Part shown: piece by piece, positions 1-64,000 of the stretch | How positions within the stretch are numbered: the first letter of the stretch is position 1 | Layout: each line of letters begins with the position of its first letter | NCBI RefSeq assembly: GCF_001562115.1 | Contig: NZ_CP013926.1 | Span: 4,092,001-4,156,000, forward strand | Direction of reading: 5' to 3' | Length of the DNA stretch: 64,000 bases | Source of the DNA: Alteromonas stellipolaris | GTDB taxonomy: Bacteria > Pseudomonadota > Gammaproteobacteria > Enterobacterales > Alteromonadaceae | Program-made: the position numbers and the translations under genes | Notes under the pieces: model-generated | The model's database searches: none | What the model was told of the DNA's origin: nothing | Seen by the model: the letters and a program-made list of their open reading frames with translations, nothing else

Positions 1-533
1 TCAATTCTTGGACATCTAAAGAGAGTATTGAGAATGTTGTTAATAAATTAAATGACAAGTATTTTTGGCTAGAGCAGTACGAGAACGAAGTCATTAAGTC
101 TGTAGACGAACTACAAAAAAGAGATACTAATTCTGACTTGACAGTTTACGATGTAATTGAACAGGTCGCAGAAAAAAGTAAGCCTTTTTATACTTTCAAT
201 CATCCAAGCAATGAAGTGTTGAGTCTATTATCGAAAAAAATCTTAAGTTATATTAATGAATCTTGCACTGGCCGAATAAAGTTAATCAAGGAGCCATTGG
301 CAGTTATTGTAGCTCCTACATTTACAGGGGCAGCGAGCGCCTTCGATTACAGATATGAGGCAACAAATTATTGTGTCGGATTCCAGCCTAAAGTAAGTGA
401 TGGTAAGATAATATCCAAGGGTATTAGAAAGGTTTTATCTAATTTAGAATTTGTCAAATATAGTTTTGAGCTTTACGATAAAACCCTTTCTGGTAGTACT
501 CTACTCAACCTACGATTTACACCAAGTTACTAA
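1..533 (+). CDS. WcbI-like polysaccharide biosynthesis protein, C-terminal part (cut by window edge)
   Basis: The reading frame is open from the first bases of the window to a TAA at 531-533, so only the C-terminal part (about 177 codons) is visible and the true start lies upstream. It contains a FYTFNHPSNEVL segment, which resembles the conserved HP-x-N region near the end of WcbI-type capsule proteins, proposed to be acyltransferases or hydrolases acting on surface polysaccharide. The next gene begins 2 bp after the stop, so the two are almost certainly co-transcribed. The family call rests on this short motif and on the locus and is tentative. Confidence 0.5.
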   Translation, partial: NSWTSKESIENVVNKLNDKYFWLEQYENEVIKSVDELQKRDTNSDLTVYDVIEQVAEKSKPFYTFNHPSNEVLSLLSKKILSYINESCTGRIKLIKEPLAVIVAPTFTGAASAFDYRYEATNYCVGFQPKVSDGKIISKGIRKVLSNLEFVKYSFELYDKTLSGSTLLNLRFTPSY

Positions 534-535
534 TC

Positions 536-1774
536 ATGTCTGTTTACAAAAACTATATACGTTATCCAAGAAATGAAAATAAGCCTAAGCCAGATTCGAG
601 TGACTTTACTTGGGGGCCCTTAACGCTAACTAATATCGAAAAATCACCTCGCACCGGAAGTGTTCTGCTTAATAGTGTTGAGTCTTATAAGATTGATAAT
701 CTTTACGATATGGGACGTGTACCTCCTTTACAAGGATGCAGATCTTTTATGGATAATCATTTATCTATAGAACACTTCGTATTTAGCACAAAGAATGTTA
801 AAGCAATTATGCCGTCAGGGGTCCTCATTCAAGAAAGTAACGATGAGTCTCCCGATGCTGTATTAGAAGCATCTTGTTATATGTCGTTAGGTTTTTTCCA
901 CCCAGATTTAATGAATGATAGAACAACTAAATGGCAGTGGCTCTTAAGAGAGGGAACAGATTTTGAACAATCCCCCGGAAGAATCGCGTGGTGTTATCAC
1001 CGATTTTACAATCAATACTTTCATTGGTTCATAGATTGCCTCCCTCGAATATGGTTGCTAAAAAAGTTTGATTTTGATTATGATAAAGTATTCGTTGGAG
1101 ACATCGCTAACATTGATTTTGCTCTAAAGTCTCTAGACGCTTTTGGTATCGATGAAACATCGATTGTGTACTTCGATGAGGGAAAAAACTTATTTTTTGA
1201 TGACTTAATTCTTCCAGTCACGAAAGTTACTGAACAAAGAAAAATAAGACCATCTTTGGGTGATGGAATACATTTTAAAGGTGGCTGGTCAAAGTCATAT
1301 ATAGTTGAACTAAATAACAGAATAGTCCAAAAATTTGCAAAAAACGATGCTAAACACCTCGGTTTTGACAAGATCTTTGTAGGACGGAATGATGCGTCTC
1401 ACAGAAGGGTTGAGAATATTGATGAAGTAGAAACACTTTTAGCTAAATACGGATTTGTTTTTATTGATCCAGGAACATTATCATTCGAAGATCAAGTAAC
1501 TATATTCCATTGCGCCAGAAAAATTGTCGGTATACATGGTGCTGGCATGACCAACATACTTTGGACTAATATAGATTCTACTGTAGATATAATCGAAATT
1601 GCTGTCGATGGATTGGACGATCCAGGATATCGAATGATCTCGGAAGCACTTTCCTTAAACTATCGAGCTATTGCAGGTTCACCAGTTGGAAACCATAGAG
1701 CGGGAATGGCATTTGATGATCTTCGTGTAAATATTATTGAATTAGAAGCAGAATTAAAAAATATAAACAGTTAA
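536..1774 (+). CDS. Glycosyltransferase family 61 protein
   Basis: This 412-residue protein has the hallmarks of the GT61 (DUF563) family. There is a YFHWFIDCLPR segment at about residues 161-171, a VGRND segment near 282, and an IHGAGMTN motif at 333-340 typical of the C-terminal GT-B half. No signal peptide or membrane segment is evident, so it probably acts in the cytoplasm, adding a sugar to a growing polysaccharide repeat. The start is ATG, 2 bp after the preceding stop, indicating an operon. The acceptor and donor sugars cannot be deduced. Confidence 0.85.
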   Translation: MSVYKNYIRYPRNENKPKPDSSDFTWGPLTLTNIEKSPRTGSVLLNSVESYKIDNLYDMGRVPPLQGCRSFMDNHLSIEHFVFSTKNVKAIMPSGVLIQESNDESPDAVLEASCYMSLGFFHPDLMNDRTTKWQWLLREGTDFEQSPGRIAWCYHRFYNQYFHWFIDCLPRIWLLKKFDFDYDKVFVGDIANIDFALKSLDAFGIDETSIVYFDEGKNLFFDDLILPVTKVTEQRKIRPSLGDGIHFKGGWSKSYIVELNNRIVQKFAKNDAKHLGFDKIFVGRNDASHRRVENIDEVETLLAKYGFVFIDPGTLSFEDQVTIFHCARKIVGIHGAGMTNILWTNIDSTVDIIEIAVDGLDDPGYRMISEALSLNYRAIAGSPVGNHRAGMAFDDLRVNIIELEAELKNINS

Positions 1775-1799
1775 TGGAAAATTAGCTGTTTTCTCAAAA

Positions 1800-1850
1800 G
1801 TTTTCGAACAACTGTCTGACTAATTAACCACATTGTTCGAAAACGATTTT
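1800..1850 (+). terminator. Inverted repeat after GT61 gene, possible terminator
   Basis: A perfect 12-bp inverted repeat, GTTTTCGAACAA at 1800-1811 and TTGTTCGAAAAC at 1833-1844, encloses a 21-nt spacer and is followed by a T-rich stretch. It lies 26 bp after the GT61 stop, where an operon end would be expected. The long loop is unusual for an intrinsic terminator, so a protein-binding palindrome is an alternative. The rest of 1775-2058 is AT-rich with nothing else recognisable. Confidence 0.4.
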
Positions 1851-2058
1851 ATTTTCATTCTGTTAGCAAGTGTTCAAAATACGATAAAGCTTAATGCAAT
1901 TTGTAGCAAAAAATTTTATATATTAAGGCAGGTTTTCACTTCTTTCAATCAATAAAAAACAGTTTAATATCGTTTTATCATTGAATATCAGAAGCTTACG
2001 CAATAATTACTATGCACATCATGAAACTTTAATCTTCTTAAAGCCTAGGCGAATTTAA

Positions 2059-2856
2059 TTGAATCAGTTTAACTTTAGCTCCCAAACTAATATTAACTTA
2101 AATAAAAATCCTTCACATTGTTTTGCAATGAACCACAGTATGATGATTTATAAAGTCGATACTCTTTATACCTTCATTCCTAAAAACGCATGTTCTACGA
2201 TGAGGCTGACTGTTGCGCACGAAAATGGCTGCATAAGTGGCATTGAAAACGGCCATTGGATCCATGGCAACAATCAAACTTTTGTGCCATCGATCAGTGA
2301 AGCTATTAAAGCCAAGTATAGCTTCGTTGTACTGCGATGTCCTTTCAGGAGACTTGCATCGGTTTATTTGGACAAATTTGTATCTAAGGAACCGGAGGCT
2401 TGGCAGTATAGAAATGCCACGAATAGGAATTTGAGCCTTGACAACCTGAGTTTTAAGCAATTTGTTTTATCTCTTGATAAACCTTTCAAAATTAATATGG
2501 ATATACACTGGCGACCTCAGTCGTCATTTCTTCTTTTCAAAAACTATAATAATTACTTTTCTCTTGAGGACTTTGCGGATTGTACACGCACTTTGAAGGA
2601 AAAGATAAATTTAGATGTTCTGGATGCTAGACCTTTAACTAATCACGGAACAAGTGGCTATGACTTAATATCAGATGATAATTTCTCTAATATGCCAGCT
2701 TTTGATATTGCTGTTATGAAAAGAGAAGGAAAATGTCCATCTCACGCAGCACTCTATGACAGTAGCCTAATCAAATGGGTTCGCGAAATTTATTCGTCCG
2801 ATATAGCGTTATATTCCAACAAAGTTGGAAGTAAGAATTTACTGTTTGAATCGTGA
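2059..2856 (+). CDS. Sulfotransferase family protein
   Basis: This 265-residue protein matches the carbohydrate sulfotransferase fold that uses PAPS. A 5'-phosphosulfate loop, FIPKNACST, lies at about 39-47 and a 3'-phosphate-binding segment, VVLRCPFRRLASVY, at about 90-103. No signal peptide is seen. The frame opens with TTG at 2059 directly after an in-frame stop; ATG at 2128 (codon 24) is a possible later start, and neither has a strong Shine-Dalgarno sequence. It probably sulfates a sugar of the polysaccharide built by the neighbouring glycosyltransferases. The P-loop has Asn-Ala where the classic motif has Thr-Gly or Ala-Gly. Confidence 0.75.
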   Translation: MNQFNFSSQTNINLNKNPSHCFAMNHSMMIYKVDTLYTFIPKNACSTMRLTVAHENGCISGIENGHWIHGNNQTFVPSISEAIKAKYSFVVLRCPFRRLASVYLDKFVSKEPEAWQYRNATNRNLSLDNLSFKQFVLSLDKPFKINMDIHWRPQSSFLLFKNYNNYFSLEDFADCTRTLKEKINLDVLDARPLTNHGTSGYDLISDDNFSNMPAFDIAVMKREGKCPSHAALYDSSLIKWVREIYSSDIALYSNKVGSKNLLFES

Positions 2857-3032
2857 AGTTTTTCAAATTTTCAAGGAAGTGTGATTCCCCCATTGACGAG
2901 CAACTACAATCGGCTTTTCTAATTTAAAGCTATATGGAGAAAGTAGTTAACTAGACCCAAATATCTACACTTTCCCAGATATTTTGTTAAAGTTACTCAA
3001 AGATAATATGTAGTTCCAACATGGAGAGCTAA

Positions 3033-4817
3033 GTGCTAAACGTTTTCAAGAAAAACAAAGGGGAGATCACCCCTGCCCTAATGAAAAATACAATAGAAAG
3101 CGAATTTAACGCTGAATTCTACGCTGAAAAATATACTTTTCTAGAGACCAACGACCACCTTTCCCATTTCGTGACAGAAGGTTGGAAAGAAGGACTCGAC
3201 CCTTGTGAGTGGTTCTCTACTAGTAAATATATACAGGCATATCCTGATGTAGCGGCGTCTGGCATTAATCCATTTTTTCATTATCTGTACTACGGAAAAG
3301 CAGAAGGAAGAAACGAGGGGTTAGTTGGCATCAGTGGCGATGCTAGTTTACGATCGCTAGTTAAAACATCAAATCAAGCCGACGAAGACTACCATAGCTC
3401 TAAGTACTTTAAAGAAGCTAGCAACATCCTTGGAACTGAACTCGAATTTACCACTGAACAGTTTGAACGCTTTGCCAATTGGACTAAAGTTGTTCCAAAG
3501 GCAACTGGCCCTCACCCTAACGTTAAAGCATTTTTAGATTCTGCATCAGCTACAGGAAGTGGTTGTGAAGCGATAACATCAGGATGGATTATCCGAAAAA
3601 AAGACTCCTTTGTTTGGTTTGAAACTAATCAAGGCCAAATACTTCCAATGCGTTCAGCGTTCTTTCAATATCGCCAAGATGTTTACGATGCATTTGAAGA
3701 CGAGATGACTGAAGCTCTCCCGCTTACAGGGTTTGTTCAAGCATTAACAGCTTGTAATCCTGGAACCCTATTAAGAATTTACGCACTTTCCTCTGAGGGT
3801 GCCCACGAGGTCGCGCAGTGTAACGTCGAACGTATTGATTCCGCCCCTAAAAAACTCGCAGAATTTTTAGCCTCTATTAATACTCCGTTATCCGAACTCC
3901 CAAAACGTATAACCAAAATAGATGAGCCTTTAATTACTAGTGCCATTGCTCAGAAAAACAAAGCAATAGCCGCTATGCCCCACGAGGTTTATAGTTTTGG
4001 TGAAACTACTGCCCCTGGAGCAAGCATAATAATACCTTTGTATGGCCGAGTAGACTTTGTTGAAGCGCAGATGCAGTGTTTCTCACAAGACATTTTCGTA
4101 CAAAATCATTGTGAATTAATCTACGTAATCGACGACCCTTCATTAGTTGAGCCTTTCAAGAAACTATCTAGCGATATTTATGCCCTTTATGGAATTCCAT
4201 TCAAAGTTGTTTGGGGTGGCTTAAACAGAGGCTTTTCCGGCGCCAATAATTTAGGCGTGGAATACGCGACAGCTCACTACCTACTTTTCCTAAATAGTGA
4301 TGCATTCCCAACAAACCCTGGCTGGGTTGAACAACTCACTGATGTGTTAAATAGCAATTCAGATTACGGTGTGGTTTCGCCAAGGCTCTTATTTGCTGAT
4401 GGTTCCATTCAACATGCAGGTATGGAATTCGTGTATCGGAATGAACTGTCGATATGGGTTAACCATCACCCTAATATGGGCATTGACCCAACTTTAGACC
4501 CGCATTCTGAACCAACCATTGTTCCGGCGGTAACTGGCGCATGTATGTTAATGACGCGTTCGCTTTTCGATTCTATTGGAGGGTGGGATAACGGATATTT
4601 GATTGGTGATTTCGAAGATTCTGATCTGTGCTTTAAAATCAGAGAAAAAGGCAAACACTGCATATATGTTCCGACCGTTGACCTGACTCATTTGGAACGC
4701 CAATCATTCAACTTAACCGGCGCTCCCGATTTTAGAACCAAAGTGGTAATATATAACGCTACCCGTCATCAGAACAAATGGTCTTCATTACTTAAGCAAA
4801 GCGTTAGTAACGGTTAA
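3033..4817 (+). CDS. Modular glycosyltransferase family 2 protein
   Basis: The 594-residue protein has three parts. Residues about 20-95 hold two copies of a short motif ending in H-(F/Y)-x3-G-x2-EGR, common in large marine polysaccharide enzymes. Residues about 175-285 form a probable beta-sandwich module. A GT2 (GT-A) domain spans about 330-560, with ASIIIPLYGR at its start, FLNSDAFP at the metal-binding position, and GWDNGYLIGDFEDSDLC at the acceptor site. The start is GTG with a GGAGAG Shine-Dalgarno at 3023-3028. It probably extends a polysaccharide in the cytoplasm. The middle module looks related to the C-termini of the two minus-strand sulfotransferases. Confidence 0.85.
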   Translation: MLNVFKKNKGEITPALMKNTIESEFNAEFYAEKYTFLETNDHLSHFVTEGWKEGLDPCEWFSTSKYIQAYPDVAASGINPFFHYLYYGKAEGRNEGLVGISGDASLRSLVKTSNQADEDYHSSKYFKEASNILGTELEFTTEQFERFANWTKVVPKATGPHPNVKAFLDSASATGSGCEAITSGWIIRKKDSFVWFETNQGQILPMRSAFFQYRQDVYDAFEDEMTEALPLTGFVQALTACNPGTLLRIYALSSEGAHEVAQCNVERIDSAPKKLAEFLASINTPLSELPKRITKIDEPLITSAIAQKNKAIAAMPHEVYSFGETTAPGASIIIPLYGRVDFVEAQMQCFSQDIFVQNHCELIYVIDDPSLVEPFKKLSSDIYALYGIPFKVVWGGLNRGFSGANNLGVEYATAHYLLFLNSDAFPTNPGWVEQLTDVLNSNSDYGVVSPRLLFADGSIQHAGMEFVYRNELSIWVNHHPNMGIDPTLDPHSEPTIVPAVTGACMLMTRSLFDSIGGWDNGYLIGDFEDSDLCFKIREKGKHCIYVPTVDLTHLERQSFNLTGAPDFRTKVVIYNATRHQNKWSSLLKQSVSNG

Positions 4818-4835
4818 AAGGAAGCAACTAAGCAC

Positions 4836-6083
4836 ATGAAACAAAGAATTTTAGTCGTATCTCATGGTCATCCCGATTTTAGTTTGGGTGGTGCTGAAAT
4901 TGCAGCTTATAACTTGTTTGAAGCATTTAAGAAAAATGAAAATGTGGAAGACACATGGTTTTTGGCTCGCGCTGATCGCGGTCGCGGCATTACTGGGCAA
5001 ATTCACAAACGTCGTGACAATGAGTATTTGTGGGAACAAGGCGTTGCTGACTGGCATTTAATGAAATCTGCGCATCAAGAGTCGGTAACTACATGGTTTG
5101 TGGATTTGCTTAAGTCACTTAAACCCACTGTCGTACACATTCACCATTATGCGCACATTGGCCTTGAGTTCATTCGGGCTATTAAAAAGTATGATAGCAG
5201 CATTAAAGTTTATCTAACCCTTCACGAATACATGGCTATTTGTAAACACAATGGTCAAATGGTGAAAACGGGTAAAGAAATGAAATTGTGCAGTAGCGAA
5301 AGTTACGATGAATGCAGAGGCTGCTTTCCAGAAAATACAGCTGAAGACTTTTGGCTTCGTAAGCACCATTTTAAGTCTGCGTTTGATCTTGCAGATGGCT
5401 TTATTTCCCCTTCTGAGTTCTTGCGCCAACGATACTTAAATTGGGGTATTAAGCAGGACGATATAGTGGTCATCGAAAATGGTCAAAGTGACTTGCCACC
5501 GATAGCCCCTCGCCCAATCGCAGAGAACGAAACTAGAAATAGATTTGGCTACTTCGGGCAAGTTAATCCGTATAAAGGGATAGATATTCTTTTAGAAGCG
5601 CTTCGGAGCATGACAAAAGAAGAAAGAAAACTAGTTCTTGTCGAAATACACGGTTCAAATTTAGAAACTCAATCTGGTGATTTTCAAATTAAAATTAAGA
5701 AGTTAGCTAAAAAATTAATTGCTGAAGGGTGCCTACGTTGGGTTGGTCCATACAGACCGGATGAGCAGCGAACAAGGTTGAAAGAAATAGACTGGGTGAT
5801 AGTACCATCGATATGGTGGGAAAACTCCCCAATGGTTATTCAAGAAGCTTTTACTGCCGGTAGGCCTTTGATTGTCTCGAACATCGGAGGTATGGCAGAA
5901 AAAGTACAAGACGGAGTTGACGGTCTACATTTTAGTGCCAGAAACCCTTTAGAGTTGGCAAACAAGTTAAAATACGCGGTATCTAACATAACACTGTGGA
6001 ATGATTTACATCAAAACATAGCCTCTCCCCTTAGTTACACCGAATGTGCTGAAGAGCACATGGCTTTTTTTGAGACGCGATAA
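4836..6083 (+). CDS. Glycosyltransferase family 4 protein
   Basis: This 415-residue GT-B enzyme begins with ILVVSHGHPDFSLGGAE, the typical GT4 N-terminal strand and glycine loop. The C-terminal half has FGYFGQVNPYKGIDILLEAL and the E-x7-E motif in ENSPMVIQEAFTAGRP that contacts the nucleotide-sugar donor. It probably transfers a sugar from a nucleotide diphosphate donor to a lipid-linked repeat unit. It lies 18 bp after the GT2 gene with a good AAAGGAAG ribosome-binding site, in the same operon. Sugar specificity is unknown. Confidence 0.88.
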   Translation: MKQRILVVSHGHPDFSLGGAEIAAYNLFEAFKKNENVEDTWFLARADRGRGITGQIHKRRDNEYLWEQGVADWHLMKSAHQESVTTWFVDLLKSLKPTVVHIHHYAHIGLEFIRAIKKYDSSIKVYLTLHEYMAICKHNGQMVKTGKEMKLCSSESYDECRGCFPENTAEDFWLRKHHFKSAFDLADGFISPSEFLRQRYLNWGIKQDDIVVIENGQSDLPPIAPRPIAENETRNRFGYFGQVNPYKGIDILLEALRSMTKEERKLVLVEIHGSNLETQSGDFQIKIKKLAKKLIAEGCLRWVGPYRPDEQRTRLKEIDWVIVPSIWWENSPMVIQEAFTAGRPLIVSNIGGMAEKVQDGVDGLHFSARNPLELANKLKYAVSNITLWNDLHQNIASPLSYTECAEEHMAFFETR

Positions 6084-6115
6084 AATTTTAACTTTACAAA
6101 CAAAGCGGAACACGT

Positions 6116-7294
6116 ATGAAAATTGGAATAATCACAAACCTAATTCACATCGACAGGTTTGTGAAATCGGAAATGGCATTTGCTGACTCTAAACGATGGA
6201 TGTCAGCTACAGGCGGAAATACAGGCAATACGGCTTTTGTTGAAGGCGTAAAAAAAATAATTAAAGCGGACGTTGTTAGAGAAGTTCATTGGGGAGATAA
6301 CCCTGAACAGGTGAAAAATGCTTATGACATGCTGGTCATTTGTTGCGCAAATCAAATAGGTGCACATGTCGATCTGGGAACTTGGGCAGATAGACTTAAA
6401 GCTTTCGATTTGCCTACCATGTTTATTGGTTTGGGCGCACAAAGTAACAATGTAGGAACCCATCCTGAAATACCTGAGGGCACTAAACGCCTTTTAGCAT
6501 TAACAAAAGAGCTTAGGGTCGACAGTTCGGTATCAAATATTATCACTAGAGGCTCTTTCACATCTGAGGTAATTGAAACTTGTGGTGTAGATTCAAATCC
6601 TTTTGGTTGTCCATCTCAATTCATTTCAACAGAACTGAATGTAGGTCAAAAGTGCCTAGAACACCAAGCATCTACTAAACACTTTAGAGTACTGACGGCT
6701 GCAGGTAATCCTTGGCACCCGTCCTATGTACTTGAAAAAACGCTAGTTGAACTTGTGAATCAGTATCAGGGCGACTATGTGATACAACACCCTGAAAGCC
6801 TCATCAAACTCTGTTTAAACGAAGGCTCTACTATTGATAGTAAGCAGCAAGAGAGACTAAAAACTGTATACAACTCTTTAGGAGACTGGGAAACAATTAC
6901 AAGTTGGTTTAAAAGCCATGGTGTACTTTTCGCGGATGCTCAAAATTGGATGCACTACTCTAAACGGTTCAGTTTGGCTGTAGGTCCTCGTTACCATGGT
7001 GTAGCCCTTCCAATTCAAGCTGGCGTTCCAGGTAAAGTGATTGCTATTGACTCTCGTACTGAAGAGCTTTCAAGTACAACAGGTATCCCATTTGTACGTT
7101 ATAAGGATGTAGAAAACTCTACTTCTGAAGAGTTAATCAACTGGTGTAAATGGACTAGCGAAGATGCTGAGTATTACGATAGTGTCCGGGCTAGAAACGC
7201 GGGTCACTACGTTCAATTCTTATCTAAAAACAAATTAGAATATGCATCGTCACTTGATGCATTGGCTACCCAATCTTCAATTACACCTGAGTAG
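6116..7294 (+). CDS. Polysaccharide pyruvyl transferase family protein
   Basis: This 392-residue protein resembles the CsaB/WcaK-type pyruvyl transferase family. An early GNTGN glycine loop, a MFIGLGAQS strand, an RGSFTSEVI segment, and the late AVGPRYHGVALPIQAGVP motif with its conserved R-x-H are all present. Such enzymes move pyruvate from phosphoenolpyruvate to a sugar hydroxyl as a ketal, giving the polysaccharide a negative charge. It follows the GT4 gene by 32 bp in the same direction. Some family members are glycosyltransferase-like rather than true pyruvyl transferases. Confidence 0.8.
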   Translation: MKIGIITNLIHIDRFVKSEMAFADSKRWMSATGGNTGNTAFVEGVKKIIKADVVREVHWGDNPEQVKNAYDMLVICCANQIGAHVDLGTWADRLKAFDLPTMFIGLGAQSNNVGTHPEIPEGTKRLLALTKELRVDSSVSNIITRGSFTSEVIETCGVDSNPFGCPSQFISTELNVGQKCLEHQASTKHFRVLTAAGNPWHPSYVLEKTLVELVNQYQGDYVIQHPESLIKLCLNEGSTIDSKQQERLKTVYNSLGDWETITSWFKSHGVLFADAQNWMHYSKRFSLAVGPRYHGVALPIQAGVPGKVIAIDSRTEELSSTTGIPFVRYKDVENSTSEELINWCKWTSEDAEYYDSVRARNAGHYVQFLSKNKLEYASSLDALATQSSITPE

Positions 7295-7303
7295 TCCGAC
7301 GCA

Positions 7304-8617
7304 ATGTTTTACGCAGATATACAAAGCTATTCATCTATAAAAGGAGCTCCCCAAAGCTCTTCATTGATAGCCATATTGTCACAGGCGGTATTCCAGAAAA
7401 ATGTAGACACTGCTATTTTCGTCATAGAATCAATATTTAGGGACGAGCATGTCAAATTTGAACACCCCTCATTACTAGGGGTATCCACTTACCCACGAGG
7501 TCAGATAACACAAGGAATGTGGAATGCGATAATTTTTTCAGATGAAAATTTTGAAAGCGCCTGGGCTATGATTCAATCTACGAGTTTCGTAGACTTTATT
7601 ATAACTGGCTCGAATATCTACTATATTGGAAAAAATAAAACTGACTATGTTGATAGTCAGCTAACAAAGCTAATTGCTACTATCAATGAAGGGCTATTGT
7701 GGAAAGATAGTGCTAAGAAGATTGCTTTTGAAATTGGGCAAACTACTCCATACCATTTTTTCTACGATCAATTTAAGTATTTACGATACCTCTGTACTTC
7801 GAAAATAGTGTACACGAATAGTAAACCTATTTTCTATGACCCTAAAGTATTCGACATAAAACTTTCTTATAGTAAGCCCGATGACACCGTTACTTTTTTT
7901 CCTGCTGTTGTAACTCAAAACTCGTGTAATGCATTGGGTTATGGTGGTGGGGATAGGACTCAGAAAGTACGAGTGCCATCAAAGCTGTCCAATAATGAAG
8001 TAACCGCAGCGCGTGTTAGAGAGTGCATGGAATCAATGGAACTTGCACTTCTAAATGATGGAAAAAAAGGAAGCACTCTTTCCGACCCATCAAAAAAACT
8101 CACTTTAGAATTGTGGATTGGTATTACATCAGCTAAGCGCGCCTGGTTAGAACAGCTAGAAGGTTATACCAACATACTAGAAAACTTGGCCAAAACATTC
8201 AACACAGTTAATGTCTACGTTGATGGAATGACATCAGCAATCAATTCATCGAATCCGACATCAAAAGATATCGAAATTTACAATCTATTAGTTTCGAATC
8301 TGATGTCAGTTGAAAATATTAAATTGATTTCATTAATAGGGTTTGATTACAAATCAAAAATCCAAAAATGTTTGAATATTGACGCGTTTATTACCAATGG
8401 AGGCACAAGTTCATTTGTACCGTTGAGGGTTTTGAAAAAACCAGGAGTTATTCATACAAACTCTAAACTGATGACTTTTCCTGACACTTACACAGATGTT
8501 ACGTTAATCACCGGTAAAGATGAAAATTCTACTAGCAATGAAGATCAAGCTGGCACTTTGTCATACAGTTTGAATTGGCAAGAAATATTAAAGGCTCTAA
8601 AGAGTCATTTGAAATAG
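7304..8617 (+). CDS. Uncharacterised protein of the polysaccharide operon (437 aa)
   Basis: I do not recognise this 437-residue protein. It has no signal peptide or membrane span. Two segments could be functional: PYHFFYDQFKYLRYL at about residues 148-162, and an FITNGGTSSFVPLRVLKKPG segment near residue 365. Their order and spacing resemble the HWF and HGAG segments of GT61-type GT-B enzymes, so a diverged glycosyltransferase is a guess. It starts 9 bp after the pyruvyl transferase stop and precedes the aldolase fusion by 16 bp, so it is in the operon. Base composition is AT-rich like its neighbours. Confidence 0.75.
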   Translation: MFYADIQSYSSIKGAPQSSSLIAILSQAVFQKNVDTAIFVIESIFRDEHVKFEHPSLLGVSTYPRGQITQGMWNAIIFSDENFESAWAMIQSTSFVDFIITGSNIYYIGKNKTDYVDSQLTKLIATINEGLLWKDSAKKIAFEIGQTTPYHFFYDQFKYLRYLCTSKIVYTNSKPIFYDPKVFDIKLSYSKPDDTVTFFPAVVTQNSCNALGYGGGDRTQKVRVPSKLSNNEVTAARVRECMESMELALLNDGKKGSTLSDPSKKLTLELWIGITSAKRAWLEQLEGYTNILENLAKTFNTVNVYVDGMTSAINSSNPTSKDIEIYNLLVSNLMSVENIKLISLIGFDYKSKIQKCLNIDAFITNGGTSSFVPLRVLKKPGVIHTNSKLMTFPDTYTDVTLITGKDENSTSNEDQAGTLSYSLNWQEILKALKSHLK

Positions 8618-8633
8618 AAAGGAAATTAATATA

Positions 8634-10229
8634 GTGATAGTTCTTGATTGCACACTACGTGATGGCGGTTATTATAATAGTTGGAATTTCCCTCAGCACG
8701 TGGTGGAACAATATCTACAGGCAATGGAAGCAGCTAACGTTAATATTGTCGAACTTGGTATGCGCTCTTTAAAAAACGAAGGTTTCAAAGGCGCTGCTGG
8801 CTTTACTACCGAGGATTATCTAGATACGTTGCCCATACCAACCTCACTAAAAGTTGGCGTGATGGTTAATGCATCTGAATTAGCTAGCGCACCCTCTCTA
8901 GAAGAAGCACTTGACTCACTTTTCCCTAAAGATGCTGACAAATCAAAAGTCGATTTAGTAAGAATTGCTTGTCATGTCCATGAATTTGAGCAAGCTTTGC
9001 CAGCGTGCGTGTGGCTAAAAGAAAGAGGGTTCTTAGTCGGGTTTAATTTAATGCAGGTTGCTGAACGCTCTCAAACTGAGGTTGAAGCGCTAGCATTGGC
9101 AGCTTCGAAATATGATATCGACGCTTTATACTTTGCCGATTCAATGGGGAGCATGGGACCTGAACAATGCAAAACTATCATCACATGGTTTAAAAAGCAT
9201 TGGAATGGCGCTATTGGTATTCATACGCACGACAATATGGGTAAAGCACTACAAAACACCCTTACGGCTATTGAAGAAGGCGTGACTTGGCTAGATGCTA
9301 CAGTTACGGGCATGGGACGCGGGCCTGGTAACGCAAGAACAGAAGAGCTTGTTATTGAGGTAGCTGCTTTACAGGGAAAAAATGTTAACTTAGTCCCGTT
9401 AATGGCTATTATTCGTTCATATTTCCAACCACTCAAAAACAAATGTGGCTGGGGCTCGAACCCATTTTATTTCCTCTCTGGAAAATATGGTATTCATCCG
9501 ACTTTTATTCAAGAAATGCTTAGCGATCCTCGGTACAGTGAAGAAGATATATTGGCCGCTATTGAGCATCTTAGGGTTGAGGGCGGCTCAAAGTTTAGTT
9601 TCAATACACTCGATGCCACTAGAAACTTCTTTAAAGAAAAAGGTAAAGGTGCGTGGTCTCCCAAAAGCCAAATCCTTGGAAAATCAGTTCTAATTCTTGG
9701 AGCGGGTCCAGGATTAAAGCAGCACACGTCGGCAATTCAATCATTTATTGAAAAGCACTCCCCTGTTGTTATTGCTATGAATGCTCAAAGCACGCTACCA
9801 GAAGAGTTGGTCGATTTGAGAATCGCTAGCCACCCAGTTCGCTTACTTGCTGATTGTCAGCATCACTTAGTGTTACCACAACCACTGATAACGCCTGCTT
9901 CGGCTTTACCTGATGATGTTACCGACTCACTCCAAGACAAAACTCTTTATGATTTTGCTTTGGAAGTTAGCGAAAACACTTTCACTATAGGTGAAACTTC
10001 AGCATCAATACCAAACTCTCTAGCTATAAGCTATGCACTAGCTGTTGCTGCTGCAGGATCTGCTAAACATGTTTATTTAGCTGGGTTTGATGGTTTCGGC
10101 TCAGGCGATAACAGAACGCAAGAAATGCAAAAAGTGTTAAATGCATTTATTGAACAGGTAAAGTTACCCATAACTTCAATTACCTATACCGAATACGATA
10201 TTCCATCGATCTCAGTTTATGGTGTCTAA
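8634..10229 (+). CDS. DRE-TIM aldolase fused to a C-terminal Rossmann-like domain
   Basis: The 531-residue protein has an N-terminal HMG-CoA-lyase / 4-hydroxy-2-oxovalerate-aldolase-type TIM barrel (about 1-280). It contains the DRE-type CTLRDGG motif at residues 6-12 and the metal-ligand pair in GIHTHDN near 197. After a helical linker, residues about 345-531 form a second domain starting LILGAGPGLKQH and later VYLAGFDGFG, resembling the MptE-like/DUF115 or GT42-type nucleotide-binding fold. The start is GTG with upstream AAAGGAAA. The next gene overlaps the end by 11 bp and encodes a CMP-Kdo-synthetase-like protein, pointing to pyruvate-dependent aldol formation of a ulosonic acid. The substrate is unknown. 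Confidence 0.8.
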   Translation: MIVLDCTLRDGGYYNSWNFPQHVVEQYLQAMEAANVNIVELGMRSLKNEGFKGAAGFTTEDYLDTLPIPTSLKVGVMVNASELASAPSLEEALDSLFPKDADKSKVDLVRIACHVHEFEQALPACVWLKERGFLVGFNLMQVAERSQTEVEALALAASKYDIDALYFADSMGSMGPEQCKTIITWFKKHWNGAIGIHTHDNMGKALQNTLTAIEEGVTWLDATVTGMGRGPGNARTEELVIEVAALQGKNVNLVPLMAIIRSYFQPLKNKCGWGSNPFYFLSGKYGIHPTFIQEMLSDPRYSEEDILAAIEHLRVEGGSKFSFNTLDATRNFFKEKGKGAWSPKSQILGKSVLILGAGPGLKQHTSAIQSFIEKHSPVVIAMNAQSTLPEELVDLRIASHPVRLLADCQHHLVLPQPLITPASALPDDVTDSLQDKTLYDFALEVSENTFTIGETSASIPNSLAISYALAVAAAGSAKHVYLAGFDGFGSGDNRTQEMQKVLNAFIEQVKLPITSITYTEYDIPSISVYGV

Positions 10230-10992
10230 TATGTCGCAGAGTGAAAGAGCTGTTGTGGTAATACCTGCTAGATTCGCTTCTAGCAGGTATCCTGGAAAGC
10301 CACTCGTGAAGCTTCTAGGCAAGCCAATGATATTGTGGGTCGCGGAACTCGCAGAAAAAGCTATTGGTCAAGAAAATGTGTACATCGCAACTGATGACGA
10401 GCGCATTAAGAATGTTGTCGAAGATGCGGGGTTTAATATAGTAATGACTGGTCCAGCGCTAACTGGAACAGATAGATTAGCCCAAGCTGCCGAACAAATT
10501 GACGCAGACATTTTTATTAATGTTCAAGGCGATGAGCCTCTAGCTGATCCTTCTGATATTATAAAAGTGTTAGACCAAAAACAAAGTTACCCTGAATTTG
10601 TTATCAATGGCTTTAGCTATCTAAACGATGATGAAGACCCTTCTAATATTAACATCCCCAAAGTTATTACTACTGAAGACGATAGATTAGTGTATATGTC
10701 TCGCGCGCCCATACCAGGTTTTAAAGACCAAGAAAACGCGCCTAAGAGGTATAAAAAGCAGGTTTGTATCTACGCTTTTAGTAAACACGAGTTAAGTGCT
10801 TTTGGGAGTTTTAGTAGGAAAAGTCTTTTAGAACAATCAGAAGATATAGAGATACTGAGGTTTCTTGAGTTCGGTAAAACCATAAAAATGATTGAGACCA
10901 AACCAGGAAGTTATGCAGTTGACGCACCTTCTGACGTTGAAATTGTTGAAGAAGCTATGAAATCTAGAGGGTTTAAAAATGAAACTCTCTGA
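10219..10992 (+). CDS. kdsB: 3-deoxy-manno-octulosonate cytidylyltransferase family protein (KdsB-like)
   Basis: This 257-residue protein has the CMP-Kdo synthetase signature: VVVIPARFASSRYPGKPL at about 8-25, ATDDERI near 56, GTDRLAQA, and FINVQGDEPL near 98. The family couples CTP to a 3-deoxy-ulosonic acid to give the CMP-activated donor. It overlaps the aldolase gene by 11 bp (a second ATG at 10231 is an alternative start) and the next gene by 14 bp, so translation is probably coupled. It may be specific to this capsule or EPS rather than being the housekeeping lipid-A-core enzyme. Confidence 0.88.
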   Translation: MVSNMSQSERAVVVIPARFASSRYPGKPLVKLLGKPMILWVAELAEKAIGQENVYIATDDERIKNVVEDAGFNIVMTGPALTGTDRLAQAAEQIDADIFINVQGDEPLADPSDIIKVLDQKQSYPEFVINGFSYLNDDEDPSNINIPKVITTEDDRLVYMSRAPIPGFKDQENAPKRYKKQVCIYAFSKHELSAFGSFSRKSLLEQSEDIEILRFLEFGKTIKMIETKPGSYAVDAPSDVEIVEEAMKSRGFKNETL

Positions 10993-11629
10993 TTATTCAA
11001 CTATCGCGTTTGATTGCGATGGTGTGATATTGAACTCAAATAAGGTAAAAACAAATGCTTTTTATGACGCTGCATTACCTTATGGTGAGAATAATGCTGA
11101 AAAGCTAAAAAAATATCATACACAAAATGGCGGAATCTCTCGATTTAAAAAATTTCGTTGGTTTGTAGACTTTTTTTTAGAGAGGTCTATTCGAAATGAA
11201 GCCTACGAGCAACTATTGACGCGTTATGCCGACATCGTTGAGAAAGGACTACTAAACTGCGAATTTAATGAAGACCTTTACGAATTAAAGAAACAGACAC
11301 AAAACGCAAATTGGTTGATAGTGTCTGGAGGCTCCCAGTCTGAATTGCGAGCATTATTCAAAAAACGTAATTTAGCTGATCTTTTTGAGGGTGGAATATA
11401 CGGAAGCCCTGATTCAAAAGAAGAAATTTTTGATAGAGAACTAGAGAAAAATAACATCAGCGTTCCTGCTTTATTTATAGGCGATAGTAAGTATGACTAC
11501 TTTTCTTCAAGTAAATACGGACTAGACTTTGTCTTTCTTAGTCAATGGACAGAAGTGGATGACTGGAAATCATTTTGTGAAGAGAACGGCATAAGCTATG
11601 TTGATTCTCTAAAATCGTTTAACCAGTAG
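10979..11629 (+). CDS. HAD-family hydrolase, probable sugar-acid phosphatase
   Basis: The 216-residue protein has HAD motifs in order: FDCDGVILNSN at about 11-21 (nucleophile and acid aspartates at 12 and 14), IVSGGSQSEL near 118 for motif II, and FIGDSKYDYF near 162 for motif IV. Its start overlaps the kdsB-like gene by 14 bp. In Kdo and nonulosonate pathways a HAD phosphatase removes phosphate from the acid before CMP activation, and that is the likely role here. The exact substrate is inferred from context only. It is the last plus-strand gene of the cluster. Confidence 0.8.
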   Translation: MKLSDYSTIAFDCDGVILNSNKVKTNAFYDAALPYGENNAEKLKKYHTQNGGISRFKKFRWFVDFFLERSIRNEAYEQLLTRYADIVEKGLLNCEFNEDLYELKKQTQNANWLIVSGGSQSELRALFKKRNLADLFEGGIYGSPDSKEEIFDRELEKNNISVPALFIGDSKYDYFSSSKYGLDFVFLSQWTEVDDWKSFCEENGISYVDSLKSFNQ

Positions 11630-11835
11630 ATATCTAATTAGAACAAGCCTCATTTTAAGGTGCTATACATTCAATATGGAATGATTAAAAACTTAGGAGT
11701 AAAACGAGGCGTAGTAGTGTGACTGCCAAGGGATAAGGGATACTGACGGTAGAAGTGTTTCCGTCCGGTAATGCCCAAATTCAATTTGGAAGTTAGCTGC
11801 GGCATGGGGTTCTCTTTTTGCTAAGGAGAACAACC

Positions 11836-12050
11836 ATGCAGCAACATTAACGAAGAGAAATGCAAGACTGGCTTAATTTATTTGAGCAACAAAGACAAAG
11901 CGGACTCACCGCTGTTGAATTTTGTCCAGCAGTAAATTAATGTTCATACGTATTGCACGACGCGACATCAGGCTTCACGAACAAATAGCTAGCTTTTCCA
12001 GTGAAGCGCGAAGTGATGAAAGTTGAGTCGTACACTGAGGTAATTGAAGT
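11836..12050 (+). pseudogene. Decayed IS66-family tnpA remnant
   Basis: A strong AAGGAG precedes ATG at 11836, but the frame stops after four codons. Reading on in the same frame gives WLNLFEQQRQSGLTAVEFC, the conserved N-terminus of small IS66-type TnpA proteins, then another stop. The neighbouring frame then shows a TRHQASRTNS-like stretch and, from about 12001, a further fragment in the first frame. The gene is therefore broken by stops and at least one frameshift. The upstream bases (about 11700-11835) may be element leader. I could not identify element ends or target duplications. It lies at the convergence point of the two polysaccharide transcription units. Confidence 0.65.
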
Positions 12051-12051
12051 A

Positions 12052-13023
12052 CTAGCGCTTAACAACGTCACCAAACAAAACTTCCCCCGTCCCTTTAACT
12101 ACGAAATCTACTTGAGTACCATCTTTAAGCTTTTTAGGGTAGACAAAACTAAACCCGATAAAGCCACTTCGATGGATATTTCTCTCGTTCGCGGTGCTTC
12201 TGTACTCACTTGCTAGAAGGTCAGCGATTTTCTTCTTACCTACACGTGCTTCTAACGCTACCGCAGACTGACTATCGTAATTGGCAGCCCAACCTTTCAT
12301 CATTTTCCCTTCATCACTTTTAGCCATGTTTGTTTTGCCGTAACGGATGAAAGAGCTATCAGACTCTACGGCTAATTTTTGACGTTCAAAACGAGTAAGT
12401 GCAAACTCATAGAGTTTAAAATCGTGCTCGTTATGCTTTTTAACTAAAGCGACTTCTTCTTCTGACAACTCATATCGAGATGACTTTTTTTCAGTATTCT
12501 TATTGATATCAAGCCCCTGAATATCAATAGAGTACATTTTATTAATGAGTGCCAATGATTCACTGTAACGTTCGGTTAGACCTATAAAGCCAATAGCATC
12601 AGGCCAAGTACCCTGAAAAGCCTTGTATTGAACATTTTTAAATCGTGGTTCATTTACAAATTCACTAAATGACTTCTTATAACGGTGATGCCGCGTAAAG
12701 TGCTCGTAATGAGAACGGACTTGCTGGAGAGGGTCTCGAACGAAGGTAACAGCATTTTTTGCAGGAATAAATGGAGCATACTTGGGATGATTCACATGCC
12801 CTGTAACAAACTTTGCTTTCTCCACTATGTTCATTCCAGACGCATACCTGTCACGCTTATCATACTCTAACGCTCTGATTTCTGGATTAGTTTCCTTCGC
12901 CTTGGGCCCATAATCATAAAAGACATGCTCTTTGCCAAAATACTGTTCGGCTGCAACGCGAAAACTAGAACCAGCTGTCTTGGATATATGAATAAAGAAT
13001 AATGGGTAATTAATTGCTTCCAT
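12052..13023 (-). CDS. Sulfotransferase family 2 protein with C-terminal accessory domain
   Basis: The 323-residue protein has a PAPS loop, IHISKTAGSSFR, at about 11-22 and a 3'-phosphate segment, VTFVRDPLQQVRSHYEHF, near residue 95. Residues up to about 215 form the sulfotransferase. The last 95 or so residues, with GWAANYD and later NIHRSGFIG, form an extra probable beta-sandwich. It probably sulfates the surface polysaccharide in the cytoplasm. The protein at 16148-17110 has the same architecture, so the two are paralogues. It is the last gene of the minus-strand unit and ends beside the IS66 remnant. Confidence 0.85.
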   Translation of the reverse strand: MEAINYPLFFIHISKTAGSSFRVAAEQYFGKEHVFYDYGPKAKETNPEIRALEYDKRDRYASGMNIVEKAKFVTGHVNHPKYAPFIPAKNAVTFVRDPLQQVRSHYEHFTRHHRYKKSFSEFVNEPRFKNVQYKAFQGTWPDAIGFIGLTERYSESLALINKMYSIDIQGLDINKNTEKKSSRYELSEEEVALVKKHNEHDFKLYEFALTRFERQKLAVESDSSFIRYGKTNMAKSDEGKMMKGWAANYDSQSAVALEARVGKKKIADLLASEYRSTANERNIHRSGFIGFSFVYPKKLKDGTQVDFVVKGTGEVLFGDVVKR

Positions 13024-13209
13024 TTTGTCCTATCTAATAGAAAAATTTCATGGGAAATTGAGGGTTAGCATTATACGCTGGGTTTCAGCGTTAACACGCG
13101 ACTTCAATTCTTATTCATGAATTAACTTTGCACTAAATTTTTACGCTTAAAATTCGTGAATGCTATCAAGCATCAAGAAGCTATCTGACTCAACAGCGCA
13201 TGTAAAGTA

Positions 13210-14982
13210 TCAAGGTGTTAAATAAAAAGACAACCAGTCACGTTCTTGAGAATTTAGACTATCTTGTTGGGGTTGCCGTAGCATTTCTGCGTTCCATTTT
13301 TCATATAAACCTCTGAGTTCTTGTGCTTTCTCAGGCATATCTGAAATTAAGTTGTTCGTACTTGACTCTTCAGAAGATAGCTCGAATAAAAACTCATAAT
13401 CTGAGCCCATTCTAAGATATTTATAATTCCCGAGCCGAACAGCGGACTGATTCCAAAATCTCCAGAAAAGAGGTCTCTCTGAAAGATAGTTTTTATTAAA
13501 GCCTTCTGTAGGGAAGATATCGACACCATCTAATTCAGATAATATATCTTCAGTCGCCCCCGCAACTTTTATTGCTGAGTAAAGAACATCCAAACTAATA
13601 ACTGGCTCTTCAATAACAGTATTGTTTTGCAATTTGTCTGGCCAATGTACGATAAAGGGTACTTTTATACCGCCGTCTGTCAGCATGCCTTTTTCGCCTA
13701 ACAAAGGGGTATTAAGCGACCCATTCCACGCCTCTTTTTTCTCACTGATAGGTGCATCGGTAAAATCAAGTCCGATTGGCGCGCCGTTATCACTAATAAA
13801 TGCGATAATCGTATTATCTAAAATTCCGTGTTCTTCAAGCTTTGAGACTATTTTGCCTACACCCGAGTCTACAGCGTACATCATTGCTAACGCATACCTG
13901 CGTCTATTCGATGTTTGCTGAGGGAATAAGGATAAGTAATCTTCTGTTGCCTCTAAAGGCACATGAGGGGCGTAGTGAGCTACGTGAAGATAAAACGGCT
14001 CATTGTGGTTAATGTCAATAAATTGGGATGCCGCATCTGAAATAACATCCAGCCTGTAGTCTGAATTGTTCACCCACCCTAGCTCTGTTGTATTTCCATG
14101 CAAATCGTAATTGGCCCAATAGCGATTTGCATAACCGAAATAGTTATATCTATAGCCCAAAGATGAAGGGTAATATTGCTCTTTCAATGAAGAGGGTAAT
14201 TTTCCTGGATTAAAATCTTCAATAGGAGTATCTGGAAAATTCTCCCTAAACCAAGGTTTTGAATTTTGGTCGATCTCAAGGTGCCATTTTCCGACTAACC
14301 CAGTGGTATAACCCAAATCTGAAAATCGATCACCCATTGTCACCACGTCTTTAGGTATTGGCGTGTACCTATTGTCATCTACCCCAAATCTTTGCTGATA
14401 CATGCCAGTAATCATTCCCGCGCGTGAGGGAGTGCACTGCGGAGCGGTAATATAGCCATTTGAAAATAGTACGCCGTTAGCAGCTAGCTTATCTATATTC
14501 GGAGTTTCTATATCGTTAACTATATTATGAGCCCCTACGTCGGCATACCCCTGATCATCGGTGAAGATAACAATGAAATTTGGTTTAGATGGAATAATTA
14601 AAGACTGCGCACTGACACTAAATTTACTGCCAGATTCGTCCACTAGTCTTGCTGTAATTGTAAAAGGAGTGCGTTTGCGTACTTGTGGAGCAATAAAACT
14701 AAATGTCTTGTCGCTTGTCTTTGACACATCTAGGGGAGCCCCAAGTGACGAACTCCACGATTCAAGTGTCACACTCTGATCGCTGCTCGTTTGGGAGGAG
14801 TTTAATGTTACAAATACTTTTACATCAGATGTAAATTCTTTGGGCAAGGCTATTGAATAAATGTTGCCTGTTTGATTTTTTCCCGAGGATGCACTCTGCG
14901 AAGACGAATGTGAATCGCCTCCACAGGAACATACACATAATAATGCTAAGAAAGACAAGCCCCACAGTTTTATCGCATCCAT
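13210..14982 (-). CDS. Sulfatase, lipoprotein (arylsulfatase family)
   Basis: The 590-residue protein starts with a signal peptide ending VCSC-GG, a probable lipidation site at Cys20. A beta-rich segment follows at about 40-130, then a sulfatase domain from FIVIFTDDQGYADVG at 136-150. The formylglycine motif CTPSR begins at Cys183, and GKWH lies at 231-234, so the active site looks intact. It would hydrolyse sulfate esters in the periplasm or at the outer membrane, and needs a maturase encoded elsewhere. A sulfatase between two sulfotransferases is notable: it could trim the cell's own polymer or scavenge sulfate from algal glycans. Confidence 0.9.
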   Translation of the reverse strand: MDAIKLWGLSFLALLCVCSCGGDSHSSSQSASSGKNQTGNIYSIALPKEFTSDVKVFVTLNSSQTSSDQSVTLESWSSSLGAPLDVSKTSDKTFSFIAPQVRKRTPFTITARLVDESGSKFSVSAQSLIIPSKPNFIVIFTDDQGYADVGAHNIVNDIETPNIDKLAANGVLFSNGYITAPQCTPSRAGMITGMYQQRFGVDDNRYTPIPKDVVTMGDRFSDLGYTTGLVGKWHLEIDQNSKPWFRENFPDTPIEDFNPGKLPSSLKEQYYPSSLGYRYNYFGYANRYWANYDLHGNTTELGWVNNSDYRLDVISDAASQFIDINHNEPFYLHVAHYAPHVPLEATEDYLSLFPQQTSNRRRYALAMMYAVDSGVGKIVSKLEEHGILDNTIIAFISDNGAPIGLDFTDAPISEKKEAWNGSLNTPLLGEKGMLTDGGIKVPFIVHWPDKLQNNTVIEEPVISLDVLYSAIKVAGATEDILSELDGVDIFPTEGFNKNYLSERPLFWRFWNQSAVRLGNYKYLRMGSDYEFLFELSSEESSTNNLISDMPEKAQELRGLYEKWNAEMLRQPQQDSLNSQERDWLSFYLTP

Positions 14983-15075
14983 ACTTTTATTCCAGATAAG
15001 GCTTAATCGCTATAAAGAAAAGTTAGACCATTATTGAACTGGCTCGAAACCATTGTCAATAAGGTAAAAAGTTTG

Positions 15076-16146
15076 CTACTTAGCTCTTACACCTCTATTA
15101 ACAAGCGCTTTTTGAATTTCTGACAGCGTCACTCTTTGAGTAACTCTTTTAATTAGCTCAAGATCTTCAGATGACGCATTTTCTATTATTTGCAAAACGA
15201 GCTCGAAGTTACTAGACACATAGTGCCTTCCTTTTTCGATAGCCCGCCGTAGAGCAGGTCGCTCTAGATTTTTATTCATGTAACTTTCGTATTTCTTAAG
15301 TGAAGAGCTCGAAAAATTTACACTTTGAAGGTGCGGAAATGGGCCATATCCATTTCGGTTACTTTTCAAAGAAGAAACTCCGTCACTTTTATGTATGATG
15401 TTTGGCCTTCCTCTAGCAAGTAGTGCTACATACTCTCGTTGGCTGCGGAACATCCGATGCATCACAAACCAAGAATCTATAGGCCTATTAAGAAAATCAT
15501 GCGACAAGAGCGCCCCAGTTTTTCCGTCTGATATAAATTTGTCTCCATTAGGCAAGACTCTTCTATACTTATCATCTCGAGGACCATGGGGAGTCAGGAA
15601 TGGCTTATTGACAGAAGTTGATATGAGGCTCTTAACATGGCGGGAGCGCGATACGTCAATCTGTTGATCTATCGCCCGAGTAAATGTTTCAGCCGATTCA
15701 CATTTATTTCCCCATTGGAAACTGATGACTTCTGGCCCATCTAGTGACTGAACCAAGCTTTTAATTTTCATACCTAAATCAGTTGGCACTAAAAATTCGT
15801 CTATGTCCAAAAATAAACAATGTGTGAATCCCTGACCTCTACTAGTCGCTAAAGCGTCTTGGTAAACTTTAGTTTGCGGGTTACCTTTGTAATTTTCAAA
15901 TAGATCATCTGCATTGACGAAATTAACTCGACTGTCTTTTTCAAATATTTTGATATAGTCGGGCGTATTGTCGCTACAGCGATTAAAGTGTATTTCGATC
16001 GCATCGACACCCAAATATAAGTGATGAAAAATCCATTCAGCTAAATATGCGGCTTCGTTTTTTGCTATTGCAACCAGCTTGATTTTTGAATCAGGAGAGC
16101 GTTTTAAAAGCGCATCTTTAATGTTATGTAATAGGTTAAAAAGCAT
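15076..16146 (-). CDS. Glycosyltransferase, GT92 / GT2-like
   Basis: This 356-residue protein begins its catalytic domain with KLVAIAKNEAAYLAEW at about 23-38, followed by HHLYLGVD and a FLDIDEFLVP metal-binding segment (Asp114, Asp116). That is the pattern of the GT92-like Glyco_tranf_2_4 family. A C-terminal helical segment follows. It ends one base before the start of the paired sulfotransferase region, so the two are adjacent in one operon. The sugar transferred is unknown. Confidence 0.8.
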   Translation of the reverse strand: MLFNLLHNIKDALLKRSPDSKIKLVAIAKNEAAYLAEWIFHHLYLGVDAIEIHFNRCSDNTPDYIKIFEKDSRVNFVNADDLFENYKGNPQTKVYQDALATSRGQGFTHCLFLDIDEFLVPTDLGMKIKSLVQSLDGPEVISFQWGNKCESAETFTRAIDQQIDVSRSRHVKSLISTSVNKPFLTPHGPRDDKYRRVLPNGDKFISDGKTGALLSHDFLNRPIDSWFVMHRMFRSQREYVALLARGRPNIIHKSDGVSSLKSNRNGYGPFPHLQSVNFSSSSLKKYESYMNKNLERPALRRAIEKGRHYVSSNFELVLQIIENASSEDLELIKRVTQRVTLSEIQKALVNRGVRAK

Positions 16147-16147
16147 A

Positions 16148-17110
16148 TCAGCTAACTACATCTTTAAACATTATTAACTGTGTTTGCTTTTCTCTGACTT
16201 TTACTACTTGTCCTTTTTCAAAGGTCGCTGGGTATTTATAAACTTTACCCACAAAGCCACTACGGTGAATATTCCGTTCCGCTCCCTGAGCTCTGTAATC
16301 TGATAATTTCAGCTCGTCTACGACTTCGTCGTCTAACAAGATATCTGCTTCTAGAGCCTCTTCTTGCTCATAGCAACAGCCCCACATATTAAGCTGCTTT
16401 CCTTTATCTTTAAGTGCCAAGTTCATTTCACCGAACCTAACCAATGGAAGGCCTTTGCTTAAAAGATCTTTATGCAAGTCAAATCGCTTCAATGCATAGT
16501 CATAAAGTGCAAAATCTTGAGGGTTCATTTTACGAATCAATGAAATTTCATCTTCACTGAACATATAGGCACCAGAGGGTTTTGCGGTGTTTTTATTTAT
16601 ATCTAATACTTTAATGTCAGTACTATAGTATTGATTAAACAGCGTAATTGATTCACTGTACCTTTCAGTTATACCAATAAACCCTATCGCATCGTTCCAC
16701 ACTCCATTAAGTGCTTTGGATTGCATATTAGCAAATCGGTTTTCTTTAATGAAATCTTTGAAACTGCCTTTATACCCGTGAAGTCTAGAGAAATGCTCAA
16801 AATGAGAGCGTATTTGTTGGGCAGGTTCTCGAACAAAAGTTACTACGCTCTTCGGCTGAAAAAATGGCGCATACTTGGGGTATATGACATGTCCAGACAA
16901 AAACTTAGCATTGTTCTTAATACACTTTGCAGCTAGATATCTATCCTTCAACTCATATTCATATTTTAATATATCGGGATGCGTTTCTTTTGACCCTTGT
17001 CCGTAGTCAAAATAAGTGGCGTCAGAGCCAAAATATTGCTCAGCTGCAACTCGAAAGCTAGAACCGGCGGTTTTAGGGATGTGTATAAAAAATAGGGGGA
17101 AATTGTTCAT
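16148..17110 (-). CDS. Sulfotransferase family 2 protein, paralogue of the 12052-13023 gene
   Basis: The 320-residue protein has IHIPKTAGSSFR at about 10-21, VVTFVREPAQQIRSHFEHF near residue 95, and the conserved GFIGITERYSES segment. Its C-terminal 95 or so residues again carry an extra domain with NIHRSGFVG. It can be aligned with the other minus-strand sulfotransferase along nearly its whole length, although the two have clearly diverged, so this is an old duplication. The stop lies 1 bp from the start of the GT92-like gene, implying co-transcription. The two may sulfate different positions or different sugars. Confidence 0.85.
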   Translation of the reverse strand: MNNFPLFFIHIPKTAGSSFRVAAEQYFGSDATYFDYGQGSKETHPDILKYEYELKDRYLAAKCIKNNAKFLSGHVIYPKYAPFFQPKSVVTFVREPAQQIRSHFEHFSRLHGYKGSFKDFIKENRFANMQSKALNGVWNDAIGFIGITERYSESITLFNQYYSTDIKVLDINKNTAKPSGAYMFSEDEISLIRKMNPQDFALYDYALKRFDLHKDLLSKGLPLVRFGEMNLALKDKGKQLNMWGCCYEQEEALEADILLDDEVVDELKLSDYRAQGAERNIHRSGFVGKVYKYPATFEKGQVVKVREKQTQLIMFKDVVS

Positions 17111-17132
17111 AATACTTCTAATTGTTCAGTGC

Positions 17133-19415
17133 CTAACGCAGTGAAAAGTTCTCATGGGTATTGGACAAATTAGGGTTATAAGCGGTGTCATTGGACAACA
17201 GCTTTTTCCACTTTTCCTTCATGTACTCACTTTCTTTATTAAATCTGGCTATTTTTTCTGGCGTATCTTCTTCACCGCGACTTATCGACTCATGGTGGTA
17301 AAGCTCGGCCCACGGTGTAAACAGGTTACGATAGCCCGCAGTGTGCACTTTTAAACAAAAATCTACATCGTTGAAAGCGATGGTTAGATCTTCTTCATTT
17401 AGCCCGCCTACTTCTTCAAAAACGGACTTTCGCACTAGTAAACAGGCTGCAGTTACAGCAGACATATTCTGAACAAGGTGCAATCGCGTGAAATAACCGG
17501 GTTCACTCTTGTGGAAGTACTTATGTGAGTGTCCAGCAACGCCTCCTATTCCTAATACAACACCGGCATGCTGAATAGTATCATTCGGATAGTAGAGCTT
17601 GGCTCCTACACAGCCTATTTCAGGTCTTAACGCATGGGAGACCATTTCTGTTAACCAGTGCTCGCTGATAACCTCGATATCGTTATTTATTAAGCCAACG
17701 ACTTCTCCGCTTGCTTGTGACACCGCAAAGTTATTAATTGCCGAATAGTTAAAAGGCTTATCCCACTTCAACACACTGAAGTTCATTTTCGCTTCAGAAT
17801 ATTCATTAAAGAGGCCTAATGTTTTCTCACACGTCGTTTGATTATCTACAACAATAATTTCAAAGTTATCGTATGTTGTTTTGTCATAAATAGACTCTAA
17901 GCACTGCTTTAAAATATCGTAGCCATCTCTTGTCGGTATAACCAAGCTGACTAAGGGCTGCTCAGTTGGCAACGACCAATTGACCTTATACGTATTAGGG
18001 TATTTGCCTTTTTCAACAGATGCACTTTGCTTTGACTGAGAAAGATAATGTTTTATAGACTCAATTCCTGCATCGGTTGTATATGATTTAGCTGATGCAT
18101 TCGATGCTGTCGAGTTCTCAATAACTCGCCAATGGTAAAGAATGAAGGGTAAATGCACCACTTCTTCACGACTAAGATTAGCTGTAGCTCTTAATAGCAA
18201 ATCGTGATCTTGTGAACCTTCAACACCAACTCTAAAGCCACCAATTTTTTTAAGTAAGCTGGCTTTATAAACTACCGGATGACAAATGTAATTTTGACTT
18301 AGCAGCAAGTCTGGATTCCAGTCCGGTTTGAAATGGGGTTGATGCCGATTTCCTTGCTCGTCTATTTTATCTTCGTCGGCATAGAGAACTTGCGCTGATG
18401 CATTCTCGGTAATGGCCTTTGCGAAGAAGGATAACGTATGTGCTGGTAAAGTATCATCGTGATCAAGTAAGAGTACGTAATCATTAGCCACTAAGCCTAA
18501 TGCTTCGTTGCTTGCTTTAGAAATATGTCCATTTTCATTAAGCAACTTAACGTTTATATTAGAATACTGCTGTTCATATGCCTTCAATACTTCGATGGTT
18601 TGGGAGTCAGTTGAAGCATCATCTGCAATACAGAGTTCCCAGTTTTTATGAGTTTGTTGTACCACAGAGTCGATACATGCTTTTAAGTAAACAGGGTCGG
18701 TATTGTACGTCGGCAATATGATAGAAAACTTCACTTGAGACTGATTTGCAGTGAAAGCTTGTTTCATCCTCTCTATGGCGCGCGGCTCGTCAAACTCTAC
18801 CCAAAACGGATAGCTTTTCTCCATTGCACCATGAGTAAACGTATTATTGTATTCTTTGTAAACTGTATCTATTAACCGTCCACCATTGAGTTTGCAGTTG
18901 GCGGCCAGGTATTCTTCAATGTTATCGACATGATTAAGTAACTTGTACAAGCGCTGTTTCATGTGCCTCATTGCAATGAAGGATGGCACTTTTGAAATCA
19001 TGAAAGTATTTATTGTGAACTCTGTTTCTGCTTCACAAGGGTCAAACCTGAGCATAGCGTTTGCACTTTCAAGGTAAAAAAGTCTATTCACGAACTTAGT
19101 GCTATGCCAAGGAACATCAATAGACACCAATTCACCTTGTTGAAGATTAGAATAGAGCTTGCCTACGTGCGACTGATGATTTGCCTCGTTAATCTTTATA
19201 CGTAGCAAATACCACCCTTTACTAAAGCTACGAGTAGGGACGCGACGTGCAGGATGGATAATGAATTGCGGGTCTTCACCACTAGATAACCAACTAGAAC
19301 CGCGATTGCCTTCCGGGACAGGCTCTAACTCATGATGGGGGACGATAATTAACTTTTTGGCTAGCCGATACGCTAATCGCTTTAAAGCTACAGGCTTGAG
19401 AATTTTAGATAACAA
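17133..19415 (-). CDS. Glycosyltransferase with two GT2 domains
   Basis: This 760-residue protein has an N-terminal region of about 230 residues, then two GT-A domains. The first (about 232-400) has ILPTYNTDPVYLKACIDSV and DHDDT. The second (about 490-690) has VIPTRDGYDILKQCLESIYD, GLINNDIEV and AFNDVDFCLKV. Tandem GT2 enzymes of this kind are common in O-antigen and capsule loci and may add two residues or build an alternating chain. No membrane spans are evident, so it works at the cytoplasmic face. It begins the minus-strand unit that runs to 12052, 22 bp before the sulfotransferase. Confidence 0.88.
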   Translation of the reverse strand: MLSKILKPVALKRLAYRLAKKLIIVPHHELEPVPEGNRGSSWLSSGEDPQFIIHPARRVPTRSFSKGWYLLRIKINEANHQSHVGKLYSNLQQGELVSIDVPWHSTKFVNRLFYLESANAMLRFDPCEAETEFTINTFMISKVPSFIAMRHMKQRLYKLLNHVDNIEEYLAANCKLNGGRLIDTVYKEYNNTFTHGAMEKSYPFWVEFDEPRAIERMKQAFTANQSQVKFSIILPTYNTDPVYLKACIDSVVQQTHKNWELCIADDASTDSQTIEVLKAYEQQYSNINVKLLNENGHISKASNEALGLVANDYVLLLDHDDTLPAHTLSFFAKAITENASAQVLYADEDKIDEQGNRHQPHFKPDWNPDLLLSQNYICHPVVYKASLLKKIGGFRVGVEGSQDHDLLLRATANLSREEVVHLPFILYHWRVIENSTASNASAKSYTTDAGIESIKHYLSQSKQSASVEKGKYPNTYKVNWSLPTEQPLVSLVIPTRDGYDILKQCLESIYDKTTYDNFEIIVVDNQTTCEKTLGLFNEYSEAKMNFSVLKWDKPFNYSAINNFAVSQASGEVVGLINNDIEVISEHWLTEMVSHALRPEIGCVGAKLYYPNDTIQHAGVVLGIGGVAGHSHKYFHKSEPGYFTRLHLVQNMSAVTAACLLVRKSVFEEVGGLNEEDLTIAFNDVDFCLKVHTAGYRNLFTPWAELYHHESISRGEEDTPEKIARFNKESEYMKEKWKKLLSNDTAYNPNLSNTHENFSLR

Positions 19416-19574
19416 AACGAGTGAACACCTTTTCCTATATAAAGCTTAGAATGCTTTCCTTAAACTTCACGTGTTACGTAGAAGGTTTACTACATACTTT
19501 TACGGCGCTAATCATACCGCATTTAATAAAATGGAAACACACGAGAATGATGATATTGGGTGAAGATATAAATC

Positions 19575-19606
19575 CAAAAAAAGAAAAAGGCACCAAAGGT
19601 GCCTTT
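19575..19606 (-). terminator. Rho-independent terminator of manC
   Basis: A perfect 9-bp stem, AAAGGCACC at 19586-19594 and GGTGCCTTT at 19598-19606, with a 3-nt loop, lies 22 bp past the manC stop. Read on the minus strand it is followed by a T-rich run (complement of the A-rich 19575-19588). It separates manC from the 760-residue glycosyltransferase gene. Confidence 0.85.
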
Positions 19607-19627
19607 CTAATTAATTAACTGCCTAAT

Positions 19628-21034
19628 TTACTTAGCTACACGTCCATATCTATCAGAAAAGCGCACTATGTCATCTTCGCCTAAATAGGCGCCTGACTGC
19701 ACTTCAATAAGCTCCAGTTGGATCTTACCCGGATTTTCTAGGGCATGAACAGCCCCTATAGGAATGTAAACCGATTGGTTCTCGGTGACTAATGTAGTTT
19801 TATCATCTATGGTTACATTGGCACTGCCCGATACCACGATCCAGTGTTCAGCGCGGTGATGGTGCATTTGAACCGACAGTTTTTCGCCAGGCTTAACAGT
19901 AATTCTCTTAACTTGGAAACGAGCCCCATTATCAATTGAATCGTAACTGCCCCAAGGGCGAAATACTTCACGATGGAACTGAAATTCAGGGCGTTTTTCA
20001 GCTTTAAGTTTGTTTACCACGTTCTTGATGCTCTGTGCATCGTCTTTATGAGCGACCATCACCGCATCTTTAGTTTCTACGACTATAACGTCTTCCAAAC
20101 CAATGACAGATACAAGGCGTTGCTCTGCGTTCACATAGCTATTTTTAGTATTTTCTAAAATAGTATCACCAACAGAAACATTGCCATTTTCGTCTTTTTC
20201 CGCTGTTTCCCATAACGAAGTCCAGCTACCTACATCACTCCACTGGGCATCAAGTGGAACCATGGCAGCACTATCAGTTTTTTCCATTACAGCATAATCG
20301 ATAGAGTCATCTGGGCAGGTAGCAAAAATATCGTGATCGACGCGAATAAAATCTAGGTCTGGGGTTTCAGTGTCGATAGCGCGTTTACAGACATCTAGCA
20401 TTTCAGGGCTGTATTTCTCAAGCTCTTCTAAGTATCTGCTAGCTTTAAACATAAACATGCCACTATTCCAATAATAGTCACCAGAATCGACATACCCTTT
20501 TGCAGTTTCAAGCGCAGGTTTCTCAACAAACTCAGCAACTTCAAATCCGTCTGCTAATCCACTCCCTGCTTTAATGTAGCCATAGCCTGTGTGTGGTTGA
20601 TCTGGCACTATACCAAATGTCACCAATTTACCCTGCTCTGCTAATTTTTCTGCTTTTTCAATTGCAGCATGAAATGCGGGTTCGTCTTTAATTAAATGGT
20701 CGGCTGCTAGTACGAGCAAAACAGGGTCTTCACCATTCATCGTTGCATGCAACGCTGCTAGTGCAATAGCCGGTGCAGTATTTCGGCCAACAGGCTCAAG
20801 TAAAATACCGCCATGGTGAATGTCTTTTTGACGTAGTTGCTCTGCAACTAGAAATCGGTGTGCATCATTACATATAAAAATGGGGCTTTGGGCTTTAGTA
20901 CCATTCAACCGAACAATAGTGTCTTGCAACATGGTGTTATCGGATGTGAGTGACAAAAACTGTTTAGGTAACGCCGCTCTTGATTTTGGCCATAAGCGGC
21001 TTCCAGTGCCGCCTGCAAGTACTACTGGTTTCAT
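19628..21034 (-). CDS. manC: Mannose-1-phosphate guanylyltransferase / mannose-6-phosphate isomerase
   Basis: This bifunctional enzyme makes GDP-mannose from fructose-6-phosphate-derived mannose phosphates. Counting from the chosen start (468 residues), it opens with [21 protein letters not shown], the nucleotide-binding loop, has FVEKP and NSGMFMF segments in the transferase domain, and ends with a type II isomerase cupin containing PWGSY and MHHHRAEHW. The start at 21034 is preferred over an upstream in-frame ATG at 21067 because AGGGAAG lies just before it and the protein then begins MKPVVLAGG like its family. It probably supplies GDP-mannose or downstream sugars to the adjacent locus. Confidence 0.92.
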
Positions 21035-21182
21035 ATTAACTTCCCTAATGAGTGAGAGAACTCTCACTTCCTGATTCTTTATTATGCTTTAAGTATACAA
21101 ATATTTGTTTGGGGATGAAACGACACTTCCAGTAATTAATTATATTAATTCTTAGTTAATACGAATATCGAATTTCAAAAAC

Positions 21183-21210
21183 AAAAAACCCGGCCTAAGC
21201 CGGGTTTTTT
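21183..21210 (-). terminator. Terminator at the end of the alpha operon
   Basis: A perfect 12-bp stem (21183-21194 with 21199-21210) made of six A-T pairs and a CCCGGC core encloses a 4-nt loop, with T-runs on both strands. It lies about 35 bp past rplQ and closes the ribosomal operon. By symmetry it could act in both directions. Confidence 0.9.
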
Positions 21211-21244
21211 AATAATTCTGATAACTCAGAATTGAGAGTATTTA

Positions 21245-21646
21245 TTACTCTTCAGTTGCTTCTACTGCTTCTTCTTCAGCTTCAACAACTGGACGGTCTA
21301 CTAGTTCAACGTATGCCATAGGGGCATTGTCGCCAGCACGGAGTCCGCATTTAAGAATGCGAGTGTATCCGCCTGGGCGAGCTTCGTAACGAGGACCAAG
21401 CTCGTTGAATAGTTTACCAACAACTTCTTTATCACCAGTGCGGGCGAAAGCTAAACGGCGGTTTGCAACGCTGTCTTGCTTAGCCATAGTGATAAGAGGC
21501 TCAATAACGCGACGTAATTCTTTCGCTTTTGGTAACGTCGTTTTGATCACTTCGTGCTTGACCAAAGAGCCGGCCATGTTCTTGAACATAGCTTGACGAT
21601 GGCTGCTGTTGCGATTCAACTGACGACCACTCTTACGATGGCGCAT
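21245..21646 (-). CDS. rplQ: 50S ribosomal protein L17
   Basis: The 133-residue protein begins [17 protein letters not shown], the universal L17 start, and has the conserved GGYTRILK segment near residue 92. The acidic C-terminal tail, rich in Glu and Ala, is longer than the core fold needs. L17 lies near the exit tunnel of the large subunit. It is the last gene of the alpha operon, 41 bp after rpoA, and is followed by a strong terminator. Confidence 0.97.
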
Positions 21647-21687
21647 AGTTTTATCCTTCTCTACAAATCAGTTTATTAAAAACCTGA

Positions 21688-22674
21688 TTAATCTTTTTCA
21701 GCGATGCTCTCAGGCGGCCAGTTTTCTAGGCGCATACCTAGAGAAAGTCCACGAGATGCTAGAACATCTTTGATTTCAGTTAGCGATTTTTTACCAAGGT
21801 TAGGCGTTTTAAGTAGCTCAACCTCAGTACGCTGAACCAGGTCACCAATGTACTGGATAGCTTCTGCTTTTAAACAGTTAGCAGAACGTACAGTTAGCTC
21901 TAGGTCATCAACTGGGCGAAGTAGAATCGGATCAAATTCCGGCTTCTCTTCTTTCGCTTCTGGCTCAGACACATCACGTAAATCTACGAATGCATCAAGC
22001 TGTTCAGCTAGGATAGTCGCAGAACGGCGGATCGCTTCTTCAGGATCTAAAGTACCGTTCGTTTCCATATCGATAATCAATTTGTCTAGGTCTGTGCGTT
22101 GTTCAACACGGGCAGACTCTACACTGTAAGCTATACGCTCTACTGGGCTGTATGAAGCATCAACTAACAAACGACCAATTGGACGATCATCTTCTTCAGA
22201 GGAGCGACGGGTAGAAGCTGGTACATAACCACGACCCATTTCTACTTTAATACGCATGCTGATTTCAGCTTCGCCAGTTAAAGTACAAACTAAGTGGTCA
22301 GGGTTAACAATTTCTACGTCGCCATCATGCTGAATGTCACCAGCAACAACAGGGCCAGCGCCAGATTTCACTAGAGTTAGGGTTGCCTCAGTTTTACCTT
22401 CAAGGCGAACCGCTAAACCTTTAAGATTTAGCAAGATTTCAATTACGTCTTCTTGCACACCTTCTTTGGTGCTGTACTCGTGAAGAACGCCATCAATTTC
22501 TACTTCAGTAACTGCGCATCCTGGCATGGATGACAACAAGATACGACGTAGGGCGTTACCTAGAGTGTGGCCAAAGCCGCGCTCTAGTGGTTCCAAAGTT
22601 ACTTTGGCACGAGTAGGAGAAACGTTTTCGATCTCAACTAGTCTCGGTTTAAGGAATTCAGTCACAGAACCCAC
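21688..22674 (-). CDS. rpoA: DNA-directed RNA polymerase subunit alpha
   Basis: The 328-residue protein has the alpha N-terminal assembly domain ([20 protein letters not shown] at about 33-52), a flexible acidic linker near 235-250, and the C-terminal DNA-binding domain containing [19 protein letters not shown]. Length matches the usual gammaproteobacterial alpha. It scaffolds polymerase assembly and contacts UP elements and activators such as FNR and PhoB, which are relevant to sites elsewhere in the window. It sits between rpsD and rplQ in the alpha operon. Confidence 0.98.
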
Positions 22675-22696
22675 AATGCTTCCTCTTTAGTTAGCT

Positions 22697-23317
22697 TTAC
22701 TTAGAGTAAAGTTCAACGATCAACTGTTCGTTAATTTCCGCAGACAAATCAGTTCTTTCTGGTAGGCGCTTAAAAGTACCTTCCATTTTCGTGCTGTCTA
22801 CTTCAATCCAAGTTGGCTTCTCGCGTTGGTCAGCCAGTTCCAAAGCAGCTACGATACGAGCTTGCTTCTTAGCTTTTTCACGAACAGAAACCACGTCTTC
22901 GGCAGAAACGTTGAATGATGGAATGTTCACAACTTGACCATTTACCATGATCGCCTTGTGGCTAACTAGCTGACGCGCTTCAGCACGTGTGCTAGCAAAT
23001 CCCATACGGTAAACTACGTTATCAAGACGCTTTTCTAAAAGTTGTAACAAGTTTTCACCTGTGTTCCCTTTTAGACGTGCAGCTTCTTTATAGTAGTTGC
23101 GGAATTGCTTTTCAAGAACGCCATACATACGACGAACTTTTTGTTTTTCACGCAGCTGAACACCGTAGTCAGACAAACGGCCACGACGGGCTCCATGCTG
23201 ACCAGGCGCTGTATCGATTTTACATTTAGAATCGATTGCGCGAACGCCGCTTTTAAGGAACAAATCAGTTCCTTCGCGACGGCTAAGTTTGAGTTTTGGA
23301 CCCAAATATCTTGCCAT
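22697..23317 (-). CDS. rpsD: 30S ribosomal protein S4
   Basis: This 206-residue protein begins [19 protein letters not shown] and carries the S4 RNA-binding domain, with [20 protein letters not shown] at about 94-113. S4 nucleates small-subunit assembly. In enterobacteria it also represses its own operon by binding the leader before rpsM, and a matching leader exists here. It lies 24 bp after rpsK and 22 bp before rpoA. Confidence 0.98.
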
Positions 23318-23341
23318 GATCTTTCTCCAACTGTCCGTCGA

Positions 23342-23734
23342 TTAAACGCGACGTTTTTTCGGTGGACGACAACCGTTGTGAGGAATTGGTGTCACATCGG
23401 TAATATTTGTGATCTTATAACCAGTAGCGTTAAGAGCACGGATCGCAGACTCACGGCCTGGACCTGGACCTTTTACAAACACTTCTAGGTTTTTAAGACC
23501 GTATTCTTGTGCAGCAACACCTGCACGCTCTGCAGCAACCTGTGCAGCAAATGGGGTAGATTTACGTGAACCACGGAAACCTGAACCACCAGATGTCGCC
23601 CATGCTAATGCATTGCCTTGACGGTCTGTAATAGTCACAATTGTGTTGTTGAAAGACGCATGGATATGAGCCATACCGTCTGCAACCTGACGTTTAGCGC
23701 GCTTACGCGTACTACGAGCTGGTGCTTTAGCCAT
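23342..23734 (-). CDS. rpsK: 30S ribosomal protein S11
   Basis: The 130-residue protein has the S11 core, [17 protein letters not shown] near residue 25, and ends with the conserved [14 protein letters not shown]11 sits on the platform of the small subunit near the mRNA exit. It lies between rpsM (14 bp upstream) and rpsD in the alpha operon. Confidence 0.98.
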
Positions 23735-23748
23735 AACTTATTCCCCGT

Positions 23749-24105
23749 TTACTTCTTAATTGGCTTACGAGGACCTTTACGGGTACGCGCATTAGTTTTA
23801 GTGCGCTGACCACGTAGAGGCAAGCTACGACGGTGGCGAATACCACGGAAGCAACCCAGGTCCATCAAACGTTTGATGCTCATAGAGACTTCACGGCGTA
23901 AATCACCTTCAACGGTAAATTTAGCCACTTCGTCACGAAGCTTATCAATAGTCGCTTCGTCTAGCTCTTTGATCTTTGTATCTTCTGCAACACCAGCACC
24001 TACACAAATGCTTTTAGCACGTGTAGGACCAACGCCATAGATCGCTTGGATAGCGATTACAGCATGCTTGTGCTCAGGAATGTTAATGCCAGCGATACGG
24101 GCCAT
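23749..24105 (-). CDS. rpsM: 30S ribosomal protein S13
   Basis: This 118-residue protein starts [24 protein letters not shown] (here with IAIQ) and ends with the basic tail [15 protein letters not shown] that reaches the decoding region. A longer in-frame start at 24114 is rejected because AGAGGAG at about 24114-24120 is the ribosome-binding site for the ATG at 24105. It is the first gene of the alpha operon, downstream of a leader with a stable hairpin. Confidence 0.97.
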
Positions 24106-24172
24106 TAACAGCACTCCTCTAATTTATTGTTGACGACCTAAAAAGCCCGATAGGATACTTACCCGTCAACTA
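24106..24172 (-). promoter_or_regulatory. rpsM leader: Alpha-operon leader, probable S4-responsive RNA
   Basis: On the minus strand the region before rpsM contains a GAGTATCC-like AAGTATCC followed by CGGGCTTTTTAG, closely matching the order in the E. coli alpha-operon leader, where S4 binds a pseudoknot at the rpsM start. A perfect 7-bp stem (24129-24135 with 24164-24170, GTTGACG/CGTCAAC) would hold the structure together. A pseudoknot with the ribosome-binding site is inferred, not computed. Confidence 0.65.
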
Positions 24173-24213
24173 AATTGCAAATATTTAGGTTCTAAATACT
24201 TTAAACAAAACCA

Positions 24214-24245
24214 GCAGAACCTGATAAGTATAAGTCAGGCCCTGC
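24214..24245 (-). terminator. Imperfect hairpin between rpmJ and rpsM
   Basis: GCAG/CTGC and CCTGA/TCAGG stems separated by a 2-nt internal loop enclose a 10-nt loop. Read on the minus strand it is followed by GGTTTTGTTT. It fits a weak terminator or attenuator at the end of the spc operon, before the alpha-operon promoter and leader. Confidence 0.5.
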
Positions 24246-24279
24246 TTATTGGCTTTGCGAGTATTCAGTACCGCGTAGA

Positions 24280-24393
24280 TTAACCTTGCCTTTGCTTATG
24301 CTTCGGCTCTGTACAAATTACGCGCACAACACCGTTGCGTTTGATAACTTTACAGTTACGGCAAATCTTTTTAACTGATGCACGAACTTTCAT
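24280..24393 (-). CDS. rpmJ: 50S ribosomal protein L36
   Basis: A 37-residue protein starting [20 protein letters not shown] has the four zinc-binding residues of the classic L36 form: Cys11, Cys14, Cys27 and His32. This is the zinc-dependent version, so a zinc-free paralogue may exist elsewhere in the genome. It lies 37 bp after secY in the usual spc position. Confidence 0.97.
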
Positions 24394-24430
24394 TACATCA
24401 CTCCCCTATCTTATATATTAAGGGGCTAAC

Positions 24431-25750
24431 TTAACGGCCGTAGCCTTTAAGATTAGCTTTCTTCAGAACAGACTCATATTGACTACTCATCAAATGCGTC
24501 TGCACCTGTGCCATAAAGTCCATGATAACCACCACGATAATTAGAAGCGACGTACCACCGAAGTAGAACGGCACATTCCAGGCAATCAGCATGAATTCAG
24601 GCACCAAACAAATAAAGGTTATGTACAGTGCGCCTGCCAGAGTCAGACGAGTCATTACCTTATCGATATAACGCGATGTTTGTTCACCAGGACGAATACC
24701 TGGTACAAACGCACCAGACTTCTTCAAGTTATCCGCTGTTTCACGCGGGTTGAAAACCAACGCCGTGTAGAAGAAGCAGAAGAAGATTATCGCTGTTGCA
24801 TATAACATCACATACAGAGGCTGACCTGGAGATAGCATAAGTGCTACGTCCTGCAACCACGCTGTAGATTCATTCTGTCCGAACCATCCTGCGATAGTAC
24901 CCGGAAACAAAATGATGCTGGAAGCAAAGATGGGTGGAATAACACCAGCCATGTTGACTTTCAGTGGTAAATGCGTGCTTTGCGCGGCAAAAACCTGACG
25001 GCCTTGCTGACGCTTTGCATAGTTTACCACAATTCTGCGCTGTCCGCGCTCTACAAATACCACAAGGTATGTAAGCGCAATAACAATCACAGCCATCAAC
25101 AACAAGAACAACAAGTTAATGTCGCCTTGTCTTGCTTGTTCTGCCGTCTGACCTATCGCTGTTGGTAGACCGGCAACAATACCAGCAAATATCAATATAG
25201 AAATACCGTTACCGATACCTCGTTCAGTAATTTGCTCACCTAACCACATTAGGAACATAGTTCCTGTGACCAAGCTCACTACTGCCGTAAAGTAGAATCC
25301 GAAGCCAGGGTTCAATACCAGTCCATTAATTAGGTTAGGCAGACCCGTCGAAATTCCAATAGATTGGAAGATAGCCAACACCAACGTTAAATAACGTGTG
25401 TACTGGCTAATTTTACGACGACCTGCTTCACCTTCTTTTTTAAGCTCTATCATCGGTGGATGAACCACCGAGAGCAACTGCATAATAATTGATGCAGTAA
25501 TGTATGGCATGATGCCCAAAGCCAGAACGGATGCACGCTCAAGCGCACCACCGGAGAACATGTTAAACATTTCTACAATGGTACCTTTCTGTTGCTCGAA
25601 CAAGTCAGCAAGTACAGCTGGATCGATGCCCGGAATAGGAACGTATGAACCTAATCTGAATACAACAATCGCACCGAGTACGAACAACAATCTTGCTTTA
25701 AGCTCACTCAAGCCGCTTTTCGCGCCTGAATCCAATCCTGGTTTAGCCAT
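24431..25750 (-). CDS. secY: Preprotein translocase subunit SecY
   Basis: The 439-residue membrane protein has ten predicted spans. It shows [10 protein letters not shown] near residue 37, the [19 protein letters not shown] segment near 180, and a conserved basic loop, [23 protein letters not shown], near residue 340. SecY is the channel of the Sec translocon, which exports the secreted protease, sulfatase and other signal-peptide proteins in this window. It follows rplO by 5 bp, in its usual place in the spc operon. Confidence 0.98.
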
Positions 25751-25755
25751 CTAGC

Positions 25756-26190
25756 TTATTCCTCTACTTTACCGCCAGCAGCTTCAATCGCTTCTTTAGC
25801 GCCTTTAGTAACCTTTAAACCGCTTACTGTAACAGCGCGAGATACTTCACCGCTCTTGATAACTTTAACGAACTGAATCTCTTTTTTCACAAGACCAGCT
25901 GCTTTTAAAGTTTCTAGAGATGCTGTATCACCATCAACCTTTGCGATTTCTGCAAGCGTTACTTCATCAGTAACGAAGCTCTTGCGTGAAGTGAAACCGA
26001 ATTTAGGAAGACGACGCTGAAGTGGCATCTGACCACCTTCAAATCCTGGCTTAACACGGCCACCTGAACGGCTTTTTTGACCTTTGTGACCTGCGCCACC
26101 TGTTTTACCTAGACCTGAACCGATACCACGACCAGTACGCTTACCAGAATGTTTAGCTCCTGGAGCAGGAGCAATAGTATTTAAACGCAT
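25756..26190 (-). CDS. rplO: 50S ribosomal protein L15
   Basis: The 144-residue protein begins [22 protein letters not shown] and has the long glycine-rich extended arm typical of L15 (residues about 15-50), followed by a globular domain. It is a late-assembling large-subunit protein. The start is 3 bp from the rpmD stop, so translation is probably coupled. Confidence 0.98.
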
Positions 26191-26193
26191 AAC

Positions 26194-26373
26194 TTACTCC
26201 TCGACTATTTCGACCATGTAATTAACACGGTGAATCATGCCGCGTACACTTGGCGTATCTTCCAGTTCACGAACATGGTTGATTTTACGAAGGCCTAAAC
26301 CTTTAAGCGTAGCTCTGTGCTTTGGCAAACGGCCAATCGCACTTTTAGTTTGCTTTACTTTAATCGTTGCCAT
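26194..26373 (-). CDS. rpmD: 50S ribosomal protein L30
   Basis: This 59-residue protein reads [20 protein letters not shown] at its start and has the conserved [20 protein letters not shown] segment near the middle. It lies between rpsE (6 bp) and rplO (3 bp), its standard spc-operon position. Confidence 0.97.
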
Positions 26374-26379
26374 GTCTGA

Positions 26380-26880
26380 TTACCCCAAAATTTCTGATAC
26401 AGACAATCCACGCTTCGCAGCAACTTTCGCTGGAGAATTCATCTCTGTCAGCGCGTTGATTGTTGCACGAACAACGTTGATTGGGTTCGTAGAACCGTAA
26501 CATTTTGAAAGTACGTTCTGTACACCAGCTACTTCAAGTACTGCACGCATTGCACCGCCGGCAATAATACCGGTACCTTCTGATGCAGGCTGCATGTAGA
26601 CTTTAGAGCCAGAGTGACGACCTTTAATTGGGTGCTGTAACGTGTGGCCATTAAGGTCAACGTCAACCATGTTGCGACGTGCCTTTTCCATAGCTTTCTG
26701 GATTGCAGCAGGCACTTCACGTGCTTTACCGTAACCGAAACCTACGCGACCATTACCGTCACCCACTACTGTCAATGCAGTGAAACTAAAGATACGACCA
26801 CCTTTAACCACTTTAGATACGCGGTTTACAGCAATCAATTTCTCTAATAGTTCACCGTTCTGAACTTCTTGTTTAGCCAT
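26380..26880 (-). CDS. rpsE: 30S ribosomal protein S5
   Basis: The 166-residue protein has the double-stranded-RNA-binding-like N-terminal domain with [19 protein letters not shown] and [14 protein letters not shown], then the C-terminal domain with [20 protein letters not shown]5 contributes to decoding accuracy. The gene is 9 bp after rplR. Confidence 0.98.
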
Positions 26881-26889
26881 TATAAACTC

Positions 26890-27243
26890 CTAGAACTGAA
26901 GGCCAGCTTCGCGAGCTGCATCAGCTAATGCCTTAACGCGACCGTGGTATTTAAAACCACTACGATCGAAAGCCACTTTCTCAATGCCTTTCTCTTTAGC
27001 GCGTTCTGCAATTGCTTTACCGACTATCGCCGCTGCTTCAGCGTTACCTGTTGACTTAAGATCTTTTGCAAGTTCTTTATCTACAGTAGAAGCCGCTGCT
27101 AATACTTCAGAACCGCTAGGAGCGATTAACTGAGCATAGATGTGGCGAGGTGTACGGTTAATTACCAAGCGATGCGCGGCCAGTTCACGAATTTTTGCTC
27201 GTGCGCGTGTAGCGCGACGAATGCGAGCTGTTTTCTTATCCAT
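26890..27243 (-). CDS. rplR: 50S ribosomal protein L18
   Basis: The 117-residue protein starts [20 protein letters not shown] and ends with [16 protein letters not shown], both typical of L18, which binds 5S rRNA. A GTG start at 27255 would add four residues; ATG at 27243 gives the normal length and has AGGTGG just upstream. It lies 12 bp after rplF. Confidence 0.97.
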
Positions 27244-27255
27244 CGTATCACCCAC

Positions 27256-27789
27256 CTACTTTTTCTTAGCTTCTTTACGACGTACATGTTCGTCAGCGTA
27301 ACGTACACCTTTACCTTTATAAGGCTCTGGTGGACGGTAAGCGCGAATGTTCGCCGCAACCTGTCCTACAACCTGCTTATCGGCGCCTTTCACGACGATT
27401 TCAGTTTGCGTAGGCGTTTCAACGGTAATGCCTTCAGGCATCTCGTATACTACTGGGTGAGAGAAACCAAGCGTCAGGTTTAGTTTGCTACCTTGTGCTT
27501 GCGCACGGTAACCAACACCATTTAACTGAAGCTTTTTCTCAAAACCTTGTGAAACACCTTGAACCATTGCGTTAAGAAGAGAGCGAGCAGTACCTGCTTG
27601 CGCCCAGCTGTCAGCGAAACCTTCACGAGGAAGTGCTTTCAGTTGGTTTTCTTCTTGTACAACTTCTACAGCGTCGTTAAAAACGCGGGTCAAAGTGCCT
27701 TTACTACCTTTTGCGGTAATTTCTTGGCCAGCGATAGAAATATCTACACCTGAAACCAAGTCTACTGGGGCTTTTGCTACTCGTGACAT
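27256..27789 (-). CDS. rplF: 50S ribosomal protein L6
   Basis: The 177-residue protein has the two repeated L6 domains and the diagnostic C-terminal segment [23 protein letters not shown] (about residues 154-177). L6 is near the factor-binding site of the large subunit. It lies 13 bp after rpsH. Confidence 0.98.
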
Positions 27790-27802
27790 TTCAACTCCTC
27801 CG

Positions 27803-28195
27803 TTATGCTACATAACCGATGATCTCACCGCCCATGCCAGCGTTACGCGCTGCACGGTCAGTCATCACACCTTTAGAAGTCGACACGATCGCGACACCCA
27901 ATCCACCCATTACTTTAGGAAGCTCATCTTTTTTCTTATAGATGCGCAGACCTGGGCGGCTTACACGCTCAATAGTGTCAATTACTTGCTTGCCTTCGAA
28001 GTACTTAAGCGTAACTTCTAAAACAGGCTTAACGTCACCAGATGCAGCGAAGTCAGTAATATAACCTTCAGACTTTAATACTTCACAAATTGCTACGCGA
28101 AGTTTAGAAGAAGGCATAACTACAGAAACTTTCTCTGCCATTTGGCCGTTACGGATGCGGGTAAACATATCCGCGATAGGATCTTGCATGCTCAT
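27803..28195 (-). CDS. rpsH: 30S ribosomal protein S8
   Basis: The 130-residue protein begins [18 protein letters not shown] and ends with [22 protein letters not shown], both S8 signatures. In E. coli S8 represses spc translation by binding near the rplE start; whether that holds here cannot be told by eye. It lies 13 bp after rpsN. Confidence 0.98.
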
Positions 28196-28208
28196 TATCA
28201 GCTACTCC

Positions 28209-28514
28209 TTACCAGCTGGCTTTTTTAAGGCCAGGGACTTCGCCGCGCATCGCTGCTTCACGCAGTTTGATACGGCTAAGACCGAATTTGCGAAGGTAAC
28301 CATGTGGACGACCAGTTACGCGGCAGCGGTTACGCTGACGTGAAGAACTTGAGTCACGTGGCAGTTGTTGTAGCTTAAGAACAGCGTCCCAACGCTCTTC
28401 TTCAGATACGTTAACATCGCTGATAGTCGCTTTAAGTGCGGCACGTTTTTCTGCGTACTTAGCTACTAGCTTAGCGCGCTTTACTTCACGGGCCTTCATT
28501 GATTCTTTTGCCAT
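28209..28514 (-). CDS. rpsN: 30S ribosomal protein S14
   Basis: The 101-residue protein is the long, zinc-free form of S14, lacking the Cys-x2-Cys pairs of the short form. It has [20 protein letters not shown] near residue 62 and the end [11 protein letters not shown]. It lies 11 bp after rplE. Confidence 0.98.
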
Positions 28515-28525
28515 AACCCTACACC

Positions 28526-29065
28526 CTACTTTTTAAATGGGAAGTTGAACGCGTCCAGCAGAGCACGTGCTTCTTCATTTGAGTCCGCACTGGTAGTGAT
28601 AGTAATATCCATACCACGAACTTTATCCACTTTATCGAAATCGATTTCAGGGAAAATGATTTGCTCACGCACGCCCATGCTGTAGTTACCACGACCGTCG
28701 AATGACTTAGGGTTCAAACCACGGAAGTCGCGAACTCGTGGGATAGCGATTGAAATCAAACGCTCAAGGAATTCCCACATACGCTCGCCGCGTAAGGTTA
28801 CTTTACAGCCAATCGGATAACCTTCACGGATTTTAAAGCCCGCTACTGATCTTCTAGCAACTGTAACAATCGGCTTCTGACCGGCGATAGCCGCCATGTC
28901 AGCTTGAGCATTCTCAAGCACCTTCTTGTCAGCAATTGCTTCACCTAAACCCATGTTTAGAGTGATTTTTTCAATCCGAGGGACTTGCATGACGCTTTTG
29001 TACCCGAACTGCTTAGCAAGTTCAGCTACTACTGTTTCTTTATAGAAATCATGCAGTTTCGCCAT
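28526..29065 (-). CDS. rplE: 50S ribosomal protein L5
   Basis: The 179-residue protein starts [20 protein letters not shown] and has the conserved [21 protein letters not shown] segment. An in-frame start 12 bp further up is rejected because GGAG sits 6 bp before the ATG at 29065 and the family starts with MAKL. L5 contacts 5S rRNA and P-site tRNA. It follows rplX by 17 bp. Confidence 0.97.
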
Positions 29066-29082
29066 CGTACTCTCCAATATAA

Positions 29083-29397
29083 TTAAACAAGTTCGCCGTT
29101 AGATTTGAAGAAACGAACTTTCTTCTCATCTTCGAAACGGAAACCAACGCGATCTGCTTTGCCCGTTGCCGGGTTAACAATCGCAACATTAGAAACGTGA
29201 ATAGAAGCTTCTTTCTCAACAATCCCACCAGCTACACCCAATTGAGGGTTTGGCTTAGTGTGCTTCTTGATAAGATTAACACCTTCTATAATTACACGGT
29301 TATCAGCAATAAGCACTTTAAGGACTTTGCCTTGTTTGCCTTTGTCTTTACCCGCTAATACGACTACTTCATCATCACGACGAATTTTATTAGCCAT
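29083..29397 (-). CDS. rplX: 50S ribosomal protein L24
   Basis: The 104-residue protein starts [21 protein letters not shown], a KOW-motif beginning typical of L24, which starts large-subunit assembly at the tunnel exit. It lies 12 bp after rplN. Confidence 0.97.
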
Positions 29398-29409
29398 TAT
29401 CGTGACTCC

Positions 29410-29778
29410 TTATAGTACCTCTGGGGCCAATGAGATGATTTTCATGAAGTTTTCACTTCTCAACTCACGGGTTACCGGTCCAAAGATACGCGTACCAATT
29501 GGTTGCTTGTTTGCGTTAAGCAAAACAGCTGCGTTGCCGTCAAAACGAATGGATGAACCATCTGCACGACGAACGCCTTTTCTAGTACGCACCACCACTG
29601 CATTCAGTACGTCACCTTTTTTAACTTTACCGCGAGGAATTGCTTCCTTCACAGTAACTTTGATGATGTCACCGATACCTGCATAACGGCGATGCGAGCC
29701 ACCAAGAACCTTAATACACTGAACCCTGCGAGCGCCGCTGTTGTCTGCAACGTCCAGGTTAGTTTGCATTTGGATCAT
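29410..29778 (-). CDS. rplN: 50S ribosomal protein L14
   Basis: The 122-residue protein begins [20 protein letters not shown], the universal L14 start, so the ATG at 29778 is used and a 20-codon upstream extension is rejected. L14 forms an intersubunit bridge. It is the first gene of the spc operon here. Unusually, no rpsQ or other S10-operon gene lies upstream; the next gene is a histidine kinase that ends at 30125. Confidence 0.97.
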
Positions 29779-29888
29779 GTTAGTGCTCCGCTCTATTATG
29801 AGACTCTGCCGAGTCGTTATTGCTGCTAAACCCAACAAACATTGTTGAATTTATATACATACCCCCATAAAAAGGGCGCGAAACTATA
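29779..29888 (-). promoter_or_regulatory. Promoter and leader of the spc operon
   Basis: On the minus strand a TATAGT hexamer (29883-29888) is followed by a GC-rich TTTCGCGCCC stretch, the kind of discriminator found at stringently controlled ribosomal promoters. No clear -35 element is seen. The leader of about 100 nt holds a small perfect hairpin (GACTC/GAGTC, 29802-29815). The remaining gap up to 30078 shows no gene. Confidence 0.5.
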
Positions 29889-30078
29889 ACAGAAATTTTG
29901 GGATAGAGATAGCGTTAAATTGGATTATTTTTAATCGATGGGGAAATTAAGTAAATCGCTTCTGAAATGCGGGGGGGTCGCATGACACATGACATGAATA
30001 GTGCCAGAAACTGATGTTAATCATACGCAAGATTTTACCATTTGTCTTGTGATTTAATGTACATGCATAACACAACAA

Positions 30079-30104
30079 TAAAAAAGCCCCAGCATAGCCG
30101 GGGC
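30079..30104 (-). terminator. Terminator of the hybrid histidine kinase gene
   Basis: A GC-rich 8-bp stem (30086-30093 with 30097-30104, one G-U pair) with a 3-nt loop is followed on the minus strand by TTTTTTATT. It lies 20 bp past the stop at 30125. Confidence 0.85.
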
Positions 30105-30124
30105 AGATAACCAAATGTTGGTTA

Positions 30125-32212
30125 TCAAGCAGGATCTTTAAACCTCTCCTGTTTATAAGACAAGTGATAGTTAATACAGTCACCTAACCGCGAAACGCCT
30201 ACAGGTTTTGATATAAAGTCATCCATTCCTGCTCGTAAACACTTTTCCTTTTCTCCACTCAGCGCGTTTGCAGTGAGTGCAATGATAGGTATTTTTTCGC
30301 CTAGCGCCCTAATTTCTTTTGTGGCCGTTAACCCATCCATCACCGGCATGTGGCAATCCATGAAGATGAGATCGTATGGCTTTTTCCTTGCAATAGCACT
30401 TTTCACCTTGGCTAGGCCTAAAGCACCATTGTTGGCTAATTCTACCGACACGCCAATTTCTTTTAGTTGCTCTTTAATGACTATCTGATTTATTTCGTTA
30501 TCTTCAACCACCAACACCCGTGATTCAGACAACACTCTTTTGCAAAGTGGCGCAGTGTTGTTATCCGCGATAATTTTTTCTTTCAAAGTTCCGGCATTTG
30601 CACAATCTAATGTCATGGTAACAATAAATCGCGCGCCTTCTCCAACCGCGCTTGATACCTCTACATTACCATCATAATGCTCAACAATATTACTCACTAT
30701 GGCCAAGCCCAAACCAGTGCCCCCAAATCGGCGCTGAGTAGACTCCTCGGCCTGAAGAAATGGTGAAAAGATAACTTTTTGCTGCTCTTCACTAATCCCA
30801 ATACCTGTATCCGTTATTATTAACTTAACCCTATAGCGACCCGCACCATATTTTGTACATCGCGTACTAATTTTAATGGAACCTTCTTCGGTGAACTTCA
30901 CCGCGTTATTGATAAGGTTCATTAGAATCTGGCTTAGCCTTAACGAATCAGCAAGGAACAACGTATCTGAAACGGCCGCCGTTTCGGTGATAAATTCAAT
31001 TCCCTTTTTATCGGCCAAACGTCTAAACATTGGCACTTGTTGCTCAATCAACTCTTTCAAATTTACCGGCTCAACATCATAGGTCATATGCCCTGAATCG
31101 ATTTTTGAGAAATCTAAAATATCATTCACTATGTTGAGCAACGATTCTGAGCTGCGCATAGCAACATGGGTATACTCTTTCTGCTTTTCGTTAAGCGATG
31201 TACTGCAAAGGGTTTCGAGCATGCCTTGTACACCATGAATGGGAGTTCGTATTTCATGGCTCATGTTCGCAAGAAACTCACTACGCGCTTTTAGGGCTTG
31301 CTCTGCAATAGCGGTTTTTTGTTTCAATGATTGGGTCGTGTTGAATCTCTCGGTTATATCCCGTGTTGCACCGATGATTTTTTGGCAAGTTCCATTTTTC
31401 ATAATGGGGTGTGCACGACTTTCTAACCACCGTTTTTCTCCCCCATCGGTAATTACCTCGAACTCATAAGCCCAATCATTACCGGTTGTGGTAATTTCTT
31501 CCAATTTAGATTCGTATACATTTCGCACTTTCTTATTAGCCATAAACTGAAGTGCACGGGATGGGGTGATCTCTTGCTTTTCGTTTATCTGTAGCATGCG
31601 CTTTAAAGATGCAGACCACTTTAGCGAGTTCATCTCTAAATCGAGCTCCCACGTGCCGACGCCGGCCAATTCAGTAATCTGGTTTAACAGTGCGTTTTGT
31701 TCTTCTAAAGCATTTTTCTGAGAAATGATCTCATTCATCGCTTGTTCACGCGCCACTTCAGCACCTATCCAATCGGCTAACAGCAACAAATAATCATAAT
31801 CTAACGCAGAGAAGTCTTCGTATTTCGAGCTAGTGGAAGAAAAATTTAAGGTGCCATATAGCGATGCATTAACGTAAATAGGTGTAGCGAGATAGCTCTT
31901 CAGCGTGTATCGGGCGTAGCAAGGGTGCGAGTTCCCAGGCATTACATCCACGTTGTTGTAGGCGACAATGCCCTTAGCGTGAAGAGTATCGGCACAATAA
32001 GTATCGGATAACGGAAATTCAGCACCAACTTCAATTTCATTTAGCGGTGAAACCACCTGTACGACGGTATAATTCTCATTATGGACATAACTGACAATTC
32101 CCGTTTCAAGGCCTAGTACTTTGGTGCCAATTTCTAACAATCGATCTATCTTTTCACTGAAGGACAACGCGCCATCGGTGGTAATTTGGTGAAGATCTTT
32201 AATTATACTCAT
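30125..32212 (-). CDS. GAF-PAS hybrid sensor histidine kinase / response regulator
   Basis: This 695-residue cytoplasmic protein has a GAF domain (about 15-155), a short coiled coil, a PAS fold (about 175-290), a HisKA domain with NMSHEIRTPIHG (phosphoryl His319), an HATPase domain (about 420-535) with NLINNAVKF and FGGTGLGLAI, and a C-terminal receiver with MDCHMPVMDG (phospho-acceptor Asp619). No membrane span is seen, so the signal is probably a soluble ligand or redox state. No partner regulator is adjacent. It occupies the place where the S10 operon would normally lead into rplN. Confidence 0.9.
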   Translation of the reverse strand: MSIIKDLHQITTDGALSFSEKIDRLLEIGTKVLGLETGIVSYVHNENYTVVQVVSPLNEIEVGAEFPLSDTYCADTLHAKGIVAYNNVDVMPGNSHPCYARYTLKSYLATPIYVNASLYGTLNFSSTSSKYEDFSALDYDYLLLLADWIGAEVAREQAMNEIISQKNALEEQNALLNQITELAGVGTWELDLEMNSLKWSASLKRMLQINEKQEITPSRALQFMANKKVRNVYESKLEEITTTGNDWAYEFEVITDGGEKRWLESRAHPIMKNGTCQKIIGATRDITERFNTTQSLKQKTAIAEQALKARSEFLANMSHEIRTPIHGVQGMLETLCSTSLNEKQKEYTHVAMRSSESLLNIVNDILDFSKIDSGHMTYDVEPVNLKELIEQQVPMFRRLADKKGIEFITETAAVSDTLFLADSLRLSQILMNLINNAVKFTEEGSIKISTRCTKYGAGRYRVKLIITDTGIGISEEQQKVIFSPFLQAEESTQRRFGGTGLGLAIVSNIVEHYDGNVEVSSAVGEGARFIVTMTLDCANAGTLKEKIIADNNTAPLCKRVLSESRVLVVEDNEINQIVIKEQLKEIGVSVELANNGALGLAKVKSAIARKKPYDLIFMDCHMPVMDGLTATKEIRALGEKIPIIALTANALSGEKEKCLRAGMDDFISKPVGVSRLGDCINYHLSYKQERFKDPA

Positions 32213-32354
32213 GAGGATTTAAGCCCTCCCTTTAATAGCCATAAAGGCAAAAAAGACCATTACAGGAAAGTAATAGTCTTTTTAAAGGTAACTCAAACTG
32301 CCGGTATATAAAGCTTTCCAGCATTAACAATTAGTATAGTTTCAACGTAAGTGT

Positions 32355-33731
32355 TTAATACAAAATGTTAATTTCATAACCAGTAGCAGTATCTGCTGGT
32401 TCTACCGTGACAATATAGTTTTCTTCTTCGGTAAATCCGAACAAAGCGGTGCGATCTAACAGAATTTGTTCTTCGTTATCATCTTCGTAAACGGCAATGA
32501 TTTCGTAGTAATCAGACGGTAATACTTCACTATCTGTCTCGCCAAATTCAAGGTTTTGAAGATCGTATTCTGCGGTATCGATAGTTTCATCGTTACGCAC
32601 AAGATAGAAATCCACATCATCAAAGTCTTCAACCAAGTTAATGAAGTTCACTGTTTTATCGTACGCTTGAGGCAGCCCACTTTCTACAAATGTCACTGCG
32701 CCAAGAGCGCCCGCTTTTTCGTAGATTAGAATGGCTTTACTTTCACCTTGGTTTAAGGTGATAAGCTTATTGCTAAGCGTAGTAGCTTCACCAGATGTAT
32801 CGGTTACAGTTACGCGGTAATCACCATATCCAATTTCAGTGAATTCAGATAACTCACCCGCATCCAAAGAAAAAGCAACATCTTCTTCATCTGTATTACC
32901 ACCAAAAGTCACATCAAGTGCCGTAGTAATATTGGTCGAGTTATAGATACGGTACTGAGAGTCTGCTTCAACGTCAGTTAACGCTGTAACTGATGATGAA
33001 TTCAAAATAGTATCTACAACTAAGCCAGATTGGATTGCACCACTTACATCACGCATGGTTAGTAGGTATTCAGTTTCGTATGCAAAGTCTATAGTTTGCG
33101 ATTCAAAAATCACCTCTGTGCTTCCAGGCTCTGTAAGGTAGATTGTATACTCATCTTCGTCAAAGTAGTCGCTGTCGTCATCTGGATCCCAGTAATCAAA
33201 CTCAATCATTTCAGACGCAGTTACTGTGCCTAAAAAGTTTGCAGCTTCAAATGGGTCGCCTGATTCAGCTAAATAGAAGTCGTAAGAACCTTCATCAATA
33301 GTTACCGACAATGCGAATAACCTGAAATGGTCTTCTAGCGTTTCACGTGTATAGCTGTAATCGCTAATAATAGGTGATGCAAAATCGCCACTCATTACGA
33401 TAAGACGCTTGTCACCATTTTTTAGATTAACGGTGTAAGTATCGATAAGCACTTCTTGGTCATCGGAGTCGGTACGAATGAACTCGAGTTCAATTTCGCC
33501 GTTGTCCATTGAGTACATCGCGGTAGTATCACCGAATTGCGCAGAGCCAAAGCTATCTCCATCGACTTCTCGCATTTCTACATTCGCACCGTTTGGTGAA
33601 GCATTATAGAATTGTATATAAGCATACGAGTAATCGGAGCTGCTGTCAGAGCCGCCACAAGCAGCTAACCCTGATATTGCCACCAGACCGATAGCTACGT
33701 TTCGTAACCAAGCCGGAAATTGAAATTGCAT
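32355..33731 (-). CDS. DUF4397 domain lipoprotein
   Basis: The 458-residue protein starts with a signal peptide ending LAAC-GG, a clear lipobox. The rest is acidic and beta-rich, with IQFYNASPNGANVEM near residue 39 and further similar segments such as YRIYNSTNITTALDVTF near 260, suggesting DUF4397-like repeats. It is probably anchored in the outer membrane or periplasmic face. Function is unknown. It sits downstream of the S8 protease gene but a terminator separates them. Confidence 0.8.
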   Translation of the reverse strand: MQFQFPAWLRNVAIGLVAISGLAACGGSDSSSDYSYAYIQFYNASPNGANVEMREVDGDSFGSAQFGDTTAMYSMDNGEIELEFIRTDSDDQEVLIDTYTVNLKNGDKRLIVMSGDFASPIISDYSYTRETLEDHFRLFALSVTIDEGSYDFYLAESGDPFEAANFLGTVTASEMIEFDYWDPDDDSDYFDEDEYTIYLTEPGSTEVIFESQTIDFAYETEYLLTMRDVSGAIQSGLVVDTILNSSSVTALTDVEADSQYRIYNSTNITTALDVTFGGNTDEEDVAFSLDAGELSEFTEIGYGDYRVTVTDTSGEATTLSNKLITLNQGESKAILIYEKAGALGAVTFVESGLPQAYDKTVNFINLVEDFDDVDFYLVRNDETIDTAEYDLQNLEFGETDSEVLPSDYYEIIAVYEDDNEEQILLDRTALFGFTEEENYIVTVEPADTATGYEINILY

Positions 33732-33900
33732 ATACTGAACGTCCTTACTAAATTCGTGATTGTTTGAAGGGAGTTACACTGCCCAGAAAGGCGTGAACTA
33801 TACTGCCGTATGGCACTACAAAGCTTGTTATAGTTCACACCTTTACGCTGCCTTTACAAAGCTGACAATTCACTACAAAAGTATTTTATCTTTCTATACA

Positions 33901-33938
33901 AAAAAGCCCCTATTCCTGCTCATCAGGTAATAGGGGCG
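33901..33938 (-). terminator. Terminator of the S8 protease gene
   Basis: A perfect 9-bp stem (GCCCCTATT at 33907-33915 with AATAGGGGC at 33930-33938) is followed on the minus strand by six T. It lies 25 bp past the protease stop. Confidence 0.88.
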
Positions 33939-33963
33939 AGCATTATATTTGTGGGCTAACTAT

Positions 33964-35658
33964 CTATTCATACGAATACGATAACGTTACGCCACTGTAA
34001 GTCGTGTAAGCACGAATTCCGATATGCCACGTGCCCGCAGCAGGTGCTTGGAACGTACACACTTCATTGTTACCATTCTCGTAAGGACGGCAGTCAAAGT
34101 CATTGGTTTCTGGCTGAGAACCAAACTTCATGTACAAATCTGCATCACCGCTGCCGCCAGATGTTTGCACTGTCATGGTAGTCACGCCTTCAGGAATGGT
34201 CCATGTATAGCGATTCCAATTACTTTGTGATGCAGATAACCCAGTCAACTGACCAGAGACAGGCTCAACGGTTGGGTCGGTGCCTGGATCTGAACCGCCA
34301 CTTCCGTCGCATCCATTAGTATTGAGGTAACTGTAGGCATCCTCAAGTTGCATAAGACCAAAACCGTACAAGTTATCGCGTCCACTTGCTCCTTTATCTT
34401 CAGCCGCTGATGTTAGGGCATTACGTATCTGGGTGTTTGAACATTGAGGGAAGTAACTCCACACTAAGGCCGCGCCACCCGCAACATGTGGCGTAGCCAT
34501 CGACGTTCCGCTTAAAGACGCATACGTGTCTGTAGGATATGTTGAATATACCGCACTACCAGGTGCAGCTATTTCAACTTGGTCGTTGTACTGACTGTAG
34601 CTTGCTCTATTTTCATTTGAATCCACAGCGGCAACCGACATTACTGCGTCGTAGGAAGCAGGATATGACTTCGCGCTAGTACCGGCGTTACCTGCCGCAG
34701 CAACTAGTAACAAGCCATCGTCAGTGAAGCTTTGCATTGCGTTTTGTTCTGTTGTAGAAGCGCTGCCGCCACCTAAGCTCATGTTTACCACATTGGCTCC
34801 GGCACTTTGACATTGCGAAATAGCATCAATAAGATCAGAGGCATAGGTCCAATCGCCATTGTCATTGAATATTTTAACAATATGCAGATTCACGCCTGGG
34901 TAAACACCAACAACCCCTTCACTATTGTCATAGGCGGCAATAGTTCCAGCTACATGGGTACCATGGCCGTTGCCATCGTTATACCAATTCCCCACGGCAC
35001 TATTATTCGCCTGACCGGTAACACCATCATTGGTGCCAGGTAAATCCGGATGCCCTAGGTTATATCCTGTGTCGATAACACATACACGTCGAGCGGTAGT
35101 ATCTGCTTGCGAAAGCTGATTGGCTTGTACCATGGTGTAACCGTAAGGGGTCGTTTGCGCCATAGGTGTACGTTTCACATCTACTTCAATACTTTCTACA
35201 TTTTCATTGTTACGCAATTTATTAAGAGCACTTCGGCTTAAAGACGCCGCCATCATGCGATGTTTTCCAAGCTCTTTACGAACATCTCCTCCTACCTTCT
35301 GTATTTCACTGCGGGCAGATTGCACTTCAAAAGGTCGCTTTACGCGAGATTTAGTAGCTTGGACTAGCTCTGAGGAGTCAGACTTACTGCTACTGGCATT
35401 GCTAATAACATCTGTAGTTAATGTTTCTTTGAATTTAATAATATAGCGCTGTTCTTCTTGTGCAGACTCGTCCTTCAGAACAAGTCGCTTACCGAGTAAA
35501 GATTGAAGCGACGCTTTTTTCTCTTCAACTTTGACTGGTGCATTGGTTGTGTTTGTCGCTGTCGTATTTTTCGTTATTGCTGCCGTTGCAGCATGACTTA
35601 CCAAACCTACAGATACTGCAAGGGCGATGGCTGATATACTTGTGTGTTTCATATTCAC
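33964..35658 (-). CDS. Secreted subtilisin-like serine protease (S8) with C-terminal PPC domain
   Basis: The 564-residue precursor has a signal peptide (about 1-26), an I9-type propeptide with QRYIIKFKE near 71, and a catalytic domain with Asp196 (VIDTGYN), His232 (GHGTHVAG), Asn324 (AGNAG) and Ser386 (GTSMATPH), so the triad is intact. A PPC (bacterial pre-peptidase C-terminal) domain spans about 465-564 and is probably removed on maturation. It is likely exported and digests proteins outside the cell. The start is GTG with AGGA 7 bp upstream; ATG two codons later is an alternative. Confidence 0.93.
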   Translation of the reverse strand: MNMKHTSISAIALAVSVGLVSHAATAAITKNTTATNTTNAPVKVEEKKASLQSLLGKRLVLKDESAQEEQRYIIKFKETLTTDVISNASSSKSDSSELVQATKSRVKRPFEVQSARSEIQKVGGDVRKELGKHRMMAASLSRSALNKLRNNENVESIEVDVKRTPMAQTTPYGYTMVQANQLSQADTTARRVCVIDTGYNLGHPDLPGTNDGVTGQANNSAVGNWYNDGNGHGTHVAGTIAAYDNSEGVVGVYPGVNLHIVKIFNDNGDWTYASDLIDAISQCQSAGANVVNMSLGGGSASTTEQNAMQSFTDDGLLLVAAAGNAGTSAKSYPASYDAVMSVAAVDSNENRASYSQYNDQVEIAAPGSAVYSTYPTDTYASLSGTSMATPHVAGGAALVWSYFPQCSNTQIRNALTSAAEDKGASGRDNLYGFGLMQLEDAYSYLNTNGCDGSGGSDPGTDPTVEPVSGQLTGLSASQSNWNRYTWTIPEGVTTMTVQTSGGSGDADLYMKFGSQPETNDFDCRPYENGNNEVCTFQAPAAGTWHIGIRAYTTYSGVTLSYSYE

Positions 35659-36079
35659 TTTTATTTCCTGTTATCTGTCTTGTCGTGTTTCAACGCTTTA
35701 CAGCGTTTTTGAAACTTCGTTGTTATTAATAGACATTCAGGGCAAACGCTACTTCTTGCGACAGCACTCCATGCTTAAACTCGCAAACGGCCCACATGCC
35801 TTTTCTTGTGGCATTCAGTAAATCATCAAATGCGCACCGTTTAACTATTAAGCATAGAATCAACGAGTTAAGTATTAATAAATGTTCCTCGCGTTCAAAA
35901 TATATACGTAAGTTGTAAATGGGATTGTGCTTAAGTAGTGTTGGAGTTTTGGCAAATGCAGGCGTGGCGTGTAGTTTGACTGTAAAGCTTCAATTTGTAA
36001 GAAAATATTAATTGAGAAATTAAAAACGCTTAAATATTAATTGATTAAATTTACTCTCTGCTTAGCGTTTTTTAGAAAC
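35659..36079. other. Long AT-rich intergenic region
   Basis: No gene could be supported here. The part next to the protease start should hold its promoter. Two copies of a 13-bp direct repeat, AAATATTAATTGA, lie at 36003-36015 and 36032-36044, 29 bp apart. Confidence 0.5.
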
Positions 36080-36110
36080 GAAAAAGCCGCTAACGAATAC
36101 GTTAACGGCT
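36080..36110 (-). terminator. Terminator of rlmB
   Basis: An 11-bp stem with one mismatch (36085-36095 with 36100-36110) and a 4-nt loop is followed on the minus strand by TTTTTCG. It lies about 75 bp past the rlmB stop. Confidence 0.75.
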
Positions 36111-36184
36111 TCAGTGTTTTGCGAATAAGTCTGTAGCTAATAATTGTATAGCAACTAACTGCATAACAACTAAATAAAAGCTAG

Positions 36185-36922
36185 TTAGCCACGTTGTCGC
36201 ACTATCTCGTACAAGCAAACACCAGTGGCTACCGATACATTAAGGCTACTTACACTACCTGCCATAGGTAGCTTCACTAACTCATCGCAGGTTTCTTTAG
36301 TTAACCTGCGCATGCCTTTACCTTCAGCGCCCATTACTAATGCGGTTGGGCCATCTAGTTTTATATCGTAAAGGGTTTTGTCGGTTTCGCCCGCCGTGCC
36401 CACAATCCATAAACCTTTGTCTTGCAGATGCTTTAATGTACGCGCCAAGTTAGTCACTTGAATAAGTGGAATCACTTCCGCTGCGCCGCACGCTACTTTG
36501 CGCACAGTGCCATTAAGGCTTGCCGATTTATCTTTAGGTACAACAACCGCATGCACACCTGCACCATCAGCTGTACGCAAACAAGCGCCTAGGTTATGCG
36601 GGTCGGTTATACCGTCAAGTACTAACAATAAAGGCTTACTTTCTTTATCTAGAATTCTATCTAGGTCAGCTTCATCCATAACACGAGCGGGTTTCGCTCT
36701 GGCTACTACACCTTGGTGCTGTTCACCGTTAACTTTATCATCTAGTGCTTTGCGCTGACAAAACTGTACTGATATACCGAATCGACGTGCTTGATTAACA
36801 ATGTTAGTCAAACGCTCATCATTACGGCCTTTTAATACCATTACTTCCATTACACGCTCTGGTTCTTGCTCTAGAACCGACTGCATTGCATGTAAACCAT
36901 ATAACCATTCTTGCTGAGCCAT
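36185..36922 (-). CDS. rlmB: 23S rRNA (guanosine-2251-2'-O)-methyltransferase
   Basis: The 245-residue SpoU-family enzyme has an N-terminal L30e-like RNA-binding domain (about 1-75) and a SPOUT knotted domain with [21 protein letters not shown] near 100, [13 protein letters not shown] near 195, and [14 protein letters not shown] near the end. It methylates a conserved P-loop guanosine of 23S rRNA. Its ATG overlaps the rnr stop codon (TAATG-type junction), so the two are translationally coupled. Confidence 0.95.
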
Positions 36923-39267
36923 TAACGTTTACCCCCTTTCTTCGAACGCGATGGTGCCCCCTTGCCTTTGGGCGCAGCTTTTTTAGGGCCTCGCTTGGCA
37001 TTTCTAGGCGGCTTCTTCGCACTGGCTACTTTAACCTTCTTGCCGCCGGGGCCGCGCAGCATAGACTTATCCAGCAATAAATCAATCTTTCTTTCATCTA
37101 GGTTAACCGCAGCCACTTTCACTTCTACGGTATCGCCTAATCTAAACTGACGATGTCCCGACTCACCCGCCAGTATTTGTTTAACTTGATCGTAGTGATA
37201 GAAATCGTCATCGAGCGAGGTAATGTGTACTAGGCCGTCAATGTGATATTCGGTTAAGCGAACAAACAAGCCAAAGTTTGTCACTGAACTGACTACGCCT
37301 TCAAAAGTGTCACCTACATGGTCAAGCATGAATTCACACTTAAGCCAGTCTGCAACATCACGGGTAGCATCGTCGGCACGACGCTCAGTCATCGAGCACT
37401 GTTCGCCTAGCTGTTCAATTTCTTCAACGGTGTAATTCTTTGCACCTGAAACCGTATTTTTGCCCTTTTGCTTGGCAATAATCCCTTTCAGTGCACGGTG
37501 AACTACCAAATCAGGGTATCGACGAATAGGCGACGTAAAGTGCGCATAAGCTTCAAGGGCTAAGCCGAAGTGGCCTAGATTGTCACCATCATAAATAGCC
37601 TGCTTCATTGAACGAAGCAACATGGTTTGAATAAGCTCTTCGTCAGGGCGACCACGGGTTTTTAATACCACGTCGGTGAAATCTGCCGGTAAGGCTTCAT
37701 CGGTAATCTTATGCGGTACACCTATTTCAGCTAAGTAGCTGGTGAAGGCCGTCAGCCTATCGGCGTCTGGTTTGTCGTGTACTCGATAAAGCGTAGGTGC
37801 TTCATTTTCCGATAGTGTAAGTGCAGCACTGACGTTCGCTAAAATCATGCACTCTTCAATAAGCTTATGAGCATCGTTACGGATAAGCGGCACGATGTTT
37901 TCAATTTTACGCTGTGCGTTAAATACAAACTTACTTTCTTGGGTTTCAAACTCAATAGCACCGCGGTGCTGACGGGCTTTTTTCAACGAACGATACAAAT
38001 CGTGAAGATGACGCAAATGCGGCACTTGTGCTTCATAACGTTGATGCAAGTCTTTGTCGCCTTGCAATATTTGCCATACTTTGGTGTAAGTTAGGCGAGC
38101 ATGTGAATTCATCACGGCTTCATAGAATTGGTAGGTCTCTAACTTACCTTGCGCAGTAATGGTCATCTCGCACACCATACACAAGCGATCAACTTCAGGG
38201 TTCAGTGAACACAATCCGTTGGAAAGCACTTCCGGTAGCATAGGAATAACTTGCTCGGGGAAATACACCGAGTTGCCTCGCTGCTGAGCTTCATCATCTA
38301 GTGCTGTGCCATTTCGTACGTAGTAACTGACATCGGCAATGGCTACCCAAAGCTGCCAGCCACCATCGTCTAGCGGTTCACAATATACGGCATCATCAAA
38401 ATCCCGCGCATCTTCACCATCAATGGTAACAAGGGGAAGCTGACGTAAATCGATTCGCCCTTCTTTTGCTTCATCGGGCACTTGTTCGGTAAGGCTTTTA
38501 ACTTGCTTGGTAACGCCTTTTGGCCACTGATGCGGAATATCAAAGGTGCGAAGCGCCATTTCTATTTCCATACCAGGTGCCATATGTTCACCTAGTACTT
38601 CGACAATTTTACCCACTGGGCTCATTTTACGGCGAGGACGCTGCGTTAGCTCAACCACCACAATTTGCCCCATGCGGGCGCCATGTACATGTTCAGGCGG
38701 AATAACAATTTCATACTGCAAACGACTGTCGTCTGGCACAACCATGCCAAACCCTTGCTCTACAAAGTAGCGGCCAACAATCGGCTCTGAACGAGGCTCT
38801 ACCACCTGTGTAATAAAGGCTTCTTTGCGGCCACGGCGGTCAGTACCGCTTACTCGCGCTTCTACAATATCGTCATGCAAAAACAGTTTCATTTGGCCTG
38901 CGCTAATGAACAGGTCACCGCTTTTATCTTCGGGGCGTAAAAAGCCGAAGCCATCTCGGTGGCCAATGACTTTACCGCGGAACAACTCATCTTGATCTTG
39001 AAGAATGTACTTCTTTTGACGGGTGAACTGCACTTGCCCCTCTCGCTCCATGGCGCGAAGGCGGCGCTGAATGCCAATGCGGGCATCTTCTTCTTCGGCA
39101 TTTACTGCCGTACATATTTCAAGAAAAGACAGTGGTTTGTCTTCTTCTTTCAATAGACTCATCAAAAACTCCCGGCTTGCTACCGGGTTTTCGTACTTTT
39201 CTTTCTCGCGCTGATAATGCGGATCATCACTCATAGAGTTGTTCTGTCGCCTCGTTAGTTTATTCAT
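36922..39267 (-). CDS. rnr: Ribonuclease R
   Basis: The 781-residue exoribonuclease has an N-terminal helix-turn-helix and cold-shock domains, the RNB catalytic core with [14 protein letters not shown] near residue 280, a C-terminal S1 domain ([17 protein letters not shown]), and a Lys/Arg-rich tail. It degrades structured RNA 3' to 5' and takes part in rRNA quality control, fitting its pairing with rlmB. An internal ATG at 39234 gives the usual family start MSDDP and may be the true one; neither start has a strong Shine-Dalgarno. Confidence 0.95.
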
Positions 39268-39367
39268 TTTTCAAACACTATTGCCCATGTTCTACGCATA
39301 GCAATTTTAAAGCGTTCGATTTACGCACAGTATAACAGCAATCTACACAAAACATTACGTTATAAAA

Positions 39368-39385
39368 CTGCCATGCCACTGTCAT
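39368..39385 (+). promoter_or_regulatory. Pho box upstream of the phoD-type gene
   Basis: Two heptamers, CTGCCAT (39368-39374) and CTGTCAT (39379-39385), are separated by 4 bp, matching the direct-repeat PhoB site (consensus CTGTCAT, 4-bp spacer, CTGTCA-C/T) with one mismatch in the first repeat. A -10-like TATATC begins at 39396, 10 bp after the box, the normal PhoB promoter spacing. The site lies 61 bp before the phosphatase start. Confidence 0.75.
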
Positions 39386-39446
39386 ACATTTTCGATATAT
39401 CTTTAGTTCTCAATCACTAAAAAAATATCTCTTACGGACATGCTTT

Positions 39447-41135
39447 ATGGACAGACGTTCTTTTATTAAATTAGGTTCAATCGCTGGTGCCAGTGTTGCC
39501 ATTACAAAAGGTTTAGCTGGCTGTGTTTCCACCAAAAAACCGCAAGATAATGCTAGCTTTACTCATGGTGTTGCCAGCGGAGATCCACTTCATAATAGCG
39601 TAATTCTTTGGACCCGTGCTTTGCCCGAAACAAGTACCCCAAGTGCTTATATTTTGTGGGAAGTATCCACCTCAAAAGATTTTAATACCCTTGTTGCCAG
39701 TGATATTGCCGAGGCTAAGCAATCCCGAGACTTTACGGTTAAAATCGATGTTACCGGTTTAGCCCCTGCCACCCGCTATTATTATCGCTTTAAAAGTGCA
39801 AACAACGTAAGCCAAGTTGGTACAACATTAACCTTGCCAAAAGAGAACGTAAGCCAGGTCACGTTTGGGGTGTTTTCTTGCTCAAATTACCCTGCAGGCT
39901 TTTTTACGCCTTATGCTGATGCCGCAACGCAACAAGATATCGATTTTGTACTGCACTTAGGCGACTACATTTACGAATACAACGGTGAAGGCTATGCCAC
40001 CGAGCATGCCAAAGAATTAGGCCGCACTTTTGCTGACGATAACGACACTGAGCTTTATACCTTAGAAGATTACCGAAAACGCTATGCGCTTTATCGCACC
40101 GACCAAGGCTTATTAGATTTACACCAAGCTAAGCCCTTTATTGTGGTGTGGGACGATCATGAAATCACTAACGACACCTACAAAGATGGCGCTGAAAACC
40201 ATCAAGAGGATGAAGGGGATTTTTACGCCCGTAGAGCCGCGGCGGTGCAAGCTTATTATGAATGGCTACCCATTAGACCTACCTTCGGTGAAAGCAGATT
40301 AGAAATATATCGCCAGTTTACGTTCGGCAATTTAGTCGACCTATACATGCTAGATACACGTGTACTAGCGCGAGATAAGCAATTAGCCTATAGCGACTTT
40401 CGCGACCCAGATGCTACTAATTCCAAGGCTTTTGATTTAGCCGGTTTCACCAAAGCGATTAGTGCGCCAGAACGAGGTTTACTGGGGCATGCTCAACGAA
40501 CATGGCTTAATACGGCCATGAACGATAGCAAAGCGAAATGGCAAGTGTTAGGGCAGCAGCTTTTAGTTGGCCGCATGATGTTTCCTGCATCTATCTTCAA
40601 TGGTCTGCCTTTCGAGCAAATTCCTGCGCATGTACACGTGCTTGCCAATAGCAAACGCAGAAAGCTGGCGGGAGAAAAAATCTCGGCAGAAGAAGAACAA
40701 TTGCTAGCCGCTGCTATGCCCTACAATCTTGATGCATGGGATGGCTACCCTGTTGAACGGGAACAATTGCTGACCGCAATACAACAACTAAATAAACCCG
40801 TGATCGCGCTGGCGGGTGACACCCACAATGCGTGGCATAACACGCTAACCTTGCAAGATGGCACAGCGGTGGCAACAGAACTTGCTACATCCAGCGTGTC
40901 TTCACCTGGTATGGAACACTATTTAAAAATGGATGCTGCCACTGCAAAAGTCATGGCTGAGGATCTTTCTGTTCTTATCGACGATTTAGAATACTGCAAC
41001 TTACATCAGCGGGGCTATTTAACCGTCTCATTTACTGAAAAGCAGGCAGTTGCCACGTGGCGCTATGTCGATACGATTAAATCCACATCGGCCAGCACAG
41101 TGACCAGCCACGAGTTTGTCGTTAACGGCGCATAA
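39447..41135 (+). CDS. phoD: PhoD-type alkaline phosphatase, Tat-exported probable lipoprotein
   Basis: The 562-residue protein starts MDRRSFIKLG, a twin-arginine signal, and the hydrophobic segment ends LAGC at Cys26, a lipobox, so it is probably a Tat-exported lipoprotein. The PhoD N-terminal beta domain has FTHGVASGDPLHNSVILWTR. The catalytic domain has FSCSNYPAGF, LHLGDYIYE, VWDDHEITND and LAGDTHNAWH, the metal-ligand set of calcium/iron PhoD enzymes. It releases phosphate from organic esters outside the cytoplasm. A Pho box precedes it, and it converges on a TonB receptor gene that also has Pho boxes. Confidence 0.9.
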   Translation: MDRRSFIKLGSIAGASVAITKGLAGCVSTKKPQDNASFTHGVASGDPLHNSVILWTRALPETSTPSAYILWEVSTSKDFNTLVASDIAEAKQSRDFTVKIDVTGLAPATRYYYRFKSANNVSQVGTTLTLPKENVSQVTFGVFSCSNYPAGFFTPYADAATQQDIDFVLHLGDYIYEYNGEGYATEHAKELGRTFADDNDTELYTLEDYRKRYALYRTDQGLLDLHQAKPFIVVWDDHEITNDTYKDGAENHQEDEGDFYARRAAAVQAYYEWLPIRPTFGESRLEIYRQFTFGNLVDLYMLDTRVLARDKQLAYSDFRDPDATNSKAFDLAGFTKAISAPERGLLGHAQRTWLNTAMNDSKAKWQVLGQQLLVGRMMFPASIFNGLPFEQIPAHVHVLANSKRRKLAGEKISAEEEQLLAAAMPYNLDAWDGYPVEREQLLTAIQQLNKPVIALAGDTHNAWHNTLTLQDGTAVATELATSSVSSPGMEHYLKMDAATAKVMAEDLSVLIDDLEYCNLHQRGYLTVSFTEKQAVATWRYVDTIKSTSASTVTSHEFVVNGA

Positions 41136-41170
41136 AGAACTGATAGAGAGTCAGCGCCTAGCATTAAAAC

Positions 41171-41212
41171 AAAAAATCCCGTTATCGCTCAAAAACGAAA
41201 CGGGATTTTTTT
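41171..41212. terminator. Bidirectional terminator between phoD and the TonB receptor gene
   Basis: A perfect 13-bp stem (41171-41183 with 41199-41211) of A-rich, CCCG-containing arms has T-runs on both strands. It lies 36 bp past the phosphatase stop and 15 bp past the receptor stop, so it serves both convergent genes. Confidence 0.88.
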
Positions 41213-41226
41213 AGCACTAAAAGATA

Positions 41227-43560
41227 TTAGTAGCTGTAATAGAAGCGAACGCCTGCAATGCGCGGCATACCACGAACATAAGTAGGAATACCTAAACCAC
41301 CACCAGTATTCCCTGCATCAATCACATACTCTTTATCGAAGGCATTTTCTAAATACACTTCATACGCAAAGCTGCTCGCTTCTTGTGAGAACTGTACAGA
41401 GATATCTGTTAACGAATGAGTATCTTGCGATAAACCCGGGTAGTTACTGCTTTCAAAGAATACTTCAGACTGGAAGCTGGTTAACCAATTCACATTTACT
41501 AACCAATTCTGAACTTCAAATTCCTTGTTGATGTTTATCGCACCGCTCACTTCTGGGGCTAAGCGGAATTTATTGCCAGCATATTGAAATGGGCTACCAT
41601 CGGCCGTTTCATCAGCAAATTCTGCGTCTAAGAAACCAATGCTACCGGTAATCGATAAGGTATCGCTGTAATGGTAGGTTCCCATGCCTTCAATACCCGA
41701 CATAGTTGAATCGCCAACGGTTACGGTAATAGATTGCAGTGTTTCAGGATCAGTATAAGACTGTTGATAATCGCTATATTCATACGTAAAAATCGCGCCT
41801 GAGAAGGTGAAATTGTTACTTTGGTATTTAACGCCCAAATCATAGCTATCGACAATTTCCGCTTTGGTTGTCGATACACCAGAGAAATCAGCATTAACCA
41901 CAGGTGAGCGACGGCCGCGCGCGTAGTTGGCGTAAAAATTCCAACTATCGTTCATGTCGTAGCTAACGGCAAAACGAGGTAGCGTATCGTCAAAGTCACC
42001 CTCTGCTTCAAACGCAAAGGTACCTGAATCTAACGTGTAGGTATTTTTGGTATAGCGAGTTTCATCAATGTAGCGCACGCCGGCGGTCACATTCACTTTA
42101 TCAGTCACAAAGTAAGAAACTTCTGCCACATAAGAAGTAATGTCTAACTCAGCTTCAAAGATGTACGGGCCTTGAATTATAGTAGAGGGGAAGTCTGCAC
42201 TTGAAATTGGCGTGCCATCGGCATTGAACAATGAAGACACCAGCATGGCTCGCAGCGCTTCAATTTCTTCAAGCGATGCGTCTGTAGCAATATTTTGATT
42301 TAATGGAATATTTGAAGAGGCTTCTAACTGCTCTTTTACTGCGTCGAACGTACCACGAACAAACGGGTCTACCATCACATAATAAGGCAATATTGAATCA
42401 TCTTGGCTTACTGATGCGCCCACAAAGGCGACCAGTTTATCACCTGAATCGTATACTAAACGCATAGAGCCACCGCTTAGCGTTGCATCATTGTCAAAGT
42501 AAGCATCTTGAATTCTGAGGGCTGATCCATCGGCATCAAACCCTTCACTCACTTCTACATCTTTGTAATACGCATCACCGTGGAACATTAGGCTGTTGCT
42601 GATATCGTAATCTAGTGAAATATCGTAGGCCTGCAGTGTACGCTCAATCCCAAGTTCGCTACCCATACTGAATTCAGCAGCCGTAAACGGGCTAGTGTCG
42701 CCGCCATTAGGAGCAATTGAACCTGATTTAAACGCAATACCTGGTTGGTCGTTATATTCCATTGAAGCACGGGCTATTACTTCGAAGTTGTCGTAGCTGG
42801 CTTTCCATGTACCACGCAGTGCTTGCACGGAAATGCCTTGTAAGTCTTCGCTGTTACAGGGCACGGTATTGCCTAAATGATCAATCATGTCGGCGTTGCC
42901 ATAGTAGCTGTCTTCAGAGCAGGCATTGTTTTCTACAATACCGTCCATCTGACGATATAAGCCGGCAATACGCACGCTATGATTATCATTAAGAGGCGTA
43001 TTGAACATGAACTCGGCTTCTTTGCCCGACTCAGTGTCGTAACCTAGCTGAACCCTTGCTTCTTTTTCATTGGTAGGCAAGTGAGAGTGAATACTGATTG
43101 CACCGTTTGCTGCTGCAACACCAAATAGGGTGGGCTGCGGGCCTTTTAATACTTCAACGCGGGCAATGTCGTAAAGCGCTACACTTGATACGGTTTTCTT
43201 ACTAATGTCGAAGCCATCTTGATATACAGAGATACGTGGGGTAGCTGAAACAGACGAGCCGTCGTCTGTCACGCCACGAATATTAAACGAAGGCAGACTT
43301 ACCGCTTGTTCTTGAATTTGAACGTTTGGCAAAACGCGAGAAAGCTCATCAAGTTCCATAATGTTAGTGCGCTCTAAGAAGTCGCCTGAAATAACATCCA
43401 TGGTTACCGGAACATCCATTATCGATTGCTCACGCATTTGTGCAGTAACGGTAATTTCTTCAATGTAGTCTTTCTCATCTGCTGGTGAATCTGTGTTAGC
43501 AAATGTTGGAGCGGCCAATGCGCTAAAAATAGCGGTGGCTAATAGGGTTTTTGAAAACAT
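41227..43560 (-). CDS. TonB-dependent outer-membrane receptor, probably phosphate-regulated
   Basis: The 777-residue protein has a signal peptide (about 1-22), a TonB-box-like EEITVTAQ near residue 34, a plug domain (about 45-155) with VPVTMDVISGDFLERTNI and RVEVLKGPQPTLFGVAA, and a long 22-strand-type barrel ending in an aromatic residue. Such proteins import scarce ligands using the proton-motive force through TonB-ExbBD. Substrate cannot be read from sequence. However, tandem Pho boxes lie upstream and a PhoD phosphatase gene converges on it, so a phosphorus-containing ligand is a reasonable guess. AAGGGAC precedes the start. Confidence 0.9.
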   Translation of the reverse strand: MFSKTLLATAIFSALAAPTFANTDSPADEKDYIEEITVTAQMREQSIMDVPVTMDVISGDFLERTNIMELDELSRVLPNVQIQEQAVSLPSFNIRGVTDDGSSVSATPRISVYQDGFDISKKTVSSVALYDIARVEVLKGPQPTLFGVAAANGAISIHSHLPTNEKEARVQLGYDTESGKEAEFMFNTPLNDNHSVRIAGLYRQMDGIVENNACSEDSYYGNADMIDHLGNTVPCNSEDLQGISVQALRGTWKASYDNFEVIARASMEYNDQPGIAFKSGSIAPNGGDTSPFTAAEFSMGSELGIERTLQAYDISLDYDISNSLMFHGDAYYKDVEVSEGFDADGSALRIQDAYFDNDATLSGGSMRLVYDSGDKLVAFVGASVSQDDSILPYYVMVDPFVRGTFDAVKEQLEASSNIPLNQNIATDASLEEIEALRAMLVSSLFNADGTPISSADFPSTIIQGPYIFEAELDITSYVAEVSYFVTDKVNVTAGVRYIDETRYTKNTYTLDSGTFAFEAEGDFDDTLPRFAVSYDMNDSWNFYANYARGRRSPVVNADFSGVSTTKAEIVDSYDLGVKYQSNNFTFSGAIFTYEYSDYQQSYTDPETLQSITVTVGDSTMSGIEGMGTYHYSDTLSITGSIGFLDAEFADETADGSPFQYAGNKFRLAPEVSGAININKEFEVQNWLVNVNWLTSFQSEVFFESSNYPGLSQDTHSLTDISVQFSQEASSFAYEVYLENAFDKEYVIDAGNTGGGLGIPTYVRGMPRIAGVRFYYSY

Positions 43561-43674
43561 TTGTCTGTCCCTTAGCGGATATCTCGTTAGTGTGTTGTGC
43601 GCTTAATTGTGTGTTTTTTTCATAGTTTATTGCAGTAGTGGTCAGAGCTCTGCAAAGCAGATGAATCTAGTCTT

Positions 43675-43730
43675 GTTATAAGACGAAATGATGAAGCGAA
43701 GGTGACAGATAAGAGGCAGTTTTATGACAA
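43675..43730 (-). promoter_or_regulatory. Tandem Pho boxes and -10 element upstream of the TonB receptor gene
   Basis: On the minus strand four heptamers lie in exact 11-bp periodicity: TTGTCAT (43724-43730), CTGCCTC (43713-43719), CTGTCAC (43702-43708) and the weaker GCTTCAT (43691-43697). Ten bases after the last is TATAAC (43675-43680), a good -10. This is the layout of a PhoB promoter with two tandem boxes. The receptor start is about 115 bp further on. The rest of 43561-44024 holds no supportable gene. Confidence 0.7.
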
Positions 43731-44024
43731 CATGTTTCAAAACCCAATAATTATCATAGACGTATATGAATACACAATTAACGTGTTGGGCTGGAGGAAG
43801 GTGCTAATTATCGCTGCTTGGTGCTTTTTTGCAGTCGTTATCTATGCCAGTCATTGTTTACTGAGGCGTTAGTATACTGAGGTGCTAGTTTATTGCGGTC
43901 GTAGTTGAATACAATCTAGCTTTGTTGCGGTGGGAGAAATTTTTGCAAGCGCGCCCTATAAGATTGAGCGAACGAAGTAACGGTAATAGCTAACCTATGG
44001 AACTAGCCTGTCTTATGCATGAAA

Positions 44025-44669
44025 CTAGCTGTCTAATGGGCGTTTCGCTGCGCGTACTGCTTTAGGGTGCATTAGCTTTTCAAGCTTGGTTAAGTAACTG
44101 GCTATTTTTTGATGTTGCGCTTTGTCGTTAGTGACTGAGTTATGTAGCCAATGATATGCATCTTGATAGTCGTAGGGGCTACCGTACCCATCGAGAAATA
44201 GCTCAACTAACTGCAATTGCGCCTTTAAACTTTTAAGCGCTGCGGCTTCTCGTAAATACACCACCGCCCTTTCTTTGTTCTCTTGCACTAATGTACCGTT
44301 CGCATAATAACGGCCCAACTGTTCCAACGCGGCGGGAAAACCTTGGTTCGCGGCATCTTCAATATGGGTCATACCCCTAGCCGGTTCAGCATCTACGCAT
44401 ACCCCCCAAGCTAACATATCACCCCATAAAAACTGATAAGCGGGCACTTTCAATATATCGGCACGAGCTTCTATGTCTTGTACTAGCTGACATCGGTCGG
44501 CGACAACTTTATCTAAATGGGTATTGGCGTTAATCATATCGATAAGCGCGTTTTGATCGTACAACTGTACCGCACGAATTTCATCAATGGTTTCCCCTTC
44601 AGCCAACACCGCGGTGTTGAAAAGTGTAGAAAGCAATAAACAAATTGTGGGCAGTGAATACAGTTTCAT
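44025..44669 (-). CDS. motX: Sodium-type polar flagellar motor protein MotX
   Basis: The 214-residue protein has a signal peptide (about 1-23) followed by AVQLYDQNALIDMINANTHL-like opening residues and Sel1-type repeats, including YQFLWGDMLAWGVCVDAEPA, GFPAALEQLGRYYANGTLV and YGSPYDYQDAYHWLHNSV. These match MotX of Vibrio and Alteromonadales in order and length. MotX forms the periplasmic T ring with MotY and holds the PomAB stator at the sodium-driven polar flagellum. As in some relatives, it is far from the other flagellar genes. The two conserved Cys residues of the family are present. Confidence 0.9.
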   Translation of the reverse strand: MKLYSLPTICLLLSTLFNTAVLAEGETIDEIRAVQLYDQNALIDMINANTHLDKVVADRCQLVQDIEARADILKVPAYQFLWGDMLAWGVCVDAEPARGMTHIEDAANQGFPAALEQLGRYYANGTLVQENKERAVVYLREAAALKSLKAQLQLVELFLDGYGSPYDYQDAYHWLHNSVTNDKAQHQKIASYLTKLEKLMHPKAVRAAKRPLDS

Positions 44670-44735
44670 ATCAATGGCTTCTTTACTTAGACGTTAATGT
44701 CTGGAGGTTATGCTTTAAGCTAATATCTAAAGTTA

Positions 44736-44771
44736 ATGCCTAAAAATCGTGCTTCTAAAGCGTTTAGGCAT
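44736..44771. repeat. Inverted repeat upstream of motX
   Basis: A perfect 9-bp inverted repeat (ATGCCTAAA at 44736-44744, TTTAGGCAT at 44763-44771) with an 18-nt spacer lies 67 bp before the motX start. It could be a regulatory site or an mRNA hairpin; no known regulator consensus is recognised. Confidence 0.5.
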
Positions 44772-44877
44772 AAAGGCAGGGAAACAAATAACGGTATATA
44801 TATGACTATATTTGCCTCTAAGCCTTATTGGCTATGTTTAATTATCGGCCATTATCACGAATACTTAATGGGATTTT

Positions 44878-44930
44878 AGCGGGGCTTATTTAACGAAGTT
44901 TATTCAACTAGGTTCAATAGTAGCCCCGCT
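44878..44930 (-). terminator. Possible terminator after the TIGR02647 gene
   Basis: A perfect 9-bp GC-rich inverted repeat (AGCGGGGCT at 44878-44886, AGCCCCGCT at 44922-44930) spans a 35-nt loop and is followed on the minus strand by TAAAATCCC. The loop is long, so termination is uncertain. Confidence 0.35.
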
Positions 44931-44945
44931 GCAGGCGCGTATTCG

Positions 44946-45197
44946 TTAGTGACTGCTTTTCCGATTACACAGCGCTGATTGTAGATGACGGGAATGATCG
45001 GCCAAATCTATTCCTAAATCGGTAAGGTAACCGCCATCGGGCTGAGTAATGAGGCCCTTTTTGTAAAGTCTTGATGCGGCATTCACCATTGATTGGCTAG
45101 CATCGTGATGAATCTTTAGGCCTTGTAATAAACTGTCTGTAGGAAACTTAACTAATAAGTTAAGTTCATCGAGCATGTCCTGGTCAAATATTGTCAT
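44946..45197 (-). CDS. TIGR02647 family protein
   Basis: This 83-residue protein matches the small TIGR02647 family: LDELNLLVKFPTDSLLQGLKIHH near the start, and RLYKKGLITQPDGGYLTDLG in the middle. The pattern suggests a winged-helix-like fold, but the family function is unknown. It is single-gene and transcribed away from ubiD. No signal peptide. Confidence 0.8.
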   Translation of the reverse strand: MTIFDQDMLDELNLLVKFPTDSLLQGLKIHHDASQSMVNAASRLYKKGLITQPDGGYLTDLGIDLADHSRHLQSALCNRKSSH

Positions 45198-45444
45198 ACA
45201 CTCACCTTAGGCAAAAAAGGGTATTATTGTTATTCACTCTTTTGTATAGACAGTTCAACTACTTGAAGTTCAACCGCACTAACGCTATCAGACTACCATT
45301 TACGTAGGGTGTCCAGATTATTTTATCAACATACGCCGCTAAAACCTGATAAGCCACCCTTTTAGCCCACTGAACTGATCGGACTTTGTGTCGAAATAGT
45401 ATATTCTTGTTCCTAACTTTAGTCTGCGGATACCCCCTGTTCAA

Positions 45445-46932
45445 ATGAAGTACAAAGATTTACGTGACTTTATTCACCAGTTGGAAGCCAAAGGTGAATT
45501 GGTTCGCATTAGCCAGCCAATCGATACCGATTTAGAAATGACAGAAATAGCCGACCGTACACTTCGTGCCGGTGGCCCTGCGCTATTATTTGAAAACCCT
45601 AAAAACCATAGCATGCCGGTATTGGCCAACTTATTTGGCACACCAGAACGTGTGGCAATGGGAATGGGGCAAACCTCAGTAGCGGCACTTCGTGAAGTGG
45701 GCGAATTGCTGGCCTATTTAAAAGAACCCGAACCACCTAAAGGGCTAAAGGATTTATGGCAAAAATTGCCTGTTTTTAAACAGGTACTGAATATGCCAGC
45801 CAAGGTGGTTAAAAAAGCGCCATGCCAAGAAGTCGTGCTAACCGGTGATGATGTCGATTTAGGTAAACTGCCTATTCAGCGCTGCTGGCCGGGCGATGCT
45901 GCACCACTTATTACTTGGGGTTTAAGTGTTACTAAGGGGCCGCATAAAAACCGTCAAAATCTAGGTATTTATCGCCAGCAGGTTATCGGCAAAAATAAAC
46001 TTATCATGCGTTGGTTGTCTCACCGCGGTGGCGCCCTCGATTTTCGTGAGTGGTGCCAAACTCACCCAGGTAAACCGTACCCGGTAAGCGTTGCTCTAGG
46101 TGCCGACCCGGCAACCATTTTAGGTGCCGTTACGCCTGTTCCAGATACCCTTTCCGAATATGCCTTTGCAGGGTTGTTACGAGGCGATAAAACCGAAGTG
46201 GTTAAATCGATAAGTAACGATCTACAAGTGCCCGCGAGTGCTGAAATTGTACTGGAAGGCTATATTGCGCAAGACGAAGTTGCACCTGAAGGGCCTTATG
46301 GCGACCATACCGGTTACTACAATGAAGTAGATGACTTCCCCGTGTTTACGGTAACGCATATTACTCACCGTAAAGACCCCATCTACCATTCTACCTATAC
46401 CGGTCGCCCACCTGACGAGCCGGCTATTTTAGGAGTAGCATTAAACGAAGTTTTCGTGCCTATTTTGCAGAAACAGTTTCCAGAAATTGTAGACTTTTAT
46501 CTACCGCCAGAAGGGTGTTCTTACCGCATGGCTGTAGTTACGATGAAAAAGCAATATCCCGGTCATGCTAAGCGCGTAATGATGGGTGTATGGTCGTTTT
46601 TACGACAGTTCATGTACACCAAGTTTGTGATAGTGTGCGATGACGACGTAAACGCCCGCGACTGGAACGACGTGATTTGGGCTATTACCACACGTATGGA
46701 TCCAGCCCGCGATACGGTTATGATTGAAAATACCCCTATCGACTATTTGGATTTTGCTTCGCCAGTATCTGGCCTAGGATCGAAAATGGGGATGGATGCC
46801 ACCAATAAAATGCCCGGCGAAACCGACCGTGAATGGGGCGAGCCCATTGTGATGGACGAAGACGTGAAAAAACGGGTGGATGATATCTGGGATGAACTTG
46901 GTATCATGGATTTACCAACGGCGAAACGCTAA
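45445..46932 (+). CDS. ubiD: 4-hydroxy-3-polyprenylbenzoate decarboxylase UbiD
   Basis: The 495-residue protein matches UbiD in length and motifs: [13 protein letters not shown] near residue 38, the prenylated-flavin site segment [39 protein letters not shown] near residue 285, and [12 protein letters not shown]. It decarboxylates the ring precursor in ubiquinone synthesis, using prenylated FMN made by UbiX. The window also holds ubiE, ubiJ and ubiB. fre follows 23 bp downstream in the same direction. Confidence 0.96.
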
Positions 46933-46955
46933 CAACAAACGTAAGAAGAGATTAC

Positions 46956-47651
46956 ATGTCAGAAATTAAATGTAAGGTTGCCAGCATCACGCCGTTAACC
47001 GACGTAGTATACAAAATTGAATTAACGCCTCCCGCGCCAGTTACCTTCCAAGCAGGTCAGTATGCGCTTATCGATATGGGCGAAAAAGACAAGCGCCCCT
47101 TTTCTATCGCCAATGCCGCTTTTGATAGTTCACGCATTGAACTTCACATTGGCGCAGAGCCTGGCAACACCTTTGCCGGTGAAGTGTTGAGTCGTATGAA
47201 AGAAGAAGGCGAAATTAGCCTTAGCGTAAATAACGGTCAAGCCTTTTTGCAATCAAATGGCTTGCCGATGGTATTAATCGCTGGAGGCACAGGCTTTTCC
47301 TACACCTATTCTATATTACAGCAGCACCTGCACAGTGGCGATAAAACGCCTATTACCCTTTATTGGGGAGGCCGTCATGCCGGTGATTTATATCTATCAG
47401 AAGCGTTAAATGCACTCGCGGCCAAGCACGATAACTTTACGTTTGTTCCTGTGGTTGAATTTGCCGAAGACGACTGGAAAGGTAGAACAGGATGGGTTCA
47501 CCATGCTGTATTGGCCGACCATACGGATTTCGAACACATGCAAGTGTATGTCGCTGGACGTTTTGAAATGGCCAAGACTGTGCGTGAAGACTTTACCGTT
47601 CGCGGCCTAAAAGTAGAAAACCTATTTGGCGATGCTTTCGCGTTTATTTAG
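46956..47651 (+). CDS. fre: NAD(P)H-flavin reductase
   Basis: The 231-residue protein is a ferredoxin-reductase-fold enzyme: an N-terminal beta barrel with FQAGQYALIDMGEKDKRPFSIA for flavin binding, then an NAD-binding domain with MVLIAGGTGFSYTYSIL near residue 105. It supplies reduced flavin. Adjacency to ubiD is common in gammaproteobacteria, where the gene was once called ubiB. A hairpin terminator follows at about 47720. Confidence 0.93.
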   Translation: MSEIKCKVASITPLTDVVYKIELTPPAPVTFQAGQYALIDMGEKDKRPFSIANAAFDSSRIELHIGAEPGNTFAGEVLSRMKEEGEISLSVNNGQAFLQSNGLPMVLIAGGTGFSYTYSILQQHLHSGDKTPITLYWGGRHAGDLYLSEALNALAAKHDNFTFVPVVEFAEDDWKGRTGWVHHAVLADHTDFEHMQVYVAGRFEMAKTVREDFTVRGLKVENLFGDAFAFI

Positions 47652-47719
47652 GTAAGTTATGTGCTTATTTCATAGTTAGCATAAACAGCACCTAGTTTTG
47701 ATACACTCGATACATACAA

Positions 47720-47752
47720 AAAGGGCACGCTATCAAGCATGCCCTTTCTATT
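47720..47752 (+). terminator. Terminator of the ubiD-fre unit
   Basis: A 12-bp stem with one mismatch (47720-47731 with 47736-47747) and a 4-nt loop is followed by a short T-rich TCTATT. It lies about 68 bp past fre. Confidence 0.7.
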
Positions 47753-47849
47753 ATAGGCTGTTATCGACCATTAACCTCTCCATACGTTAACCCCATTTGT
47801 TGCTTTCTCTCGTATCCAGTATGGTGGTAAAAAAGAAATGGAGAAAACA

Positions 47850-49232
47850 ATGATAAAAAGCATTCCTACATTCGTAAAAATTTCAGCGTTAGTTGCACTA
47901 CCCTTTACTTTTGCATTTACCGCGCAGGCGCAAAGTGCGCAGCAGCAATCCTTGTATAAAATTGCCGAAGACATTTCCCCAAAGCGTATTGAAAACGATA
48001 TCACCACACTTGTGAATTTTGGTACGCGACATACCTTATCTGAAACCGAATCAGACACCCGCGGCATTGGGGCAGCAAGGCGCTGGATTAAGGCTGAGTT
48101 TGAAAAAATATCAGCTGAATGTGGCGGTTGCTTAGAAGTGTACTTTCAGTCTGAAACCATTAGCGGTGAAAAGCGCATTCCTGACCCTGTCGACGTTGTA
48201 AGCGTTATTGCTATTCAACGCGGCAGTACCGATCCAGAACGTTACGTCATGATGTCGGGTGATATAGATTCTCGCGTATCTGATGTGATGGATTTCACAT
48301 CAGACTCACCTGGCGCAAACGACAATGCGTCTGGTGTAGCTGGCACACTGGAAGCCGCACGCATATTATCGAAACATACATTTAACGGCAGCATTGTGTA
48401 CGCCGCACTGGCAGGTGAAGAACAAGGCTTGTTTGGTGGGCGTATTATGGCTAACCAAGCACAAAAAGACGGCTGGCGGTTAAAAGCGGTATTGAACAAC
48501 GACATGATAGGCAACATTGAAGGCGTTAACGGGGTTATCAACAACACCACTGCTCGTATATTTGCTGAAGGCACCCGAGTAACCGAAACTACAGGTGAAG
48601 CTCGCACCCGCCGCTTCACCGGTGGCGAAGTAGATTCACCAAGCAGAAACTTAGCAAGATACATCGATAACATTGCCGACCAATACATTGAGAATCTAGA
48701 CACCATGGTCATTTATCGACTAGATCGCTTTGGTCGTGGTGGACATCATCGCCCTTTCAACGATTTAGGTTTTCCCGGTATTCGTATTATGGAAACCAAT
48801 GAAAATTACACTCGCCAGCATCAAGACCTTAGAGAAGAAGACGGTATCAAATATGGCGATACCTTAGATGGTGTGAATTTTGACTACGCAGCCAAGCTTA
48901 CTGGCTTAAACGCAGTATCGCTAGCGGCTATGGCTTGGGCACCGAATCCGCCTGCCAAAGTCACCATTAAAGGCGCCGTTCAGCCCTCTACCACATTAAT
49001 GTGGGAAGCGGCAGATACAGCACAAAACCCTCAGCTGTCGGGCTACAAAGTTTACTGGCGTCATACCGATGCACCGCAATGGGAATTCAGTAAGTTTGTT
49101 GGTAAGGTGAACGAAGCTACACTAGAAAACGTAGTGATTGATAACTACTTTTTCGGGGTTGCCAGCGTGAACAACGATGGTATTGAAAGCCCAGTTGTAT
49201 TCCCAGGCGCTGCAGGCAGTTTTGGCCAGTAA
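47850..49232 (+). CDS. M28-family metallopeptidase, exported, with fibronectin-like C-terminal domain
   Basis: The 460-residue protein has a signal peptide ending near AQA, an M28 catalytic domain (about 60-365) and a beta-sandwich C-terminal domain. M28 landmarks are PGANDNASGVAGTLEAAR, LAGEEQGLFGG, LNNDMIGN and HHRPFNDLGFPGIR. The first zinc-ligand motif, usually G-H-x-D-S, reads GDIDSR, so the expected His is Asp. The start at 47850 has GGAG 6 bp upstream; an ATG at 47838 is possible. It probably cleaves N-terminal residues of peptides in the periplasm or outside. Confidence 0.85.
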   Translation: MIKSIPTFVKISALVALPFTFAFTAQAQSAQQQSLYKIAEDISPKRIENDITTLVNFGTRHTLSETESDTRGIGAARRWIKAEFEKISAECGGCLEVYFQSETISGEKRIPDPVDVVSVIAIQRGSTDPERYVMMSGDIDSRVSDVMDFTSDSPGANDNASGVAGTLEAARILSKHTFNGSIVYAALAGEEQGLFGGRIMANQAQKDGWRLKAVLNNDMIGNIEGVNGVINNTTARIFAEGTRVTETTGEARTRRFTGGEVDSPSRNLARYIDNIADQYIENLDTMVIYRLDRFGRGGHHRPFNDLGFPGIRIMETNENYTRQHQDLREEDGIKYGDTLDGVNFDYAAKLTGLNAVSLAAMAWAPNPPAKVTIKGAVQPSTTLMWEAADTAQNPQLSGYKVYWRHTDAPQWEFSKFVGKVNEATLENVVIDNYFFGVASVNNDGIESPVVFPGAAGSFGQ

Positions 49233-49290
49233 CAGCTATACTTGTTAAAAAGTAATAGCGCCAATAGATAATAATAACGTTGTTTAGGAG

Positions 49291-50274
49291 ATGTCGCCCG
49301 TGTTGGTGAGAGTCATCGCTTTATTAAGTTTTATCATAGTTGTGGCGCCGTTAAAGGCAAATAGTGTCACACTTGCCGCAGCACCATTTGAAACTTACGT
49401 AAGCGATGAGGGCGAACCTTCAAGACTAACGTCTATTGTTGAAGCGGCGTTCTCGCGAATGCAAACCAATCTAGAGCTTCAGGTTATGCGCGATGCCTTC
49501 TTGGGTAGTGCGGTGCGCTCCGGTAAAGTAGATGGCGAGTTCGCCTATATAGATTTAGGTGAAAGAAAAGACGCCGTTACCCTTTCAGCCCCCTACTTAC
49601 CCATCTATTTATATGCTACCGCTAAAAAATACGATGTTGAAGAAGTCATGCTGGTACCGCATTTAAAAAACAGTCGTGTGGCAATAGAAAACCGTTTTGC
49701 TAATACGCCGAAGTTTCGTTTGCTCAAAGAGGTAAAGTGGTCGCGTAATCCCAGCACGTACGACGCCTTTAAGCAGTTAGCTGATGACAGAGCCCCGTAC
49801 CTTATTACTACCCGATTACTTATTGAAGAATTTAACTTGCTGCTTGAAAAAGACGGCGAAGAACTTTTACACGTGTCTTCAGCAGCATTAATGAACGCAG
49901 GTTTTTCATTGGCGCTTGGTGACAATACACCGAATGCTAAGGCCACTATTGACGCGTTTGAACAAACGATTCAAGTTATGCAGCAGGATGGCAGTTACAA
50001 TAAAATTCTAGGGCTACCGTGGCTTTCCAAAGATATAAATAACGATGGTATCGCTGACTATATTGGTGAAACTAGCGTGAGCCTTGTGGCATTGGATACA
50101 CCTATCGCCTACCCATTAGATAAAGCATTACCTGGCGATAACAGTGTTTACGTCATTGATGGCATCACGTATGAGTCTAAAGCTGAAGCAATGGCTATGC
50201 TTGATGGCGTAAAAAGCCAGCGAGAAAGCCTACTCGACCCTGATGTTTATAAAACCATGATTAGACGTTGGTAG
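49291..50274 (+). CDS. Periplasmic substrate-binding-protein-like protein (family 3 type)
   Basis: The 327-residue protein has a signal peptide (about 1-23), then a bacterial extracellular solute-binding type 3 fold: VTLAAAPFETYVSDEGEP, VDGEFAYIDLGERKD and APYLITTRLL segments at typical positions. After about residue 245 comes KDINNDGIADYIG, an EF-hand-like calcium loop (D-x-N-x-D-G-x-x-D), and a short tail. No transporter genes are adjacent, so it may be a sensor or an orphan. GTTTAGGAG precedes the ATG. It is 58 bp after the peptidase gene. Confidence 0.7.
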   Translation: MSPVLVRVIALLSFIIVVAPLKANSVTLAAAPFETYVSDEGEPSRLTSIVEAAFSRMQTNLELQVMRDAFLGSAVRSGKVDGEFAYIDLGERKDAVTLSAPYLPIYLYATAKKYDVEEVMLVPHLKNSRVAIENRFANTPKFRLLKEVKWSRNPSTYDAFKQLADDRAPYLITTRLLIEEFNLLLEKDGEELLHVSSAALMNAGFSLALGDNTPNAKATIDAFEQTIQVMQQDGSYNKILGLPWLSKDINNDGIADYIGETSVSLVALDTPIAYPLDKALPGDNSVYVIDGITYESKAEAMAMLDGVKSQRESLLDPDVYKTMIRRW

Positions 50275-50281
50275 CTCTTTC

Positions 50282-50330
50282 GCTGCTCTATTTAGCTGCT
50301 CTTTTTAGCCGCTCTCATTGGCCGCTTTGA
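50282..50330. repeat. 13-bp tandem repeat between convergent genes
   Basis: Three and a half imperfect copies of a 13-bp unit resembling GCTGCTCTTTTTA run head to tail: 50282-50294, 50295-50307, 50308-50320, with a partial fourth. They lie just after the solute-binding gene, in the gap before the convergent TonB_C-domain gene. The unit drifts from CTG to CCG between copies. Confidence 0.7.
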
Positions 50331-50405
50331 CAGCGCCTTGTACTCGCACTTGAGAAGAGCGGCATTGTAATCAATGTGCTTATCAGCGCTCGCTTTCGAG
50401 ATTAT

Positions 50406-51434
50406 TCAACTCGTAATTTCAAGAATATCAAATGTTGAACCCGCGTCCCCTCTGATTAACAAAATACAATCAGAAGTTTGCGCCGGAAAATCTATTTGGT
50501 TCTCCCAACCTTCTACATATTTTTGTTGATAGTCATTACATCTAAGTTCCACTGAATCAACACTCCCTTGAGACACGTCAACTTTGAATGTTGAAAATTC
50601 ATATGCTTGAGACCACGCGCCTAAACTACTGAGCTGACCTTTAGTAACATTTGATGATTCAGTCGCCTTAGAAGCCTTAAGCGCGTCGGCAAATTGTTGA
50701 TGGGTTTGTTGAGATAAATTGAGGCCATCAACGCTTCCCATACGCGCAAGGGTTTCAGAGGCACCTTTGAAATTACCGTAGTAAAGCTGTGACTGAAAAA
50801 GATTAACCGTAGACTTAGCCAATATCGCTATAGGTAGGTATTCGTATAAATCTACCGTAATTTGAGATTGGCGCATATATTCTAAAAAATCTTCATTTTT
50901 ATAATAATAGATAGATTTTAACCATGCCGCTAAAGCATGTTCGTTTAAATTTTTAGTATGATCTTCTACCAATTCGTCTATGGATATTTTTATGCTAGGC
51001 ATATTAGCGGAAGGGCTAGTAAGTGCGTCTATTATAGCTTGGTATTCTTTTGCAAAGGCAGGTGTGACGCTGCCTTCACTATGACCAGCCTCTGAGTATG
51101 TGTGTTTAACAAACAAAATTTGAGCACTTGTTACTGGTTTATCGTTAATTAATGCAGGGGAATATTGTAGGTTTTTAACTAGTTTAGTGGCTTTTGTTAC
51201 ATACCTGTCTTTACCTGAATAATCAAAAACAACGATATCTTTCGTTGTTCCGTCTTTATCTATTATATATGAAACTCTTGTCCAACCTTCCATGCCACCG
51301 CGAGAAGTGAAGGCATCTTCCACTTTATTAGCATTTTTTATTATCTTGGCGGCTTTAACTTCTTTGCTGTTGCCAAAAGAGGAAGCGCTTAACATTATCA
51401 ATGACACGCATAATAACGCAGAAAATATCTTCAA
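50406..51434 (-). CDS. Exported protein with TonB C-terminal-like domain
   Basis: The 342-residue protein has a signal peptide (about 1-22) and then a TonB_C-type domain (about 35-115) with GGMEGWTRVSYIIDKDGTTKD and VKNLQYSPALINDKPVTS. The remaining 225 residues are helical and may be tetratricopeptide-like, ending in a small beta segment. The domain lies at the N-terminus here, without a membrane anchor, so this is not a normal energy-transducing TonB. Family function is unknown; related stand-alone proteins exist in Alteromonadales. Confidence 0.7.
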   Translation of the reverse strand: MKIFSALLCVSLIMLSASSFGNSKEVKAAKIIKNANKVEDAFTSRGGMEGWTRVSYIIDKDGTTKDIVVFDYSGKDRYVTKATKLVKNLQYSPALINDKPVTSAQILFVKHTYSEAGHSEGSVTPAFAKEYQAIIDALTSPSANMPSIKISIDELVEDHTKNLNEHALAAWLKSIYYYKNEDFLEYMRQSQITVDLYEYLPIAILAKSTVNLFQSQLYYGNFKGASETLARMGSVDGLNLSQQTHQQFADALKASKATESSNVTKGQLSSLGAWSQAYEFSTFKVDVSQGSVDSVELRCNDYQQKYVEGWENQIDFPAQTSDCILLIRGDAGSTFDILEITS

Positions 51435-51743
51435 AATTAATCCCTAATTTTTAGCGTGTAAAAGCAATAGGCCTCAACATCGCGTTTTCTATTCCATTTA
51501 AGGTTTTTTATAGCATCTATTTATTAAATTTAACAACATATCGAAGCATAAATTTAAGACTTAATTCTTGCTGAATTTTACGCTTATTAAGATAGTGTCG
51601 CCACGCTCTCTTGCGTTGCACTTTTTGCCGTAAGCAATTAACCCGATAAAAAACCACTGAGCTCTCATATCACATATATAAGATTCGACTGCTCATTTAA
51701 ATGTTTTCGTACTCCTCCTAACATAATTTTCATCTGATATTTG

Positions 51744-51757
51744 TTGATCTCAATCAA
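51744..51757 (+). promoter_or_regulatory. FNR-family binding site upstream of the cyd operon
   Basis: TTGATCTCAATCAA is a perfect match to the FNR consensus TTGAT-N4-ATCAA. Its centre (51750.5) is about 41 bp before the start expected from the -10-like TAATTT at 51778-51783, the class II activator position. It lies 50 bp before the regulator gene that leads the cytochrome bd genes. The gap 51435-51743 shows nothing else clear. Confidence 0.75.
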
Positions 51758-51768
51758 ACTTCAGCATA

Positions 51769-51792
51769 AACTTTCAGTAATTTCTGAAAGTT
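51769..51792 (+). promoter_or_regulatory. Palindrome over the -10 of the cyd promoter, candidate operator
   Basis: A perfect 9-bp inverted repeat, AACTTTCAG (51769-51777) and CTGAAAGTT (51784-51792), has a 6-bp spacer TAATTT that is itself the likely -10. A dimer bound here would block polymerase. It lies 14 bp before the start of the GbsR/MarR-type gene, the obvious candidate for binding it. Confidence 0.6.
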
Positions 51793-51806
51793 CAGCAGGT
51801 ATAGAT

Positions 51807-52364
51807 ATGAAAATGACACCACTTATTACTTCTGCGGTTATGCACTTCGGTGAAATGGGCAGTCGTTGGGGCTTTAATCGCACTGTGGGCCAAATTTTGG
51901 CACTTATTGTACTTGCTGATGAGCCCATCTCAGCGCAAGAAATTGCCGACGCGCTAAATATATCTCGCGGTAACACCAGCATGGGGTTGAAGGAGTTACA
52001 GTCGTGGCGCTTGGTAAAACAGCATCTTGTTCCTGGTGAACGAAAAGAGTTCTTTATTGCAGGCGGAGACATTTGGACCCTTGCAAACCGCGTATTCGAA
52101 GAGCGCCGCAAGCGCGAAATAGACCCCACCATGAGTTTATTGCGGGATTTATTACTAGATACTCCCGCCAACAAAACTGAAGCCAATGCGCAAGATAAGC
52201 TGAATGAAATTCACGATTTATTAGAGTCGGTAACCGCGTGGTCACAAGAGCTTCAAAACCTAGGGCCAGATAAACTTAACACCTTGATGAAACTCGGCTC
52301 GGGTGTTGGCCGTATGTTAGAACTGAAAGACAAAATTCTACCGGGAAAAAATTCCGTTAATTAA
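51807..52364 (+). CDS. GbsR/MarR-type transcriptional regulator of the cyd operon
   Basis: The 185-residue protein has a winged helix with GWNR-like GFNRTVGQILALIVLADEPISAQEIADALN near 22-50 and SRGNTSMGLKELQSWRLVK as the recognition part, then a helical dimerisation tail. The start at 51807 is preferred over an upstream in-frame TTG because AGGT lies just before it and the protein then begins MKMTPL. It is 11 bp upstream of cydA, so it is co-transcribed and probably controls the oxidase genes and itself. Confidence 0.85.
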   Translation: MKMTPLITSAVMHFGEMGSRWGFNRTVGQILALIVLADEPISAQEIADALNISRGNTSMGLKELQSWRLVKQHLVPGERKEFFIAGGDIWTLANRVFEERRKREIDPTMSLLRDLLLDTPANKTEANAQDKLNEIHDLLESVTAWSQELQNLGPDKLNTLMKLGSGVGRMLELKDKILPGKNSVN

Positions 52365-52375
52365 GGAGACTATCT

Positions 52376-53737
52376 GTGGATGCGTTTTTGCTGTCTCGTT
52401 TACAATTTGCATTAAATATTAGTTTTCATATTCTGTTTCCGACTATCACCATGGCAATGGGATGGTTTCTTTTCTACTTCAAGTTTCGCTCAAATGTAAC
52501 CGGTCACCCAGTATGGATGCGGATGTACCGCTTCTGGGTGCGCGTATTCGCACTTAGCTTTGCACTTGGTGTGGTAAGTGGCGTGACCATGTCTTTCCAA
52601 TTTGGTACTAACTGGCCCGGCTTTATGGAGCGGGTGGGTAATGTGGCGGGCCCACTACTAGGTTACGAAGTTCTTACTGCGTTTTTCTTAGAAGCCACGT
52701 TCCTAGGTATTATGTTGTTTGGTATTCGTCGGGTACCTAATTGGTTGCACACCCTTTCAACATTGATTGTGGCGGTGGGCACTACCATGTCAGCCTTTTG
52801 GATTCTGGCGCTTAACAGCTGGATGCAAACGCCGCAAGGGCATGAAATTATCGACGGCGTTGTGTATGCCGTAGATTGGAGCGAAATTATATTTAATCCT
52901 TCGTTTCCTTATCGCTTTGTGCACATGATGTTAGCCTCGGGACTGACGGCCAGCTTTTTAATAGCCGGCTTATCGGCCTACCGTATGCTGAAAGGCGATG
53001 ACAAGCTTGCGCCAAAGCTTGCCCTTAAAACCGCCACCTATACCGCTGCAGTGCTTATTCCTTTGCAGATTTTTGCAGGCGATATGCATGGGTTAAATAC
53101 CCTCGAGCATCAACCGCAGAAAGTTGCCGCAATGGAAGGCCTTTGGGATACCACTGAAGGCGCGCCCTTACTGCTGTTTGCCATTCCGGATGAAGAAAGC
53201 AGAGAAAATCACTTTGAAATACCAGTACCCAACGGCGCCAGTCTAATTTTAACCCATAAAATGGATGGCAAAATTCAAGGCCTGAACGACTTTAAAGGCG
53301 AACATCCCCCAGTAGCACCTGTGTTCTTCGGGTTTCGGGTGATGGTAGGCATGGGCTTTTTAATGTTGGCGGTTTCATGGCTAGGTAGTAGCTACTTGCT
53401 TAGAGGGAAGTCTTTCCCGCTTTGGCTTAAGCGTGTATTCGCTGGCATGGCATTCAGCGGCTGGATTGCAACCTTAGCCGGCTGGTATGTGACTGAAATT
53501 GGAAGGCAACCTTATCTGGTTAGTGGTGTTTTACGTACACAAGAAGCGGTAACAACACTGCCTCCTGCGAATATCGCTTTCTCGTTCACTATGTACGCCA
53601 CGATTTATACTATTTTGCTGTTCGCTTATATGGGAACGCTAATGCTGATGTGTCGCCGCGCTGTTGAAATTGAAGAAATTTCTACAGAAGAGCGTGAAAT
53701 GGCCAAAGCCAGCAAAATGTCGCCGGCGAACACTTAA
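52376..53737 (+). CDS. cydA: Cytochrome bd-type ubiquinol oxidase subunit I
   Basis: The 453-residue membrane protein starts at GTG after AAGGAG. It has LSRLQFALNISFHILFPTIT with the haem-ligand His18, GVVSGVTMSFQFGTNWPGF, PYRFVHMMLASG with a second haem-ligand His, and GRQPYLVSGVLRTQEAV. The loop that binds quinol is short, as in the CioA/cyanide-insensitive branch, and the protein is shorter than E. coli CydA. The complex reduces oxygen to water at low oxygen tension. It lies between the regulator and cydB. Confidence 0.93.
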   Translation: MDAFLLSRLQFALNISFHILFPTITMAMGWFLFYFKFRSNVTGHPVWMRMYRFWVRVFALSFALGVVSGVTMSFQFGTNWPGFMERVGNVAGPLLGYEVLTAFFLEATFLGIMLFGIRRVPNWLHTLSTLIVAVGTTMSAFWILALNSWMQTPQGHEIIDGVVYAVDWSEIIFNPSFPYRFVHMMLASGLTASFLIAGLSAYRMLKGDDKLAPKLALKTATYTAAVLIPLQIFAGDMHGLNTLEHQPQKVAAMEGLWDTTEGAPLLLFAIPDEESRENHFEIPVPNGASLILTHKMDGKIQGLNDFKGEHPPVAPVFFGFRVMVGMGFLMLAVSWLGSSYLLRGKSFPLWLKRVFAGMAFSGWIATLAGWYVTEIGRQPYLVSGVLRTQEAVTTLPPANIAFSFTMYATIYTILLFAYMGTLMLMCRRAVEIEEISTEEREMAKASKMSPANT

Positions 53738-53746
53738 GGAGCCGCT

Positions 53747-54757
53747 ATGTTATTTGAAAATGTATCAGCAGAAACCTTGGGGAATATCTATGTTGGCCTG
53801 CTTGGGCTGGCAGTATTACTCTACGCCATATTAGATGGCTACGACTTAGGGGTGGGTGTTTTAATACCGCCCCGCGAGGAAAAGTTTCGTGATGATATGA
53901 TTGCCTCCATTGGGCCCTACTGGGATGCCAATGAAACCTGGTTAGTATTGGCCGTGGGACTATTACTTATTGCCTTTCCAGAAGCACACAGTGAAGTACT
54001 TCAAAGCCTATATATCCCTGCAACTATCATGTTATTGGGGCTTATTTTACGTGGCGTTTCCTTTGATTTTCGGGCTAAAGTAGTACAAGTTCATAAACGT
54101 AAGTGGGATCTTACCTTTAAGTACGGTTCATTACTTACCACGCTGGCACAAGGTTATATGCTAGGCATCTATGTTACCGGCCTACGTACCGACTTGTGGG
54201 CACAAGGGTTTGCCTTACTGTCGGCTATCGGGGTAACGGCTGCTTATGCTTTTATTGGCTCGTGCTGGCTAATATTAAAAGCTGAGAACGACTTACAAGC
54301 CAAAGCCTATTATTGGGCACGCAGAGGGTTGTTTGCCCTTTCAATAGGCATAGTGGCGGTAAGCCTCGCAAACTTAACCTTGCATGATGATGTGCGTGAC
54401 TTATGGTTATCATCCACGATTGGTTATGTGTTAATGGCTATTCCAGTTGCCTGCTTTTTATTACTTAGCTTGTGTGGCGTGTTATTGAAAAAGCTGCCTG
54501 ATGCAGGTGGGAAAGGTGAATGGATGCCCTTTGCTATAGCATTAACCGTATTTGTACTTTGCTTTACGGCCTTCGGGGTAAGTTACTATCCGTTTGTCAT
54601 CCCAGGGCACCTTACGGTACAAGATGCACTAAGCGACGCCAACTCATTGCGCTTCTTATTAGTGGGTGTGGTTATTGTAGTGCCTTGCATTCTTGCTTAC
54701 ACCGCGATGGTATACAAAATATTCTCAGGTAAGTCGGAAAAGCTTAGCTACTATTAG
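53747..54757 (+). CDS. cydB: Cytochrome bd-type ubiquinol oxidase subunit II
   Basis: The 336-residue membrane protein begins its first span with YVGLLGLAVLLYAILDGYDLGVG and continues with IGPYWDANETWLVLAVG, both CydB signatures, and has about eight spans. It pairs with CydA to form the oxidase. AAGGAG lies 6 bp before the ATG and the gap to cydA is 9 bp. No small CydX gene was found in the next 100 bases. A terminator follows at 54806. Confidence 0.95.
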   Translation: MLFENVSAETLGNIYVGLLGLAVLLYAILDGYDLGVGVLIPPREEKFRDDMIASIGPYWDANETWLVLAVGLLLIAFPEAHSEVLQSLYIPATIMLLGLILRGVSFDFRAKVVQVHKRKWDLTFKYGSLLTTLAQGYMLGIYVTGLRTDLWAQGFALLSAIGVTAAYAFIGSCWLILKAENDLQAKAYYWARRGLFALSIGIVAVSLANLTLHDDVRDLWLSSTIGYVLMAIPVACFLLLSLCGVLLKKLPDAGGKGEWMPFAIALTVFVLCFTAFGVSYYPFVIPGHLTVQDALSDANSLRFLLVGVVIVVPCILAYTAMVYKIFSGKSEKLSYY

Positions 54758-54805
54758 CTTCGTTATTGGCACCTATGCGCCAGTTAGCTAGAGAGAAAGA
54801 TAATG

Positions 54806-54838
54806 GGCTCCTAACCACTTGGTTACGGGGCCTTTTTA
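54806..54838 (+). terminator. Terminator of the cyd operon
   Basis: A stem of GGCTCCTAACC paired with GGTTA and GGGGCC (one bulged C, one G-U pair) is followed by TTTTTATC. It lies about 50 bp past the cydB stop. Confidence 0.75.
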
Positions 54839-54982
54839 TCGCCCCGCTCAAATTCACTTCATATCAACTTCATAACTTATTCACTAGATCACTTACTTTC
54901 TAAATGAGATCATGCAAAAACGTAAACAAATAATTACAGACAAAATCATACTAATTTCTTATAAGTTTCTTTTGTGACAGTG

Positions 54983-55011
54983 TTGACATAATTATTAAAT
55001 ATACGTATGCT
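54983..55011 (+). promoter_or_regulatory. Sigma-70 promoter of the small gene at 55043
   Basis: TTGACA (54983-54988) and TATGCT (55006-55011) are separated by exactly 17 bp, a near-consensus promoter. Transcription would start near 55018, giving a leader of about 25 nt that contains the ribosome-binding site AAAGGAG. Confidence 0.8.
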
Positions 55012-55042
55012 TATTTTGGGCAGAATTAAAAGGAGTGCCATT

Positions 55043-55207
55043 ATGAATAATGTAGTTAAATCATTTTCAAGGTTCTTCAGGCGTGCTCACCCCTATACAG
55101 TGGCTTACTATATAGGTCGGAAAAATGCTCAAAATATTTTAGGATGTAAGATCCAAAAGAAATCCAAGATTTTTGCTAGCAAGCAAACTGAAGAACAACA
55201 GCATTAG
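55043..55207 (+). CDS. Small basic protein of unknown function (54 aa)
   Basis: A 54-codon frame starts at ATG 55043, 7 bp after a strong AAAAGGAG, and reads MNNVVKSFSRFFRRAHPY at its start. It is rich in Lys and Arg and has no clear membrane span. It has its own near-consensus promoter and a terminator right after the stop, so it is an independent gene. An in-frame start at 55007 is excluded because it lies inside the -10. I do not recognise the family. Confidence 0.75.
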   Translation: MNNVVKSFSRFFRRAHPYTVAYYIGRKNAQNILGCKIQKKSKIFASKQTEEQQH

Positions 55208-55211
55208 TAAC

Positions 55212-55237
55212 GAAGGGCCCCTAACAGGGCCCTTCTT
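55212..55237 (+). terminator. Terminator after the 54-aa gene
   Basis: A perfect 9-bp stem, GAAGGGCCC (55212-55220) with GGGCCCTTC (55227-55235), and a 6-nt loop lies 4 bp past the stop. The chemoreceptor gene on the other strand ends 3 bp further, so it may serve both. Confidence 0.8.
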
Positions 55238-55240
55238 GCA

Positions 55241-56836
55241 TTAGCCTATTTTAAATTGGTTCACATTAGCACTTAATCCATTCGCAAGTGCAGACAAATC
55301 TTCAGCGGCATCGTTAACTTGCCTGTTGTTCTGAGACAACCTATCTCCCAAGCTTTTGAATTGATTAACGCCATTTTTTGCTTCGTTGGCCTGCGACTGT
55401 GAATGTTTCGCCAATACGGCCGCCTCTTCACTAACGCTTACTAACGCCAAAATACTTTGCGTTCCTGCTTCAAGCGTTGATACCAAATCATTAGCTAAGC
55501 CAACAGAGTCATGTGCTTTATTTTGATTTGAACTCATGGTGGATACCGCAGAGGTAATAGAAACCACAATCTTTTCAAGCATAGTATTTATTTCAACCGT
55601 AGACTGGTGGGTTCTTACCGCCAATGTTCTCACTTCATCAGCGACTACGGCGAAACCTCTACCAGAATCTCCTGCCCTTGCCGCTTCAATAGCAGCATTT
55701 AATGCCAGTAAGTTTGTCTGATCTGCAATCTCTGCAATGGTTTTAACTACGCTTGAAACATTATTCCCTTCGGCTTGAAGGGTTTCTAACATACTCGCAG
55801 TTTGCTCAATATCATTGGCCAAGTCAGAAATCGCCTCAGCGGTCTCTTTCACTTGAACACGACCTGCATCTACCTGCTTGGCACTATCTTGCGCAGCATT
55901 TGCGGCAGTTTGTGAACGCTGAAGGCTTTCAACCATATCAGACTCTAACGAGTCCATAATATTCACAAGCCCAGTAATATCGGTAAGTAAACTATCAACC
56001 GACGAGCTCGACTGCTCTGTAGTCATAGATAAAGAATTCACCGCTCCTTCTATACCAGAAACGGCTCCTTTCACTTCTTTCATGCCCACCTGAAACACAG
56101 ATACCAAACCATGAATACTGTTGGTCATTCTGCAAAGCTCATGGGTGCTTTGTTCTGGAAGGCGCGCCACTAAATTTCTGCTTTTCGCTAAACTATCTAG
56201 CTTCTCAGCCATGCCTTCTATAGGCTGCGCAATTTGTTTTTTAGCGCTATAGAAGCCTGCCATGGCAACAGCAGCTAGAATGAGTACTAGAAGGTAAATA
56301 GTGAATTGGCTGGTTTGTAACTGGCTTCCTATTGCCTGAGAACGCTCACCCGCTTTACTTGCCACCTGGTTTCTTACTTCTATTAACGCATTATCAAAAA
56401 CAGAGGCTAATTCATTCAATAACTGCAAATCATCACGGGCACGATCCCAATCTACTCGCGAGGCAGACATCGTTGCCTGAAGTGAATCCATACTTGAAAC
56501 CAGCGAATTGAACTGGGATTTAAGGGTATCACCAGCCATGTAACCTAGTGCGTTGAATCCAGCATCAATGTTTTGCACTAATACTTGTTTTTGTTCTTCA
56601 AAGGCATTACTCGATAACGTTGTGCCATAAAGTGAATAACCAATTAGCACAAGTTGCTTACTATTACTTTGCACACTATCAAGGGTACTTAAGGCAGGTA
56701 AGGTTTCACTCACGAAGGTATCGACCTGGTGCGTCACCTGCTTGTTGTTCAATGTTAATACCACGGCAGCAATCAAGGTTGCGAGTAATATTCCCGCATA
56801 ACCCGTTAAAATCCGTACTTTTATAGTGTTTAACAT
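55241..56836 (-). CDS. Methyl-accepting chemotaxis protein
   Basis: The 531-residue protein has a first span at about 8-28, a helical periplasmic sensor (about 29-180), a second span near 182-202, a HAMP-like linker, and the conserved signalling hairpin [21 protein letters not shown] with [13 protein letters not shown]. It senses a small ligand outside the inner membrane and controls CheA, hence swimming; motX in this window belongs to the same motility system. Ligand unknown. The sensor has the four-helix-bundle look of 4HB_MCP. Confidence 0.93.
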
Positions 56837-57010
56837 TGCTTACTGCCTTAGGGAAAAAAATTAACGTAAAGTATTACTGTAGACACTTTGAAGCATAAGC
56901 CAATAAAATACTTATAATAGTGTCTTTAGTAACCCATAAATAGTCTAGACCCGAGTTCTGCCTTTTTACTTTCGCACGCCTTAGATAATTAGCGAACTAT
57001 TTGTTTTTTA

Positions 57011-57496
57011 CTAAAGGTGAGTAAGTGGTAGCGCCGTTGTGTATTTGAGTTGTTCCATGGCAAAACTAGAGGTGACATCGTTGAGATCAATTCCATTAAC
57101 GAGTCTTTTATAGAAATGATCGAAAGCAGCCATATCAGTTACCACAACTTTAAGCAGGTAATCATATTCTCCAGACATACGATAAAATTCAACCACTTCT
57201 TCAAACGATGACGCATGCTTAGCAAAGTCTGTTAACCACTTCCCATCGTGACGAGCGGCTTTGATTTGCACAAACACCGTCATTGCCAAGCCTAATTTAT
57301 GTGCCTGCAATAATGCTACGCGACGGGAAATGACGCCTTGCGCTTCTAGTCGCTGTATACGTCGCCAACACGGCGTAGCCGTAAGGCCCACTTTCTCCGC
57401 TATATCAGCAACCGGCACATTGGCATCTTGCTGAAGAAGCAACAATATAGCCTTATCCACACCATCCAGAGCAATATTTTTCATATTAAACCGCAT
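57011..57496 (-). CDS. Lrp/AsnC family transcriptional regulator
   Basis: The 161-residue protein has an N-terminal helix-turn-helix with VPVADIAEKVGLTATPCWRRIQRLEAQGVI near residues 28-58 and a C-terminal RAM/AsnC ligand-binding domain with SGEYDYLLKVVVTD. An in-frame ATG at 57484 is an alternative start. It is transcribed divergently from a cysteine-synthase-like gene 108 bp away, so it probably controls that gene in response to an amino acid. It resembles the DecR group that governs cysteine breakdown, but only by context. Confidence 0.9.
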   Translation of the reverse strand: MRFNMKNIALDGVDKAILLLLQQDANVPVADIAEKVGLTATPCWRRIQRLEAQGVISRRVALLQAHKLGLAMTVFVQIKAARHDGKWLTDFAKHASSFEEVVEFYRMSGEYDYLLKVVVTDMAAFDHFYKRLVNGIDLNDVTSSFAMEQLKYTTALPLTHL

Positions 57497-57604
57497 AAAT
57501 AGAATTTTTAACTACACCTAACCTATCAAATAGGGCGTAATGAGTAAATTTCTCTTTTTCTAGCTGTCACTATTGAGTAAGACTGACTTGTAGAGATTTT
57601 TGAA

Positions 57605-58561
57605 ATGCTTGATTACGCGATAAATACCCTGCCTGGGGTCGTTGACGATATAACGCAAACCATAGGAAACACACCACTAATACGCTTGACTAAATTTGCG
57701 GCAAGCCATCACGTGGAGGCGACCCTGTTAGCCAAGGTGGAATTTTTCAATCCTGCAGGTTCAATAAAAGACAGACCGGCAATGGCCATGCTTAGCGCGC
57801 TAATGGCGAGCTCTGCTTTTAATGAGAAAACTGAAATAATTGAAGCGTCGTCAGGAAACAACGGTGTGGCCTGTGCTTGGCTCTGCGCTATTTATGGCAT
57901 TAAACTGACAGTATGCATACCAGAACATATGTCAATAGAGCGCCAAAAGCTGATACGCCACTATGGCGCGCAGGTAGTCACTACGTCGAAAGAGCTTGGA
58001 ACGAAAGGGGCAATCGAGCGGGCAGCAGCACTTATCGAGCAAAATCCAAATGCTGTGGGTCTATCCCAATTTTCAAACCAAGCTAACCCTAATGCGCATG
58101 CCCAATCTACCGCCCAAGAAATACTGCGTGATACTAATGGTAATGTCGATATCGTGGTTGCAGGTGTGGGCACTGGCGGCACGCTAACGGGCTTAGCCAC
58201 AAGCATGCGAGCTCACATTCCCCTTTTAGAAATAGTGGCTGTAGAGCCAGCACGTTGTCCAGTGTTAAGCAAAGGGCATGGTGGCGTGCACAATATTCAG
58301 GGGTTGAGTTCAGGCCACATTCCTGACGTGCTTGATGTCAGCCAAATAAATCAGATAATTACGGTAGAAGACAACGAAGCCATAGCTTACGCCCAGCAGA
58401 TTGCGAGAGTAGAAGGTTTAGCGGTAGGAATTTCTTCAGGAGCCGCACTGTTTGCTGCCGCTCAATTAGCCCAACAACCTTCTAATAAGGGCAAAAACAT
58501 CGTTGTCATTCTTGCCGACGGCGCCGAGCGTTATTTTTCTACTCCACTATTTGCAGACTAA
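57605..58561 (+). CDS. PLP-dependent cysteine synthase-family protein
   Basis: The 318-residue protein has IGNTPLIRL at about 21-29, GSIKDRPA near 52 with the PLP-binding Lys, and GVGTGGTLTG near 180 for the phosphate. The loop that binds the substrate carboxylate, usually T-S-G-N-T-G, is SSGNNG here. The sequence otherwise fits CysK/CysM or a cystathionine beta-synthase-like lyase. Divergence from an Lrp-type regulator suggests an amino-acid-inducible enzyme, for example in cysteine breakdown, rather than the housekeeping synthase. Confidence 0.85.
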   Translation: MLDYAINTLPGVVDDITQTIGNTPLIRLTKFAASHHVEATLLAKVEFFNPAGSIKDRPAMAMLSALMASSAFNEKTEIIEASSGNNGVACAWLCAIYGIKLTVCIPEHMSIERQKLIRHYGAQVVTTSKELGTKGAIERAAALIEQNPNAVGLSQFSNQANPNAHAQSTAQEILRDTNGNVDIVVAGVGTGGTLTGLATSMRAHIPLLEIVAVEPARCPVLSKGHGGVHNIQGLSSGHIPDVLDVSQINQIITVEDNEAIAYAQQIARVEGLAVGISSGAALFAAAQLAQQPSNKGKNIVVILADGAERYFSTPLFAD

Positions 58562-58623
58562 CGTCAAATAGCGGCCAATAACCACGTGGCTATTGGCAAC
58601 CTACAAAGGTTGCCAATTATGCA

Positions 58624-59397
58624 TTAACGCCACCAAGGTTGGTTAAAGTTCACGTCCTCGGGCGCTATTACAAATTCATATGGTGGTTCGAAAGCCTCCC
58701 AAAAGCGTTCAGCTAACGCTTCATCTAACACTTTGAACTTACCTTTGTTCGCGTATTCTTTCATCAGAGCTAAGTATGCTTCTACCGGCATTGAAGGGTT
58801 AGACTGCTCGAAAATCACTGCCCCGCCATAGGTTTTATACAGGTGTTTTTCTATTTGCCAACGCTCTACTTGCGTTAATGCAATCTCGTCAATACTAGTA
58901 ATGTCTTCAGCGCTAACGCTTTCCTTTAATTCATTATTCTCTTGCTGAGCATCTTTCTTAGCAGCTACTTTCTGGTTGTTCTTTTCATATTCTGACCCAA
59001 ATTTTTGCTTAAAAGCTTCCACTAAGTCCGAGTCTACCTCGATATTGTGTGTACTCGCATAGTCGCTAAGCACGCCTTCTATAATCTGGTTCGCCAGATT
59101 AATAGCTCGCATCTGAGTAACAAGCTGCGTGACGTTATCGGGCGCTTGCTTTCGAATTTTCGACATTGTGTCTTGATCGGGAGTAATGTCAGCTAGGGTA
59201 ATTGGTTCACCGAAAAGCATGGCAATAGCATTATTTTGATTACTACCCGTTTGTTTGCTAACGGCGCTGCTGGCATTTTGGGTGTCTTGGGAGGTATTTT
59301 GTATTTTACTGGATGATTGCGCGAACGATGAAGAAAATATAAAAGTGGAAAGTAGAACAAAAGCGAAAAAAACACTATTCATCCTTAACATTAGCAA
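58624..59397 (-). CDS. Exported protein, SurA-like N-terminal region
   Basis: The 257-residue protein has a signal peptide (about 1-26), a Ser/Gln-rich linker to about residue 55, and helical segments including LANQIIEGVLSDYASTHNIE, a pattern like the chaperone part of SurA/PpiC proteins, but no recognisable prolyl isomerase domain. It ends in an aromatic-rich NFNQPWWR. It may be a periplasmic chaperone; the function is a guess. Confidence 0.6.
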   Translation of the reverse strand: MLMLRMNSVFFAFVLLSTFIFSSSFAQSSSKIQNTSQDTQNASSAVSKQTGSNQNNAIAMLFGEPITLADITPDQDTMSKIRKQAPDNVTQLVTQMRAINLANQIIEGVLSDYASTHNIEVDSDLVEAFKQKFGSEYEKNNQKVAAKKDAQQENNELKESVSAEDITSIDEIALTQVERWQIEKHLYKTYGGAVIFEQSNPSMPVEAYLALMKEYANKGKFKVLDEALAERFWEAFEPPYEFVIAPEDVNFNQPWWR

Positions 59398-59490
59398 ATC
59401 CTTTCATTAAGTTTAATACTAAAATAGTAAAGCACTTAATAGCGGGAAAACCAACTATATTAACGAATGTAGTGTTTATAAAAGAAAGAA

Positions 59491-59517
59491 AAACGGCGGT
59501 CTTTACAGACCGCCGTT
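59491..59517 (-). terminator. Terminator of the cold-shock gene
   Basis: A perfect 11-bp stem, AACGGCGGTCT with AGACCGCCGTT, and a 4-nt loop is followed on the minus strand by T-rich CTTTCTTTT. It lies about 10 bp past the cold-shock stop. Confidence 0.88.
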
Positions 59518-59527
59518 TTTGAATTTC

Positions 59528-59737
59528 TTAGATGGCGTGCACGTTAGCAGCTTGAAGACCTTTTTGACCTTCTTCTACTTCAAATTCCACGCGCTGACCT
59601 TCTGGAAGAGTTTTGTAACCGTCAGAAACGATAGCACGGAAATGAACGAATACGTCCTTACCGCCGTTATCTTGAGTTAGAAAACCATAACCTTTATCAG
59701 CGTTAAACCACTTAACGGTGCCTGTAACTTTAGACAT
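59528..59737 (-). CDS. Cold-shock protein, CspA family
   Basis: The 69-residue protein is a single OB-fold with the two RNA-binding motifs KGYGFL (RNP1) and VFVHF (RNP2). It melts mRNA structures, especially at low temperature. A gene-free region of 281 bp (59738-60018) lies upstream, long enough for the extended, temperature-sensing leader common to such genes, but I cannot identify a cold-box element by eye. Confidence 0.95.
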
Positions 59738-60018
59738 GTCGTATAGACCTCAAATATCATATTAAATTGCGCAATAAGCGCGTATAGCGAGTGTCTTTAA
59801 TAGGCGGAGTTGGTCTTACTTACGAATGGGCAACAACTTACTACAAATCACAAGGTAACTTGAGCGGTTTTACATATAGCAAATAATTTCATATCTCGTC
59901 TATTCAAAGACATTTGGCTTAAAGCCAAAGCAACTATAACACTCTTCGAACTGATTAATATACAATTTATTCACTAATTAATGCATTTCATAAAAATTTC
60001 ACCCCAGCGTAACAGTAC

Positions 60019-61647
60019 CTATCGGTTCTTACGCCATGCCAATACCCAACAGAGGGATCCTGCACCAGCAGAAAGCGCTGGTAAGCACCAATTTAAATCG
60101 TACATCGGTAAAATAGCAGACAATAAGATAAAGGTAGCACCCGTTACACCCCATTGAATGGATTGCGCGCTCTTTTTCTGCTGTTCAAGTAAAGCAACCT
60201 GTGCGCGTTGTTGTTGCAAAGGAAGCCGCTTAACTTGCTGTAAGCTGTCATAAAGTAAATCCGGCATTTCAGGAAGCTTTTCAGACCAAAACGGCAAGTT
60301 TGCTTTTACTTTGCCCAGCATGGCTTTCACGCCAATTTGCTCGCGCATCCAATTTTCTAAAAAGGGTTTCGCGGTTTTCCACAAATCTAATTGCGGGTAA
60401 AGCTGACGGCCTAGCCCTTCTACATAAAGTAGCGTTTTTTGTAGCAGAACTAACTGGGGTTGCACCACCATATTAAACCGACGAGCAGTATTAAATAATT
60501 GCAGTAGCACGTTGCCGAACGATATTTCAGCGAGGGGCTTTTGAAAGATGGGTTCGCATACGGTGCGTATCGCCATTTCGAACTCATCAATATTGGTGTC
60601 GTTTGGCACCCAACCAGAGTCGGCGTGCAGCTGCGCTACCTTGCGATAATCGCGGTTAAAAAACGCAATAAAGTTTTCCGCCAAATAACGCTTATCTTCT
60701 CTGTTCAACGTGCCCACTATGCCAAAATCGATAGCGATATATTTGGGGTTTTCTGGGTGCTCGGTAGAAACAAAGATATTGCCTGGGTGCATATCAGCAT
60801 GAAAGAAGCTGTCGCGGAACACTTGAGTAAAGAAAACCTCAACGCCTCGCTCTGCCAGCTTTTTCATATTGGTATTTTGTGCAAGCAAAGCATCAATATT
60901 TGAAATAGGCAGCCCGTATATGCGCTCCATTACCATCACATTACTGTGACAATAATCGCTGTATATTTTAGGTATGTATAGTGAATCTGAACCTTCAAAG
61001 TTTCGACCCAACTGAATACCACTTGCCGATTCACGCAGAAGATCGAGTTCATCTACAATAGTTTTGCGGTATTCCACTACCACTTCAACAGGGCGAAGAC
61101 GCTTGCCATCTGGCAGCCATTTTTGCAGAACTGAGGCCAAACTAAATAGCAGCTCCATGTCAGCCACAATAGTTTCACGAATATCTGGCCGCAGCACTTT
61201 AACTACCACATCTTCGTTATTCGCTTTTAGTTTTGCAGCATGCACTTGCGCAATAGACGCAGATGCCAAAGGCGCTTCGTCAAACTCGCTAAACAATTCT
61301 GATAAATGCGTTAAACCAAGGGAAGTTTTAATAATCTGTTGTGCCGCCTCTGACGAAAACGGAGGCACTTTGTCTTGCAAACGGGCAAGTTCATTAGCAA
61401 TCGCAGGGTGAAGCAAGTCTCGGCGTGTCGAGAGCATTTGGCCGAACTTGATAAAAACCGGGCCAAGGCTTTGCAGAGCAAGCGTAATACGCTCACCGGC
61501 AAGTTTGTCTTTGTGTTTGTTTCGAATCCAAAAGATGCTGTGGCGCATAAGGCGTGCGTACCATGGTAGCCATTTCGCAGGGATAAGATCGTCTAACCCA
61601 TGCTCTAACAACACCTTATTTATCTTATACAACCTAACAATGCGCAT
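60019..61647 (-). CDS. ubiB: Ubiquinone biosynthesis atypical kinase UbiB
   Basis: The 542-residue protein belongs to the ABC1/ADCK/UbiB family: [20 protein letters not shown], with the diagnostic KxGQ motif near residue 67, then [21 protein letters not shown] and IDFGIVGTL from the kinase fold. Two C-terminal membrane spans anchor it (about 495-540). It is needed for ubiquinone synthesis, with ATPase activity. It follows ubiJ by 9 bp in the ubiEJB operon. Confidence 0.95.
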
Positions 61648-61656
61648 GCTTGTCTC

Positions 61657-62292
61657 TTAAATTAATTTTTGTTCTAGCTGAAGTAAGCGGGCATCTAATC
61701 GCGCTACGTCATCACGTAGTGCGTTCACTTCATCACTAAAATGTAATACCGCTAATTTGGGCGCTGCTATTTGCTTTTCTTCTATCAAAGCATTGCTAGC
61801 CACTTTATTAAACTCCGACAGGGCGCCTGTGGCTTTGCGCTTAAAAGTACTAAGCCAGCTCATTGTTTGGTGGGCAACCACATCGTTGGTTTTCGCTGCC
61901 AGTAGTTCTTCTACATCAATATCTAACTGCTGAAATAAACCGCTAACTTGCTGAGCCACAGCGAGTTCGCCTTCAACCTGTAATTTGTTTTGTTGAATGA
62001 GGCGGGTTAGCTGATTGGTATGCTTTAATTCAGGCAGGGTATCTAGCGATGTTTTAATACAGCAGTCTTTAGCGTTAAGCGTTGCTACTGTGTCTTGAAA
62101 CGGCTCATGTAGGGTTAGCACATCTACCTGATCAGAAAATACAAGCACAATGGCAAAGGGCAAAGGGTCTACATAAGCAATAAGCCGCGCGCCTTTCAGC
62201 GAAGCCATTCTGGCACCGCTGTCTGGATCTAACGCTAAAATTTTATTCGCTGCCGTTTCAATAACGGCGCTTACCAATGCTGACGTTGGCAT
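61657..62292 (-). CDS. ubiJ: Ubiquinone biosynthesis accessory factor UbiJ
   Basis: The 211-residue protein has an SCP2-type lipid-binding domain (about 10-110) and a C-terminal coiled coil, with LQLEQKLI at the end. UbiJ helps assemble the ubiquinone-synthesis complex by holding the hydrophobic intermediate. Its ATG overlaps the ubiE stop by one base and it is 9 bp before ubiB, so all three are co-translated. Confidence 0.9.
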   Translation of the reverse strand: MPTSALVSAVIETAANKILALDPDSGARMASLKGARLIAYVDPLPFAIVLVFSDQVDVLTLHEPFQDTVATLNAKDCCIKTSLDTLPELKHTNQLTRLIQQNKLQVEGELAVAQQVSGLFQQLDIDVEELLAAKTNDVVAHQTMSWLSTFKRKATGALSEFNKVASNALIEEKQIAAPKLAVLHFSDEVNALRDDVARLDARLLQLEQKLI

Positions 62293-63077
62293 TAAAACTT
62301 ATAGCCTCGGTGCAGTGCCACAATTCCACCGGTTAAATTTTGGTAGTCACACTGGTCAAACCCAGCGGTTTCGAACATACCTTTTAAAGTTTCTTGATCA
62401 GGATGCATACGAATACTTTCTGCCAAGTATTGATAACTCTCGGCATCGTTGGCCACTAGCTGCCCCATTTTTGGCAATATATGGAACGAATACGTATCGT
62501 AAAGTTTGCTTAATTGCTCTGACGTCGGCTTCGAGAATTCCAACACCAAAAGGCGACCGCCTGGTTTTAGTACACGGTAAATTGAATTAAGTGCGTTTTG
62601 CTTTTCGGTTACGTTTCTAAGGCCAAAAGCCATGGTAACTACGTCGAAGTGGTTATCAGGGAAAGGTAACGCCTCAGCATCTGCTTGAACGTAATCGATG
62701 TTGCTGACTAATCCGCGATCTCTTAGTTTATCGCGGCCAACTTTTAGCATCGACAGGTTAATGTCGGCCAACGTTACGTTCCCCGTGGGGCCAACAAGAC
62801 GAGAGAATTTTGCGGTTAAATCGCCAGTACCACCAGCGATATCAAGCACTTTTTGCCCTGCACGTACCCCCGAACAATCAATGGCAAAGCGCTTCCATAA
62901 ACGGTGCACACCCATCGACATTAAATCGTTCATGACATCGTATTTAGCGGCAACAGAATCGAATACATTGGCTACTAACGACGCTTTTTGGTTTTTCTCT
63001 ACCTGCTTAAAGCCAAAATGAGTAGTAGGTGCATCCGATGCCTCAGTGGGCGATGTGTTGTTATGGTTGTCGCTCAT
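62292..63077 (-). CDS. ubiE: Ubiquinone/menaquinone C-methyltransferase UbiE
   Basis: The 261-residue SAM-dependent methyltransferase has [25 protein letters not shown] near residue 40, the SAM-binding [12 protein letters not shown] near 80, and [11 protein letters not shown] and [12 protein letters not shown] downstream. It methylates the ring in ubiquinone and menaquinone synthesis. It is the first gene of ubiEJB. Confidence 0.96.
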
Positions 63078-63151
63078 GGCATTCCTGCATTAGTGATTCA
63101 TAGTAAAGGCTGAAGTGTATCGGATTGTCGCGCCCAGCAACAGTATTTACC

Positions 63152-63844
63152 TTACGCAAAATACTGGTTTGTGCCCCAACTGAACGCAATAATAACGCTT
63201 ATTTCTTGCAACGTGCGGCCACTTTCTTGATGCCACTGGGTAAACGCCGCATTTGCAGCCGTTAAGCTTTTCTTACTAGTGAGGCCGCCATCGATAATAT
63301 CGTTCTTTCTCAGGTAGTCCTCAACATCTCGTGAAAACAAGAAGGTATCTACGCCTAACGCCCGCAGCATGTAAGGACCTGTGTTACCCCCAAGACGAGC
63401 GCCACGTTTTTTCATCGTAGTCCATAAATCGGTAATATTACTGGCGTCGAATTTAGCCACAAACTGGCCAAAGCTGCCGTGCTCACGGGCAATATCTTTA
63501 ATGAACATGGCATTGTCGCGAACGGTCATTACTTTTTTGTAATTACGCACAATGCGCTTATCAGACGCTTTTTGCTCTAGCATTTCATCCGGCATAAGCA
63601 GCACTTTTTCGATATTAAAACCAAAAAACACGGTTTCGAACTCAGGCCATTTTTTTTCGATAACGCGCCAAACAAAGCCAGACTGAAATACTTGTTTCGT
63701 CATGGCTGCCAAAAACCGATCATCAGTTATTTTAGCGACTTGCTCAGAGGAAAGTGGCGCCGAAAGCATGCTTTCAAGCGCCTTTTCACCACCTTTTCGC
63801 TTACATGCCCGCTGATAAATGGTGGAGAAAGATTCTATTCCCAT
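63152..63844 (-). CDS. DNA-3-methyladenine glycosylase I-like protein
   Basis: The 230-residue protein resembles the Tag family: SFSTIYQRACKRKGGEKALE near the start, FWRV-like GFVWRVIEKKWPEFE near residue 55, and a helix-hairpin-helix-type GPYMLRALGVD near 155. It differs from E. coli Tag in the N-terminal zinc-binding residues, which are not clear here. A role in removing alkylated bases is likely but not certain. It lies 32 bp after prlC and may be in the same transcription unit. Confidence 0.75.
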   Translation of the reverse strand: MGIESFSTIYQRACKRKGGEKALESMLSAPLSSEQVAKITDDRFLAAMTKQVFQSGFVWRVIEKKWPEFETVFFGFNIEKVLLMPDEMLEQKASDKRIVRNYKKVMTVRDNAMFIKDIAREHGSFGQFVAKFDASNITDLWTTMKKRGARLGGNTGPYMLRALGVDTFLFSRDVEDYLRKNDIIDGGLTSKKSLTAANAAFTQWHQESGRTLQEISVIIAFSWGTNQYFA

Positions 63845-63876
63845 GGTTATCTACCCTAATATTACCCTAATACTAA

Positions 63877-64000
63877 TTAGCCACGAATGCCGCTATGGCG
63901 AAGTAAGGCATCTACGTTTGGCTCCCTGCCTCTAAAGGCAACGAATAAATCCATGGGCGCGCGGCTTCCACCCATCTCAAGTATATTTTCCAAAAACGCT
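63877..64000 (-). CDS. prlC: Oligopeptidase A, C-terminal fragment (cut by window edge)
   Basis: The frame on the minus strand runs from the window edge to TAA at 63877-63879. The 40 or so visible residues include FLENILEMGGSRAPMDLF and REPNVDALLRHSGIRG, matching the C-terminus of oligopeptidase A, an M3 metallopeptidase that degrades signal peptides in the cytoplasm. The catalytic HEXXH part lies outside the window. Confidence 0.85.
   Translation of the reverse strand, partial: AFLENILEMGGSRAPMDLFVAFRGREPNVDALLRHSGIRG

Follow-up and report, generated by a model that had tools for sequence, protein, structure and literature searches.

Kdo and acids of the sialic type play a central part in bacterial surfaces, and each of their established routes, via KdsA or NeuB, begins with a PEP-dependent synthase. 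The window, i.e. the whole stretch of 64,000 nucleotides of Alteromonas stellipolaris DNA analysed here, contains a cassette in which a relative of the CMP-Kdo synthetase KdsB and a HAD protein are encoded next to a pyruvate aldolase-like fusion protein, and from which a PEP-dependent synthase (KdsA/NeuB) is absent. What does such a cassette make? We propose, with a probability of about 0.58, that it encodes a pathway of its own by which a CMP-activated 3-deoxy-2-ulosonic acid is made for a surface polysaccharide, with the aldolase standing in for the PEP-dependent synthase (KdsA, NeuB). Within CMP-ulosonic acid synthesis, a known type of route, we infer that what is new is the unexpected nature of the first enzyme and of its fusion. 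None of the literature matches listed describes the cassette, most subscription journals lying outside their coverage; the keyword-matched passages of PMC7281560, PMC11766843, PMC11641403 and PMC3210612 link no unusual acid to it. A search for a substrate, product or polysaccharide structure in any carrier found none.

Results

Gene order and genomic setting

The cassette forms the end of a + strand polysaccharide gene run and consists of three overlapping + strand ORFs (Table 1). The first (8634-10229, 531 aa, GTG start) overlaps the second (257 aa) by 11 bases and the second overlaps the third (216 aa) by 14 bases. An alternative in-frame ATG of the cytidylyltransferase gene (the M of MSQ) lies directly after the aldolase stop, so that the first overlap depends on the start that is used. 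ORF calls, Pfam and predicted structures bear out the sequence-only reading of the three genes as an aldolase fusion, a KdsB-like enzyme and a HAD protein. From 12052 on, the opposite strand encodes two glycosyltransferase-family proteins, one sulfatase-family protein and two proteins without a Pfam match. Further glycan genes lie ahead of the window (a glycosyltransferase and a WcbI-family gene), as do genes which by their appearance resemble dTDP-rhamnose genes. The host genome (4.90 Mb, two contigs) is estimated to be 100% complete, and the closest cassette relatives are found in Alteromonas and Aestuariibacter.

Table 1. Features of the cassette and its upstream region (positions in the window).
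Feature	Position	Strand	Basis
Upstream polysaccharide genes: GT61, sulfotransferase, GT2, GT4, pyruvyl transferase	536..7294	+	ORF calls, Pfam
Gene for a 437-aa protein without a known family, immediately upstream of the aldolase; candidate for a transferase or acceptor-side role	7304..8617	+	
Aldolase half (residues 1-335 of the 531-aa fusion); putative pyruvate aldolase, HOA/DmpG-like DRE-TIM barrel and helical region	8634..9638	+	
C-terminal half (residues 342-531); Maf/MptE/GT42-like Rossmann-type domain, candidate CMP-acid transferase, sensor or kinase	9657..10229	+	
KdsB-like cytidylyltransferase; proposed maker of the CMP-ulosonic acid	10219..10992	+	PF02348, NF009905, tree
HAD-IA phosphatase with DxD motif (FDCDG); proposed dephosphorylation before activation	10979..11629	+	Pfam, same-strand relatives in 73/80 loci

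The aldolase half

The 531-aa protein has an HMGL-like Pfam match (91 bits, cut-off 29), and predicted structures back its division into two domains, the first of which is modelled with the DmpG fold, a TIM barrel followed by a helical domain. From DmpG/BphI (4-hydroxy-2-oxovalerate aldolase, HOA; TIGR03217) it differs in several respects. Its score of 97.9 bits lies below the curated cut-off of 286, an acylating aldehyde dehydrogenase partner is not adjacent, and its neighbours are the cytidylyltransferase, the HAD gene, glycosyltransferases and other glycan genes. The position of DmpG His21, which we take to be the catalytic residue, is occupied by Tyr13, and by Tyr in 65 of 65 alignment rows, a count that was partly selected for, as one of the two relative-search patterns contained YY. 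The metal and pyruvate residues are invariant in the same alignment. The N-terminal domain of BVU_2661 from Bacteroides vulgatus (PDB 3dxi), deposited as a putative aldolase, is among the nearest known systems. Homocitrate or isopropylmalate synthase, a name found in some sources, is ruled out as the nearest relative because HOA-type models and structures take the top ranks; HOA and both of these synthases share one superfamily with the aldolase.

Relatives that consist of an aldolase only provide a further comparison. No cytidylyltransferase lies within 8 kb of any of four plasmid relatives that match just the first 289-328 residues (a small sample, chosen among the 30 records shown out of 254), while a full-length Leisingera plasmid copy came with the whole cassette. 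Similar aldolases that stand alone occur in different gene contexts, so the aldolase family as such is not tied to CMP-sugars.

The C-terminal domain

The sequence-only reading had likened the C-terminal domain to the MptE/DUF115 or GT42 type. This was upheld for the fold, since the predicted structure matches the Maf/DUF115 and MptE fold over the whole domain and the fold of GT42 proteins, and not for the sequence families. Pfam returned only a sub-threshold MptE-like match (PF01973, 13.5 bits, cut-off 34.6), with 6 of 46 members of the domain matching PF01973 at E <= 0.05 (best 3.1e-5), and the GT42 model (PF06002) gave no match at its cut-off; across 143 genomes of the class PF06002 gave a single match, also sub-threshold. 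An unrelated fold, set beforehand as the outcome that would speak against the assignment, is thus ruled out at the level of predicted structure. The best structural match is the Maf protein of Magnetospirillum (PDB 5mu5, 178 of 190 residues), a large multi-domain protein acting on flagellin and in this unlike the domain of the fusion. The same fold also occurs in SteA, HPPK and thiamine pyrophosphokinase. Between the C-terminal profile and the genome's own Maf-like protein no sequence relation was detectable (hhalign probability 1%). A search with the domain for stand-alone forms gave 98 proteins; most of those listed are on contigs of a few kb and could be fragments of fusions, while some lie on longer contigs (e.g. 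P0131, P0171) and are candidates for stand-alone domains.

The cytidylyltransferase and the HAD protein

The 257-aa protein matches PF02348 (CTP_transf_3) with 127.1 bits (cut-off 22.6) and contains an NVQGDEP stretch. It reached the subfamily model NF009905 (268.1, cut-off 255), missed the KdsB equivalog TIGR00466 (132.9 bits, cut-off 155.2) and is 36% identical to the housekeeping KdsB of the genome. In a tree of 55 rows, 38 cassette enzymes formed their own branch (support 100/99) apart from housekeeping KdsB; we gave the housekeeping, NeuA and PseF labels according to best match and context. The single 'housekeeping' row that falls within the cassette branch (L113) belongs in fact to the cassette of the L075 genome, and two other 'housekeeping' rows (L107, L115) are poor, with very long branches and probably wrong frames; these were kept in the counts. 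The 216-aa protein has a HAD hydrolase Pfam match (36.6 bits, cut-off 26.4) and carries the DxD signature, and no KdsC-named model matched it at E <= 0.1.

The cassette in other bacteria

A search over genome contigs confirmed 349 aldolase relatives, the best 80 of which (L008-L087), chosen by aldolase similarity alone, were kept. They come mostly from Gammaproteobacteria, with Alphaproteobacteria, four actinobacteria, one betaproteobacterial bin and one planctomycete bin. A cytidylyltransferase lies within 3 kb of the aldolase in 77 of the 80 loci and within 100 bases in 66 of these 77; at the remaining three (L020, L066, L079) the sequence stops within 203 bases of the aldolase. By chance we would expect about 0.5 locus of 80, based on 63 PF02348 matches (E <= 0.001) in 20 cassette genomes of ~82 Mb by rounded sizes, although glycan loci are richer in cytidylyltransferases than this estimate assumes, a second such gene being present in eight loci (L016, L030, L062, L064, L068, L071, L074, L076). 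Recurrence in 77 of 80 loci rules out a cassette that arose by chance or artefact. A HAD relative is encoded on the same strand in 73 loci, at times at a distance of several kb, an arrangement common among Marinobacter loci, and on the other strand in one (L077). It is absent from six: the three cut loci, L055, where 776 bases of downstream sequence were available, and, despite their long flanks, L067 and L084.

By best BLAST match, the partner cytidylyltransferase is KdsB-type in 38 loci and NeuA/PseF-type in 33, and a further NeuA-like enzyme stands beside an HpcH/HpaI aldolase in six; L030 has both NeuA-type and KdsB-type genes, and all three NeuA-like proteins tested pass the PF02348 cut-off. 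On the aldolase tree (59 of the 65 rows of alignment A2, which covers part of the 80 loci; five P-numbered rows and L079 were omitted as having no known partner), the three partner labels need 13 changes. This is still more clustered than shuffled labels (mean 21.8 changes), and well-supported branches force at least seven changes for the KdsB label, in a tree whose bootstrap is not fully settled. Since the partner type switches on the tree, the partner has been exchanged repeatedly while the activity was kept. This exchange is, in our view, the best reason to assign CMP activation to the pathway of the aldolase.

The distribution of the cassette is scattered. At the level of the order, 9 of 295 genomes match at E <= 1e-30, eight of them via the C-terminal domain; at the level of the phylum, 11 of 398 match at E <= 1e-25, with full-length matches in two (the host and one congener). 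Six more distant forms (L090-L095, 37-39% identical) also come with a cytidylyltransferase and a HAD gene. A search of E. coli genomes was without a match, so that there is no typed O or K antigen from which to name the sugar.

Other ulosonic-acid routes in the host and in carriers

The sequence-only reading had called for a genome search for separate kdsA and kdsB genes, and this search confirmed that the cassette kdsB is not the sole copy of the genome: housekeeping kdsB lies at C1:2461208 (329 bits) and kdsA at C1:1844050. There are also two NeuB genes (C1:2310834 and C1:2321320), with two further cytidylyltransferases near them, and a 1068-aa Maf-like protein at C1:2328003. Because kdsA, kdsB, both NeuB genes and the Maf-like gene all lie elsewhere, the cassette is, judged by gene content, additional to the Kdo route and to two apparent nonulosonic acid routes. 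Among 20 cassette genomes (19 carriers reached via the loci, and the host), 17 have kdsA above the cut-off; in the other three, all actinobacteria (L054, L062, L064), kdsA was not found. In these the cassette should therefore not serve KdsA-made Kdo, unless the gene is missing from the assembly.

Discussion

As the gene set mirrors KdsA-KdsC-KdsB, the most economical reading is a sequence of pyruvate plus aldose phosphate, dephosphorylation and CMP activation. The metal-dependent aldolase half would condense pyruvate with an aldose, which is probably supplied by central metabolism as its phosphate; the HAD protein, going by its family and its place in the cassette, would strip the phosphate; the KdsB-like enzyme, whose family function is known, would join the free acid to CMP; and the C-terminal domain, given its predicted fold, may bind the CMP-acid or a precursor as transferase or sensor. 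Every one of these reactions we infer from genes, predicted folds, conserved residues and co-occurrence. The earlier suggestion of an unusual CMP-activated acid thus stands as regards a cassette kept with swapped cytidylyltransferases, and its aldol reaction, sugar and transfer stay at the level of proposals. In neighbour clustering of the 80 loci, aldolase (78) and HAD (70) were the only families in more than half, followed by two cytidylyltransferase clusters (38 and 35 loci) and a family that appears NDP-sugar dehydratase-like (26). No special-precursor gene recurs across these loci, so the precursors are probably universal (pyruvate and a common aldose or aldose phosphate).

The observations in favour of the pathway are the aldolase fold and active-site residues, the co-occurrence with cytidylyltransferase and HAD genes, the exchanged partner subfamilies, the separate kdsA, kdsB, NeuB and Maf-like genes, the distinct cassette KdsB clade, the three of 20 carriers in which kdsA was not found, the predominance of aldolase and HAD among the neighbour families of the 80 loci, the rarity of NeuB and kdsA in the 89 loci searched, and the relatives lacking the C-terminal domain, which have no cytidylyltransferase nearby. 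On the other side are the replacement of His by Tyr, the HpcH/HpaI genes in 6 of 80 loci, the HAD-less loci L067 and L084 and the aldolase-only relatives elsewhere.

Ordinary Kdo could be the product if the KdsB-like enzyme were a capsule-type CMP-Kdo synthetase, like KpsU, that is supplied by KdsA, with the aldolase fusion and the HAD protein unrelated to it. The best PDB match (1gq9, deposited as 3-deoxy-manno-octulosonate cytidylyltransferase, E 7.1e-41), the score above the NF009905 cut-off and the kdsA gene of the genome fit this view, but we consider it very improbable, since 33 of the 80 loci have a NeuA/PseF-type partner instead and yet retain the aldolase and, in nearly all of them, the HAD, and since Garicola (L054) has a KdsB-type cassette although the search of its genome detected no kdsA. 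In the 17 other genomes examined, kdsA is present in any case. It is also unlikely, if somewhat less so, that the DRE-TIM half is involved in making or trimming a precursor, or works as a retro-aldolase, while another enzyme, e.g. an HpcH aldolase, forms the acid. The Tyr in place of the catalytic His would be compatible with such a role, and in the six loci with an adjoining HpcH/HpaI aldolase gene (L018, L026, L063, L083, L084, L085) this second pyruvate-aldolase type could be the true C-C bond former. The metal and pyruvate residues are nevertheless invariant, the available stretch (short in some cases) shows no HpcH gene at 74 of 80 loci, and NeuB- or KdsA-like genes occur in only 4 of 89 loci (NeuB-like in three, kdsA in one; nine of the 89 were only ~4-5 kb long), so that no other synthase is regularly at hand.

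The role of the C-terminal domain is more evenly balanced. There is an even chance that the proposed pathway is right and that this domain is a sensor of the CMP-acid or CTP, or an MptE-like kinase or diphosphokinase acting on the aldehyde, and not a transferase. A sensor would have its parallel in other DRE-TIM synthases, in which the C-terminal domain binds the end product. A bolder version of the pathway, which we hold to be rather doubtful, sees a bifunctional enzyme whose aldolase half would make the acid and whose Maf/GT42-like half would transfer or sense it after CMP activation by the partner. It would imply a family of CMP-ulosonic acids, a third logic beside the KdsA and NeuB routes, that spread between phyla in surface-glycan loci.

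With the Kdo pathway (KdsA-KdsC-KdsB) the cassette would share the logic of C3 addition, HAD phosphatase and CMP activation, its third enzyme being a KdsB relative. KdsA, however, uses PEP and belongs to another family than the cassette aldolase, the cassette HAD protein lacks a KdsC-named model (E <= 0.1), its KdsB-like enzyme forms a separate clade, and a kdsA and a kdsB of the genome itself lie at other sites. The routes to sialic, legionaminic and pseudaminic acid (NeuB; NeuA/PseF/LegF; Maf or GT42) have the NeuA/PseF-type cytidylyltransferase in common with 33 of 80 cassettes, and their Maf/GT42 transferase fold is the one predicted for the C-terminal domain; they differ in that the cassette has no NeuB, the two NeuB genes and the Maf-like gene of the genome lying elsewhere, and in that its aldolase is fused to the transferase-like domain. 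If the proposed pathway is correct, an unrecognised class of acidic sugars would be expected in bacteria from the sea and elsewhere, among them the actinobacteria for which the search detected no kdsA, and a function would be at hand for proteins named only 'aldolase' or 'homocitrate synthase' and perhaps for the fused Maf-like domain.

Neighbouring genes offer hints at the acceptor. The 437-aa protein upstream of the aldolase showed no Pfam family above cut-off, and its best PDB profile match had an E value of 0.11. Relatives occur in 22 of 89 loci (host included); in 16 of these the ORF stops at most 100 bases from the start of the aldolase. Our guess is that the protein acts on the acceptor side. 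In Marinobacter, a ~425-aa neighbour gave no PDB profile match below E 0.1. Of two other Marinobacter neighbours, each in a cluster of 8-9 loci, one carries an O-antigen-ligase domain (80 bits, cut-off 31.7); the other matches a Kdo/WaaP-kinase model below threshold (19.9, cut-off 21.3). Because of these two the acid may be part of the LPS core in this genus.

Neighbours of the aldolase fusion

The gene preceding the aldolase fusion encodes a 437-aa protein whose relatives were found in 22 of the 89 related loci searched (among them L009, L022, L027, L037, L051, L066 and L085) and end at most 100 bases from the aldolase start in 16 of these 22. This protein and its relatives are candidates for what is possibly a new glycosyltransferase family. 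Ten Marinobacter loci (L030, L038, L039, L042, L049, L053, L057, L060, L063 and L065) carry near the aldolase a family of about 425 aa for which Pfam gave no match above the cut-off. Because neighbouring genes in the Marinobacter loci carry an O-antigen-ligase domain, a role in the LPS core is suggested there. In the window itself, a sulfated glycan is suggested by a sulfatase-family protein and a sulfotransferase, both encoded among the polysaccharide genes; the first open reading frame is the tail of the WcbI-family gene, whose start precedes the window.

Features of the window near the cassette (L097, a stretch reaching upstream of the window)
Feature	Window position	Position in L097
WcbI-family polysaccharide gene, 300 aa	138-533 (tail)	16631-17533
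Sulfotransferase	2059-2856	
437-aa protein, no known family	7304-8617	
Sulfatase-family protein	13210-14982	

Cassette variants and apparently separate domains

Six loci (L018, L026, L063, L083, L084 and L085) have a gene of the HpcH/HpaI pyruvate-aldolase type directly 3' of the fusion, so that each cassette holds two aldolases, and carry a further type of NeuA-like cytidylyltransferase. The L030 cassette combines a NeuA-type gene before the fusion (9977-11593) with a KdsB-type gene after it.

The C-terminal domain of the fusion also occurs in what appear to be separate proteins encoded on long contigs: P0131 from Pseudomonas aeruginosa has 208 aa (contig of 6.7 Mb) and P0171 has 324 aa (contig of 345 kb). 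Each may come from a split gene or be a genuine stand-alone form. Aldolase relatives without this domain are found on plasmids of plant symbionts (L133 and L134), where they adjoin SDR and HAD-IA genes and perhaps serve a different pathway; in L134, a further neighbouring gene is annotated as phosphoserine aminotransferase.
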